Source: Eutypa lata
Lineage: Eukaryota; Ascomycota; Sordariomycetes; Xylariales; Diatrypaceae
Length of the DNA stretch: 64,000 nucleotides
Reading direction: 5' to 3'
Assembly: GCA_022661535.1 (NCBI GenBank)
Contig: JAKULF010000008.1
Coordinates: 1,116,001-1,180,000 of the forward strand
Part shown: positions 1-64,000 of the stretch, piece after piece
Position numbering within the stretch: position 1 is the first letter of the stretch
How the letters are laid out: each line of letters opens with the position of its first letter
The notes under the pieces: model-generated
Databases searched by the model: none
What the model saw: only the letters and a program-made list of their open reading frames with translations
What the model was told of the DNA's origin: nothing
Translations under genes and position numbers: made by a program

Positions 1-288
1 ATCGGAATACTCCTGCTGAAACCATCGGCCCATGATACTGTCAGACTGTGGCTGCATAGTTGGAGTAGCAACCCTAGCTTCTTTCCCATGTTTTGGCTTG
101 GCCCAATCTCGTTGAATAGAGTGGTATGGCTGGGTGTCTCTAGGGATATCTCGAGAAGGTTGAGAAGTGGCAGTATACTGCTGCATTGGACTAATATTAG
201 CCTCTATAATGAATAAAAGTATTTGAACGCTATTGATTTGAGTACTAACCTTGCTGCTGGCCTGCTGCTGCTTGCTTTGGCTCGACAT
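1..288 (-). CDS. 5' end of an unrecognised gene (partial)
   Basis: Partial gene that continues past the left edge. An ATG at 288 opens a 13-codon first exon (288-250) rich in Ser, Gln and Lys. A consensus donor (gttagt) at 249 and an acceptor after 181 give a 69-nt intron. The second exon (180-1) then stays open for 60 codons in the matching phase and ends near a Met-Gly-Arg-Trp-Phe-Gln-Gln stretch. Composition is polar (Gln, Ser, Thr, Pro), so the visible part is probably a disordered N-terminus. No family recognised. The model rests on one intron and an open frame only. A longer alternative second exon in another frame is also open, so frame choice is tentative. Confidence 0.5.
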   Translation of the reverse strand, partial: MSSQSKQQQASSKVSTQINSVQILLFIIEANISPMQQYTATSQPSRDIPRDTQPYHSIQRDWAKPKHGKEARVATPTMQPQSDSIMGRWFQQEYSD

Positions 289-1582
289 GGCTGCTAAATG
301 GGACTATGATTGACTGGTGATTGGATGAAAGAAACGTATCGATGTTGTATATATCGAATCTATGAATAATGTGTCGATGACCTTATAGTTTTCAATAACG
401 AACAATATTCGATGGTCCTCTCCTACAGAACCCGATTCTAGTGCCATTATATATCTACAGTTTACTCTTCCCAAGTAGCCTTCAATACAGATTCGTGTAC
501 GCATATGACTTCATCTGAGATCTTCTAAGAACTTTTGCGCACTCATTGCTAGCTAATGTTCTCCCGCCCCTGACATTAAAGCTCTACTACTGGAACTGGT
601 TACTAAAGGATCATTAATGTATTAGTTATGGGGAGTACCAATTCGGATGAATTGTAGGCATAGTTATAGATTCAAATCACAAAGTTCCGATCAGGGGTGC
701 GCTCATTATCTATCCGTGTTAACACAATTCAACCCATGAAGTGACAAACGTGACTTGGGGGACTACCAATGAGTCAGGTACGTCAGGTTGGAAAGGGGCC
801 CCCAAAAGAGCCCATCATCCTAATTGGTGTGAGCCCCACTCCATGTTCCCGTTGCATTGAGCCACCCGAAAGGGGAATCGTGCTTCGGTAGGTATAAGTT
901 CCATAGGTATAGGTTCCGGCTTTCGAAAAGTTCCCCCGATTATCTGCACGTGAGAAGAATGGCTTGGTTCTTTTTTCGCATTTCTGATCGTTCCCACCTT
1001 GCCTAGAGAGGCAAAGAGGCTATGCAGGTGTTGCCAACACAATTAAGACCTTTTTCTCAGGTAAGTTACTTGCATTGTGTACTTGGGTAAGTTGTTGTTT
1101 TGAAAAGTCCCATAGTAAGAACAATCATACAATCATATAAATAGGTACCAAAAATATCATTAATTATATGCACCGAATAATCATTAGTTGTTCGTGAACA
1201 GGTAGGCGTTATTTGAATCTAAATAGCTGTAGTATACCATTTAATTTGGTAACGACCTGCCAGAATGCCTTGCGCTTTGCAGGTGTGGCGATGCAGACCG
1301 TCCTACCCCCGGCAGCTGCTTAGGATGATGACATCGTACCCAATCCGGACCAACATGAGACCGCGTGCCTGAAAGTTCCAACAAGGGCTTAGATGGGGCT
1401 GCCTCACAATGTGCCTGAACTATGACTACAATTCCTTCAGCTGTTCCTCAATTATGTTCCTACTTACTTGCTTTCATGAAAACAATGCCATTGATGCTCG
1501 TATCTATCGTTATAACCTAACATATGTCTACCTACAACTTATCATAAACCACTTCGATACACAATCTTGAACCTATTATGCT
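289..1582. other. Intergenic region, no gene seen
   Basis: Divergent spacer between a minus-strand gene starting at 288 and the plus-strand gene starting at 1583. Short open frames at 304-504 and 815-1042 have no recognisable motif and no splice partners. The spacer presumably holds both promoters, but I could not pick out a convincing element. Confidence 0.5.
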
Positions 1583-4500
1583 ATGAATCAGGGAACTCCC
1601 GTTGTGTCCCTCGCGATGGAGACCTCTGAGGAATCAAGCATGACAATGCCCTACGGTTTACGCGACACCACAACATCCAATGATCGGGGATCAGACAAAG
1701 AATTCATTCTTAATGAAGATCTATGCCCGCAAATGACCTACGGATTTGAAGGATCCGTGGCAGCTCCGTCATCGTCTGCAGCAAGGGGCGAGCACAGTCT
1801 ATTGCGGAAGCCTCATTCTCGCAGAAGCCATCATACAGCAGCCGAATGGGAAGTCGTGAAAGAGACTGTCGAAAGATTGTATCTTGAGAATGATTACACC
1901 CTTCCCACTGTTATGGACATTATGTCAAAACCCCCCTACAGCTTTCACGCCACGTCAGTATCTTAGCTCCATGAGTTCTCATTTCTCAACTTACAATTAC
2001 ACAAGGATCAATATGTATAAGAAGCAATTCAAAAAATGGGGATTCGAGAAGAATGTGACCCAGAAACGGACCTACAAGCTTATGAATAATGATACTGTTA
2101 CAGACAGTGTTCGAAAGTTCATTGGTATGGACCGGATCGGCCAATATTTCAAACGACGGAAGGCTGTTCATGATGCGGCTACCATCATCCCTAACCGTAA
2201 GTACTTTTCGTAATTATTTTATTCCCTTTACAGTTAGCTTAAGTGCTTGAGGTTACTAGAAGGGGCATATCTGGGAGCAAAATTTCACGAATAACTCCCA
2301 CATTTCGTTAAGATACGTGATTGCTAACTCTAGTTGTCGTAGTTCCTGAGCTTGCCGACACTATGTATATTCCGCCAGTCGAGCTTGACAATACGGAAAT
2401 AATGTTAAACGAAAGGGTCGATAACCAGTTATGCGCTTATGCTCGGGCAGGAAGTTGCAAGTTCAGAGTTGAGATTGCTGATGAGTGTGTCCAAGCTCGT
2501 TGATATTTGTTATGCAGTACCACGAACTGACTGGCTTTTAAGGATTGACGGTGTGCCTACCATGTTCTACGCTGACTCCTGGGGATCTCATGATTACCGT
2601 CCACTTATCGAGCGGAGCTGCCCGGAAGAATGCCCCTGTCGATTGTTCTGCGACCGAAGGTGTTTCCCTACAATTTGCCATGTTTTTCGCGTCCGTTGTT
2701 ACCAAGATTCTATCATTGTCGACATCCAAGAACCTAAACTAATATCCAACCTGAAACAAATCATCAACAAAGCCGATCCCTTTCAAGGCATGGAATTGAA
2801 ATCTTTGTTAGGTTCAGGGGAGGTCGATGGAAGGGCCTTGCTTAAATATTACTCCAAGCTAAGAGATTTTGTTGACAACCCTGATCTTTCAGCCCTGTAT
2901 TCGCAAGACGACAAGGGCGAGCTATTATTGTTTACGGAATTCCTTGAAGACGTTGACATTTGGGACCGAATTGGTCTCGAAGAACTAGCTGATGCAGGCT
3001 TCCTAGAACCTGTTTTGCTAGATAAACTCCTTAATCAGCGACTGAGGCGTGGAATACGGACCCTAGACAATGCATTCAAAGCAGTTGATGCGGCTCGCAG
3101 ATACAACACGATACCTGAGAAAACCACCTTCGACTATGAAATCAACGATTTTGCCTTTGACGACGCCCAATTTCATCCGACCCCCATATTTGAACTTGAT
3201 GGAACACCACAATGTCCGAATCCAAGCCCCAATATTACTTCGGAAGGCGTTGCTCCAACTCAAGAAATGAATTTTCCTCCTGTCGACAAACTGTTGAACC
3301 AGCTCCCAGGTCACTACATAGTTGATGGCTTCTATGATAAGCTTACGGAAGAATATCCTCAGCTTCTCCATGTCGTCTCACGGCCGCCAGATCTACCACT
3401 AGTCTTCGGTGAAGAACTTCAAGGAACCTTTATGGCTGAGAATTTTCATCAGCCTGGACATCAGCCAGAGAACCTCCTATATGAGCAAGAACATAATGAC
3501 CTGAATAGTAGGCTCCTTGCTGCGTGTATGTCTGGGACTCTAGGTGTTGTCACCTCCCTTTTAGGCCAGGGAGCATCGCCAAACTGTCAGATTAAGGTTG
3601 AAGGCAAAACTTGTTCGCCACTTATTGCCGCTATTGAAGCCAACATGGATGAAGAAACTCAAGATAAAATCGTTAGCCACTTAGTTCTCAAGGGTGCCGA
3701 CATAAACGGTAAAGGCTTCATTGAAACCACCACAGAAAGGTTGAAATACACGGCACTATTTGCCGCTGCGAGAGCTGGCAATATCTATATGATGCAGCGT
3801 CTCCTTGAACTTGGGGCCGACATTAATGGACTCTCAACAAGGGAAATGGGCCTATATCGATCCACCATTACCCCATTGAACGAGGCCGCACGCCTAGAAA
3901 TGACAGAAGCCTTCAAGCTCCTCTTGTTTTGGGATACATCCTACTCTTCTGGTCTGAAGAAAGTCGAGATGACCACCGACAAGGATTCCCCAATAACCTC
4001 AGTGCATACGCTACTTGATATAATGAAGAAAGGATCACAGTCGAGCCTCGTACAGCTGATTAAAGACGGAGTAGATATCAATACGCTTTCTTTCCAAGGA
4101 ACGCCCCTGAGCGTGGCCGCCAGTAACAATCAGCCACACAAAGTCAAACTCTTACTAAATCAAGGGGCCGACGTGCATTTGGCGTCACTCTATCTTTCAC
4201 GGTCCGGTCAACTGAATGCTGCGAAAATGTTGGTTAAAACTGCGTATGGAAGTGCTTCTGGATCTCGAGCCAATGTCCACACAAAGTTTACCCAACACTA
4301 TCAACGGCTGGTAGACATGTCCCAATCGTCCCAGTCTATCCAATTGCGAGCATTCAAACACCATTGCCAGAACTACCACCAAGCATGGTCTATCGGCATA
4401 CGACTGATGGATCGAATCTGCTGCGGAAAGGCTCCGGATGGCCCTGCCCGGCTACCGGAAACCCTTGCGTTCCTCGCCGTGGCACGGGCTGTAGCGGAAA

Positions 4501-5420
4501 GTTCAGCTGGCGATACCGGCGACATATCTCTGATTGACAAGTTCGACAGTGACCTCCTGAGATGGCAAATGATATTCCCGGAAGGAGCGGACCTTGCTCA
4601 GTATCGCGAAGCTGTTCTTTCGTTATGGGGCGTCGATCTCTCGGGAAAATTCTTCCTAGACCTCGATTACGACGATACGGAGACTCTTGGACGGTTTAAA
4701 GGGATTATTTCTAGGATCATAGACGGGGCGCGCGGGCCGCTTGATTTGGACAGCTCCCCTTCTAATGGCTTGAACGAGAGCTATACGAGATGGCGCCAAC
4801 GCCGTCGCGAACCATCGAATATGCCGATTTCTCACTCTATTCCAACTGGCATCCCCTCACCCCATGGAAGGCCCATAGATGAAGGAGGGTTGTTCCCTTC
4901 CGCAACGCAAACATCTCATGATGCGGGCGCAGTGGCATGCCAGCCGAAAATGGACCGAGAAGAGATCTTACAGGCCACGAAGTGGGTTTCCGCGAGGCGG
5001 GACAAATCCGTAGCAGTCTTTTTCTTCGACGTGACAGGCGTTGCAAATGACTTGATACGGGGTGTGATATTCTCCATTGTCTTTGTATTCATTCATGGTA
5101 CGTTTTATCATTTTTTAGAGCTTGATTGGTAAATGTTATATCAGTTGCTGACATACACAGGACTGAAATCACTTCCGAAGCTATACGTCAAAAGAGGGTT
5201 CGAGATCGTAGAGCGATTCGTGATCTTATTAAAGTTTCTCGGGTTCCTCAAGTCCCTAGAGACGATCTCATCCGGTTCCACTAGAGTTAGAGCGACAGGG
5301 AATTCAATTGACGACAGGGACATGGGAATTCCGCAGCTAGGTCTAGAGGCTGGCTCTGGAGGGGAACCATGTAATCAATGGTACAGTCTCTTTGGATGTG
5401 ATACTGGGTCGTGGATATAA
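1583..5420 (+). CDS. Clr5-domain ankyrin-repeat protein
   Basis: Five exons: 1583-1953, 2006-2196, 2334-2453, 2518-5097 and 5161-5420; phases agree and give 1173 residues. The intron at 1954-2005 splits a Clr5 domain (about residues 83-145). It has the family's Trp-Glu start, a Leu-Tyr core, a Tyr-Lys-Lys-Gln-Phe-Lys-Lys-Trp block and a Lys-Asn end. The long fourth exon carries ankyrin-type repeats at roughly residues 555-800 (LLELGADING, LLNQGADVHLA). Near the C-terminus is a hydrophobic stretch of about 25 residues (GVIFSIVFVFIHG) that could be one membrane span. Clr5 is a short N-terminal module found on many fungal ankyrin and TPR proteins; its biochemical role is not settled. The intron at 2454-2516 has a weak donor (gttgca) and is the least certain part. 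Single long-exon structure suggests a recently expanded accessory family. Confidence 0.8.
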
Positions 5421-5880
5421 ATTCTCTTGGGGTTTAAAGAATTTGGCAACTTAAGGTTCGGTAATATGGAGTTCTGGTGATAATTATACCTGCAATTTGA
5501 ATAGACAGTGCTGCTACAGTGACATCCGGACTCGGAAAGGGGTTACCATATATACGATAAGCGTTTAGCTAATACAAGTCCCAATTGAGAAGGTTTGAAA
5601 TATAAGACCAAAACATCATAGACGTGTTCATGGATAATAGAAAAACTTCATATTTATTTATCTGAGCATAAGACTGTTACGTTACGACCTACATGAGCGG
5701 GTTGGCTAGTTAGGACCCAGTAGCCAAATACCAACGAATCCATCTTCAAACACTTTCCCTTCTTATCTCTCTGGCGACCAACTACGTCAAAAATAGACGG
5801 ATCTAACTGACCACATAACTAACAAAATGACGTGTCCAGACGTAGAAGAAATACATCCTTTAGCCTCTAGGAGCATTAAT
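5421..5880. other. Convergent 3' spacer
   Basis: AT-rich spacer between the converging ends of the Clr5-ankyrin gene and the FAD oxidoreductase gene. No open frame or structured element stands out; presumably 3' UTR sequence of both genes. Confidence 0.5.
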
Positions 5881-8622
5881 TCACCGCTGAGAAGCCCCTT
5901 TCTTGCATAACCGGCTGTTCTGACTCGGTAGGTTCCCGAAGATCATCTCCGACATTTCCCAATCCTCGGACCCGACTGCGTTCTGGGCGTAAAAGAGGTC
6001 GTAAGGGTCGAGCTTTTTCTTCAGATCGTACAGCTTCTCGTACTTATCGCCCCAGAAGGACTGTTGAAAATTGGGTTCGATGTAGTCAGACTCGGACATG
6101 CTACATCACGACCAAGGTTAGCCACTACTACATACATACCTAAAAACTTTTCCCCAATAGCGAGATATCGCCATGAGGAGAAGAGACAGGAAAGATATAA
6201 CAAAGAGAATCAAACGTACTAGGCACCAGCACCAGGCGACATCTGGCGCCAGACATTGAGCCAGTCGAACGTCAGGATGTAGCTCATGAACTCGACGATC
6301 TCGGTGGACGACTCCTGCTCCCAGGAGACCAGGCTGATCGCGTGGAAGACCGTCTCCCGCCAAGCAGGGTTGACAGCGTTGTCCGGGTAGCCGCCCTCTG
6401 GGGCGCCCCTAACCACAATGCCGACTATGCTGCCGCCCGAGTCGACAACGTAGCGAACAGCATCGAAGGTCTGGTTTAGCGCCGTCGCATTCTCCCAGTT
6501 GGCGCGTGGGAATACTACCACATGTAATCTGTCGTTAGATACATCCTTTACTTAGGAGGTTTATGCATTTCATGCACTACGTAGGGGTAAGGAACGCTCG
6601 GCGACAAAGCAAAGCCCTCTTAAGACCCGCTGGATAGGGGTAATTAACAACTAAAGAAGCTACTTACGGCGGCTACCCGACCGTCCGAGGTTCGAGCCCC
6701 ACGGCTCGAGCGGGAACGAAGAGTCCCACGCATCGTAGAAGTTGTCGTACTCGGTGTAGGTGGGCTCAATGGCAATGCCTACATCGTTAACCAGCTTGTC
6801 TAGGAATGGGGCGGCGAGGTCCTCAAGCTGGGCGCGCGTCATGTTGGGCGCAAACCACGGGTGCACTACAATATCTGGAGTTAGCTATTGTCACCTTGTA
6901 GGCAGGCAATCAGGAGATGGTTCGGGAGTTCTAAGCTAAGTTTCAAGCGCCGAAAACCGGAGGTTATAAGCAACTATGCTGCCGAAACCCTCGGGATAGG
7001 AGTATAAACAATAACCCAAGTTACTTACTGTCGAAGACATATTTCCCCGTCAGTCCTCCAACTGTGAAGTAGCCGTAGGTGCCAGCGTCGGTGTATTTGA
7101 TGAAGTTATCGAAGTAGGCGCGGAAGCCTCTCCAGAACTGGCCGACCGAGACCTCCTCGCCCGTGGAGAAGCTGAACTTCATCGTCGTGACCGTCATCTT
7201 AGGGTACACCTTGATCACCATGGATGTTACTACTCCGAATGTTGAGCCGCCTCCACCGCGGAGAGCCCAGAAGAGGTCCGAATTGGACGTCTCGCTGGCC
7301 GTGACGAAGCGGCCGTCGGCTGTGATGACCTCCATGGATAGCACCTTCATGCCTGTCAGTAAGTAAAAGTTGACGGGATTGGATTTTGGTAAAAGGGGGA
7401 CTTACTTGGTCTGCTGCCATTCCGTATAGAGATGAGATGGGGGAATGGCCGCCTCCTAAGGTGTAACCACCAGTTAGGCCGACTGTCTTGATGATTAGTA
7501 TGTTAGATATTTGACCACAACGAGTAAGTTCTGGGCTGGTGAAAGCTTACTTTCCCTTCGCCACCAACAATAGTAACCCCCTCTTTGTTAGCAGCCTCAT
7601 AGGCCTCGTAGACTTGAACGCCGGCTCCCATCTTGAAAGCCGGGCCGCTGTAGGACCCTTCCTCGTAATCTTCGTAGAATTTGATATCTTTCATGTTATG
7701 AGTCCAGATAGATACGCTACCAGCCCCCGTTGATTTGGCGCCAAAGTCGTGGCCCGTGTTCTTGATGACCAGTCGTAGGTTGAGGTTCCGCGCTATGTTG
7801 ACCGCGAGCTGGATATGAGAAACCGTGGTAGCCCGGATCGACATCTTAGGGTAGGCTCCTAAGGTGCAATGGGTAAGGTACGGGTTGACAGCGTGTGGAA
7901 CACAGCTGGTTCCTTGGAATAAGATTGCATTGATTGACGTGGGATCATTTGTGCTACAAAACTGTCAGAATTTTGAACTTGGGGGTTCATTAGGTAAGGG
8001 AAACAATGCTTACTGGACGTAGGAGTCATTGTACCAGTTTGTATTGATTTGGGCGCACTCAGCAGCATTTTCGTTGCCGAAGTCAGTGTAGCAAGGCGCG
8101 GCAAAGGGCGTAGTCTGAATTAAGCCACCCCCGAGCAGGAGGTCGAAGACTTTATTGGTGATAGTTCCCGGGAAGCCCACGAAGTCGTCAGAGAAGGTCT
8201 TACAGGGACCGGTGATGGCCTCGATCAATTCGGCATCGAGGTCGTCTTTATCAAAAGCCTCGGGAAAGGCAAATAGAACCGTATTGGTTAGCTGCAAGTC
8301 CGTAAGATTTTTAAGGACGGCATCCGTGAGCACGCGAGTCTCGCCATCGAACAGAGGGGCGGTGGCATTTGTTGTGGATGTCGGATCGACTATCTCGAAG
8401 GCCGGAGCTACGGTTCCCTCATTGGCAGCTTTGAGGCAAGACAACCACCAAGTCAGTTTATTTTGAACAGATTACGATTGCTACTAAGTTCAACAATTAG
8501 TGGGCCAGTGAGTAGGCAGACTAACGAATAACTTCACCATCCACCACAAGTGATTGAGCAGCTCCAAATGTCGAGAGAGCCAAGAGAAGCCATGCTCTGA
8601 TTATCGGCTCGGCCACCATCAT
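5881..8622 (-). CDS. Secreted BBE-type FAD-linked oxidoreductase
   Basis: Eight exons: 8622-8526, 8428-8014, 7953-7551, 7486-7406, 7344-7029, 6865-6682, 6528-6220 and 6100-5881; phases agree, 674 residues. The N-terminus has a signal-peptide-like stretch (RAWLLLALSTFGAAQS), so export is likely. An FAD_binding_4 (VAO/PCMH) fold follows: IKNTGHDFG carries the His that commonly binds FAD covalently, then a GGYTLGGGHSP loop, then ALRGGGGSTFGVV. The last exon is a BBE domain (NFQQSFWG, KKKLDPYDLFYAQNAVG). The second covalent-FAD Cys seen in berberine bridge enzyme is absent from the GGYTLGGG loop, so single His attachment is expected. Such enzymes oxidise sugars or secondary metabolites; the substrate cannot be read from sequence. 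Nothing nearby suggests a biosynthetic cluster. Start is the first of two adjacent ATGs. Confidence 0.9.
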
Positions 8623-9984
8623 GATACTGGTAGAGCGCCGTCCGAGCTGTGTAACAATTGGAACTCAAGAATAAGCCCTACATATGGAATTGAAATGACA
8701 CAGAACTCTACGATGGGACGAGTCTGGTACTGTGAAGGCATATTTACTAATATAACCCCACACCAAGGGTTCTTGTGTTCCCAGAGATCTTCCTCATGAC
8801 GACCAGGGCTCACGGAAGCTTGATTCAAGCGGCGAGATTGGCACTATAAGGATTACCCAATCAGGTAACGTGGCGTCGGCGGGCGAGTTGAGGTTGCAGG
8901 ATCCTCACTCGATATGATTAGCCGGCAGCGATATTAACCCCTATAGAACGGACCTTTAAGACCCAGCCACGCGGCAGTTGGTGGAATGTCTCAGGTTCGA
9001 ATTAGCCATTTTATATATGATAGACATAGGAACTCGCATCCGGGTAGATACGTAGAGAATCGGCCAAGCGCAAGGGATCTCATGCCTTCCCGTGCTTGAG
9101 ATGGAAATGTTAAAAAAGAAATCTTAATACTCAGAACCATCAAAGCCCTCCATTGTATTTCAGAGCAATAGGTGTTTAGTGTAAAGCGCCTTTCTCAGAT
9201 TCGCATCTTTTTCACGGCCTCGACCCTTGCTCAACTACCTTTAATGACCCTCGGCTTCAGGATCGGAACGAGTGGGAGAAGGCGCCCCGCAGTATCCGAC
9301 GTCGAAACTAGAAAACCCCGTTGGTCAAGGTCTATAATTGATATGTAGCTACTTAAAGTATGTATATAACTATCTCTTGAGTGGCTCATTCTCCTCTCTG
9401 TCCCAATTATTCCATTGTTCGAGGAAACCAACCAAATAAGTCAAAGGATTCTGGTCGTAGCAAGGCTTGAAGAACAGTTTTACCTGTATTCTATAAGAGG
9501 TTTGTTCGTCACTAGATGAAGCTTGTGCCACCCAGAAAGGCAGTGACGGCAGAAAAGATGAGGAGAGTCTCTCCTTTCCACGGCAGACTTTTCAGAAGTG
9601 ACTCGCTAAGAGGGCCGGAGATAAAGAAATAGGTTCACGACAGCAATACTAGAGCTGTAATTATATATTTTGGTTCTATATACAGTTTTTATAGGGAAAG
9701 CCAACTACTAAGGAATGAAACTATCAAACCAGAGTTCCCAGGCATGCGCAACGACAAGTAGCACGAGCAGAGCCGGGGGCTGTGGATCTCTCCTTTCTCC
9801 GCCCTCCCGATCCCGCAAAGGAAACATAGTAAATACGTGATAATACCAAGCAACGAGCCGCATGCCTAACTGGGTCTGTCCTTCGGAATGCTACTTTAAC
9901 CTAGGAAGATCTATATCTAGGTAAGTATATTATAGGAGCTTTTGGACCTAGGATTATCCTGCCCCGGGAGCTTAGTAAGCAGCT
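8623..9984. other. Intergenic region, no gene seen
   Basis: Upstream of the FAD oxidoreductase start and downstream of the 9985-14726 gene, both minus strand. Only short unsupported open frames (for example 9231-9431 and 8554-8799). It should hold the oxidoreductase promoter; no specific element recognised. Confidence 0.5.
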
Positions 9985-12900
9985 CTAAATGCAATGGATA
10001 CTCATCCAACCCTGGTCCGAAGGAACGACTTCAGGCTCAGGCTCCGGATTCATATCAAGCACTGGCCAAGCAGGGCCCTGTACCACGTTGCCAATGATGC
10101 GGAAGCTATACTTATTAATGAGCCATCTAGAAAGAACCGGGTCTGTTAACTCTTGGCCAGCCCAAGACTTGTCAATTGCGTATTCGTAAAAGCCGGGATA
10201 AAGCATTATATCTAGTTAATATGACATACAGAATCAGCGGACATTCTATCATACTTGCCGTATTACTTTTTCATTATAAAGTCCAAACTTACCTGTTACG
10301 TTATACACGGAACCTAAGATAGTAACCCAAGCACCTTCCGGTCTCATGGGATTGTTGTGCAACGCGATCTCGCCACTTGGAATATCTCGCTGCGGCTTGT
10401 TGTCGAACACGCCGGCTACTATACGGCCGGTTTCAGAGGTGTACAGCTCGGCGAGAGGATCGGCATCTCTGCTGCTTCCTCCGACGAGGATGGCGGTTGC
10501 GTCGATGCCGCCAAACGGAAGTAGCGCTTGGTATAGTGCGGGATTGTCGTTTGCGAGTCCTATAAAGTAGGTATTAGTGATTAGTTTCGAAATGGCGTAA
10601 AAGTCAACTAGAATACGAAATAACAAGTTTTGCAATCTCGTACCGGAAATCTCGAAGACCCAGTTGTGAAGGATCATCTGCGTCTTGCTCATGGGCCAGC
10701 TTGTCGGGAGGATCGTTCGCACAAGCCGCCCGACCTGAAGATGCCGGTAATTTTGCAGCCAGTTCTGGCTATGATACTTCTTGAAATCCATGGTAGCGTC
10801 ACGCCCAGCGCTTAATATCAGCCAGTTACTCCCTCCTGGGTGGAAGTGGAAATATGCTATATCGTATATTAGTGTCGTAGTACCGAATTAAATAACGATT
10901 ATGCTATATTGAGGGTACTTACGTAGCAGGTCGTATACAATATCGTCGACGGCGGTATACAAGCCGCTGCTTGGGTTATCGTGCCAAGCCAGCGACAAGT
11001 CGGTGAAAACTCGAGACCCTGGATTACCAACCGGTTCGAGCGCACTCAAGTCCAGTAATGCACAGCGATACGGCGCAAGGCGCGCCATCAGATCTGGCAT
11101 GTCAAGATTTTCGTCCCAGCCGGAAACATGGCGCCCAGGGTTACTGGTGAGTACCTGGCGCTCTAATAAAGAGGCAAACGGGAAGTCTAATACGGTTCGT
11201 ATAAAAGCGTCCAGCTACAATCTAGTTTTTTTATACAAAAAGAAATACGTACCTGTGATGTCGTAAACGTTTATTCCAATAGTTATATATAGGGGTGCTC
11301 CATTTTGTCCGTTACACTCAGCGATCTCTTCGGCACGCCTTCGCATTGCGAGCTGTCCGATAGGCTGTACGGTCCTCTGGACTTCGACTTCTACCGCTTT
11401 GCCCTTTAAGGTTGTCTTCCTAAGCACAGGTCCTAACGAGGTTAGGGAAACAATCTCATTGTAGTCCTTCAAGGTAAGGTATGGCAGCTGCTGTAATGTT
11501 GCTGGTAACAACAGATTAGTGTTTGTTATATTTCTTTCCTAATGCAGGTAACTTACCGGATATATCGTATACGTTATACCCAAAACTACCATCCGGCTCG
11601 ATAATCCAGGAGTCTCCTGGAAGCCTATGATTGCCGACTTCGCTGGTTGTAAAGTAATCAGGACCACTGGATACGAAGCTCATCTCTATGTTTTTCATCG
11701 CTTTGCAATCTTCGTTTACTGCTGCTGGTGATGGGAAACTCGGTGAACTGTCTGGTGGGACTGGAATAAATAGCATCTCATTCTTATCGATATCCCATTC
11801 CAACTGCGATTGTATGGGTCCATTCACCCATGTAAGGTCGACTATTATATGTTAGTTTTATATAACTATGTGTAAATCAAGCTTATAGAAAATAAGCGGT
11901 AGCGAATAAAATAAATAATGTAGGTAAAGCATACTATAAAATATTAGCTAACGAAAATAATGTTCCAAAAAAAGAAATAATAAGTCAATAGATTATAACA
12001 ACAATCGCGTTTCTACTTACCATAGAGGAACTCGAAAGTTGAAGTTAACCCAGTCGTCGGTAAAAGGCGTGACCTTGCGAAATACTTTTGTATCCCTAAG
12101 CACATGCGAAACTTCCCGGCGCCAAACTCTATCAAAAGAATAGTAATAAGATTAGCATTGATAACCACCTAGAGGAACGTCGCTTACACTGAGCCGCCAT
12201 GGTTTTCTTCCAGCTTTGTGAGCACCGAGGTAACGAAAGAAAGCACGTCCTGTTGCTTGGTAAATTTTGTCTTTAGAGAAACGTTCCGATTTCCTCCTGT
12301 ACTTGCATATTCCCTGGTGTAAATGGGGTTGGAGTTCAACTCGGGAAACAGCGCCTTAGCCTCTTGGCTAAGACGATGCTCGTTCCGTGTTCCTGGCCCG
12401 GCTATAGTGCGCTTTACTGGCGTGAATGGAATAGAACTGAGCATTAATAACACGACACAATAGAAAAGAGTCCGATTGGGGTTTTCGTTTGGTTTCCCTA
12501 CTGTGGTATTGTAGACTGACTCTAAATCTAGCATCGACATGATAAGCTCTTGACACGGCGCCAGCTGTCGTTTTGCGTGGTGGTGGATGAATGCATCTAT
12601 GATACGTCGACAATATACATTGGACCAAGGAAGGGCTTTCCAAAGAGCTTCATATTTAGGAAATGATGGCCCTCGAAGCAGTGAGATGGAAGTTGTCCTC
12701 TGTTTAAATCTATCAAGGGAAGCCTGGATATCTGATACAAGCCCAGGAGTTACTTCTGCCTGGCAAATGGAAGCGTCCCGGATCAATCCTCCGCGTTCAT
12801 AAGCTTGCGTGAGTCTGGGCATCCGGAAGCAAGGGCGTCCGTCTGTCCGGTTCTGCTATTAGCTATTATTCTGTTTATATTATACAATGCTACGTACATT

Positions 12901-14726
12901 TAGATATATCACTACTCCAGTATCTTTCCGAGAATAATGCCGATACCCAGACTATTGATCCGTTATACCAGCGGAATCTATTATTCCGGACACTGTTAGC
13001 TTGGAGACGTTCTCGGTTCTCAGGATAATGCCAATTTGCGTCTTTCGGGCCAGGGAACGTCCGAACGGCATTCATGTTGTATGCAGCTGAATCGATGTTG
13101 CGAGTGGTCTTCCAGCCAACCGGCCCAGAGTAGGTTAGGCCACCCCAAAGGTGGTTGTCGAAGGAGCAACCTAATTCCGCTATCCATTCATTTTCAAAAA
13201 ACTAGAGGCATAAAGATAAGTGAAATGCTTTCGCACAGAAACGGGGTTTTATGTCAATAACATACCGGTTCGTACTTTGGATTAAGCGATATTCCCTGCC
13301 AGATTGCATGCTTTATAAGTTAACAAGCTACTTCTTATTATAAAAATAATGAATATATAAAATCTCACCATAGTTTCGTGAACTAGCTGAAATGTTAAAT
13401 TTTAATATTAGCGTTATTACGAAATAGTATAGTTATATATACATTTATTTTAATTTATTTTAAAAAAACAAAAAAGAAGAAAAAAGAAAAAGGACGTACC
13501 GTCTTAGTAATTTGAAACAAGCACGCGAATCTTTCCGCTGGGGTTGTTTGTACTTCAAGAAGTGGCCGGAATTCTTTTGTTCTTAGGGTGACTTTAACAT
13601 GGCGATCACTGGGAGATTCAAGAGGGCCGTTATACCATTCAGTTACCCCGATAGAATTATTAACCTCTGTACCATCAAAAGAAAGCAACATGCCACGCAA
13701 GTATAATTTTAACGCATCTGCTATAGATCCATCGGGCTTTAGGTTGTCAAAACGACTTGGTGGCGCCATCGGGCGGGCAGCTTCCCAGTTATTCGCAAGT
13801 AGAAAAAGCTGAAAAGGAACTCGAGGTGGAATGAATTGAGCCGGGTTATTGACCATGTCCCAAAACCGGACGTTACATGACAATAGCGCTACAAGCCTAG
13901 AAACTTGAAATTAATACAATAATATAAAGGATAAAAAATAAGAACGAACAAACCAGTCATCTTCTTGGTCTACGAGCATATTTAATATTCTGTTGGCAAG
14001 CTCAATGGAAATCCTGAGGACATCCCAGACCGCCTTGTTATCCACGCTCCAATAACACGGCTCCTCCGCAGCCGCTAAGGGAGGAATAGGCTGCCTTAAC
14101 TCCTTTCTCGGATCCGTAAGAAGATCAAGCCAAGCGCCTTTTTGGTAGAAGCCGAACCATTTGCTTTCGTCTACCGTGATCAAGCTGCTAGCGAGCGATA
14201 TCCAGTCCTTCCACCCGTCGCTTGGCTGTTGAAGGCCACCATCATAGCCTTGGTACAGCTTTTCGTGTAAAGCAAGAACTTGGGCAGATCTGAGGCCGAA
14301 CAATGATTGCGTTTGTATGTGCTCGCCATATAAAATGACATCAACATCCTGAAGATTTTGTATAGGGGGCAAGGAACCTGCGTAGGCGCGGTAATCAAAG
14401 GGTTCAATCCTAGGATATTCCGGAGCAACTGTAGCATATACCGTTAACAACTATTCTGATAAATTATATAGCAACTATTAAAGACATTTTAAATGGGGGG
14501 TTGCAATAAAATATCGCTGCATTACAAATTCAAGCTTTTTATAAATAAGCTAAGAGGAAATAAAGTATAATGAATAAAAAGCAAGATACTTACGGCCGCT
14601 ATGAGAGCGTTGATCGGGAAAGCCTAGACGGAAAAAAGGATGTTTTGTCACATAAAAATGCTCCGCCCAGGGCGACTTGGGCTCCTTGATAGGTAAGTCT
14701 ATAAATGGATCTATAGGCAAAGACAT
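9985..14726 (-). CDS. Large multi-exon protein: HExxH metallopeptidase-like region plus cytochrome-b5-like modules
   Basis: ATG at 14726, stop at 9985-9987, about 15-20 short exons with AT-rich introns. The first exon is 14726-14594; a later one runs to 13500. An 18-nt mini-exon (13386-13369, Leu-Val-His-Glu-Thr-Met) then splices to an exon at 13310-13266 starting His-Ala-Ile-Trp-Gln-Gly. Joined, they make HETMH, a zinc-peptidase HExxH motif, followed by Glu residues (ENEWIAELG) that could give a third ligand. The C-terminal half holds four modules, each starting VYD-I/V/L-S/T/L and each cut by a phase-1 intron right there (exon ends at 11557, 11253, 10923, 10293). The third has full cytochrome b5 signatures: FHFHPGGSNWL, AGRDAT and KKYHSQNW. 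At 12025-12128 two frames are open and the more protein-like one does not stay in frame downstream, so a one-base defect is possible. Function unknown; metallopeptidase and heme-binding roles are inferred from motifs only. Confidence 0.7.
13369..13386 (-). other. 18-nt mini-exon carrying the HExxH core
   Basis: Flanked by an acceptor (cag) and a donor (gtgaga) on the minus strand. It encodes Leu-Val-His-Glu-Thr-Met in phase 0 between the upstream exon ending at 13500 and the downstream exon starting His-Ala-Ile-Trp at 13310. Without it the HExxH motif would be lost while the frame is kept, because 18 is a multiple of three. Skipping would therefore give an in-frame form lacking the motif. Confidence 0.7.
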
Positions 14727-15489
14727 GATGTAGCCTTACATTCGAGGACGTTGGAGAAAAGACAGAAAATACAGGCAAAATATAAAATAAGAAATGTGTA
14801 CATATAAACGGAACCAAAATAGAAGGACGCAATTATACAACAAAGACTCGCTTTTGAACAAAAGCATCACTACGTGTAAAGAAAGCTAAAAAATATATAT
14901 ATATATTAATTATGAAAACGGCTCAAGTACAGAACTAAGACAAAGAACTCAAAGTTAGAAAAGATTATTGTTTGGAATGCGGGCCGGCGTAGCGATTTTC
15001 ACGCCCAGGGCCGAGTTCGAAACCCCATTATAAACCGGTCTATCAAGAAATGTGAACTCCGCATGTGAATTCTATAGCGCTGCAGTTATGAAAGGGACGA
15101 ACTTATGAAGTTCAAGGGCTCAAAACCTGTTATAGGGGAAGCTGCGGAACTCAGAATGATAATGTAGATTAGTGGCTTGCTAGGTAATCTATAGCTAAGT
15201 GCTAGATAGTGGCTGTTTAGTTGTGGTCTAGGGCACTAGCGAGGTGTACTGACAACGTAACACGATTCGTTACAGCTAGGTATCACAGGGAGGTTTGCGT
15301 GTGGGTTGAAGTGTAACATGTTTATTCATTAGATAGGATCAGACATGGTTAGATAGCTAGTTAACTAGCACGAGAGCGAAAATGTTAATCCCACATTGAA
15401 GATTGACTTCAGAACTTACACCACAATTTCTACACATGTTTCGGTTCCAATTCTAACCACTCTAAATTAAATCATCACCGTCTCTCTAC
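14727..15489. other. Promoter and spacer region
   Basis: Upstream of the 14726 start. Contains a short TA run near 14891-14906. No gene seen; likely 5' UTR and promoter of the minus-strand gene. Confidence 0.4.
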
Positions 15490-17480
15490 CTAGTCCATGT
15501 TAACCATCTCTCTCAAGGCCGTCGGCACGGACTTAAAGATATACCGGGCGATCTTCGTTCCCGTCACAAACCTCCTATTCGCAGGATATAGGTGATCTCT
15601 CTTCTTCAAGGGCATGTTCTTGTAGATGGAAAGCTTGCACAGTTCATACTGATAGGTAACCCACCCGATGCCCATCGACCTGCATAAGGGCATTACTGTT
15701 GCATGGTGGTGTGGGACCAGTGATTTGGCCCCACAGGTAGTATGACCAAGTGTGCATGATGGGTAAATTGTTTTCAGCTTGATAGAGCGACGTCTCTAGC
15801 TGCTGGCGCACTTTCTTGTGACTCATGACCCTCCTTACTGCCGTCTCATTCCCTGGAAAATATGCTCAGGAAATAAGGCATATAACATTGCAAACCCATA
15901 TAAAAAATAAGTATAGACTGAATAATGTTTAATCAATACTATTCTCATTGGAATAAGCATAAGATATTACTAGGATAATTCGGTTTATTCGAATTCGCCT
16001 AAGTGTTGGTGTTAAGGTGGCATTACACCTCCCAGTTGAGAGACCAACCACCTGGTCTCTCCGTGTCGGCGACTACGGAGCAATATCATCGCATCCAGAC
16101 TGCACCTCGACCTCGACCTCGACCTCGACCTCGACCTCTCGCCTGGCGTCCGGTAAGTACTCTCACGTCCTCATACTGAATAAATATTCGAATGATGACT
16201 ATAGATGGAAACGATTTGGCATGGTCATATCGCCAACCCCAAGAGGGTAACCAAGCGAAGAACCAAGACGATAAGGGGTATCGTGAGCAGCGTCTTAGAC
16301 GACAGTAAGATGGAAGTTGAAGGCGGAGTCATCACATTTATTGGGAGCTTGCTATGCACTTAATGATAATGTCACAGACAGAGAGGGATGGAACTAGAGA
16401 CATGATTTGCCCTTGTTGATGTGATCGACCAGATTTGTCGTCTGCATCCTGTCTTCACACATCCCCATGGTCATGTAGTCGTGACAGAGACCTATCAGTA
16501 TCTGCGTTGTGTGATTCCGCATGATATGCGAGACGTCTTGCAGTTAATATGGCACATATTCGATCGCGTATAGGGGCATGCCTGGTGACCCCTTAACCGG
16601 CGTCGCTTTAGATCAGCGCAGTTTTGATCATCTCTCGGGCGTATCGCGAGGCTCGTATGCACCAACACGCATCTGCAGTGGAGTCTTGCCATCATTACAT
16701 CCCTCAGGCTCTCCCATTTCATCTCACCGATCGTGTTCATTCCGTAACCCCAATACTTAGTGATGGGGGTCTGTGCTCTTCTACGTATACGTCTCCACTA
16801 GCGTCAGAGTGATCGAGCTTGAAGCTCCTGTGACTGAGCTCCATCCACTTGGGGAATGCGATGGCGTATGGATTCTCGATCAAGTAGATATCCGCCTTGA
16901 TGCCGTTGGCTGGTGGTGTTGGTATTGAGCTAAACGTATCTCTACATGCTGCATATAGCGAGATGAACCTTGACGCTGTTCGTGATGTCACTTGGCTTCA
17001 CTAGCTTCTATACGGCAAGCGACTTCCTTATGTAGTAGATCACGAGCTGCCGTCTAATGCTATTGTTCATTGCATTCTTCTCGTAGAATGGGATCTTATA
17101 GAAGATTATAATCAGCTTCTGGAATAGAAACCCGGTTCGGTTGCTGTTGAGACCGATACGTTGGGCGTCCACCTCTTGATGAACTGATAGCTGAACCCAC
17201 CATTTATTTTAGACTCGTTGCACACGATGACCCGCTTCTCGCATAGCCTCCTAACGAGATCAGGAGATGGCCACTTCGCCTTGCTCCTGATCAAGTCGTC
17301 GTTCGCCCATCACTGCGTCGCCGAGCATAGGCGTGAGGTTCTTCGCAAGCATGGTCTTACCTTCATGTCTATCTGGATGGTAGAAGACTACGTATTGCCG
17401 ACGGTTTGAATGAGGGCGTGTGCACGGGACCCAGTGGTGGTGGGATAGACGGTCCTAAATATAAACCCCTTAAAAGGATT
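15490..17480 (-). pseudogene. Decayed gene with SF3-type helicase relics
   Basis: No single open frame is intact, but short minus-strand segments in shifting frames look like ordered pieces of one AAA+ (superfamily 3 style) helicase. A Walker A-like block (HEGKTMLAKN) lies near 17350-17370. A Walker B-like block (KRVIVCNES) near 17209-17236 is preceded by KWPSPDL. A sensor/arginine region (IPFYEKN, then SIRRQLVIY) lies near 17035-17085. Further conserved-looking pieces are at 16737-16991 (AFPKWMELSH) and 16495-16740 (MKWESLRDVMMARL). Two more open stretches at 15490-15693 and 15644-15826 may be its 3' end or unrelated. At least three frame changes and several stops separate the pieces. Such helicases occur in DNA viruses, plasmids and some transposons; the source cannot be fixed from this. 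Not expected to give a protein. Confidence 0.5.
16105..16137. repeat. CCTCGA hexanucleotide microsatellite
   Basis: Five perfect copies of CCTCGA (16105-16134) followed by a partial copy. It lies inside the decayed helicase region and could code for Ser-Thr runs on the plus strand, but no gene there is supported. Confidence 0.85.
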
Positions 17481-17666
17481 GACCCACTTATTATACAAAT
17501 GGCGAGCTTGGCGGGGTCTCGATTTTTTCTCTTCCTTTTTGCGACAGGCTTGATAAGCAACACTCCGACTAAGTATCACCTCAATATTTCGCCAATTAGC
17601 GCATTACACCCAGTTAATATTTGACTATCAAGTCTATTATCAAGTTCAGATATATCGTCGGCAACG

Positions 17667-18974
17667 ATGGCGGATCTACCTCAAACCTTTGATCGTAAGT
17701 TTTCTCTTGCTCCCCTTTCCCTTCGCACGCAATCTTCCAAGTTATCTTATCGGCATGTACCGCCCCTTCTCGCCCACTACTATCTAGCAAGCTACCCCGC
17801 TATGATATTATCTCACGATAGCCTCAACAAGGGAAAAGAGGGAGAGAGAGAGAGAGAGAGAGTGAAATCAAAAAGCAAAAAAACAAAACAAAAAACTAAC
17901 GCCACCCTCCCACAACAGGTCCGGTGCACATCGCCGTCATCGGCGGGACGGGGCTGTACAAGCTCGACGGGTTCACGCCGATCGCGCGAGTGAACCCGGA
18001 GACGCCGTGGGGGTTCCCGTCGGCGCCGATCCTGATCCTGGAGCACGCGGGGGCGGCCGTGGCGTTCCTGGCGCGGCACGGCGCCAGCCACGAGCACGCG
18101 CCGCACGAGATCCCCGCGCGCGCCAACATCGCCGCCCTGCGCCACATCGGCGTGCGGTGCGTCGTGGCCTTCTCGGCCGTCGGCTCCCTGCAGGAGCACA
18201 TCAAGCCCATGGACTTCGTCGTCCCGGACCAGGTCATCGACCGCACCAAGGGCATCCGGCCCTTCACCTTCTTCGAGGGCGGCCTGGTCGGCCACGTCCC
18301 CTTCGGCGACCCCTACGACGAGAGGATCGCCCAGGTCGTCCGCCGCTGCGCTGCCAGTATGCAGGGCGAGGGCGTCGTGCTGCATGAGAGGGGCACTGCT
18401 ATCTGCATGGGTATGTATCTGTCTTTCTCTCTCTGAGCGTTTGGAGTGATCGGGACCCGTCGTGTAGCCTGTCTACCTGGATAGTTAGATGGGTGGATGG
18501 ATGGATGGATGCAAGCAAGGGACGGAACCAACGAAGAAACAGACAGATGACTAACACCAAGATAAAACAGAGGGGCCGCAATTCTCGACGCGCGCCGAGT
18601 CGAACCTGTACCGGTCGTGGGGCGGGTCCGTGATCAGCATGTCACTGTTGCCCGAGGCGAAGCTGGCGCGCGAGGCCGAGATGGCCTTCCAGGTGATCTG
18701 CATGGCGACCGACTACGACTGCTGGCACACGACCGAGGACGTCGACGTGTCCATGGTGATGCGCTACATGGAGAGCAACAGCCGGAACGCGCGCCACCTG
18801 GTGGGCGCCGTCCTCGACGAGCTCTGCAAGCAGGAGAACGGCGACCTCGTCACCGCCAAGCACTGGGAGGGCGCGAGCAAGGGCGCCGTCGCCTTCTGCA
18901 CGAAGCCCGAGGGCCGCAGCCCCGAGGCCCTCAGAAAGGTCGAGTATCTGTTTCCTGGCTTCTTGAAGGACTAA
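17667..18974 (+). CDS. MEU1: S-methyl-5'-thioadenosine phosphorylase
   Basis: Three exons: 17667-17694, 17919-18410 and 18571-18974; 307 residues, in the usual range for the family. It cleaves 5'-methylthioadenosine with phosphate to adenine and methylthioribose-1-phosphate in the cytosolic and nuclear methionine salvage pathway. Visible motifs: IAVIGGTGLYKL (phosphate loop), FLARHG followed by EIPARANIAAL (substrate and phosphate contacts), EGPQFSTRAE, and MATDYDCWH with the base-binding Asp. The 28-nt first exon codes only MADLPQTFD plus one base; the same arrangement with a short leader exon makes the start unambiguous. Exons 2 and 3 are far more GC-rich than neighbouring DNA, and both introns contain microsatellites. 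The gene is flanked by decayed sequence on the left. The symbol follows the yeast orthologue name. Confidence 0.95.
17842..17862. repeat. GA dinucleotide microsatellite in intron 1
   Basis: About ten GA units in the first intron of the methylthioadenosine phosphorylase gene, followed by an A-rich tract up to the acceptor at 17918. Confidence 0.9.
18494..18511. repeat. GGAT tetranucleotide microsatellite in intron 2
   Basis: Four TGGA/GGAT units within the second intron (18411-18570) of the methylthioadenosine phosphorylase gene. Confidence 0.8.
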
Positions 18975-19100
18975 GTAGGGAAAAGGAGAAGATGAAGATG
19001 GGGATAGCCGATCAGACCGGATCTGCCCGCGCAACTTAACGTTTGTTGGCATCCGCCCCCGGGGGTAGCTCATTAGTATATAAGCATGGATAAGCTGGCA

Positions 19101-19121
19101 TATATATATATATATATATAT
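19101..19121. repeat. TA dinucleotide microsatellite
   Basis: About ten perfect TA units downstream of the methylthioadenosine phosphorylase stop codon. Confidence 0.9.
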
Positions 19122-19551
19122 ACAGGCAGGTACAGGCAGATAGATGGACGGACGCAGATGGATAAGCTCATGATAGACGGAATTAGACGCGCCGAATTTT
19201 TAATCGACGCCCGGATTATAAGTCGTTCTAGTGGTATATAGGACCTAGAGGTTTCCGAATAAACGATAGGCATCAACTGCGTTAGCTAGCTACGGGAACA
19301 CGGATTTTCGTGGGTCGTAGGTAGGTAGAGTACCAAATAGAAAGAGAACCTAGACTAGAAGAGCATTTCTAACTTTCTAATCATCTCCTGAAATGACAGA
19401 ACCCATTCCGCAGCCAGCACTTGTCACATCACATCCTCGCTTCAACCCCCCCCCTCTTTTCATGCGAACCCTCCCAAGTTATCTTTGAAGTCCCAGTGGC
19501 AGTACCACGGGATCTCTTCTTCCCCCTTCTCCTAATTAGTTAGTCACTATT

Positions 19552-19788
19552 CTACCCACCACAACAGTCCCGCCTAAGCCTCCTCCAGAACGATAGCTTG
19601 GTCTTCCTTCGGCATGACAGGCGCCCGCAGAGCGCACCGTCCAGCTGGTGCGTCTCGTGTGCCAGGCTCCCGCAGTACCCCAACCGCCGCTGTCGGTCCC
19701 GGCTCTGACCGCGAAAGGTGATGCAGGTTGCGATCGGTGCGTGGTCGGTGTGGCCGCAGGCGTAGCGGAAGTGGTGCTGTGTGCACAT
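19552..19788 (-). CDS. Possible small Cys/His-rich protein
   Basis: Open frame of 78 residues starting MCTQHHFRYACGH, with further Cys at about residues 22, 39, 54 and 59. Small fungal proteins of this look (Met-Cys-Thr-x-x-His followed by a Cys-Gly-His motif and spaced Cys) are common and unexplained; zinc binding is plausible. The last 20 residues are Arg/Trp-rich and less convincing. An overlapping frame ends MPKEDQAIVLEEA, so an unrecognised intron or frame change near 19610 is possible. It stands alone between two well-supported genes. No expression evidence. Confidence 0.4.
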   Translation of the reverse strand: MCTQHHFRYACGHTDHAPIATCITFRGQSRDRQRRLGYCGSLAHETHQLDGALCGRLSCRRKTKLSFWRRLRRDCCGG

Positions 19789-20902
19789 ATTTTGCCTTCT
19801 GTGGGATTACGGTAGGGTAGGTGTTTATGGGTGTATGTATTGTGTATTAAGTGTTATGTGCGCATGATGAATTTCTCGTTTGCTTCCCCTTCCCGTTCCC
19901 TCTTCTTTAGCTCTTGCGGTTGAGAAGGTGTGCATGTTTATCTGTGTAACCGCGGTGTGTGGTTTAGAGTAGTAGTGATAGGCATGGCTGAGGTATAGAT
20001 AGAAATAGGTAGATGTTGGCCTTAGTGACAGTAGTTCTTGTGTTTTAGGGATCCAGAGTCGATGAAGCCTTATCATTGCAAGGTTGGGTGGCTATTATTG
20101 GCTTGTCCTCCTGAATCATATGAATTGAAGATACCAACCCGAACGAAGAATAACGTGCAAACGGTTTGAGAATAGGTACGTCCTTTCATGGAATGCAAAC
20201 TAGACAACGCTGTGATCTGATCAATTGACCGACTGTGGTAGTGAATGCTGGATGACTACTTTGTTTGAGTCACCCCACTCATGACCAAGATTGCTGGAAT
20301 GAAGCAAACAATATTCATTCGGATGATATGCTTCTTGATTAGGTCTACCATCGATAGACAACATATCTTCACAAAGATCACTAGTAAATATCAACGTAAA
20401 ATCAGCTGATTAACCGAACATCGTGAACCTCTGGTATCATATTTTCTAGCCTGAGATCCTACTCATGGAGAATCCAATTACTGCATAGATCATTTGTCAC
20501 CAGTTAAAAGACCTATATATATCTCAACAGCATTGTAGTTAAATTGCTGTTTGTTCTTTACCGTAACCAATCACACAAGAGAACACTAAATCATACCGTA
20601 AGGAATCATAGGTAATCTGGTATATATTCTCATGTCACTTTTCACTTAAATATGATATAGTGTCGGGACTGATCTACATACGTTGTCCACCTTGTGCACC
20701 CCTACCTAATGCAGCCCCCCTCTTCCACTTCCACTTCTTCTGCTATGGTATACATTTCATCCAATTCTTATTCAATACTAAATACTCTAAACTACTAGTC
20801 CATAGACTCCAGGATCCCAATGTGCCTATCTACTACTACTTATCACTGGAGGCATCACCCCTTATCCTAGTGGGTCACGCAACCCCAACCCCAACTCCAA
20901 GC

Positions 20903-23900
20903 TTACATTAACAGATACAGGGCCCTGACCCCCTTCTCCGCAGCAGCAACATGCCACGGTCTAGCATCAACCTCGCGATCCGTCACGCCCCGCGCTCTCG
21001 CCAGCGATCCTAGAGCTCTATACTGCACTAGCACTTCGCGAAGCAAGGGCTCGTACGCTCGGGGGTGGTGCAAGTGGGGCGGCGGCGCGTGCGCGACGGG
21101 TGATGACTGGGCCGAGGACTGGCCGTGGTGGGTTTGTGGATACGCGGCGGAAGACGCGGTGCCGGAGTTGTTGCTGTTGGGATTGCCGGTATTTTCCTTG
21201 GCAGTGCCGCCGCCGCTCCCGTTGCTGCCATGCTGATGCACGTACACTACGTTGACCTCGATTAGTGCCGGTGGGTCGTCGACGCGGGCCCCGCCCCGCT
21301 TGACTAGGTATCCGCTGATGAGGGCGGTCTGGCCGAAATCTGCGGCGGCCGCTTGCGGGTTGATGCTGAGACGGTGCGCGAGAACCGCGCCCCATGTATG
21401 GTCCGTCACATCGGTCAGGGTCGAGTCGGCGTCCGAGGGCTCCGGCACGGTGTTGCCTGGATTCGTGGCGGCGGAGTTCGCAGTGACGTTATCAAGACCG
21501 CCACTGCCGCTGCCCGGCGTAGGCGCGCTCTGTTCTGGGGAGACCATGGATGGCTGCGGCGTTGAGACAGGCGTGGTGTAGAAGGCAGAAGTGGAGCTAG
21601 TGGGTATCTTGGCAGCCGGGGGTATGAGCTGTAGCGAGGGATCCGTGTCCACGGCAAGGAGGGTGAGGCTCATAGCGGCTTTGGACTCGGCCTGGGCTAG
21701 GGCTGACCAGATATCAATTTCGTGTTGCTCTATGGCTCCGCATTTGGTGATGATAATACGCCAGTGCACCTTCCAAGCGGATACTAAGTCGCGAGTTGTC
21801 TCCCAAATCTCGTGCGCGACATCAGCAAGTGGCGTTACGATAGATTTGCCCTTCCTCCCTAGACAATATGAGCTTGTTAGCTGTTGAACACCCCTATTAT
21901 CTGTCCAAGCCGCTGTGACCCATCGCTCGTCAATACTTTGCGCATATGCGACATGGAGACACGAATTCTCATGTAGAAGTGATGCGGATGGATTTGACGT
22001 AAGTTTAAAGTCGATATGCCGAGGTGGCGCCTGTTCGAGAACGATAGCTGGGGACGGCATTGGTCCACCAAAGAGCGCACATCTATCATATGTTTCTATG
22101 GCTAATTTGGCAAAGTCCGCAGGCGATGGATTAACAAGTGACGTTGCGGATGACACGAAATCTATCGGGACTAATTGGAGAACCATTTCGTTGACGGCAG
22201 GCAGTCGCTTACTCGCCAACAGCTTCTTATACCCCTCAAAGAGTTGATGGAATGCGACGCATGATTCTACGATAGATCCAGAGATATCCGGCGAGTAGAC
22301 AAAGAAGACGACGAAGTTTGTTTCCTGCACTGTCATAGACCCCAGCGTCTTGCAAAGCTTAGAGACACTGGCTAATAGCGACGACCCTGGAATCGATGAT
22401 GATTCATGGAATGGTTCCAATTTCTTCTCAACATCGAAAGCTACTAGACCATCTTCAATATCGCTGGAGGTTGGTAGTCGGTTGAATGAGCCAAGTTTGA
22501 AAGACTCGTAGACACTGCGCATACGATCCATGAAAACCAACATGCTATCTGCCATGCCAGAATAATTAGGAAAAATGCAAATAGCATTTACGTCCTTATT
22601 TCCTTGGGATGGAGCCAACCCAAGACTCTCCCAGAAAGTCACAGCAGACGGTAGAACAGATAACCTAGATTCATAGCGTCGGAGGGCAAAATGGGGCGAT
22701 GGGATCTGCCACAAATTGGATGGCCTTATTTGATCAGTGCCGGGCGGCCGCGGTTGAATCCTTGTAGGCTGACTTAGGAAAGGCACATCTTGAACTTCAA
22801 TGAATGGTCGAAATTGGCAGTCGGTGGCGACCCCGACACAAGCTGGGAGGATGGCCTGGAGTTCCTGCACTGAGCGGCGAGTGGCATTGAGCAATTCTCG
22901 ACGATAATCAACCTTGGATTGTACTGGGGCTTGGGATTCGCCGAGGATGGACAGTGTAGTGGTCGCCGTTTGGTCCATAATAAGCTGTGCAGCTAATACG
23001 AAAGCCTCATCCGTAAAAGAGTACGGGATATCAAGAGGCTCCGGATCCGCAAAATACCTACTTAAGGGCAACTCTATCTCACACTTCAAAGTGCAAGATG
23101 AATCTAGTGAGAAATTGGGCGATGGCATATCGACACAGTCAAGTTCCTTGAACGAGGTCGCTAGAGATTCTCCATCGTCATCTACGCGCCGCCTTCTTGT
23201 ACTCATGGATTTCACCGGCGAGGGAGGCTCGTCACTTTCATAGCTAGAATCGTCCTGATCGGATACTAGACTTAGCTCGTCTGCATCCGAAAGGGTAGTA
23301 TCATCAATCTCTAACGGACTCGGTCGGCTCGAGGTCAAATCCAGAGTGTTAGAAGCCCGCAAAAATAGCTGGCCGATATTTGACGGGGGCTCCTTCAACC
23401 CCTTTCGCCCTTTGCCGTGACGCTTCAGATAGTCCGTCGTCGGTGTTGTATTCAAGTCAGAAGTTTTTGACCCCTTCGACTGATCGGCGGAATAACCAAA
23501 CCGCCCATTGCCCTCGTACTTACTGTTGACCGCCGACAAGCTAGGTCCGAAGTCAACCTTTTTGAAGATGCTACCATGCTGTGGTCCATATATGAGAGAA
23601 TTCCGCTGAACAGCATTCTGATTATCAAGAGAAGCCCTGACCCTTTTGTATACTGTGTCCGGCGTAAAGGGGCTAGGGGGTCTCTTCACGCCGGCAGACT
23701 GTTGTCGATTTCTCTCCGGCTCTGTTTGGCGTGGTTTTTCATCCATCAGCGAGCTTCTTGCGTGCCTGAGTTCGGGTTTGGTGAAGATTGGAGAGCGTAC
23801 ACCTCCTGGTACTGGCAGGTCTGCTGCTTCGGCCTTAACGTGGTGACCTTCCAATGCCCCAAGGCTAACAGTGAGGTCAGAAGTTGAATCTGAATTTGAC

Positions 23901-25702
23901 ATATCGGGAAGATCAAGAGAGCCCAAGTCCATGCCATCTGGCTGCTCATCAAAAAAGTTGAAATCGGCTTCGGTTATGTCTGTATCTCCAAACATATCAG
24001 GACCCAGTTCACCAAAGAGGTTTTCCGTGTCAAATGAGCCTCCAGTTCGTTCTCTTTTCGTGTCTACGGGCTCCCAGTTCTCGCCATCATGATCAGGAGG
24101 GACATTTGGACCAGTATCGATGTCTACCATCGCTGTTGCAGCCAAGGGGTTACCAGGACTCGAAAGAGTGCCATCGATAGACGGTGTTACACCAACAATA
24201 TTCTGAATATTGTCTGGTGGCGTCAGATATACGGGCCCTGGCGGCGCAGCAGTTTGGCGTAGAGTCAATGGAGACAACGCATTTGTGCTTTGGGATGGAG
24301 CCTCGATCAAAGTAGATTCGTGGGTAGCAGCGGTAGCACTTCTTTCTCTTTCCTTCTTTTTCCTCGATAACAACTCATCACGATCACCAGAGCCTAAAAA
24401 CCAAGACTTAGCGAACGATAGAGGATCGTAACTCATGTCCGTACTGGAGGCTGGTTTCTCCTCTATTTGGCTCGAAATGGCTAGTTTGGATAGCGCCTTG
24501 CAGAAACATAGACTAGACGGCCACGATAGCCCCGTAGAATGACCAATCATCGGAGTTCGTCTCCCATCAACCTTCTGCTCAGCGGGTTTTCGTCGAACAC
24601 GTTGAAGGGTCAGCCAGTTTTGAGATGTGATGATCGAAGACGGCACGTTCCGGGCTTGTAGTAGTTTTGAACATATATTACGCCACGGCCAGTCTACTTT
24701 ATCAGGCCTCAAGCAGGAAACTTGGGTATCTGCTGGAGACTGTCCCAGACTTCCCGGAGTCGTGGAATCCCCGCTAGCTGTTGCAATATTTTGATAGGTG
24801 GCGAAGATCCCCATGGGGGCGGCTAGAATGGTCAAGCTAAGAGGCAATGGCCTGTTGGCATATTGAGAAAGGGGAACAATACCATCAACACGCGATAGAC
24901 TGATGGCTATTAGTAGGGTACCTGTGGTTGTCATATAGACACGCAACGTGCCTAAGATAGCAGAAGAACTACAAGTCGTAGGGTGGCTTGTGTTAGAGAG
25001 AAGAAAAGTTCGAGCGTTTAACGGTATAGCACCAGTCTTTGCACAGAAGTTGAAAGAGACGGCTGAAGCAACAGCGGAAACGAGAGCTTCATATGCGTCC
25101 TTGATAGGCGTCAACGATGGTATACTTCTCGTGTCGGCATAATTGAAGACTTTGGAGTCTTGTTCGGTTCCCTGGATCGGAAGAGGCTGAACAGAGGGTA
25201 TAGTAGCGGACTGAGCGCCCCTAAAGTTGACATCAACAACGGTGGATATGCTCGATGAGCTAGAGCTACTGGGGGTATTAGAAGCGCTGAGGCCAAACAA
25301 GCGGTTCCTAGCCAGCCCAAGTGGTTCAAATGCATTTTCTTCGACAAGTGATAAGGTATAGCCGCATTTTTCTATTGTTCTTGGAAAGTTGAAAAGCTCC
25401 GACTGACTTTCCGATGTACCATCTTTCCGCCCAAGCCTAAAACACCAAAGACCTCGGCGGGTTGTATCGACGTGTACCAGGTAACCATCGTTTCGTAGGG
25501 GTTTTTCTAATTCTAGAGCATTCGCGCCAAAAGAGGCAGGTGGCAGGGAAAGGGACTCGTAGAAAGCGAAGTTAACAGACGAGATATTATTCTAGGGTAG
25601 TTAGTAAGGATAAGTATGAATAAAATAGACTATAACGACCCAGGAATGGAAGGGACAGCGCACAATCAATAAGGCATTAGTTTCATATTCACCAGTATCC
25701 AT
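20903..25702 (-). CDS. SSN2: Mediator of RNA polymerase II transcription subunit 13
   Basis: Two exons: 25702-25664 (13 codons, MDTGEYETNALLI) and 25591-20903; 1575 residues. Med13 is the largest subunit of the Mediator CDK8 kinase module and tethers that module to core Mediator in the nucleus. The N-terminus joins across the intron to NNISSVNFAFYESLSL and continues to DTTRRGLWCFRLG, the Med13_N domain. The middle is acidic, Ser/Pro-rich and probably disordered. The C-terminal part is the Med13_C domain, ending with HTWGAVLAHRLSIN, ISGYLVKRGG, IEVNVVYVHQ and ARPWHVAAAEKGVRALY. An insertion rich in Gly, Asn and Ser sits between IEVNVVYVHQ and the last block. The short first exon was chosen because the MD-x-x-EY-x-TN start is typical of the family. 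The symbol follows yeast (SSN2/SRB9). Confidence 0.92.
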
Positions 25703-26837
25703 ATCGTGAATCGTGAGTCGTATCGTAAGGGAAGGTGGGGGAGGCTTCTCAGAAAGGACTGGGAAACCTCTCAAGGAGCGACTCTGTACTAGCACACAGA
25801 AATCGAGGTCGAGGGTTTTATATATTAGGTAGATATGAGCCTTCAGTCATCGGCATGACAGACACGTTTGAACTTAGTCCCTCGTCGCAATTTATTTTCT
25901 TATATCTAAATCTCCAGCGAGCGCTGAACTCCATCTCAAGGGAATAAGTCCCAGGAGGTTAGAGAGGTGAAGGTATTGTACCGCTTTCTATCGACGGGGG
26001 GATCGATATCGATGTCATGTAAGACAATACGTTTGGTGGGAGTGTTGAAGAGACACCTAGAGTAGGCTCGAAAACAACCGGATGGCAGTCGGGTGTTGTG
26101 GGATAAGTCGGCACGGAATTGCGATTGAGGCGGTAGGATACGAATCGCTAAGACCAGAGACGATAACTAAAGAGCTACAACTTTCAGTCGTGTTCTGAAT
26201 AGCCTAGATAGTGGCTATAGGTAGTGAGTATGTAGATGGCATGCGGGACGTCTATGTAGGTAGTATAACTACATGTAGATAGAATGATCACGTAGCTATA
26301 TCAGCAGATAGGTACAGTGTTAAGAAGTCTACGTCGTGTTGGTTCCCGCTCTTTTGCCTCGTCTGGACCTTCTTTATCCACTGGAAGCGGCTTATAACCA
26401 ATCAATTCTCCGCTAAACAACAGGGGTTAGCTATGCCTTTGCAACGCTCGCAGTCCCTGCACATCAATGTTGCATACAGCTTGGTAATGTATGCACGATA
26501 TGTTTGCGAAATGCTCATTTCTCCACTGAACCACTCAGCTAGATCGGAGCCAACCGCGGCTAATGCAGGGAAGAAATATCCAGACAGTCCAGGGTTCAAA
26601 ACAGATAACGAAGCAACTCGATAATACAATAACCTCGATCTATCGGGCATATCCTTATCGCTATCGCCCCGCCAAAATTTATTTTCTAGCAACTAAATAG
26701 CAGTTGAACTCTCTACCAACACTGACTTCTACGTGCCTATTCCGCTGGTTTGCATCGAGTCCATTCGAATACACAAACCTTTTCACAAATGCAACGGTAG
26801 CATACAATTATAGGGTTATTTCTTTCTCATCGGGAAT
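25703..26837. promoter_or_regulatory. Divergent promoter region between Med13 and ENP2
   Basis: A head-to-head spacer of 1.1 kb between two housekeeping genes on opposite strands. A 96-codon minus-strand frame at 26402-26692 has no support. A CTCATCGGG sequence lies just before the ENP2 start and is only a partial match to the PAC element of ribosome-biogenesis promoters, so I do not claim it. Confidence 0.5.
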
Positions 26838-28799
26838 ATGAAGGTCACCAATCAAGGGGAAGTTGCTGTGTACACAGTAGCAGGCGCATCGACATCTCGC
26901 CTTCCAGAGTGGCTCGCTCGTCAGCAGAAACGTACCTTAAAAAATGATCCCGAGTACCAGAACAGAGTCGAAGTCCTACAAGACTTCGAATTCGAAGAAG
27001 CTAGTCAATGTATTCGAATATCCGAAGATGGCGAATGGGTCATGAGCACCGGCACATATAAGCCCCAGATACACGTCCACTACCTCCCTCATCTGTCGCT
27101 CTCTTTCGCCCGACACACAAAATCGTTAAACACCAAATTTGCCATCCTCTCCACTGACTATTCGAAATCCCTCCATCTTCAAAGCGACCGAAGGCTCGAG
27201 CTGCACACTCCAATGGGCTGCCATTATGAGTTAAGGATACCGAGATACGGACGTGATCTCGTTTACGACCGCGTGTCAACAGAAGCCCTAGTCCCCTCGG
27301 TGGGGTTAGATGCCGAGGGCAATGGTGAAGTATTTAGATTAAATCTGGAGATAGGGCGCTTTATGAAATCCTACCACGTTGATGTTGGAAAAGACGAAGG
27401 AGTGGAGTCAGGTCTACAAGGGTCTATAGGAGTAGGTGCTGTAAATGCTGCAGCAATTGCTGAAACTAGTCACAACTTGGCGGCATTCGGAACTTCTATC
27501 GGTACTGTCGAGTTCTGGGACCCGCGGTCAAAGTCTCGGGTTGCTATACTTGGTGGGCAAGAAGGGGAAATCACAGCTCTCGACTTTAGCCCTTCAGGAC
27601 TGTCACTCGCGACGGGTTCGTCGAACGGCCTAATAAAACTATTCGATTTACGTACACCTGTTCCTCTGCTCACTAAAGAGCAGGGCCAAGGCTTCCCCAT
27701 CAAGAACCTCATTCATATGACGACGGTTTCACAAGAGAAAAAGATATTATCTGCGGATAAGCGGTTGATCAAGATCTGGGATGAGCACGATGGCGATACT
27801 TGGACATCGGTTGAACCTGCGGTTGATCTCAACGATGTTGCGTGGTGTAAAAACAGTGGTATGGTACTAACAGCCAACGAAGGCCAACAACAACATGCCT
27901 TCTTCATTCCTCAGCTTGGCCCGGCACCACGCTGGTGCTCGTTCCTCGACAACATTTCCGAAGAGTTAGCCGAAGAAGTCCGCACGGATAACTACGAAAA
28001 CTACAAGTTCCTCACCCTACCCGAGTTAAGGTCGCTAAGCATGGAGCACCTAATCGGCAAGACAAACCTGCTTCGCCCATATATGCATGGCTACTTTGTG
28101 GCATCCAAGCTATACGAACAGGCACGGTTAATAGCCAACCCATACGCCTTCGAGGAAGAGCGGACGAAACGTATCAAGGAGAAGGTCGAGAAGGATCGTG
28201 CTACCCGTATCCGTGGTAACAAGAAGGTTAAGGTCAACCAGAAATTGGTTGACAAGCTGCTCAAGCGGCAAGAAAAGAGAGGAGAGGTGGACACAAAAGC
28301 CGGCCTGCTTGGAGACGAGCGTTTCGCCAGGTTATTCGAAGACGACGAGTTCAAGGTCGACGAAACCAGCGCCGAGTTCCGCTCCCTCAACCCGAGCACC
28401 AGAATCGATCCTGGAACTGGTGGTAGGGGTGCTGTGGCGGTCAACTCTTCGGACGAAGGGGAGCAGGACTCGAGCGATGACTCGGAGAGCGAGGCTGAAG
28501 TAGCTCCTAAGAAGAAGAGCGCAAAGGACGACGTGGTCATGCGCGTTTCATCATCAAACCGGGAAGACCGGTCCGCGAAAGACACCGCTCTAGGGTCCAG
28601 ACCCCAGAAGACGGGACGCGTAAACAAGTCTCGGGCGGGAGACGTGGTCGGGGAACAGTCGGTAACATTCGTACCGGAGTCGAGAAGAAGGAAAGAGGAT
28701 GAGGATGAGGAGGATGAGGAGGCGCCTCGGCCGGTTACGAAGGATCGCCGATCAGATGCGAGACGGAATGCGAGCAACAATGTCTTCAGGCGAATGTGA
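26838..28799 (+). CDS. ENP2: Ribosome biogenesis protein ENP2 (NOL10 homologue)
   Basis: Single exon, 653 residues, close to the yeast length. ENP2 is a nucleolar WD-repeat protein of the small-subunit processome needed for 18S rRNA maturation. The N-terminal motif VYTVAGASTSRLPEWL and the block RLELHTPMGCHYELRIPRYGRDL are characteristic. WD-type units are visible around residues 215-300 (ALDFSPSGLSLATGSSNGLIKLFD, shortened here to its core). The C-terminal third carries a NUC153-like element (RFARLFEDDEFKVDE) and then a Lys/Glu/Asp-rich tail typical of nucleolar proteins. The ATG at 26838 is preceded by an in-frame stop-free but short leader and gives the family's usual start (MKVTNQGEVAVYTV). 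Confidence 0.95.
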   Translation: MKVTNQGEVAVYTVAGASTSRLPEWLARQQKRTLKNDPEYQNRVEVLQDFEFEEASQCIRISEDGEWVMSTGTYKPQIHVHYLPHLSLSFARHTKSLNTKFAILSTDYSKSLHLQSDRRLELHTPMGCHYELRIPRYGRDLVYDRVSTEALVPSVGLDAEGNGEVFRLNLEIGRFMKSYHVDVGKDEGVESGLQGSIGVGAVNAAAIAETSHNLAAFGTSIGTVEFWDPRSKSRVAILGGQEGEITALDFSPSGLSLATGSSNGLIKLFDLRTPVPLLTKEQGQGFPIKNLIHMTTVSQEKKILSADKRLIKIWDEHDGDTWTSVEPAVDLNDVAWCKNSGMVLTANEGQQQHAFFIPQLGPAPRWCSFLDNISEELAEEVRTDNYENYKFLTLPELRSLSMEHLIGKTNLLRPYMHGYFVASKLYEQARLIANPYAFEEERTKRIKEKVEKDRATRIRGNKKVKVNQKLVDKLLKRQEKRGEVDTKAGLLGDERFARLFEDDEFKVDETSAEFRSLNPSTRIDPGTGGRGAVAVNSSDEGEQDSSDDSESEAEVAPKKKSAKDDVVMRVSSSNREDRSAKDTALGSRPQKTGRVNKSRAGDVVGEQSVTFVPESRRRKEDEDEEDEEAPRPVTKDRRSDARRNASNNVFRRM

Positions 28800-29070
28800 T
28801 ACCCATTAGCTGTAAATATAGGGGGTCGGGTGCGAACTATGCATTTGTTTATATCTCACGGAGCAATGGGGCGTATTTTGACAATGACAAAAGATATACA
28901 GACATATGATATGCAGCTGTGCGTGTTGTCGGGTGAAACAGAGTTCGCAATTCTCATCCTAGGCCAGCTCTGAACGCAATAACACAAGTACTTGATAATA
29001 TACCTTATTTCACTGGATTTGCGCATTCATGGCATGAATAACTGTTGGGTAATGACTGAGATGTTGGGTA
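28800..29070. other. 3' spacer after ENP2
   Basis: AT-rich sequence containing the ENP2 3' UTR. Its end includes the start of a perfect 19-bp tandem duplication. No gene seen. Confidence 0.4.
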
Positions 29071-29080
29071 ATGACTGAGA
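29043..29080. repeat. Perfect 19-bp tandem duplication
   Basis: The unit TGTTGGGTAATGACTGAGA occurs twice in a row at 29043-29061 and 29062-29080, exactly at the left edge of the decayed AAA ATPase. Confidence 0.9.
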
Positions 29081-30290
29081 CTTGTGCAAGGCGAGCTATT
29101 TCAAGGGCACGAAGGCATCACTACGACGCTGAAGAAGCTCATCTTCAAATCTTCCGTTCCACCGTTTCTTTTACGAATGGGATCGCCTCGAAGAAATCAT
29201 CCGCAGCAAAGATCCTATACGCAAGGACCATACCCGCTTGCTGCTCAAAGTCTTGAGAGCCGAGCTTAAGGAAACTATATCCACAGGCAAAGACCTGAAG
29301 CGCAACGACGTTGTCACATTCAGCTACTTGGGGATTATCTTCACGCCCGGGATTGACGTGTATTCTTCGGATGATAGATACGGTCGTTTCTACCGCCTGT
29401 AGTGCGCTTCCTATCGATTGATGAAAGACGTGCGATATCTACAAATAAAAGCAGACCAGAGCATACGATACCGAATGTCTTTGCATATTTGCGTTCAATG
29501 GCACGAAGCTAATAACGGAACTCGGCGTCTTCCCGGTATCGCTACTGCCACGTACGGATTCTGTAAAGGGGAGAAGTCGCTTTTTGCCGTATCTGCATTA
29601 TTTAACGGCCAATAAACTCTAACAAATAGGGAAATTCATTATTTCGTCAAGAGCCATGTCGCGAACAAAGATGCATTCGATGACATTATCGAGGGCAAAG
29701 GTAAGAAGAACCATTACCTACTCTTTTGCCTCACGGATGGCTGAGCTAAACTGACCTATTATTCCTCGCTAGGCCAAGGAATCATAATGCTCCTATAAGG
29801 TACACTTGGCGTAGGAAAGACGCTTACAGCTGAAGTGGGTAAACACCTTTCAAATGTCTTACTGTGAACTAAAGGGGAGTGGGTAGCTAAACTATAATGT
29901 TTCGTTTCGCTCTCTTAAAGGTTGCCGATGAACTAGCGACTACTGTACGCCATTAGCGCAGGCGAGCTCGGCACAGCGGTGAAGGAGGTAGAGGAAAAAC
30001 TGGGCATGACCCTCGAGGTAGCTGCCAAATGGGACGCCGTGCTGCTGCTGGACGAGGCGGACGTGTTCCTGGAGAAGCGGGAATGGGCTGCCGCCAGAGA
30101 CTAGCTCGACCGCAACACCATCGTGACCGTCTTCCTACGCCTGCTCGAAAACTACCGCGGCATCTTGTTCATAACGACCAGTCGCGCTGAGGTCGTCACC
30201 CCGGACTTCTCGTCGCGTGGTGCGATCCAAAAACTGCAGCAAAAGAAGGGAGGAGATAAAAGTAATGATTCGCCCCGGTTATGTTGAAGC
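29071..30290 (+). pseudogene. Decayed AAA-type ATPase
   Basis: Fragments of a fungal AAA ATPase (the kind with an N-terminal DUF7025-like region) in the correct order but interrupted. The N-terminal part is readable at about 29165-29400 (FYEWDRLEEIIRSKDP, then DVVTFSYLGIIFTPG) and ends at a TAG. A short piece at 29638-29700 (HYFVKSHVANKDAF) leads to a plausible intron. Next comes Walker A (GTLGVGKTLTAE, about 29800-29830), preceded by an in-frame TAA. Walker B (AVLLLDEADVFLEKR) follows near 30030-30080, then an in-frame TAG and FITTSRAEVV. The region after the second region of homology is missing. Multiple stops and frame changes mean no functional protein. The normal role of the family members is unclear. 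Confidence 0.75.
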
Positions 30291-30318
30291 CGTTAGTGGG
30301 TTGAAATTAAATAATCCC

Positions 30319-31037
30319 TTACTGTACGGAAGATATTAAGGGAAATGAGCCCTGGTCGTGCCCCGTCCATTGCAGAAACAAGCCTTGAAAGGCTAAGACC
30401 CATTCCTTCAAGCCTGTATCCTCGGCTTTGTTCGGGATCGTGGTGTTGTACAGCGTTCTTCCGTTGTATCTACAGATACACTCATCGACGGTGATGTCGG
30501 ATCCCGGAATACACGGTTCTAAGGTCTTAGATTGAACCCATTCCGACCATTCCCTATAGCGTTCAAATGACGAAGTAGGCTGGTCTTTGTGATCCCATAT
30601 TCGAAGCCTTCGATACAGGGGTTGCCATCGCTTGCGAGAGAAGAATCCAATGATAGGGTGATAAGGGGTAAAGTCAGAACCTATCCAATCAGCGTCGACC
30701 GAAGATTCTGTATGATCATACATATAAATTAACATCAAAAAGATGAGATAAACCTCCTCCACGTTCGTATAGTACCATCAATGAACGCGCGCGCGGGGCT
30801 TAGTCTCATCCCAGATGGGCTCAAAGGTATTAGTCCATTCCACCAACTTCTCAACTAGCCACCGCGGCACCAATTCAAGGAACAAGGCAAGCGGGCTGGG
30901 CGGTGAAGGCTTCCACTGAATCTCACGATATTCAACAATCCAGGGCTCAAAGCGTTTGCCGACTTCAGGATTAGGTGGTGCGTTAGGGCGGAAGGTGGCA
31001 GGATTGTAGGATCTTCTTCATACGAATCCGGTCGCAA
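30319..31037 (-). pseudogene. Truncated piggyBac-type transposase relic
   Basis: Minus-strand pieces in two frames. The upstream piece (about 30985-30790) reads WKPSPPSPLALFLELV and VEWTNTFEPIWDE, then stops. The longer piece (30762-30319, 147 codons) reads EEVYLIFLMLIYM, PYHPIIGFFSRKRW, RRLRIWDH and then ITVDECICRYNGRT plus IPNKAEDTGLKEWVL. The last two match the DDE_Tnp_1_7 (piggyBac) pattern of a catalytic Asp in VDE, a GR, and a PNKP-G-K-W block. The C-terminal catalytic part is missing, so this is a truncated and dead copy. I could not identify terminal inverted repeats or flanking TTAA target duplications with confidence. It adjoins the decayed AAA gene, marking a small graveyard of broken sequence. 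Confidence 0.65.
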
Positions 31038-31589
31038 TTAGACGACGATAGCAACAGAAAACGAATCAGAGTTTACTATTTTTCGCTGAGGGCCCATTCT
31101 GGAGTAATGTTATATATAAAACTGTTACAATTTGTTGTTGAAACTGAAGAAATTAGACGTGGAAATGGTAATATCCATTCTAGGTCTACTGCTTACCAGG
31201 GTGTTAAGATGTACTAGAACAGCGTAGGTCTTTAGGTGGCTTTGACGGGTTATATAAAGTCAATCACCTACCCTTTCAGGGCTTACAGAGATATGTTGCT
31301 ACCGATGCCCACTGGCCTTCAATCGGATAAAACCAACTACACCTTTCGGTAGTATATCATATAGAGTTCATGGAGCCTGCTATCTATATGCTAGGCGCTA
31401 TCCATATCCTTCGTATTATCTGCCTTTTACTTCCCCTTCTTTACACTGATTATGGCAGCCTTCTTTGGTAATTATTTTGCAACACCACCTGTACTCCGTC
31501 TATTCTCTATCGACCATTCACGGTAGCCGCCGAGGTCCCCCCTTCGCCCCTGTCCAGAGCAGTCCAGACTGCCAGCAATTAATGCAGCT
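31038..31589. other. Spacer between piggyBac relic and PAQR gene
   Basis: No coding region seen. Contains the PAQR 3' UTR at its right end. Confidence 0.4.
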
Positions 31590-32668
31590 TCAACTTCCTC
31601 GACCAATACCCTGAGCGCGACACACATCCATTGTATGGAAGCTTGTAAAGCCTTCTACCAAACCAGACGCATGCGCCCACATCCCGCATAAGATGGCGAC
31701 ATGAAAGATCTGGTGTGAGCTTCCCCAAATATCAAATTTCCCCGGTGCCAAACGCTCCGGAATCCGAAACTACAACTGTTCGTCAGATGGTCATCTTTCA
31801 TGGAACGAAATGGGCATGAAGCGTGGTGACATACCGCATACATGAGGACACTGGTGCCATAGAAAAAGATTTCAAGCAGATACCAGTCCATGCCAGCGTA
31901 CTGGAGCATATACTCGGACCCGTATCGCTGAGCTCCATGCAGTAGGTGTATAAACGATGTGGCGCCGAAGACGATAAAAGCGCTCACTTTTATTTTCCGG
32001 CCGCGCGCTGTTCTGAGCGAGGGTTTCGAAATCAGGATACCGGTGATACTGCCCGTGGTCCAGTTCTGGATCTCATGTCAGCATATGGCTGGACTGCTGG
32101 GAGGGTTGGATGGGAGACTGACAATAGCCCAGTGCACCTTTCGCAAGTTCGGCTCACAGAAGAACAGATAATAGATGCCGGATGTGAATGTGCCCACTAT
32201 AACAATGATAATACCCAGCAAATCCATGCCATGCCAGAACAGTTCTACAACATGGGAATGGGATTGCATCAGGTGGTAGAATACGCTTAAGATCAAACAG
32301 ATTTCCGCACAACAAAAGAAGATTACAAACATGGCATAGTCTATGTACGTGACATCAAGGTATTGGGGCCCGGCTAGGAACCAGACGTAGCTAGTCGCGA
32401 ACAGTGGTAAGAGGAGAGCTCCGATGAGATGTGTGTATACGTTGCAAGTCTCATTGTGCAAGAACGTAAGGCTCATGAAAACCTGCCGGTAACTTCCTTT
32501 CGCGGGCCGATAGCCGCTGAGGATATACTTGTTGTCGAACTGCCACTCAGCAATCTCCTGACAGGTCACGGTTTGCGGGATAGTAGCACTTGACGGGTTC
32601 ACGGGGTCGTTGGTGGTGCTCATGTCGAGTTTCGGCACCTGCCGTTTTTTGAGTTCTGTTGCTGACAT
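31590..32668 (-). CDS. PAQR / hemolysin III family membrane protein (Izh-like)
   Basis: Three exons: 32668-32123, 32071-31835 and 31769-31590; 320 residues. The PAQR family has seven membrane spans and includes adiponectin receptors and yeast Izh proteins, which act in lipid and zinc homeostasis. Visible signatures: the N-terminal GYRP followed by [16 protein letters not shown], the [12 protein letters not shown] block with the first metal-binding His and a nearby Asp (GMDLLGI), and the C-terminal [13 protein letters not shown] with the two other metal-binding His. Several strongly hydrophobic stretches lie between. Zinc-dependent ceramidase-like activity is known for some relatives. An in-frame region of 60 codons lies upstream of the chosen ATG but starts with TTG and reads like 5' UTR, so the ATG at 32668 is preferred. 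Confidence 0.92.
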
Positions 32669-33874
32669 AATCCTTCTCCTGAAAACTGTAAGCTGCCCTG
32701 GCGATAGATAAAGTAGATGATGGAGGCGAGGCAAAGGATTCCTCAAGGGTTGGGCTGCTGAGAATGGGATGGCAGCGGTAGCGATAAATCGCCCAGAAGA
32801 TGCAATGTGGAAGCAAAGGAAGTGCGAGGCTTGTATTAAAGTGTGCAACGCAAAGAGAAAAACACTGAATGGGTTGAATCTTTTATATACATGCTACACA
32901 GACAAGGTACTTTCGCAGCCGAATCTCCCCCCAAACCAGAGAGCCCTTCCGGGTCACAGCGCCTGAACTCGCTGATAGGTACACTATCATAAGGCTGCTA
33001 TGTAGGTCTTTTGTAGGGTGGTACTAGAGCTCTAAGGGGGGAATGTGATAATATCACCTGTAGGGATTAGATCCAACCAACGCTGTTATCTTCCCAGCCC
33101 ACACATGCCGTCGGCTACCCGACCCTGCGCCTGGAACGATGCATGCAGCACCAACCAATAAGAGGCCCATGGCCCCGCCTAGGCCGCGCTATTTGCTGAC
33201 TCACGTTTGAGATGGAGGGTGGATTGTCCTGCACACCCCCGCGGAACCTCCTTCTGAGAAACATTGCTCTCAACATTGACTTCAAGGCCCACCTACGATC
33301 GTTCTAGTCTACACATAGGTCAATGATGTCGATTTGGTGCGGGCCGACCCCTCTGTGCCCACACGGTTGGTAAGGAAACTCCACTTGTTTGTCGTAAGGC
33401 ATCATAACGATCGAAGCATCTCCTGAGTTTATATGTGCAAGCAAATCTGCAGCAAATTCGTCAAGACGTGGCAAGATGGCGCGCGCCAAGGGCAGGGGCG
33501 CAAGTCGGTGTGCGATGAGATCGACCATACAAATCATCAACAGAGTGGCAGGCTACATACTCAAGGGTCAGCACTGGCCCCCAATGATACTCTATATCCC
33601 TCCCAGCCTGCATCCAGCTGATCCCAGCCTTCCATGGTTGATAACAAGCTTTCCCAGGGATTCAGAATTACTGCCTATCATTGCCATTTTGAACATTCGT
33701 CGGCGTTCGTTGGCACCGCATTTCCCGATTGTTTCCATACAATGCGGCTGAGAAGACTCGGGGTTTCGTACAAGAAAGCTGAAGCTTGCCAAGTATTACA
33801 GTAACAAAAGAGGTCGGGGTCCTTGCGGCCTGGAGAAAAATCCAGCCCAATATCGTAGCCTGACCCTCAACGTC
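32669..33874. other. Divergent spacer between PAQR and gasdermin-like genes
   Basis: Promoter region for both the PAQR gene (minus) and the gasdermin-like gene (plus). Open frames at 33304-33540 and 33476-33751 are unsupported. No repeat or element recognised. Confidence 0.5.
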
Positions 33875-34705
33875 ATGTCTTTCTCAAAGACGTATTTTCT
33901 GTGCCCAACGACCGATTTCATCCATCCACCTCCAGTAGGTCCGCTATGTCTTGGATCTATCATACCTTCCACGTCAACACCACAATATCCTCTCAATAGG
34001 GCGGAAATCGTTGCCGTGGCTAACCCACTCCCATCTGTTGTGGAGACCGACTGGAGGAAGACCATTTCAACCGAGACAGGGCTTGGGTTGGGGGTATACG
34101 CAACCTTCCTGCAGCTGGCCATTGGTCCTGAAGTGGGCGTTGAGCGTTCAAACAAAACTGTGCATACGTTCGCATTCGACGCAGTGACGACTGTGGAGTT
34201 TGAGCCGACGAAAGAGTATGTCGAGCAAGCCATCAAGGCAGCCGCCGTGCAAGCGTGGCTGAGGCAGCCCAAGCAACGATTCGCGCCTGTTGCCTCGCTC
34301 TTCCTCGTCACGGGTATGAAGCTTGTGAAAGGCGCGAGCCTCAAATACTCGACTTCACGGAGTGTGGCGGCTACTGGGAACTTCAGCATCGACTTGACCG
34401 CACTGGGTGTGCTGGGCACGGCCGTCGGTCCCAAAGGCCATTGGATCAGCGCGGAAGAAGACGGGACAGAGCTCAACCGTGAATCGGAATTTGTGTTTGC
34501 GTTCCGTGTCAAGAGACTCAAGTTCGGGTGGAAAAACAAGGTTGAAGACTACAATAAAGGCGCTTTCTTAAATGTTGGTGGGGATCGAGAAGATGACCGA
34601 TTTGTTCTGATTGAGGACGTGGACGGGGCTAGTATCGAGACTGCGGAGGCTGTCCCTGATGTGACTGAGAACGGCAGTGTCTATTGCGTCCCCCCTCAAT
34701 CATAG
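33875..34705 (+). CDS. Gasdermin-like cell-death protein (HET-Q1/RCD-1 type)
   Basis: Single exon, 276 residues, nearly the length of Podospora HET-Q1. I recognise it from the N-terminal pattern KTYF followed by DFIHPPPVGPLCLGSII and a PLN, from the alternating beta/amphipathic pattern around residues 90-220, and from its partner gene. Fungal gasdermin-like proteins are cytoplasmic precursors. After removal of a C-terminal piece of about 5 kDa they assemble in membranes and kill the cell in heterokaryon incompatibility. Here a Lys-rich segment (RVKRLKFGWKNK) and KGAF at about residue 231 precede an acidic tail of about 45 residues (GGDREDDRF onward), which is the natural candidate for the removable part. 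The stop is 87 bp from the stop of a subtilisin-like protease on the other strand. Recognition is from memory of the family rather than alignment. Confidence 0.72.
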   Translation: MSFSKTYFLCPTTDFIHPPPVGPLCLGSIIPSTSTPQYPLNRAEIVAVANPLPSVVETDWRKTISTETGLGLGVYATFLQLAIGPEVGVERSNKTVHTFAFDAVTTVEFEPTKEYVEQAIKAAAVQAWLRQPKQRFAPVASLFLVTGMKLVKGASLKYSTSRSVAATGNFSIDLTALGVLGTAVGPKGHWISAEEDGTELNRESEFVFAFRVKRLKFGWKNKVEDYNKGAFLNVGGDREDDRFVLIEDVDGASIETAEAVPDVTENGSVYCVPPQS

Positions 34706-34792
34706 CATCACGATAGGAATCCCTGACAGCCAGCCGAGATAACAGTCAAGCATATTCAATTATAAATTATTCAGAACCTCTTTAATAAGTCT

Positions 34793-37700
34793 CTAGTCGT
34801 ACATGTGCCTCCTGATATCCTTGATCTTGTCGTAAACACGCTCCCTTGTCGACAATGTATCAAAGAGTACATGAGGCGTGATATAGTCATAACCTGCCCC
34901 CCTCGTTTGTCGGACCATACTCTTGAGAACCGCATCCATTGAATGGACATCTTTCAGCCACGGCCCAAGCAACTCACTTTCAATTGTCTTATGCTGTTCC
35001 TGCTGCCGGACGAAGGACAGCACTGTCCCGGCAAGCCCGGCAGCAATCGGTGTCGCGACCGATGTCCCTGACATGGTATTGACCGGCTGATTCCAGCCTT
35101 TCTTGCCGACTGGCCAGTGAGAAGAGACGTGCTCTCCAAGTAGACTGAAGTTGACATCTTTGTCGTCTGCTGTCGGGTTAAAGGTAGAGGGGTTGCCATT
35201 ACCATCCGTTGAGTGTATACAAAATACGCTGGGATATTTTGCTGGGAAAGCCCTCCCAAGGTTTGCTCCATCATTTGATGCCGCAGCGAACAACAATGTC
35301 TGTTTGTGCAATGCGTTGGATATGGCAGCTTTCATGGGCTCGTTGTATTCACGAATCCCAAATGACATTGATATAATGTCCACCTTCCATTCAGTCACTG
35401 CGTAGTTAATAGCCTGCACGAACAGTCAGCTCAGTCCCCAAAATCGGTTCTGGTATACAGCCGGCCTTGCCTTTACAATGTCATCGTAAGTGTCACGGTT
35501 CAATGTTTCTTGGTGCGCAATTTTAGCGACGTAGATCTCAGCGCATGTGGCAACTTGAAGCAAGAGACCAAGAGCATGAGTGCCGTGCCCGATCTCGTCT
35601 CGAATGTGGTTTGACTCTGTTTGATATACGAAACTTCGCGCACCCTTGATTCGTGGATCCAATTGCTGGTTTTCGGTCATCAGAAGTGGATTTTCAGGGT
35701 CAAATCCCGAATCCAAGATTGCTATTCGCACCGGTTCGAACCCTCTGCGCTCGGGTTCGACGGTATCGAAAGGGTCAACATGATGATGAATCGAGGACAG
35801 CAGACTGTCCATCCATCTTTGCGAAAGTTGATTACTGGGGAGTTATTAGCAAGGTAAAGCTTTTATAACCACGGATGACCAGGAAACAACTCACTCTTGT
35901 TCACCACCCGTCTGGTAGCTTGCATCGAAAAAATGCACGCTCTTTGTTGATGTCTCCGCCGCTTGTCCACGGAGTTGCGATGTCAGAGAAGGCTGCACTG
36001 GCATCTGTAGCGTCATGTCTGGGTTGAGGGATGTGTGGCTCATGGTCGCGGAGTCAGACATCGAACGATGCGGGAGTGCTCGCGCTGCATTATCCGTATC
36101 AGAGGAATCAGCGTCGCGTGTTTGATGGCGGACAACTTCTCGGCCAATCAAACCCCAGCAGAGTTCATTCTCTCGTGAGTCGAATGAGTCCAAGTCTTCT
36201 GATCGAAGACGCCACGACTTGAATATCTCAGCCTCGAGTCGTTTGACAACGTTTTGATAGAATAGCCGCTGTACGCTGATTGATTCGAAGTCAGCCTGTT
36301 GCCCAGGGGGATAGTACTCCCACTGTAGGCATGCCTTCGCAGCGAGATAGTAATCCACGCCAGCATCAACTTCTAGAGACTTCAGCATATCAAGGCTGGT
36401 ATAATAATCAGTATTGACGCTCCTGGCGGCATCCGAGCCCTTTTGCATTAGCTCCACGGGTGTGCAGTAGTGAAGTTCACACAAGAGTATGCCTAGTGCT
36501 AATACACTAGCATTAGGGTGAACCATGTGTTTAGAACTGTCACTGTCTCCGATGTCTGCTTTTCTGGCTGAGATGATTGGGATATGCTCCATGGACAAAA
36601 AGGGTTTTGTGATGTCTGGAAGTTCTCCATCTTGCAGTGGCTGGAAGAACCGAATCTTGGAGTGATTGAAGGAAGGCTGCAGCCATGGCGTCTCTAAGAA
36701 GGGAAAGAGCGCTTTAGCCAGTGTTACTGCCAAGATCCGTTTCCCCTTGAGCGGCAGTACAGATGAACTACCACGCAGTTCTTGTTGACGGGTAAATAAA
36801 TCTGACAAAGACACCGTCCCAGACATTCGATCACCGCCAAAGTTCATTGGCTGCGGGCGAAGCCGCTGAAACATTCCATCTTCGAGAGCCAAGTGCAAGC
36901 AATGACGTTGACCGAGTGACTCTGTAATGCTTTGGCATATGTGAGCAAAGGTGGATGCAGTACTAGGTGGAGGCAAGGATGCGCTCCTGTGCCTGCTTTG
37001 CTGTAGGTCTCTAGAGCGGAAGTGTCAGTGAAAATCGTCGCGCGAAGCTTGAGAAACATACTTGACCGTTATTTTAGCTTCTTGTAATGTGGTTGCCAGT
37101 AGGGACCTTACGCCGAAAAATATCTCGAAAGATGTCTCAACCTCGAAATCCTTCTTCTGTTGTGGCATTGAAAGTCTTACGCTCAGCCCTGAGCACTTCT
37201 GACAAACACATACCCAGTGTTGTCGTAACGCGTTGTCTAAGGATACCAAGTGCTTCCTTACCAACATGGCGATGTCGGGATAAGGGTCTTCGGTGACGTT
37301 GCTGGTGTTTGGCTCCTCGCGAGTAAGAAGTCGGCGCTTCTTCGCCTCCTTTTCTAAATGTGAAAGCTCCTGTATGACGGCCTCACTTTCTCTCCTCCGT
37401 TTACTAACGCGGATAGCAGTGCCTGGAGTGTAATGCCCATCGTGAACTGGACGCTCGATCCTGCTGCGCACCGTCTGGAGCTTTGGATACGGCACATCGA
37501 GGGGTAGGCTCTGCTCCGCAACGTTATGTAAGTAGGCAAGAAACGAGAGACCGGAAGACTGGAGCTTCTTGCACATTATAAGCACTTACAGAGTCCGATT
37601 CTCGATCCGAGTCGTGTTGGACATAATCTTCGAACGCGCGCAGCGTCCTCGCAAGACGATCGGGATCAATTTCGTCGAAGTCATCACTGTCATGTTGCAG

Positions 37701-37832
37701 AAATGCATCCGTGCGTAGCCAGGCGTCGCGCGCTCGCGATTTCAGTGACGCGGGCGCTGGTCTTTCCGGCGGTCTCCGCGCGAAGAGCCCAAGTACGGTC
37801 TTAAGCAGACCCTTGGAATCATCCTGTTCCAT
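34793..37832 (-). CDS. Subtilisin-like (S8) serine protease, HET-Q2-like
   Basis: Five exons: 37832-37590, 37510-37062, 37010-35895, 35834-35471 and 35413-34793; phases agree, 930 residues. Residues 1-600 form a large N-terminal region. Part of it looks like the DUF7580-type domain of fungal NLRs and proteases (FAHICQSITESLGQRHCLHL, and ILLCELHY near residue 420). The C-terminal third is a subtilase domain with a full triad: Asp about 644 in VRIAILDSGFD, His about 686 in EIGHGTHALG, Ser about 842 in MSGTSVATPIAAG, and the oxyanion Asn about 772 in AAASNDG. There is no signal peptide, so it should act inside the cell. The intron at 35414-35470 starts with GC (AAG|gcaagg) rather than GT. It is convergent with the gasdermin-like gene. 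Fungal gasdermins are typically paired with such a protease that cleaves them. Confidence 0.88.
35414..35470 (-). other. Probable GC-AG intron in the protease gene
   Basis: The 57-nt interval must be removed to join DDIVK to AINYAV in the subtilase domain. Its best donor is AAAG|gcaagg, matching the known non-canonical GC-AG class. A GT donor six bases upstream (ATT|gtaaag) is an in-frame alternative that would drop Val-Lys. Confidence 0.65.
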
Positions 37833-38746
37833 GGCTGTAGATCATAGAGGGAGAGATTCAAAGATTTGATAACTGTGATTCAAATCGAGTCTATTGTGTA
37901 AGGCTAGAAGACATGTAGAAGGTCTGAGGTGGGGGAGAGCGTGCCACCCAGGAGTCGCGAACGAACAAGGCTTGGATGGACACGGAGGCTCCAGTCAAGG
38001 TCAAGCGAATCACCAAAATAGCGCTCATGCAGTAAGATTCCGCCCTGACAAAGCCACTTTTACGTATGAAGTGGTGTTGCAATATGGCCTGGCATGATAG
38101 CCAGGCCTGACAGGATGGCTGACAGGGAATTGGATGGCTGACGCTCACTGGATCACTGGTGAGCCGGCGATCGGATTACAGGGGCCATTTGCAAGCAACC
38201 TGAAAGGTAGGAGAGCCAAAGTGATCCAAGAAGCATCGGTTAGCTGTTTGTAGAATTCTTTGATCACAGGATATCATTCTTCAATTCCTGATCCGACAGT
38301 TCAGGTTTTCGAACACTTCCTCTACCACGCTGCGACTCACGAATAGGTAAGTGGCTATCTCACTACTTGCCTAGAGGTAGGTGGCCAACCCCCCTAGCCC
38401 CACCACCCCGGTCTCCCCTCCCGGGCTTTACGGACGTCGGTGAGGGGCCTAATGTACTCTGTAAGCGCGGCATTTGCGTCTACAACGGGCACAACAGCTG
38501 GGTACTGCAACCTCAAGGCTTGTGTAATACCTATGTACTTACCCAACTCAAGTGTTAAACACGGTAACTGTAAAGCCCTGTCAGGCTTTGATTTGGGTGG
38601 CGCATTTCTTCAAACAGTTTCATTAGATGCTTCACAGTAGACCTTGACCGCGACATGCTTGCCCACGACCTGTAGCCTAAAATATCTATACACAAAAACA
38701 CCAGCTCCGTAACATCTTTGGCGTACTGGTAAGGACTCGCCACGCC
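37833..38746. other. Divergent promoter between protease and ankyrin genes
   Basis: Head-to-head spacer of 0.9 kb between the S8 protease (minus) and the zinc-finger/ankyrin gene (plus). Only short unsupported open frames. A shared promoter region is possible. Confidence 0.5.
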
Positions 38747-41700
38747 ATGGAAAGTCTGGATCGCATTGAAGATGACCTGGACGACGTCTTCCTCCAGGAC
38801 AGCCTTTGCCCGACCATCGCAGAACACGCAACACAATGCAACGCTCTTTTTCACAAATACATGATGGTGGCGGAGATCGTGTCAGACCCTACTATCATCG
38901 ATGACCAGCTAGCACGCTTTACGCTATGGGCATCGAACATGGACGTTTGGGGACCGCTCAATGTTTCGTTGGACTATAGACTCCGGTTCAGTCCTACAGT
39001 CGTGGGCATTATACACCAGCTCTTGGACGTCATTTGTGATAGCTTGAATTCTTGTATGTTAGGCACCTATCGCACCAAGTTCAGCCAAATTAAACGTCAA
39101 GAGATTAATGCTAACGGGGGCCTCGACAATAGTAAAGCCAATTAACGAACCTAAACGGCCTCCAAGCAGGAAGCGACAACGGTTGTCAGAACACCATGCT
39201 CCGGATAGCGCGAGAAGAGTCGATGACGATGGGAGCGATTTTGAGAGCGATTTTGATCAAGCAGAAGAGAACATCTCCAAGATCACCGATACAGTTGGCG
39301 GGACCGTGACACGACTCTTCCGTCTGTCGAATGCTGTCCGAAAGTCCGCAAAAGCCAACCGGGTTCGCAAAATGGCGCGGTACAGAGACGACATAGAAGC
39401 GAACAAAGCCATCGCTGAAGTGCGTCTCTATACAGAGTGCTACATTCGTTTCCGATTTCCGATGGCGCCTGATTCCCTTCGCTCAGCACTGGTTGAAGCT
39501 AATGCGCAGCGACTTCGACGACTGTATTATCAGCGGTCCCATCGAAGGCGTATTGGTCTGAGCAGCCAGGGTCCATACAAGACCCCAGCTGCCAACCAAC
39601 TACCCAAGATCAAGGAGAGTGCCCCGGTTGTACGATTTGCTTCGAGCTTTCTGCCAAAACCTGCCACCGTTGATAGGATATCGGGACTAGCTGGCCCTCC
39701 GCCAATGCCGTTGACTAATGCAACTACCGCTCAACAAACGGCTGTTGGAGCTTTATACGCCAGATCTACAACCGAGGTTCCCCGGGCTAAGTCTATTCTA
39801 GTGAACAACAAGTTAGCCTTTCCTCCAATCCCGCCGACACACGAGTGTCCATACTGCGGCGTCATTATCGAATTCAAGAACCATTCGAAGTCAACGATAT
39901 GGCAGTAAGTAAATCATCATTATTCTTCTGATAAGCAATGTTTAACATGACCCAGGACACATGTCATCGGAGATCTAGAGCCGTTTGTCTGTGTTTTCAC
40001 ACACTGCTTGCAGGCGGGTCAACATGGGTCAGGTCCACTATTAACGTTTGAAACGTCGAAGGCCTGGATCAACCACATGCAAAACGCTCACGGGCATACA
40101 TGGGAGTGCAGAGCTCCTTCTCACGATCCAATCATCTTTGATGAAGAAATCCAGTATCAGGAACATTCTATCAAAGAGCATGGCGTGCCTGAAATGCATG
40201 CCGGGATCCTCAGCAACGCAGCACGGAGACCAAACATTGAGAAGGTGCTGGAGTGCCCATTTGGCGATGATTTCCAGCACCCAGACAAAGCCGAACCCAG
40301 CACCGTCTTCGCGAGTGAAGCGCTTCAGTTACATGTCGCCGCTCATATCAAAGAAGTCGCTCTACTTGCGTTGCAAAAACTACCTAACGATGGTGTCGAA
40401 GATGCTGATGACGTCGCTAGCGATCAACCACCAGATGATGACATGCCGGGGCATGCGGGGTTGCGTGGATCCATGTATAGCATATTGGACGACGAAGCTT
40501 TAGATCTCCAGGACGACGAAGCCCCAGACTTCCAGGATGATGCCGAGGCTGTTAACCCTATTTTTGACTATCGGGAAGAGGACATTAGTCCATCGGTAGA
40601 GAGACTCGACCTAGAGGACAAAGACGACTCGGGAATGACAAAGCTTCACCACGCGGTATACGCCGGTAATTTGAACCTGGCTGAGTCATTGCTCTCCGGG
40701 GGCGCAAGTTTGAACAGCAGGGATAATTGCGGCAGGACAGTGCTGCATTACGCTTCCTTGAGCCAATATCATGATCATAATATGATGTCCCTCTTGCTAA
40801 ACGCTGGTAGTAAAGCCTTTATGAATCTAGGTGACGACAATGGCCAGACAGCCCTGCATTACACTGCAGAGAGGGGTTTCACCGAAGACATACGTATCTT
40901 AGTTGAACATGGCGTTGATATCAACACTACCGATAACTATGGCTTTTCTCCGTGCCTCTGGTCTGTGGTTTCTGCGCAATTTGAAGCCGTGGACTTGCTG
41001 TTGGCCAAGGGCGCCGATGTCAACTTACTCAGCGCAGAAGGGAAAACTGCGCTGGAGTGGGCAGCCAATCTGGGCTGGACCTCAATGGTTATTGTGCTTG
41101 TGCATTACGGTGTCGGCATATCCAGACATCGCAATGTGCAGGTCGGGATACTGGAAGAAGCGGCGGCTCTCGGCGACTTGAACGCCGCACGACTACTCCT
41201 CGCGTCTGGTGGGGATCCAAGTCAACGTGATCGTGATGGATGGTCTGCGATCCATTGGGCTGCGGAGGAGGGCCATCCAGAGATCGTAGATTTGTTATTG
41301 AAAGCAGGGACCAGCGTCGATGCTGTCAGTTCTTATGGCACGGCACCATTGCACTGTGCTGCCAACGGAGGACATGTTTCCATCGTGAGCTTGCTTCTTC
41401 TGGCTGGAGCAGACCCGCTCAAGTCAACATGTCACGGTTGGACTGCACTACATCACGCTGCATTCATGGGGCATTCTCGGGTTGTTCAGCGCCTCCTAGA
41501 AGACGACCGCGCCAGATCCGGGGCTTCTCAGCAGGATAATCATGGCTGGTCGCTACTTCATCTGGCCGTTCATAGTCGAGATCTCGCCACTGTCCAGGTC
41601 CTACTTGATGACCCTGCTATTCCAGAGCCTCAAGCCTTGATCGATGAAAGCGGTCATACCGCTGAGGAATGGCTAGATTTCAGGCCAGCTAGCCATTCCT

Positions 41701-42317
41701 ACAGAGCGACCAGTGACTTGGCGTTTAGCAAGTCGCGCTGCTGCAGGGTGGCCACCGGCTTACGACAGGCTGTCATCATAGGCAACATTCCTATGATCAA
41801 GCTCCTCCTGAGATTGGGCCACAACGTGAATGACACGAATTCCGGAAGAAGGACTGCGCTGTACTATTCCGCCAAGAAGAGCATGCTTTCCATCATGGAT
41901 CTACTTCTCGACAACGGTGCAGATGCCAATATCCTCCCAGCAGGACGCAAAAGCTGGGAAGAATTTATTTCCGATCGGAACGTTTTGCTACGACTCGATC
42001 GCGCTGGATACAAGAAGCGCGGCGACGACCCTGAGGTAGCGCAGCAGATTAGAATTGCACTCAGAGCGCAAGGCGTGCCCTCTGTTCAAAACCGATCAGT
42101 CTCGTTTGCACCGGTCGAGACTTTCCTACCGATATCACCCCAGTCCACCTCTTCTATCCCTGGTCGATCGACCTCATCTGTCCCGGCTCTGGAGGTAGCA
42201 TCTTCTTCGGACCATTCGGCTTCAATCACGCCAACCCTCCAAACAAATAACAATAAGCGCAAAGCGAAGTCAGCCCGGTCGGGCATATCGGGCTTTTGGA
42301 AACGGATATTAGGATAG
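38747..42317 (+). CDS. Zinc-finger and ankyrin-repeat protein
   Basis: Three exons: 38747-39053, 39133-39904 and 39956-42317; 1146 residues. The N-terminal 100 residues resemble the helical leader seen on many fungal STAND-like and ankyrin proteins (MESLDRIEDDLDDVFLQD). Around residues 345-500 is a degenerate C2H2-type region: HECPYCGVIIEF, then FVCVFTHC, WECRAPSHDP, LECPFGDDF and LHVAAHIKEVALLALQKLP, a known fungal arrangement. From about residue 583 to 1040 there are ten or more ankyrin repeats (GMTKLHHAVYAGNLNLAESL, GQTALHYTAERGFTEDIRIL and similar). The C-terminus is Ser/Thr-rich and basic. No NACHT or catalytic domain is visible, so it is probably a scaffold or partner protein. It lies between the protease gene and an NLR gene. 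Confidence 0.85.
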
Positions 42318-42881
42318 CAAGTTCATTCCATAGATGATAAAATGAGAAGCAATGACTTTAAGTTATATCTCCTTACGCTGTAGAAGTCCGTATTACAGTA
42401 GAAAACTTGTTTTATAACTAATACGGTCTACACAATTAGATCCCTTAAGCACTTTAGACTTCGAATTTGACTTGCGAGACGTCTATTAACGCAATTATAA
42501 AATTCAAGTTACTCGATAGCTTTTGGAAGCCGTAACCCTACACATAATTATTATTGCAACTTTATTTTACATTTTAAAAGCTTATAATTACGTCTTGGGG
42601 AGAAAGAATGCGGTAGCAAAGTCTCCAGGCCCGCTGATTAAGAAACCATATTAACTATATTAAAACAAGGAATTTATTATACATCCTGATATGAGTAGGT
42701 TCGCAGGAACCGCTGAAAGATCCGACTTCAACCTCAATACCTCATGTAATCAGATCCCTTCTGAAAAGTAATACGACAAGTAATATACGACAAACAATTT
42801 TGAAAGCTGGTCCAACCATTTTTCATTATTCCAATCTCACTTTGGTCCCCAGTTCCACAGGCAGGAATGCTGCCCATAGTC
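42318..42881. other. Convergent spacer between ankyrin gene and NLR
   Basis: AT-rich spacer holding the 3' ends of two converging genes. No gene seen. Confidence 0.5.
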
Positions 42882-45800
42882 TCATGAACCAACAACCTGA
42901 GTTATCATACTTTCAACTCCCGGAAGTGAGTTTAGATGGGGTTTCAATCTCTGTGTCAATGCCGCCGCAGGCAGTCCCAAGCCGTACTGCTTTCCAATGA
43001 TGAGGCATTCCACAAGGGCTTTGCACGCCCTCCTCTGAAGCGGCCCTGGGGTTTGCTTTGATATCAAGGCACTCATCGCCTCGGGAAGCGCCTCGCCAAT
43101 CAGCCATTGGTGGGCCTCGGCATCCTCATGGCAGAGGATCAAGCACGACGCGCAAGGAATGTTGAGAAAACGGTCCTGTCCCTTCTCCTGGGAGCGCTGG
43201 GCAAACTGGAGGATACAAGTGAGGAAGTCAAGTAACCTGGGATAATCGTGGTGCTCGCTGATGGCGAGTAGCTCATCGGCGTATGCCTGACTGGTATCGG
43301 CAAACAATTCCATTTCAAGACTGCCGCCAATATATCCTTCGTAGAATTCTGCGATAACCCTGGAGAAGTATTCGATCGGCCGTGGTTCCTTGTTGTCAAG
43401 CATGGCGAATTGCGACGTCAAAAGCACCACCGCCCGAGCCACGTTCTCTTCTCGGTTGCCATTTCGGACGCTGGCATCGAACCCGTTTAAGAAATCGCGC
43501 ACGCCGTAATGCAAGAACTCCTCTGCACCTTGACTGTAAGCGATGGCGGTCATATCTGCGAATGCCTTGCCTGCGATGGCATCACCTTCTCTCCACCCTT
43601 CTTGAACAGCTGTGAGCTTTGCTTGCGACCCTGCCAGGACCCCGACTGCCAGCAGTGCTTGGAGGTCTCTAGGAGCGGCGGCTCTATATACCTTCGTCGA
43701 AAGACCAAACACGGTTGACAACCTTCCAGCGTTCCTCGCAAATATCAGCTGGCAAAAGAACCGTCGGTACGCTTCGGCCCATTGTCGCAGTTCGTCTGTT
43801 TTGTTCTCCTCGACGAGTTGCTGCAGTACGGACAAATGTTCCCAGCGATTGAATGCGAGAAACTTTAGGTACAGGGTCATAAACCGAAGAATGATGGGAA
43901 AGTGGAAAGAAAGGGTCAGTGCCTTCATGACCCTGTCAACTTTTCGCGACGCCTGCTTGAATCGCGCGAGAAATAGTTGTTCCTGAAGCCCCAGTAGCTC
44001 ACTCACCCGCTCTTCCATTGGAGCTGTAGGTCCTTTTAGGGAAGTAACTCCAGGGAGAGTTGGCAACTTGTGCACGCGCGCTCCATGTTCAAGCAATACT
44101 TGGACGACCTCCCTCGAATTCGTCTGGATGGCTCGAATCAGTGGTGTGTCGCCATGCTCAGTCTCACCCTCGAGAGGGGCCCCTCGATCGAGTAGCAGAG
44201 ATACAATATCCTTGTGCTGCCCACTGACCGCGATATGGAGTGCCGTCAGTTTGCTTCGATCTTTGGCATTGATGCGAGAGCCGTGGTCAAGCAACAGTTC
44301 CGCCATCTCTCGGTGGCCGCGATTGACGGCCCAGAAAAACGGCGTCCGGCCGTAGTTGTCCCTTCGCGAAACGAGGCGGGCATGCCCACCCATCAAAATC
44401 TTAGCCCAGGGTACATTTCCAAGGTACGCAGCGAGATGCAGGAGCGTGAATGAGGGCGCGTTGCCCCCGTTTTTCTCTTGCACCCAGTAGAACTTCCACC
44501 ATTCGTCCCGAATTGGAGAATCAACATCAAAGAACGGATGTGAGAGCTCGGACGATAGGTCAATCACATCGATGGCGTGATGGAAATGAACAGGCCAATA
44601 CTGACTGGCATAAGCCACGAGGGAGTTGTTACCGGATTCCTCGTCAATATTGCTTCCGTAACCACGTTCGATGTGGGCGAGACAGGTTCGCAGCAGAGTC
44701 CTGTGGGTGACATGGTCCATGCGGAACGTGCTGATCCCTTGAATGTTGATCTGGTCGCTCTGAAAGAACTCCTTCGCTGACTCGTGGACTAGGTTGACTA
44801 CATTTCCGTCGATTTTCACGAGTAGGCCGCATAACCTGAGCCGATTCTTGACCACTTGAGCTGCTGAGAAGGTACCGGATGCCTCGATCCCCGTGGCAAC
44901 TGTCAATTCGTCTATCGTAAGGGGTCGAGCAGCGAGCACAATCCACTGAAGAATGGGTACCAGGGCTTCCTTGTCGTCGATCTGTTGAAGGAGTCGCTGA
45001 TAAACTCCACCAAGTCCTTTAGGAACACGTTGGAGTATTTCATCAATTTTACTCCAGCTCTGGCCTTCAAGCTCATTGGTAACGAACCCAACCCACAGGA
45101 AGGTACCGTTAGCGCCAGCGAACAAGGTCTTCTGAACCTGCGCAACCATTTCTTCCGAAAGATTTTGTGCCGTCGCTAATTCAGTGACTTTGGCGACAAT
45201 GTATCTCTCGACATCGTACGAAATCTCTGTACCGGAGTCGTCCAGCTTGATCTGTTGATATCGGTTAAGCCTACTCTCCAAGACAGCTGGCTGAGGTCGA
45301 GAAAGGAGAATGAGCTTTAGCTTTGGCTGTCCCCGAGATTTAGACAGATAATTTCCAATGGCATCCAGGAGCTGCCTGAGAGATTCTTTTTCGCATTCAT
45401 CCAAACCATCCAGCACGCAGACTACCTGGGATGTCTTACTCTGTTCCAGCAGGGTTTGGAAAACCCTCCACAAGGAGACAAAGCTTGAAACAGTGTACTT
45501 TGTTGTTTCAGTTCCCTCGAAGGAGGCTTTGATGTACTGGGCCAGGTGCGGATGGAGATCGATCCATTGGTGTATAATGCCTCTCAATATCGTCAAAGCG
45601 GTGTTCCGATTTTTATCACGGTTACTACAAAAGTAGTAAAGGAGGACATTACCAGCGGCGTCAATCACTGGCTGCAGTGTTTCAGTGATATAAATCGCCA
45701 GCATAGTCTTTCCCTTGCCAGGACCACCTGAAATCCAGAGCAAGGGCACATTGGAATCGGCGTCTACTAGCCATTTTTGATAGCTGGGGTGCTGTATGAG

Positions 45801-46856
45801 CCATTCGCAGGTGCCGTCAACTCTGCGCCCTTTCAATGAGATGAGGGACTTTCGGTCTACTTTGGGTCTGGTCAAAAGCAAAGCGTCGAGGACCGGCGCG
45901 GCCTCGACATATGCGTCGACAACCAGCGGTTCCGCCTTGGGGACCGTGGGAATGAAAGAAAGGATTTCTTTTGCATATGCCGCAGCGGCTACTGCAGCGT
46001 ACGCATGCCAAGACTTCGAACTATGCGAGTCTGCGTAGTCGCAGATCCCTCGGATGAGCAAGTACTGGGCATCTTTCAGGCCAGCCGCTGCCGTGTCCAG
46101 GCAGAGAACGCTTTGCTTATGCGCCAAATTATCCCGAGTGGCTCCCGGAAGACGCGTCAAATTGCGACCAGATGCAATTCGGCCGTAATGGACTATAGGA
46201 TCCTGTGTCTCTCGTGGCCGTCGAGGTCGGATCTTATCCGGGTCGCAAAGATGGCATCCGTCTTCTTCGGATCCGATGTTTGTGTGAGTATAAGTCGACT
46301 CAAAAAGGACATCTTCCTCAGAACCATGATGGGCAAAGGTCGTAGGGTCTTTCCGCACGATCTCAGAGACGTACTGATGCAGTTGGCTTTCAGCGAAAAT
46401 GGCGGCCGTTTCAGTCTTGCCCGTAGCCGTGAGGAAAAACGATGTTGGCTGATCTGACTGGTCTTCCGATCGCTCGCCGTTTGCGTCACATTGGATGACA
46501 CTCCGAGTGCCGGCTGTCGACTTGCTTACAACGACGTCGCCAAGTCGAATATCCTCCTTCGTGTCTGGCACTCCCCCCGCAATGCCGACCATGAGATTGA
46601 ACCGGATAGATTTGAAGCGCGCACGCAACTGCGTGGCAACGCCTGCCACCGACGTTTCCCCATACACGCCGTGATCCGGATACGCGAGTACAACGTTGTG
46701 GCCTCGGAGACTCCCTAGAATGTAATTGTTACTGTCGCCGCCGTTCTGATCGGGGGTTAGGGTGTCGTGGATGCGATCGAGTGTGGCCTTGGCTGCTGCT
46801 GCCTCTACGGGCAGTGCGCAGACCCACCCGACCGAGTAGTCGTCGGGGGACGCCAT
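42882..46856 (-). CDS. NLR-type protein: nucleoside-phosphorylase-like head, NACHT, ankyrin
   Basis: Single exon of 1324 residues. Residues 5-300 form a PNP_UDP_1-like domain (YSVGWVCALPVEAAAAKA, FNLMVGIAGGVP, YLLIRGICDYADSH, AYAAVAAAAYAKEIL), a common N-terminal effector or sensor head of fungal NLRs. A linker (LKGRRVDGTCEWLIQHPSYQ) leads to a NACHT NTPase with Walker A at 376-384 (SGGPGKGKT), Walker B at about 480-487 (VLDGLDE) and an LILLSRPQP sensor. Ankyrin repeats follow at about 803-930. The last 390 residues have no recognised fold and are mainly helical in composition. Fungal NLRs of this kind govern heterokaryon incompatibility and are thought to detect non-self. Proximity to the gasdermin/protease pair is suggestive, but the protein has no protease domain of its own. 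Confidence 0.93.
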   Translation of the reverse strand: MASPDDYSVGWVCALPVEAAAAKATLDRIHDTLTPDQNGGDSNNYILGSLRGHNVVLAYPDHGVYGETSVAGVATQLRARFKSIRFNLMVGIAGGVPDTKEDIRLGDVVVSKSTAGTRSVIQCDANGERSEDQSDQPTSFFLTATGKTETAAIFAESQLHQYVSEIVRKDPTTFAHHGSEEDVLFESTYTHTNIGSEEDGCHLCDPDKIRPRRPRETQDPIVHYGRIASGRNLTRLPGATRDNLAHKQSVLCLDTAAAGLKDAQYLLIRGICDYADSHSSKSWHAYAAVAAAAYAKEILSFIPTVPKAEPLVVDAYVEAAPVLDALLLTRPKVDRKSLISLKGRRVDGTCEWLIQHPSYQKWLVDADSNVPLLWISGGPGKGKTMLAIYITETLQPVIDAAGNVLLYYFCSNRDKNRNTALTILRGIIHQWIDLHPHLAQYIKASFEGTETTKYTVSSFVSLWRVFQTLLEQSKTSQVVCVLDGLDECEKESLRQLLDAIGNYLSKSRGQPKLKLILLSRPQPAVLESRLNRYQQIKLDDSGTEISYDVERYIVAKVTELATAQNLSEEMVAQVQKTLFAGANGTFLWVGFVTNELEGQSWSKIDEILQRVPKGLGGVYQRLLQQIDDKEALVPILQWIVLAARPLTIDELTVATGIEASGTFSAAQVVKNRLRLCGLLVKIDGNVVNLVHESAKEFFQSDQINIQGISTFRMDHVTHRTLLRTCLAHIERGYGSNIDEESGNNSLVAYASQYWPVHFHHAIDVIDLSSELSHPFFDVDSPIRDEWWKFYWVQEKNGGNAPSFTLLHLAAYLGNVPWAKILMGGHARLVSRRDNYGRTPFFWAVNRGHREMAELLLDHGSRINAKDRSKLTALHIAVSGQHKDIVSLLLDRGAPLEGETEHGDTPLIRAIQTNSREVVQVLLEHGARVHKLPTLPGVTSLKGPTAPMEERVSELLGLQEQLFLARFKQASRKVDRVMKALTLSFHFPIILRFMTLYLKFLAFNRWEHLSVLQQLVEENKTDELRQWAEAYRRFFCQLIFARNAGRLSTVFGLSTKVYRAAAPRDLQALLAVGVLAGSQAKLTAVQEGWREGDAIAGKAFADMTAIAYSQGAEEFLHYGVRDFLNGFDASVRNGNREENVARAVVLLTSQFAMLDNKEPRPIEYFSRVIAEFYEGYIGGSLEMELFADTSQAYADELLAISEHHDYPRLLDFLTCILQFAQRSQEKGQDRFLNIPCASCLILCHEDAEAHQWLIGEALPEAMSALISKQTPGPLQRRACKALVECLIIGKQYGLGLPAAALTQRLKPHLNSLPGVESMITQVVGS

Positions 46857-47570
46857 CCTCCAACGGAGCGCAGACCCACAATAGGAGGCTATAAGATAAT
46901 CAAAGCCGGCGTCGGCTTGTTATTGCTTCGTAATCTCCTAGATTATCCGCCCATGCAAGCGTTGAGTTTAAGCTTCCGAAACGTTAGGTGGATTGATGTG
47001 GGAGAGCAATGCAGAACCGTCGACCAGGCTGGGAGCATAACAGCGAATGCGCAGGTATTTACAGTACAGCGCCAGCGTTAACCCCACGACTGTTAAGGAC
47101 CAAGCGAGCTTCTGATGAGCTTCAGCCTTGAACCAGGGGGGGAGGGGGTTCACACAAGCACCCATGTCAAACAATCTGACCTGCAGGAAGTGCTTACATA
47201 CATACCTGCAGGCTTTGAAAGTGCAAATATTCGGTAGCATCAGTATGGACTTGTTGCGCACTGGAACACGGTCCAGCCTTTTTGACAACAGCTCTCCAAG
47301 GACTATTATAAATCAACGTAGTCCTAGAATCTCCTGAATACTTAAGCTCCTTCACTTTGAATCGTATGCTTTTACACCTATAACTTTGCAAAGCATACCA
47401 CTTGTCAGAACTCCTAGGATTTGCTTCGCATTGCTTTGCAGTGCTCATTTATTTCCTTCAACGGTGTAAGCTTTTATTCTTTTCGGTTGCTTCATCACTC
47501 AGCCTTCTTTCCGTAAGATGGCTGCGCCACCACCACATCGCCGCAGTTATTCAATGGTTATTGGCCGTTG

Positions 47571-47624
47571 AACCGGTCCATTAAGCCCCGGTGAGCTGAA
47601 ATGAATGAAACGTATAAGCCATAT
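47571..47624. repeat. Imperfect direct repeat, left copy
   Basis: Starts AACCGGTCCATTAAG and continues through GGTGAGCT to CCATAT. A diverged copy (about three-quarters identical by eye) starts at 47719 with AACCGGTGCAGTAAG. Confidence 0.6.
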
Positions 47625-47718
47625 CAACACATCGTCAACTTCTCGTAGCTACACTACAAGTTTGTCCTTAGTCCTTTTGAAAAGACAAAGTGTCTATCCT
47701 CGGTTCGGGCCCCATATG

Positions 47719-47774
47719 AACCGGTGCAGTAAGTCCGGGTGAGCTCACTGATGGATGATACGCATATACCATAT
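47719..47774. repeat. Imperfect direct repeat, right copy
   Basis: Diverged partner of 47571-47624, same order of matching blocks (AACCGGT, GTAAG, GGTGAGCT, CCATAT). Confidence 0.6.
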
Positions 47775-48129
47775 GTATTGATGTCTGTGTGGTACGGAAC
47801 AGCATGTATAAAAGAGGGAGAAATCTAAGCACAGATGGGACAGGTCTGCATCTTATAGATGTCAGAAAGCCGAAGGCTTTCCACGTGACAGCCATGAAGC
47901 TGGATACCACTAGCCCCTAAATCAATAATAATAATATTTATAATTATATATTAAATAAAGGCTTAAATAATTAATAAAGTAACAGTTTATAATGTTCAGT
48001 TCTTTTTGGTTTGTTACCTGGAGATTTCTACCCGCCAGCTGCATTGACAGCTCGCCAGGTGGCAACGATTTGCATTTAAACTAACCCTTGCAGCCCTTGG
48101 TCAATCGCGGCAAAAATTATTAACTGTTC

Positions 48130-49353
48130 TTGATGAAGCAAAACCATTTAGAAGTAAATAGACCAACCATGACAACTATGGGGGTGGCCGAAAATACCTT
48201 AGAGGCCCTCACGGCCCTGGTAACTACAACGAAAACCCTCATCACCCAACTTGAGACGTTCCTACATGCCATCTCCGTGGACAAGACCGCCACCACCACC
48301 ACTACCACCACGAACACTACCCCGCCATCACCGTCGCTATCCGACCCCGCCGCAAACGTCGACGCGCTCTCCCTTGCGCATGACTCTGCCAGCCTAATAA
48401 AAGCGCACACGACCAAACTATCCCTGCTGATAATAAACGAGCCCTTTACGCCCTCTGCTATTGGGAAGGTCCTGCGCGAGCTCGTCGCGGGTCCTATACC
48501 GGGGATTGCCTCCGCCGTGCAGATCTGCGATGCCGCGAAGTACACCAAGGTGGCGCGCCAGGACCTCGCGGGGCGCTGCTACCGCGTGCTGCATGAGCTG
48601 AAGGGGCTCGTGGAGGTCATACCGCTCGATGGAAACATACTGCGCAATGAGAAGAAGAATGGTGGTAAGGGCGGTAAGGGCAGCATCGCTGCGACTGGCG
48701 TTATCTGGTCTGCTTGTGACGACGTCATATTGCTGAAGAAGTTGGGCATCGCGGGCATGCTTGTGAAGAAGGTGGAAGAGTATAGAGATACCCTGAAGGA
48801 TGTTTTGGAAGAACTAAAGGAGTGGAGTGAGGAAGTTGAAGAGGAGGACGATGATGATGACGACGGGGACGACAACGGCCCAAACGACGGTGTTGAGGAT
48901 GTTACATCTCAGATGCAGAACTCGCACATTTCAACGCAGGACATGTTGGACGATCTCATGAACCCACAACACATACCGCGCGACGACCCCGACAAGATCA
49001 GAGAACGTCTCGACTCGTGTCTGAAGAGACTGAGATTGACAACGTTGCTCTATTCCGCCATCGTTAAACGGCGTTTAAAGGCCCTGCCACCCTTGCCCAT
49101 CACGGCAGACTCCACCGTTACGAGACGTCTAGACGAGGTGATACCTATTCTTAAGAGGTTACCACACCGCTTCGGAGATGTTGCCTACGCCTTCTACAAC
49201 ATGGACCGAGATTCCATAGACAAGGAGATGGACTCCTGCTTCTTCGACGCCTTCGCCGCGTCAGAGATGCTGATGAAGTCTTGGAACGGCAAAAGAGACG
49301 AGTTCACCGATTGGGCGGAAAAGTTTCAGGTTAGCATCAAGAAGCCGGACTAA
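48130..49353 (+). CDS. GCIP / cyclin-D1-binding protein-like
   Basis: Single exon, 407 residues from the first ATG; an ATG at 48169 (MTTMGVAENTLEALTAL) is an equally good start. The pattern fits the GCIP family (Grap2 and cyclin-D-interacting, HHM/DIP1), helical proteins known in animals to bind cyclin D1; the fungal role is not established. Visible: a helical N-terminus, a Thr-rich linker at about 55-65 (seven Thr in a row), a conserved block (LRELVAGPIPGI, GRCYRVLHELKGLVEVI, ATGVIWSACDDVILLKKLGIAGMLVKKVEEYRD in order), an acidic stretch at about 237-255, and a C-terminal region with YNMDRDSIDKEMDSC. No enzymatic motifs. Confidence 0.75.
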   Translation: MMKQNHLEVNRPTMTTMGVAENTLEALTALVTTTKTLITQLETFLHAISVDKTATTTTTTTNTTPPSPSLSDPAANVDALSLAHDSASLIKAHTTKLSLLIINEPFTPSAIGKVLRELVAGPIPGIASAVQICDAAKYTKVARQDLAGRCYRVLHELKGLVEVIPLDGNILRNEKKNGGKGGKGSIAATGVIWSACDDVILLKKLGIAGMLVKKVEEYRDTLKDVLEELKEWSEEVEEEDDDDDDGDDNGPNDGVEDVTSQMQNSHISTQDMLDDLMNPQHIPRDDPDKIRERLDSCLKRLRLTTLLYSAIVKRRLKALPPLPITADSTVTRRLDEVIPILKRLPHRFGDVAYAFYNMDRDSIDKEMDSCFFDAFAASEMLMKSWNGKRDEFTDWAEKFQVSIKKPD

Positions 49354-49545
49354 ATGATACAAATACATGAACTCCAAAATTGATTTATTTCCGTGACGAA
49401 TATATGTATATGCACATGATCAAAAAGTATTTACAAGGCGGGGGAATAAAACAACCCCCTTCGAAGGTTAAAGACCAGCAACTAGCCATATCTACCAATC
49501 CTAGATTTGCTTTCCCCTTCTATCTCAAAGCTCGTAGTACATACT

Positions 49546-51263
49546 CTACACCTGGAAAGCAACCGAGTTGAAGTTGACCTGTCGTTGCGTTAGCACCATT
49601 TACTACATACATGGTTATGGGGGTTAAGGTGGGGGCGCTACTTACAGCACCCGAAGCCGGGCAGTTGCCCGAGATCTCGGGACCGGTGCTCGACTTGCCA
49701 CCTACGGTCACCTCGACGGCGCCGGTCTTGCCCTCGAATGAGACCTCGTAGTAGTACGCGGCGCCCACCGAGTCGATGGGGCTGGCGTTCACGCTAACGC
49801 CACCGATGCTGACCGAGATGTCGCCGCCCGTGCTCGACAGGGAGATGACCGAGATGACATCCTGAGTGCCGAGAGTGGCCGATTGGGTTCCATCTTGTCC
49901 CCAGACCGTGCCTATAGTTTGCCAAAATAATATCAGTTACCCAGATCTCAGATTCTTGATATCCCATGTGACTAGGGTATGTATGGGTATGGTGAATGGC
50001 TTATGTACTTACCACCATCGCTACACACGCTCTTAGACGTCGTGCGGTACCAAGCTACGGCCCCCTCGGTCGGGATGGGAACGTCGGTGCTGCCTGCTTT
50101 GTAGGCCGAGATGAAGTAAGGCATCACGAACTGGAATGCGGTGTGGTCGAAGCCGTCGACGTAGACCTCGGCACCAGGGTAGATCTGGGCGGCCGCTGGG
50201 GCGTTCAGGTAGCTGGACTCGCCGTAGTCGTTCCCTGGAAGAATTGGTTAACTCCATATAATTCTACACTGTCTCGGTGTTGGGGCAGATTTCTTACAAG
50301 TAATGAGCTCGACGTAGCTGGGCGAGACATCAAGGACCTGCTTCCAGCGGTCGAACCAGAGCGAGTCGCTGGACGAGTACCAATTCTTGGACCAACCATC
50401 ACCGCCTTTGCCAACTTTGTTAGCCCTCCCTAGTTTTATATCTCATACCGAATCATAGCACGCTACTCACTGATGCTAGTGTAGAAGTTTGGGCTGACGC
50501 CCATCATGTACGACTTGTCACCGAGGACTGACTGGTAGCTCTTGTCCGTGTCGCTCGTCAGGGTATCCGAGTTTGCGCTAGGCCAAGCTCCCCAGTTAAC
50601 TATAAGGCAGGCGGGATTAGCAAAACCGCACAAGAAAGGACAGAATAGACGCCCCTAAGTGGTGGTGTTGATGTTTCGCCAGACGGGGGATCTAGGATCG
50701 CACTCACAAGCACCGTCAATAACACCGAGCTTGCCAGCAACGCCATCCGGTCCAAGCGAAGACCAATCAGGGATGAGGTAGATGCCGCCGGTCTGGTCGC
50801 GGACGGAAGCCCAGTTGTCGGACCAGGTGGGGCCCTCGAAGGTCGAGACGACGGGCACGCCGCCGATCTTGAACTGCGAGGCGTCGTCCTTGAACTGGTT
50901 GACGCGGGCCACGACGCCCGGGACGTCCCAGGTGCTGGCGGCCTGGTCGAACGAGATGAAGAGCTGGAACCCGCCGTCGGTCGCGCCCGCCGCCTCGTAC
51001 GCCAGCGGCAGCTGCTCGTCGTTGTACGTGTCGGCCGCCCCCGCGTTCAGCGCGAACCCGTCCACCCCCGCCGCCTTCGCCTCCGCCATGTCCGTCTTCC
51101 ACTTGTCCAGCGTCTGCCCGCTGGTCACGCCCACCATGTAGTGCGCGAACACGAGCCGCGAGTCGTCCTGGCGCGCTGCCATCGGGACGGCCGCCGCGTG
51201 ACCGGTCGCCGTGAGGGCGGCGGCGGCGGCGGCCAGAGCCGTCTTTACGAGCGTCGAGATCAT
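49546..51263 (-). CDS. Secreted GH71 alpha-1,3-glucanase (mutanase)
   Basis: Six exons: 51263-50708, 50599-50471, 50405-50298, 50234-50013, 49911-49646 and 49578-49546; phases agree, 437 residues. GH71 enzymes are endo-1,3-alpha-glucanases that hydrolyse fungal cell-wall alpha-1,3-glucan, in wall remodelling, cell separation or mycoparasitism. There is an Ala-rich signal peptide (MISTLVKTALAAAAAALTA). Family blocks: VFAHYMVGV, GVDGFALNAG, FQLFISFDQA, STFEGPTWS, then after the first intron AFNWGAWP, and VSPNFYTSI, VELITWNDYGESSY, GAVAWYRTT. The last exon codes only ten residues (VNFNSVAFQV) and ends at a TAG, matching the usual NFN ending. No CBM24 starch-type module is present, so this is a short form. 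Confidence 0.93.
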
Positions 51264-54200
51264 CGTTTTATTTAGTCAGGACTAGAGAGAATGAATGTCC
51301 TTGATGCTGCTGAGGTGCGTGTAGATGACAGGCCGATTGCAAACAAGGTCATGATGCGCATCCTTTTTATACGTTAGGTTTGGTTTGGTTTTTAGATATA
51401 ACTTTCGTTAATTGCCATCCACCGTGTGTGAGGCGAGGACGACTATTCGGGAATTATTAACACCATCCGACAGTGAGCTTCCCGACGGAGTAAGGACGGA
51501 GGTCTCAGTTTATGAGCTGGCGTCACAGCGCGCTAAATATAGCCCGTTAGCTTTATACCGGCGCAATGCTGGGCCCCTGAGTAATCCCGATCGGGTATGT
51601 CCCTGGCTCTTTTTCTCTTGATCCACTTCAGCTGCCCTACTGCCCCCTACAGCAAGGCATGCAGCAACCCCCCTGTGGTTAGATCTAGAGGGGAAGCGAT
51701 CGGCATAGCTAAATTCGTCTTGTCGATATAGTTAATCCAGAAGGGATATAAGACGCGAAGGCATACCTTCTAACCTCCCCAATCCTTGGAAACATTCGTA
51801 CGTGCGCCAATGAATTTAGAATAAACAACACCTTGTAATTACTTTTGTTTAACCATAGAGCTTGACTTACTACATCATAGACAGCCTTATCCCGAAACGT
51901 AGAAACGAATATACTCGGTTACCTAACTAGAGTAACTAGAGAGAGAGCTACGCAGGTGCGAGAGACATCGTCGTTCGATTTTCTCTCTTCTCGCGCCAGA
52001 GTTAGTTAAAGCAAAGCACAGACTCTCACCTCAGTATTTAAGCAAGTAGTAGGTCTGTATTACGACATCGCGCAGCATAATCTCATTTGCGTACGTGGCG
52101 GCTAGTGATTACTGAGAACCCAAATTTGAGGTTGTACTAAGGACCTCAAGCCGGCATTTCGGCAGGGCTAGCAGCAGGATCGGAGCCGCGTGGAGACCCA
52201 TCGCTGGATTACTACCTTAACACTGGGACGCCCCTGAATGTAGCTGATAGTTACCCAAAAACCCTTTGGGTTAGTGAGTACCTTATTTTACGGCGGTGCG
52301 AATGTGCGGTTTCAGGAATACATAGATTGCCTTTTCATTGTTTTTGCGCCTCTGACTCTCCGATCGTGTTTACCTTCGGTGTTACTTACCCCTATTATGT
52401 TACCACCTTCCTATCAATGCATTGAATAGTATATCAAAAGATTGAGGAGCTACTTTTAGCTCATGGATCCGATGACTTCCAGACACCCAGAATAGGCCAG
52501 CTGCATGCGATGATTATCTAATCAGGCTTTGACCACAATAGCTAAGCCGTCTTAAATATTAAACGAATCTAGATAATGCGAAGGTAGCTAAAGGGGATTG
52601 ATTATCCAGCTTTAAATAGTTGATTGTCCAAACATTTCATAAATTCATGTGGCAAAGTCATACCTAGCCCTTGATCTCATATCTTCTGGTATCAACAAAA
52701 ATAGTCCTTTCAATTTACAGAAGCTCTTCTGTTCCAACGAACCACCTTCGTTTGCGGATATCTAACTACTTACATAAACAGTCGTTGTTACGCAAGTAGG
52801 TAACACATAAGTTATGTTGAAACCTTATCTATGTTAAGTAATTGTCAATTAGCATGGTTCGCTGGTTGGTAGGAAGCCATGCGCCAATAGGATTGGGATC
52901 CCTACTTCGGCCTTACTTCGTGGTCCTTAGACCAGGTAGTAGTATCACGTTTGATACAATATCTCTTATTGGTATGGTCTGTCACATGGGTGCTACCCCA
53001 GATAGTCGTCTAGGCATGTTTATATCGGGGAACATTGTATTTATGGAAATAGAGGCCTTTCAGTTGATGGAACCTCTCAGGTGCATGATTTATAGAATTG
53101 TGTTGGAACGATATTATGTGAATGTAACGGATAGGTAAAATTAGCAGTTCATCTTCATGATCAACTGGTCCGGGGCTCTAACAAGACGACAGCCGCAACG
53201 ATTTCTCTTTGAAAGCTGGGCAAAGCATACATCAATACACAAATTGGACCAATCATATTGTCCATAGCATACATTACCTACCATTTTGGTACGCTTCAGT
53301 GCTTCAACGCTTAAAGAGGATTGTTGTGGGTGACGGAAACTACACCAATGCTTGGTGACAATAAAGCAAATCCACACATCCAACACTCCAATAAAAATAA
53401 TTAAATAACTTACGAGTATATAATTCTGAGCTTCCCGATCCTCTTATGCCCAGTAGCCTCTACCGTACGAGGTATATTATTTGTTCCAGTACTGTTTCAC
53501 TTGCATGTCTTGAATCACATTCCTATAATAGCATTGCATATGTGTTAACACATCACTATGTCCTTACATTATATCTACAGATATTCCTGAATACCAAGAT
53601 TGATATCTTAACATCTTACCCTCTTCCCTAATAGCCGCACAAGTTACGTAAGTAAACCCTGCTGACAACTTTATCTGTGAGGTATTACATATTCAGGTAA
53701 ATGAACATAAGTCCCTAGAGGGGATACGACAAGTCGATATATGAAGAAGTGGCCTTCGACAACGCCCATAAACGTAGCTTACTTTTTACGAACCCATTAC
53801 AATTCACCTCATTTTGAACGCTGGTGTGATATAAGACATGTTCTACTTAAGCGACCTGTTACTAGCTCTGCCACAGCACTAGAGAAGAAAATAAATAAAG
53901 GAGACCATTCAAGAGCTACGAAGACACCATATCCCTATTACGGGGAGATCACCTAGTGGATTCTCTTACCCTCGAGCTCCTCTTATTACTACTAGGAATT
54001 TAGACATAATTGTATTTGGAGAGTTGAGAGCTCTACGAAATGAACTATCGAGCCGAGTCTTGACGTCCACTTGCGAAAGGAAATGGGAAACGGCCCGTAG
54101 CGTTTCTCAGGTCGCTTGCACTTAAGGCATCGTTTCGGAGAAAGCAAAGTCCAACTCAGTGAAGAATATAGTTCTATTTGCCTCATAGCGGCCCAAAGAT

Positions 54201-54527
54201 AATTAGGTTTAATAGAGAAATGCTATTTTTATATGCGACTTAACTGGGATATGCCTTCGGCTATATCCTCAAACTATTAACTTAGGGACTAACATTGGAA
54301 CCTTCACCTTATGATCGGAGATAGCTCATGAGAACTTTCTAATTTAACAATATATATATCTCTGACCTGGACACATTGCCATTCCTCTCTCCATTCAACA
54401 ACAGCCCAATTCAATCGCATTACTTTTACTTTGATCTTCTTCAGCCTATTCAAATCTACGTTTTACTACACCCAAAACACTACAATCTAAATCAAACAAA
54501 GGCTACTGCACTAAATCATTAAGAACC
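51264..54527. other. 3.3-kb gene-poor region
   Basis: No supported coding region. Open frames at 52842-53138 (98 codons) and 53141-53386 have no motif. Composition is AT-rich from about 52.4 kb on. The right end, pyrimidine-rich with stretches such as TTTACTTTGATCTTCTTC before 54528, looks like the promoter and leader of the next gene. No transposon ends noticed. Confidence 0.5.
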
Positions 54528-55805
54528 ATGCAGCCCAGCAACATGGCAAACACACAGAGCCTCGACAATGGTGAATCCCAGGAAAGAAATGCTACACAAG
54601 GAGTTCACTACTCTGACCTCATAGATATGCGACAAAAGAGTCTCAACGAGCTGAAAGCTTGTGTGAAACAACCTAATTCAGTCTTTGTAGCCGTCCACGC
54701 CAATCGTATGACTAAAGCTGAAAGTGATGGCTTAAGAGTACGCAATATCGACATGGCGTTCATGGACTCGGAGGATTTCTTCAAGAATAACGGACAGACT
54801 CGAAGATTTGATCAGTTTATCGAAACTCATAACATCGAGATGAAGCCTATAACGACTATCGAGCCTACTTCAACAACAGAGATCACTACGCCGGACGAAG
54901 ATTTTATACCGTATAGGGATGCTAAGGAGACCTTGGTCCAGTTCTTGCGACACTACAAGAAAACCCGTCCTCGTCGGAACCTCATCTTGGTAGGCTATGG
55001 GCTGCAGCCCGTCATCGATATGATACAACGCGAATTGCCCGGTGATGCAAGTCTCTTTAGTGATGCCATCGACACGGCATGGCCCATTTGGACTACCGTA
55101 CCCTACAACAAATATTCGACAAGCAAGGATCATATGCTCAAGGCTCTCTACTACGAGCTTGACAGCACAGATGGTGAATCGTACTGCCGGAACAGCGCCG
55201 CCAAAACCCTGGCATTGTTAGTAGGCCTTAATTATCTCACTAATAGGCAAGCATCATGGATGGAAATGGGGACGGCGAAAGTCCACGGCAATCCAGTACC
55301 ACGTCTGTACGTGGGGCGAGGCTCCAATGAACATCACCTGGCCAATATACTCCCCACTGCTAATTGCGACTTGCCGGACGAGATCGACTCTACTGTTAAG
55401 CTCGCCAACTTCATCACTGGCCTTGGACACAGCGCAGTGAAGGTCGGAACTTGGGATGCATGTTATCGGGCTCCGTTTAATACGAGACTCGATATCAGGG
55501 AGTCGGGGCGAAAGGCTGGCTGGGCATGCTTTTCAGACGAAGCCTCTCTCAAGGACTTTGCCGCGAGTGCCCGGGCAAGCGACTTGGGTAGGAAGACCGT
55601 CATAAGGACGTATGGGACGCCTGAATCCGGTTTATCGACACTGCGTGAAATACGGATTAAGACGGAGGCACTAGAAGAACAGCGAAACCCGGAGGCTCTA
55701 CAGGAAGAGAGGAGACAACGGGAAGAAATGAGACGATGGAGAGATGAATACGTGAAGGTGCATACAGAGGCGGGTCCTGTTTTTGAACAGATGGGAAGAA
55801 TTTAA
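54528..55805 (+). CDS. Unassigned protein, possibly Gfd2/YDR514C-like nuclease fold
   Basis: Single exon, 425 residues. I do not recognise it firmly. The order of elements recalls Gfd2/YDR514C-like proteins with an RNase H-like DEDDh fold: a strand-like start (NSVFVAVHANRM) where an acidic residue would be expected, NIDMAFMDSEDF, RRNLILVGYGLQPVIDMIQ where the fold has a helix start, and YCRNSAAKTLALLVGLN in place of the HNA-x-D-A block. If so, catalytic acids appear altered or absent, implying a binding rather than nuclease role. The C-terminal 60 residues are a charged coiled-coil-like segment (EEQRNPEALQEERRQREEMR). A second ATG lies five codons downstream. It stands alone between gene-poor stretches. 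Confidence 0.6.
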   Translation: MQPSNMANTQSLDNGESQERNATQGVHYSDLIDMRQKSLNELKACVKQPNSVFVAVHANRMTKAESDGLRVRNIDMAFMDSEDFFKNNGQTRRFDQFIETHNIEMKPITTIEPTSTTEITTPDEDFIPYRDAKETLVQFLRHYKKTRPRRNLILVGYGLQPVIDMIQRELPGDASLFSDAIDTAWPIWTTVPYNKYSTSKDHMLKALYYELDSTDGESYCRNSAAKTLALLVGLNYLTNRQASWMEMGTAKVHGNPVPRLYVGRGSNEHHLANILPTANCDLPDEIDSTVKLANFITGLGHSAVKVGTWDACYRAPFNTRLDIRESGRKAGWACFSDEASLKDFAASARASDLGRKTVIRTYGTPESGLSTLREIRIKTEALEEQRNPEALQEERRQREEMRRWRDEYVKVHTEAGPVFEQMGRI

Positions 55806-57378
55806 GTCGGTTAGGGACATATGAAGTTTTCTTGAAGAAATGGGGGTTGTTTATAAATTTGCTATGGATAGTAGAAATTCTGGAATAACCTCGTATCCTT
55901 CATATACCCTTGGACCAGCTTATGACCACCGAATTTGAAATATATTCAAACAATAAATAATCAATTGCAGCTGTCTGCGTTGGGGTTCACACTGACAAAG
56001 ATTGCGTGATTTGTGAAATCTAACATAGACTACCTACATACAGGTTGGTGCAAAAAGGGTGCTCGCATTCCAACCTCGTCGGCAGAATTACTATCCATTG
56101 TATTACCTAGTTGATGAACCCTATCTGGTTGTGACAGATCAGCTTCAGTCATTCTAGTGAGGGAACATCTAAAAGTGATGCATTTTGACCCATCAACACC
56201 ACGCCGAAGTCCCTAACAAGGGCGCCCATGACTTCGATCTGTCGAAACCCATCGACATCTCACTCTCTTACAATATTTATGGAAGCCATACTGCTGGAAT
56301 CTTAGTGTTTTGTGTCATTGACCAGTCTCTTCCTTCAGTACTGCGTCTGCCACCGCGGAAATGTTCCTCACATAGGTGTATATGGCCGCTTTTAAGCACA
56401 TAATATACAACGTTTGCTTTGTTATGCAATGAGCCGACTTGGAAGTCTCCTTTAAGTTTAAAGTGGCACAAAGTCACCCGCCTACTCCTTATGCCAAGCC
56501 CGCAACCCTTGATTGTCTCACTGTCAATGCATGCAAGATCTCCAAGGACGACAGCTCCGCATCTCCCTATATTACCCCAATGCACCCACGATGGCCGCTG
56601 ACAACGATGACTATAATTGCTCACTATCTTCACCGCTTAGCCACCCGGATACTCTCATTGACAATTCACTAGGCATGTTACATGTGTAATTTCGACTTTT
56701 CAAGCGAGTTAGGCGAAAAGCTTCATCTCACTGCATTTCAGCTGTAGTGGCTATAGCCTGGACGCACTTTACCCCAACCAATCACACAGCAGCAAATTTC
56801 ATCGTACGTTGTAACTAGAAACAATCCCCATAAAACAATAAGCGGCGACCTCTTTTGGGCGTTACTAGGATACCTAAGCCCCAGGACAACTCGGTACAGC
56901 CGATTGGTACTACCTTATACTCCAGGAAAACTCTCCCAAGGCTATTCCTAAGTATGCCATCGGCATCTATACTCTCTTAACTGGACTATTGCTTGGCTTT
57001 ACTCGGGCTCCCCTCTTTGGTCGAAGGGGAAGGCTCTGAGTGGCAGGATTGGCTCACAAAGTCTCCATTTTGATGACTTGATTAATGACACCATGGGAGG
57101 GCCCCCTAGTATACGGACAATTGTATCAGTGAAAGCCACGAGATGATAATATGCTTCTCCAGGACATGCTATTGGGAAACCTTGGCAGCGCATTAATATA
57201 TAAAGCACCTTTGGCAATGGCAAAACTCCATCATGCTTCATATTTACCCTCATCAGCTCCAACAGCCTCTTATACTCACTCACAGCTTACCATCAACAAC
57301 TACAAACCTGCAACTTGCTTCAAAAACTTCAAACTTCAAAACCACTTACCCATCTTACCCCTTAAATTTCTCATCATC
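55806..57378. other. Intergenic region, no gene seen
   Basis: Open frames such as 56277-56633 (minus) and 56999-57283 (minus) lack motifs. Sequence at 57200-57378 is C/A-rich with many short CT tracts and leads into an ATG at 57379, so it is probably the leader of the next gene. Confidence 0.5.
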
Positions 57379-58413
57379 ATGTCCTTCGACGGCCTCGGAC
57401 TCGTCATTGACGGCGTGAGTGCCACAATCAGCATCGTCAGCTTCATCGCAAGCTTGTTCCCGAGCAGTTCCGACACCTACTCGGCTCTCCGCCTGGGCGT
57501 CGGTCTGAACGGCGGCGGGGGCGGCAATGTCCCGTTTGTCAACCTCTTCAACGCCAACTACGAATTCCTCGGGCGAAAAGATCCCCACAGCCGTCACTGC
57601 CAAAGTAACGGTTACGGCAGCACAACCTGCTTCGACCAGTACGACAAGGTCGGCGACGGCGAATTCGTCGACATCAAGGTAGACCAGAGCAGCAACCAAC
57701 AGCCCGTGTACATCGAGCTGGAGCAGGTGGCCGATGATGGCATCTGCCTGGCCTACATAACGCACACCTGGCCCGATGGCAACAAATACGGTTGGATCGG
57801 TGAGTGGGGAGCGTTCTGCGGCTCGGACTGGTACGAGTCCAACGTCATAGTTGACAGCCACGGCACGAAGACTAAGTGCATATGGCTCGACAGGGACCAC
57901 TCGGACGGCCAAGGGTTCCTGGGACTGCACGTGTACATGCCGGCTTTCAGCAAGGATTGGAGCAACGGAGGAAGCAAGCATCCGGCCCTGTGGTACTGCC
58001 AGAGGTCGGCCGTCATGATGGCCTACGACGATGTGAACGACTCCAGGCCGCGGAAGTTTGAGGAGGATAGGAGTTTGGCCGAGGAGTACGCATCCAATGC
58101 GCCCAACGGCACCAAAACAACCGGAAAGCGACAGGTGCGGAAGAGATCGACCGAAATGGCATCGGAACTGGTGGTGAGCCAACATGACGGGCATTCAGCT
58201 GTCGGACTTTGCTCGTCGGACACGAGTTTTGGGCCGGACTTCCTATCCATATATGAAGGGTCCTTCTGCGACATGGGAACGAAAACACTATGGCCATTGT
58301 GTGATGCCGAAACCGTTGACAAGTGCTTTGATGTCGAAACCAAGGTCCTGAAGAATGGGTCCGAGGGTGAAGATAGAAGTGGCGGCTATGGGAAAGTCAC
58401 TGAGTGGAATTAG
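57379..58413 (+). CDS. Unrecognised protein with N-terminal hydrophobic segment
   Basis: Single exon, 344 residues from the ATG at 57379. The frame is open further upstream to 57151, but that part reads like a leader. The first 30 residues are hydrophobic (GLGLVIDGVSATISIVSFIASLFP) and could be a signal anchor or buried helix. A Gly run (GVGLNGGGGGNVP) follows. The middle is rich in Trp, Cys and Asp with blocks such as CLAYITHTWPDG, GWIGEWGAFCGSDWYES and CIWLDRDHSDG, suggesting a compact, perhaps disulfide-bonded fold. After about residue 220 a basic linker (TGKRQVRKRS) looks like a dibasic processing or disordered site. The C-terminus has spaced Cys. Codon use is GC-rich and clearly coding. 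No family recognised. Confidence 0.75.
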   Translation: MSFDGLGLVIDGVSATISIVSFIASLFPSSSDTYSALRLGVGLNGGGGGNVPFVNLFNANYEFLGRKDPHSRHCQSNGYGSTTCFDQYDKVGDGEFVDIKVDQSSNQQPVYIELEQVADDGICLAYITHTWPDGNKYGWIGEWGAFCGSDWYESNVIVDSHGTKTKCIWLDRDHSDGQGFLGLHVYMPAFSKDWSNGGSKHPALWYCQRSAVMMAYDDVNDSRPRKFEEDRSLAEEYASNAPNGTKTTGKRQVRKRSTEMASELVVSQHDGHSAVGLCSSDTSFGPDFLSIYEGSFCDMGTKTLWPLCDAETVDKCFDVETKVLKNGSEGEDRSGGYGKVTEWN

Positions 58414-59574
58414 AAAAAAAACTGAGCAATCACCAGCATTAAGGGGTTAAGGGGTTTTTAAGACGGAATGTGGGTATACATATCATAGTGCATAAAAGTA
58501 ATTTCAGTGTGCTCAGACCACTTTCGCCTGGTTCTTTTTTTTCGTCTTTCTGGTTTTTTTTTTTTCTTTTTCTTTCTGCGTTTAATATATGTTTTCAGTA
58601 CCGCAACGCGGGTCCCCTTATACCGAGCTTACATATAAACTTAGTGAATAGGTAGCATACAAAGCAACAGTATGCAGCCTGATACCACCATATAATAGGC
58701 AAGCCCACCACCGGACCTTTCCGGTATATCTGCCGAGTCTGGATTATGATAAGTCTCCACTGGCTAAACCAGCGTGACGGCGTGACGGGACGAGCTTCCC
58801 CACCCTCGACCCTTCCCCTGCCTTCTGAGAATCCACATTAGGTATGTATTGCCTTTAGATGATTACATCTGGGCACCAGACTAAGAACGCCGAATGGTCT
58901 TGTATGGTTGATGTGTGCATATTAGGTACTCATTTATGACTATATGTGTCTACTTTTGTCTTCGATGACCTCGCTCTTAAATAGGCCGAAGCGTTGCATA
59001 TGTTATGGCTGAAGATATCAAGGCCTATACTTACGATTGGCTCAACCACCTATATCTCTCTCTACCTATTATGCCATCCACAGGCCTAGAACTACTCAAC
59101 TTGGCCGTATAAGCGTTCTGTCAACTGTAAATCCATCAATCATCTGATGTAAGGGCCGGACTAGCTACCAGTTTCTAACAATACAACCTCCATTAACCAG
59201 GGCGTGATCGTGTTCATTCCAGAAGCTAGCATTTAGCGCCATCGCATTTGGCTCCGTCTTCCCCCTTTCGTCCTAAATATCCGTTTCCGACGAACCAGGA
59301 GCGACATTAGGGGTGAGACCATGCAACCTCCACTAAATCTTGTCAATTCCGCCAATGAGGTTCAATTATTCTTACCTGCATTCTATATTTCCTTGATCTT
59401 TCCATTGAATTGATCTCCGGCAGGAGGGTCTTAAGCTATGCTCGAGACCCGTTGAACCTGTTCATATAAGATCTCCCATGAGATCTCAAGATGTCGATCA
59501 CCTGGTGTTCTAATCTGGTATTGATTGTCGCTCTCCCCTAATAGTCGGAAGTGATAAATCCTTGGCCAGACAAG
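58414..59574. other. Intergenic region with poly-pyrimidine tract
   Basis: A T-rich tract with few interruptions lies at 58535-58576. Otherwise no gene or element seen. The right part should hold the promoter of the PL4 gene. Confidence 0.5.
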
Positions 59575-61239
59575 ATGCTGCTCCAGGTTCTATTCTTGTC
59601 GATTCTGGCCTTCGCATCGTCTGCGTTGGCCGCATTCGGGTTTACCAAGTCCGGCAGCAATTATGTCATCGATGCCGGGTCTTCCAACGCTTTGGTATTC
59701 ACGGTCAACGGCGGAAGCTGCGATATAACGTCAATCAAGTACCGAGGAACGGAGCTTCAGGATAGTTCGCAAGGCACTCACCTCTCGTCTGGCCTTGGCT
59801 CGGCCACGGTGAGCGTCTCACAGGTTTCAGGTAAATGACATTCCTACAGAGATACTTCCGATAACCATTAATAATGAACTGCAGGGTCTTCCAACTACAT
59901 CAAGATTACTTGCACCACGTCAACACTCACCCATTATATGGTCGTCAAGGAAGGAGACAGCACAATCTACCTCGGGACCTACATCAGTGCTGAGCCTTCC
60001 GTCGGTGAGCTACGCTTCATCGCTCGCCTCAAGTCTTCGGTGTTGCCAAGCGAGTACCCATACGGCGCCGTGTCCACTACGTCAGGGAGCAGTTCAGCCG
60101 TCGAAGGGTCCGATGTTTACGTAGTCGGCGGCCAGACGCGATCCAAGTTCTATTCAAGCACCCGCTGGATCGACAGGGATGCCCAGTGTGTTTACGGCAG
60201 TGTCTCGGACGAGATCCACGCCTGCACATTGGTGTCAAACTTTGAATCATCATCGGGTGGACCTTTCTTCCGCGACATCGAGTCCAACAATGCAGGAGCA
60301 GCGACGAATCTCTACTGGTACATGAACAGCGGCCATGTTCAGACAGAGTCATTCCGCACGAATGTCTTGCACGGACCTTACATGTTATCATTCTCGCGAT
60401 CGGGCATTCCGAAGGCCAAAGATTATGATACCTCGTTCTTCTCGGAACTTAGCATCCAGGGGTACGTGGCTACATCAGGACGTGGATACGTCAAGGGAAC
60501 TGCTTCCGGAGTTTCCAGCAGCTACCAGATCGTAGTCCACTGGTATAACTCCGCAGCCCAGTATTGGACAATTGCATCTTCGAATGGTGCTTTCACGTCG
60601 CCCGCGATGAAGCCAGGCACCTATACGCAGGTCTTGTACCAGACCGAGTACAAGGTTGCCACTGTGACTGGTGTCACGGTTTCGGCAGGCTCGACGACAA
60701 CTAAGAACATCGCCAGCACGCAAGTATCCCACAACTCGCTGTGGAAGATCGGAGACTTCGACGGCCAACCTACCGGCTTCCTCAACGCAGACAAGTTCCT
60801 CCGAATGCACCCGTCGGACAGCCGCATGAGCAGCTGGGGGCCCGTGACGTACACGGTCGGCAGCTCCTCCGTCGGCCAGTTCCCCATGGCCGTCTACCAG
60901 TCGGTGAACAACCCCGTCACCATCAAGTTCACCCTGGGATCCGCTCCGGGCGCCGCGACCCTGCGCATTGCTACCACGCTATCGTTCGCCGGGTCTCGCC
61001 CCCAGGCTAAGGTGAACTCGTGGACGGCAACGGCTCCGGCTGCACCCACCAAGATTGACAGCCGCGGCGTCACTCGGGGTGCGTATCGTGGAAACGGGGA
61101 GGTTTACGACGTCAGCATCCCGTCTGGCACCCTTGTTTCTGGTTCCAACACTATTACCATCACCTCCATCTCGGGTAGCAGCGGTGATACGTATCTCAGC
61201 CCCAACTTCATCTTCGATGCGGTTGAGCTTTTCACTTGA
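59575..61239 (+). CDS. Secreted rhamnogalacturonan lyase (PL4)
   Basis: Two exons: 59575-59830 and 59885-61239; 536 residues, near the size of Aspergillus RglA. PL4 lyases cut the alpha-1,4 bond between rhamnose and galacturonic acid in the rhamnogalacturonan-I backbone of pectin by beta-elimination, outside the cell. Signal peptide [19 protein letters not shown] is followed directly by [16 protein letters not shown], the usual mature start. The three-domain layout is visible: a beta-sandwich catalytic domain (residues about 20-270, with [18 protein letters not shown] and STRWIDRD), a fibronectin-like part (about 275-355, [11 protein letters not shown]) and a C-terminal carbohydrate-binding-like domain ([15 protein letters not shown] to [12 protein letters not shown]). 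A start 24 bp upstream is not an ATG. Points to plant-tissue degradation. Confidence 0.93.
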
Positions 61240-62388
61240 ACTAGGGAAGCAGCAGGGGTAGCTTACTACCATAACTTTGTTTGCCAATGTGCATATACTA
61301 TAAATATTAGTTTCGTCTCATACTACGTCTCTCAAATGAATATAGCAGCAAGTAGCTATCTAAGATTGTGTACCATCCCTTCCTCCATTGATTGACTTGA
61401 TGCGCCGGGAGCCTACAACACTAACTACTACTCCTTAAAGTAGTAGTCTGCGCCAGGCGAAATATTCGCTAGAGCTGCTGTGCCGTGAACCGCAAAGTTA
61501 CTCAACTCTCTACTATAGTCTTGATTGTTCCAGCGCAAATTGGCAATGGAGGCGCATGCCTAAGCTTTCGCTAGACAGCTTATTTGGCGCCCTCCAGAGG
61601 TCAACACCGAATTCACAAGGTGGCGGCCGCGGATGGACGTGACCGCCCCAAGCTGATACGGGGTGATACTGCCCCTTGCAGCCCCCCAAAAGGGAGGCAT
61701 AGGTTACTCCCTAATTGTTTACACAACAATGCTGATCAGAGCTTAACGCGACGGCCCTGGTATGGTGCCTATATACTCTAGTATAAGTAAGTGACAGCCT
61801 AGTGATGCTCTTAACGTCTTCATTTTGGAGCATGGTGGCCGGTTTGCTTTTAAGATCTTTTGACCGTGATAGTACCTAGCCTCTAGGCTCATCCGTAGCC
61901 AATCGATTCTCGTTTATTTACTGGATCACGATCGTAATGTTTATGTGTTGAAAGCTAGGCCAGCTCCTGGGTGACCTAGGGCCGTTTTAATGTAGTAATC
62001 ATAACAGTCCTTAGCTCGATGTTCATGTAATACATGCCCATTAAAGGGGAACGATGACTGAAAAGGTACAAAAATGATAAAGTGGCGTGGGCCGCATATC
62101 GCGTCCAGTTAGAATCTTCGGTGAGCTAAACTAATTGAGAACTACTATTCGCTATATGCAAGATGATGTGTAAGTATCTAGTCGAATTGTCTTGGCCTAT
62201 CAAGCTGGATTTGCGCATTTGCGCAAACCCGATTAAGGCAGCAAGGCCTCCAAGGCTTCATGTGATCATAAACTTATGTATTAAAACATTGCCTTTCTCT
62301 TAGTGCCCTGCATATTTCAGTAATTACATGATCATTTCCTCTACACATTTAGTCATCATATCGTGTCTAAGTTAACCTTGCCAGCACG
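61240..62388. other. Intergenic region, no gene seen
   Basis: Holds the PL4 3' UTR and the promoter of the gene at 62389. Only short unsupported open frames. Confidence 0.5.
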
Positions 62389-64000
62389 ATGTCCGACCCG
62401 CTTGGATACAATGGCTACCATGCTCTGGATGCGACCAAACCGACTCAACAATTGCTTCATAGAGTCCCACACGCTAAATTAAGGAAGCGAACTATGGAAT
62501 TGAACATTCGTTCTTTCATGCGCGGGTCAGAAAATGTACCGCCTGCCAAGAAGACATACGTTAAGGAACCGAAACTTCCTCAGAAAACACACAAACTCGA
62601 GGGGAATCAAAGGGGAATCAAAGCCCAATCTACTGTGATTTCAAAACCAAAACGCGACAGAATTCAGCAGTTCAAACCAGCCACAAGTGCAACAAATAAG
62701 AGTGTGATTATGAGTACCCCCCGGGATCTTGTGTGCTTACTCCGCAAACACCAGCACGTTTTCGCTACTATCAGAAATTCACTTTGTCACCATCAGTACC
62801 CAAATGGACTTACGTGTCCAACAAATGACGGTGGTAAGGAAGGGCACAAGATCACGCCAGAACCGGATGATAATTTTTGGCTCCTGAATTCCGTGGCTCT
62901 CTTGGAGATAGACATGGAACAGCGGCTCATTGATGACACATTACGAATCATTCGTGAAGCTCTATACTTCAAGGGTACTGGTCTAACCGAAGGACAGCAT
63001 CCAGAAACTCCACCACCATTCTCAACCACAGGAGGCTTTGGAGGGCTTACATCAGGAGAAGTAGCGGATCCTACATCGAGTAGGAAGCGAAAAGGGAAAC
63101 AAGGGATCGATGATATGGAGCAAGATCAAGATACCGACTCTGAGGAGGAAGATAGACCACATAAATTAGCTAAGCAGGGGTCCTCAGGCAACCACCGCTT
63201 CGCTTGCCCCTACTTCAAGAGGAGCCCTGAGAAATACATGAACGACAGGACATGTGTAGGTCCAGGCTGGCTGACTGTCCACCGGGTAAAGTATGGCCAC
63301 ACTTCCCTGTGTTTACCTCAAGGATGCTAATGGTATACGAACACTAGGGAGCACGTATACCGTCGGCACAAGCTACCGAAGTTTCAGTGCAATCGATGCC
63401 GATGTAAATACCCTAACCTCACGAAGTTGGTGCATCATCAGCGGTCTAGCACACCATGTGTTCTCAGACAAAATGACGAGGAAGAGGGTATCAATATTGA
63501 GCAAGAAACGGAGCTACGCTTACGCAAAAGAGATGTTGGCAAGAAAACCGAGTCCGATAAGTGGCGAGAGATGTACAAGATACTATTTCCCGATGATGGT
63601 TCTAGAAATATGCCTAGCCCGTGTAAGTTTGATACAAAGCATCGGGGGAAGCTCCACGACTAATATCACGCGTGGATACAGATCATGAATTTACGGAAGT
63701 CACAGGCAAAGATGACATGATCACTATTCTGGCGCGTTACGATGAATACCTCCAACGGGAGCTTCCAGCCTGCGTCCAGCACGAACTCGAAAGAGAACTG
63801 GTTTCCGAGCTCAACATAACCCAGGAGATTGTTAAGGATAAATTGAGTGAGATCCTCAAGTCCTTACAGAGGAGATCTCTAAAGGAGTTCATCAGGTGCG
63901 AAGGCCTTGAAGATAGCGTCAGGTCCATAATGAACCAAGCCAAGGCTACCTCCCCGGAACAACCTAAATCAGAACCAAGCCATCCGGTCCAGCAGCCATG
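62389..64000 (+). CDS. Zinc-finger-like fungal protein (partial, runs off right edge)
   Basis: Three visible exons: 62389-63290, 63348-63622 and 63682 onward, still open at the window end; at least 500 residues. The intron at 63291-63347 splits a Cys/His region typical of fungal regulators next to HET and NLR loci. It reads FACPYFKRSPEKYMND, CVGPGWLTVHRVK, then after splicing EHVYRRHKLPKFQCNRC and LTKLVHHQRSSTPC. The spacing C-P-Y-F, H-R-V-K-E-H-x-x-R-R-H, C-x-x-C and H-H-Q-R suggests two degenerate C2H2-type fingers. The region after (WREMYKILFPDD) is also characteristic. The N-terminal 290 residues are polar with an acidic patch (DTDSEEEDRPHK). The third exon is helical and charged. Function unknown. 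Confidence 0.82.

Follow-up and report, generated by a model that had tools for sequence, protein, structure and literature searches.

How a fungus can carry a gasdermin-like protein beside the protease expected to unleash it, and what might set the pair off, is the question raised by a 64,000-nucleotide stretch of Eutypa lata DNA (contig JAKULF010000008.1, positions 1,116,001 to 1,180,000), hereafter the window. Gasdermin-subtilase neighbours are known in fungi, and the pair itself is of an already known kind. An earlier note, made from the sequence alone, had read the locus as a probable two-component death switch of the het-Q1/het-Q2 type. We followed up this reading within one genome (54.5 Mb in 29 contigs, numbered here from C1, the window lying on C11) and against PDB, Pfam and PADLOC. 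The genome was searched in six frames, and the counts given below are therefore lower bounds.

The first requirement of any such switch is a gasdermin. The 276-residue, single-exon frame with the start quoted in the earlier note indeed runs uninterrupted from 33875 to 34705 on the plus strand. When its product was compared with PDB sequences by phmmer, residues 8–215 (33896..34519), the alignable part of the presumed pore-forming domain, matched RCD-1-1 (8jyz_A) with E=1.2e-7, and all four matches at E <= 1 were to RCD-1. The paralogue on C5 matched the solved HET-Q1 pore chain 9uv9 at 3.7e-6, with an unrelated entry at E 0.19 as its sole other row. A profile built from the three paralogues of this genome found only five PDB sequences at E <= 10, every one of them an RCD-1 or HET-Q1 chain (RCD-1-1 at 1.5e-15, HET-Q1 at 8e-9). 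The PADLOC bGSDM model matched the proteins from the window, C5 and C7 at 6e-4, 5.3e-9 and 0.032, respectively, the last value being for the second exon only. A Pfam scan of the 276-residue protein assigned no family. The AlphaFold2 model made from a four-row alignment does not have the quality needed to establish the fold (pLDDT 34.8), whose assignment therefore rests on sequence; RCD-1 structures took ranks 1–3 when that low-confidence model was compared by VIA-align, which is weak agreement and not proof. Judged by its matches, the open reading frame is a fungal gasdermin. The profile comparison with RCD-1 and HET-Q1 that had been proposed for it gave matches, and the refuting outcome named in the earlier note, no structural match to the gasdermin fold, did not materialize at the sequence level.

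The acidic C-terminal tail that had been described is also present. Residues 233–276 (34571..34702) include 11 D/E and 2 K/R, the tails of the C5 and C7 gasdermins are likewise acidic, and this segment is presumed to be inhibitory and removable. At its junction with the pore domain lies a GAFL motif (residues 229–232, 34559..34570) that reads GAML in both paralogues, with G229, A230 and L232 invariant in the alignment; this conserved motif may mark the cleavage region. A second candidate position, F243, lies inside the tail. In a scan of viral contigs with the window gasdermin no relative was found, a result that says little on distant viral kin because the scan reaches close relatives only.

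The second component lies tail to tail with the first, at a stop-to-stop distance of 87 bp, and occupies the minus strand from 37832 to 34793. Four introns with GT..AG ends are needed to assemble its coding sequence, and the four splice models tried yield proteins of 928–935 aa. Comparison with the C7 paralogue favors 928–929 aa, so that the length of 930 residues given earlier is close but not exact. The preferred model has five exons (37832–37590, 37510–37062, 37010–35895, 35834–35477 and 35413–34793) and encodes 928 aa. On the spliced protein, Pfam identifies DUF7580 (2.1e-29; residues 165–493, 36224..37261) followed by Peptidase_S8 (PF00082, 7.3e-23; residues 638–866, 34982..35731). The Asp/His/Ser triad is intact by motif, as had been claimed, with D644, H686 and S840 as its members and N769 at the oxyanion position.

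Are the two genes true partners or only neighbors? Each of the three gasdermins, used as a query (for C7, the second exon), recovers the same three loci, namely those on C11, C5 and C7, and none further. The genome holds 44 places with S8 matches, falling into 35 groups, and 22 places with DUF7580 matches, which represent 21 genes since two of the places are pieces of one gene. All three detected gasdermins adjoin genes in which DUF7580 is fused to S8, and these are the only three DUF7580-S8 genes detected. They are also the only DUF7580 genes with a detected S8 within 15 kb, the nearest other S8 being 15.5 kb away. Under random placement, the chance that three gasdermins would all fall within 5 kb of three fusion genes is approximately 1.7e-10. 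The pairing is not due to chance, and the partnership with a subtilase first proposed for the window recurs at two paralogous loci of the same genome. That figure, together with window genes that keep open frames, triad motifs and introns with GT..AG ends, and with gasdermins at C5 and C7 that are open and spliceable, makes it hardly credible that we are dealing with chance neighbors or with a decayed relic, and we found no point in support of either. On the DUF7580 tree, which needs two changes and has long branches, the three DUF7580-S8 genes may or may not share one origin.

A close counterpart of the pair is Podospora HET-Q1/HET-Q2, where a gasdermin of ~280 aa, ending in a short tail, is likewise encoded alongside a dedicated S8 protease. 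The HET-Q1 pore 9uv9 is the chain matched above. Podospora het-Q1 and het-Q2 are reportedly alternative alleles carried by different strains. If the present locus were an allelic incompatibility locus of this type, death would follow only upon fusion of unlike strains. An enzyme-substrate chemistry that is apparently that of HET-Q1/HET-Q2 and the matches to the solved HET-Q1 pore speak for such a locus. We nevertheless hold this explanation to be highly improbable, since gasdermin and protease reside together at three loci in one genome, and simple antagonistic alleles would not survive there unrestrained. The het-Q designation of the earlier note therefore suits the chemistry and not the Podospora genetics, and the loci further differ from HET-Q1/HET-Q2 in having a third gene in the set, which is described below. 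Neurospora RCD-1 (8jyx, 8jyy and 8jyz) belongs to the same gasdermin family by its pore-domain sequence, but is said to act through heterotypic contact of allelic products and without a protease, whereas the loci here include a protease and their gasdermin bears an acidic tail. Bacterial bGSDM operons likewise place a gasdermin gene next to a protease gene. In bacteria the gasdermin ends in a very short, palmitoylated tail and the protease is often caspase-like; the protease of the window, in contrast, carries the kinase-like DUF7580.

Since both genes are carried in one genome, the protease has to be kept inactive until a trigger arrives. We reasoned that a resident gasdermin and a resident protease cannot both be free, and that the simplest restraint would be the pseudokinase-like half of the protease itself. 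DUF7580 models as a protein-kinase fold (structure model with Foldseek), and two of the three distant DUF7580 members scanned also match Pkinase, below the Pfam cut-off. At the catalytic-loop position of the alignment, the window DUF7580 reads WLQPSFNHSKIRFF, in contrast to WIHKDI in L022 and WLQKDL in L023, and no DFG motif was seen in its row. Because a kinase fold is modelled and these catalytic motifs are absent, DUF7580 of the window is a predicted pseudokinase. Thus a Pfam domain of unknown function gains a predicted fold and a genomic setting. A natural bridge from DUF7580 to kinases is L023 (G000:C10:272628-273104), in which a region that looks kinase-like by eye is followed by a DUF7580 match in the same open frame. 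MLKL-type switches likewise join a pseudokinase domain to a killing output, which here is a protease rather than a membrane helix bundle. Human MLKL stands at rank 43 (E 0.13) in the Foldseek rows for DUF7580; it is not the closest structure, and the match is at the level of fold.

To see what else the gasdermin loci share, open reading frames of at least 50 aa were compared at E <= 1e-3 across 33 kb at C11, 30 kb at C5 and 30 kb at C7. Three genes are common to all three loci: the gasdermin, the protease and a gene with a zinc-finger block. These regions share no further gene, the only other common frames being antisense to the protease. The third gene of the window (38747..42317, plus strand) has exons 38747–39053, 39133–39904 and 39956–42317, the first intron being chosen among several possible, and encodes 1146 aa comprising an N-terminal domain, the finger block and ankyrin repeats. 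Its N-terminal part matches the C5 and C7 relatives at 3.5e-11 and 2.7e-5, and its finger part at 1.7e-7 and 9.5e-9. In an alignment of eight relatives, the N-terminal domain, encoded by exon 1 (38747..39053), has a pattern like LxRFxLWAxNxGV..SLDYRLR. The finger block (39843..40181, split by the 39905–39955 intron) follows CPYC..WQTHVxxDLxPFxCx4C..WxxHx4HxxxWxC..H, and ten of its columns (H, D, C, C, W, H, H, W, C and H) are invariant across the eight. In the pieces scanned, neither domain had a Pfam match above cut-offs.

At C11 and C7 the order runs from gasdermin (+) through protease (−) to finger gene (+), the first two lying tail to tail. In the window, the finger gene and the protease gene diverge from a shared upstream region of 914 bp (37833..38746), a presumed two-way promoter. 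The C5 locus has another order, in which the gasdermin faces the protease head to head; because the gasdermin gene sits between the finger and protease genes, these two cannot share a short promoter there. The third gene appears to belong to the gasdermin-protease set. Thus, of the two-component switch proposed earlier, the gasdermin and the protease are borne out, whereas the count of two is probably too small, given a third gene at all three loci.

The C-termini of the finger proteins vary. The window protein ends in ankyrin repeats (1.4e-66), with no NTPase in its Pfam list, the C5 relative in NB-ARC (6.1e-7) plus TPR, and the C7 relative in a segment with only a weak oxidoreductase match (E 0.072, below cut-off). 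At loci without a gasdermin, the C4 relative has a PH-like C-terminus (2.5e-5), the C6 relative bears ARID (6.2e-10) plus FHA (2.4e-8), and the C12 protein has a partial match to the ubiquitin-like ULD_2 at its end (9.5e-8). The ULD_2 stretch of the last (L036:1411-2172) also matches G000:C10:490511 and C21:348677, both of which are without a finger.

Across the genome, most finger-family places lie near a DUF7580 gene. Counting each query's own place, and calling a place paired if DUF7580 is no more than 5 kb away, the C5 finger query finds nine places, seven of them paired (6/8 without the query). The C12 query gives 17 matches, of which two touching only query residues 155–243 were set aside; among the other 15, 13 are paired (12/14 without the query). 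With the C4 query, for which a looser threshold of E 0.01 was used, 11 of 14 places are paired (10/13 without the query). The union of the three comprises 18 places, 13 paired with DUF7580 against a chance expectation of 0.06 pairs within 5 kb. Among the five unpaired places, C10:5638865 is a clear match, N-terminal domain included; C4:1009805, C5:4177588, C1:3302046 and C2:1449963 are weaker. By match strands, 12 of the 13 pairs are divergent and one (C6) is tandem. Viewed from the other side, a finger partner accompanies 13 of the 21 DUF7580 genes and is lacking for eight. Six of these eight are low-scoring and kinase-like in our reading of the matches, and five of the six, as placed in the tree, form one clade (98/97); outside this kinase-like group, 13 of 15 DUF7580 genes are partnered. 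For the other two, on C2 and at C5:4244287, one side of each was inspected by eye (L039 and L040), and open reading frames of at least 100 aa there had no finger motif. A few kilobases from the C2 gene, L039:4372-4998 encodes what looks, by a motif, like the end of a polyketide synthase.

Ten of the 13 pairs are without a detected S8 or gasdermin, and the finger gene is consequently not specific to gasdermin loci. This count suits an explanation in which gasdermin and protease form a plain two-component switch and the finger gene is a neighbor that travels with DUF7580 and acts elsewhere, for example as a nuclear regulator of the shared promoter. The ARID and FHA domains of the C6 relative fit this explanation too, and the ARID and C2H2 features among the relatives, which a nuclear DNA-binding protein might equally have, count against a role for the third gene in the switch, as do the unpaired places in both families and the differing gene order at C5. 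Even so, we judge the two-component explanation unlikely, because the trio is kept at three loci, the C5 and C7 gasdermins being 24–29% identical to that of the window, and because ankyrin repeats and NB-ARC plus TPR are found among the finger C-termini at gasdermin loci. Receptors carry such modules more commonly than transcription factors do.

We consider it probable, though well short of certain, that the three genes constitute a self-contained cell-death switch that runs from sensor through pseudokinase-held protease to gasdermin cleavage and pore. The finger gene is the likely trigger because no other gene accompanies DUF7580 so often. Its product would serve as sensor or regulator, with the variable C-terminus as receiving end, and would act on the DUF7580 pseudokinase of the neighboring protease such that the S8 domain is released or recruited. 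The protease would then cut the gasdermin close to where the pore domain meets the acidic tail, around residues 229–243. HET-Q1 is reportedly cut after a phenylalanine near its C-terminus, and the candidate sites here are F231/L232 and F243. The freed domain might oligomerize and form membrane pores, and so kill the hyphal compartment. A third gene with variable, receptor-like ends that diverges from a pseudokinase-protease gene would offer a concrete candidate for the trigger, and there are 13 finger/DUF7580 loci on which to test this idea.

The 13 pairs also allow a broader reading, put forward tentatively and with rather more doubt than belief, in which a finger gene whose C-terminal part can be swapped and a divergently oriented DUF7580 pseudokinase gene form a general, unnamed fungal immune platform present here in 13 copies. 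Sensor and transducer genes would mostly be transcribed from one intergenic region, and the killing output would be exchanged between copies, the subtilase-gasdermin pair being the output in three. If this is true, DUF7580 in fungal switches would resemble an adaptor or the MLKL-type pseudokinase of animal necroptosis. Neither the third gene nor the paired platform is known to have been described, and both may be new. ORFs upstream of three DUF7580 genes without S8 (L036, L034 and L037) resemble one another in beginning with a hydrophobic segment, like SGFE.AGV.LG.IPL in two and VAGVALGALPIA in the third, which is possibly a membrane-active helix. These ORFs gave no convincing Pfam match, and the N-termini of three DUF7580 genes lacking S8 contained no HeLo-type domain by Pfam.

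Several other genes of the window were noted. A NACHT-ankyrin NLR gene (42882–46856, minus strand; PF24883, 2.1e-40) lies 564 bp beyond the third gene and was considered as a fourth part. It was rejected, as none of the 111 places with PF24883 at E <= 1e-5, itself included, comes closer than 100 kb to the gasdermin of C5 or C7, and it is not among the genes common to the loci. Its N-terminus resembles, by motif, a nucleoside phosphorylase domain, which Pfam does not list for this gene. An HlyIII/AdipoR-family membrane protein ORF (32078–32668, minus strand; E 2.1e-21) lies 1.2 kb before the gasdermin gene and had no counterpart in the 30 kb compared at either C5 or C7. A second ankyrin-repeat gene occupies 2439–5132 on the plus strand. 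Finally, as fits a filamentous ascomycete, the NOL10/ENP2 gene of the window scores 871 bits against entry 6rxu, presumably from Chaetomium thermophilum, and 489 bits against entry 5wlc, presumably from yeast.
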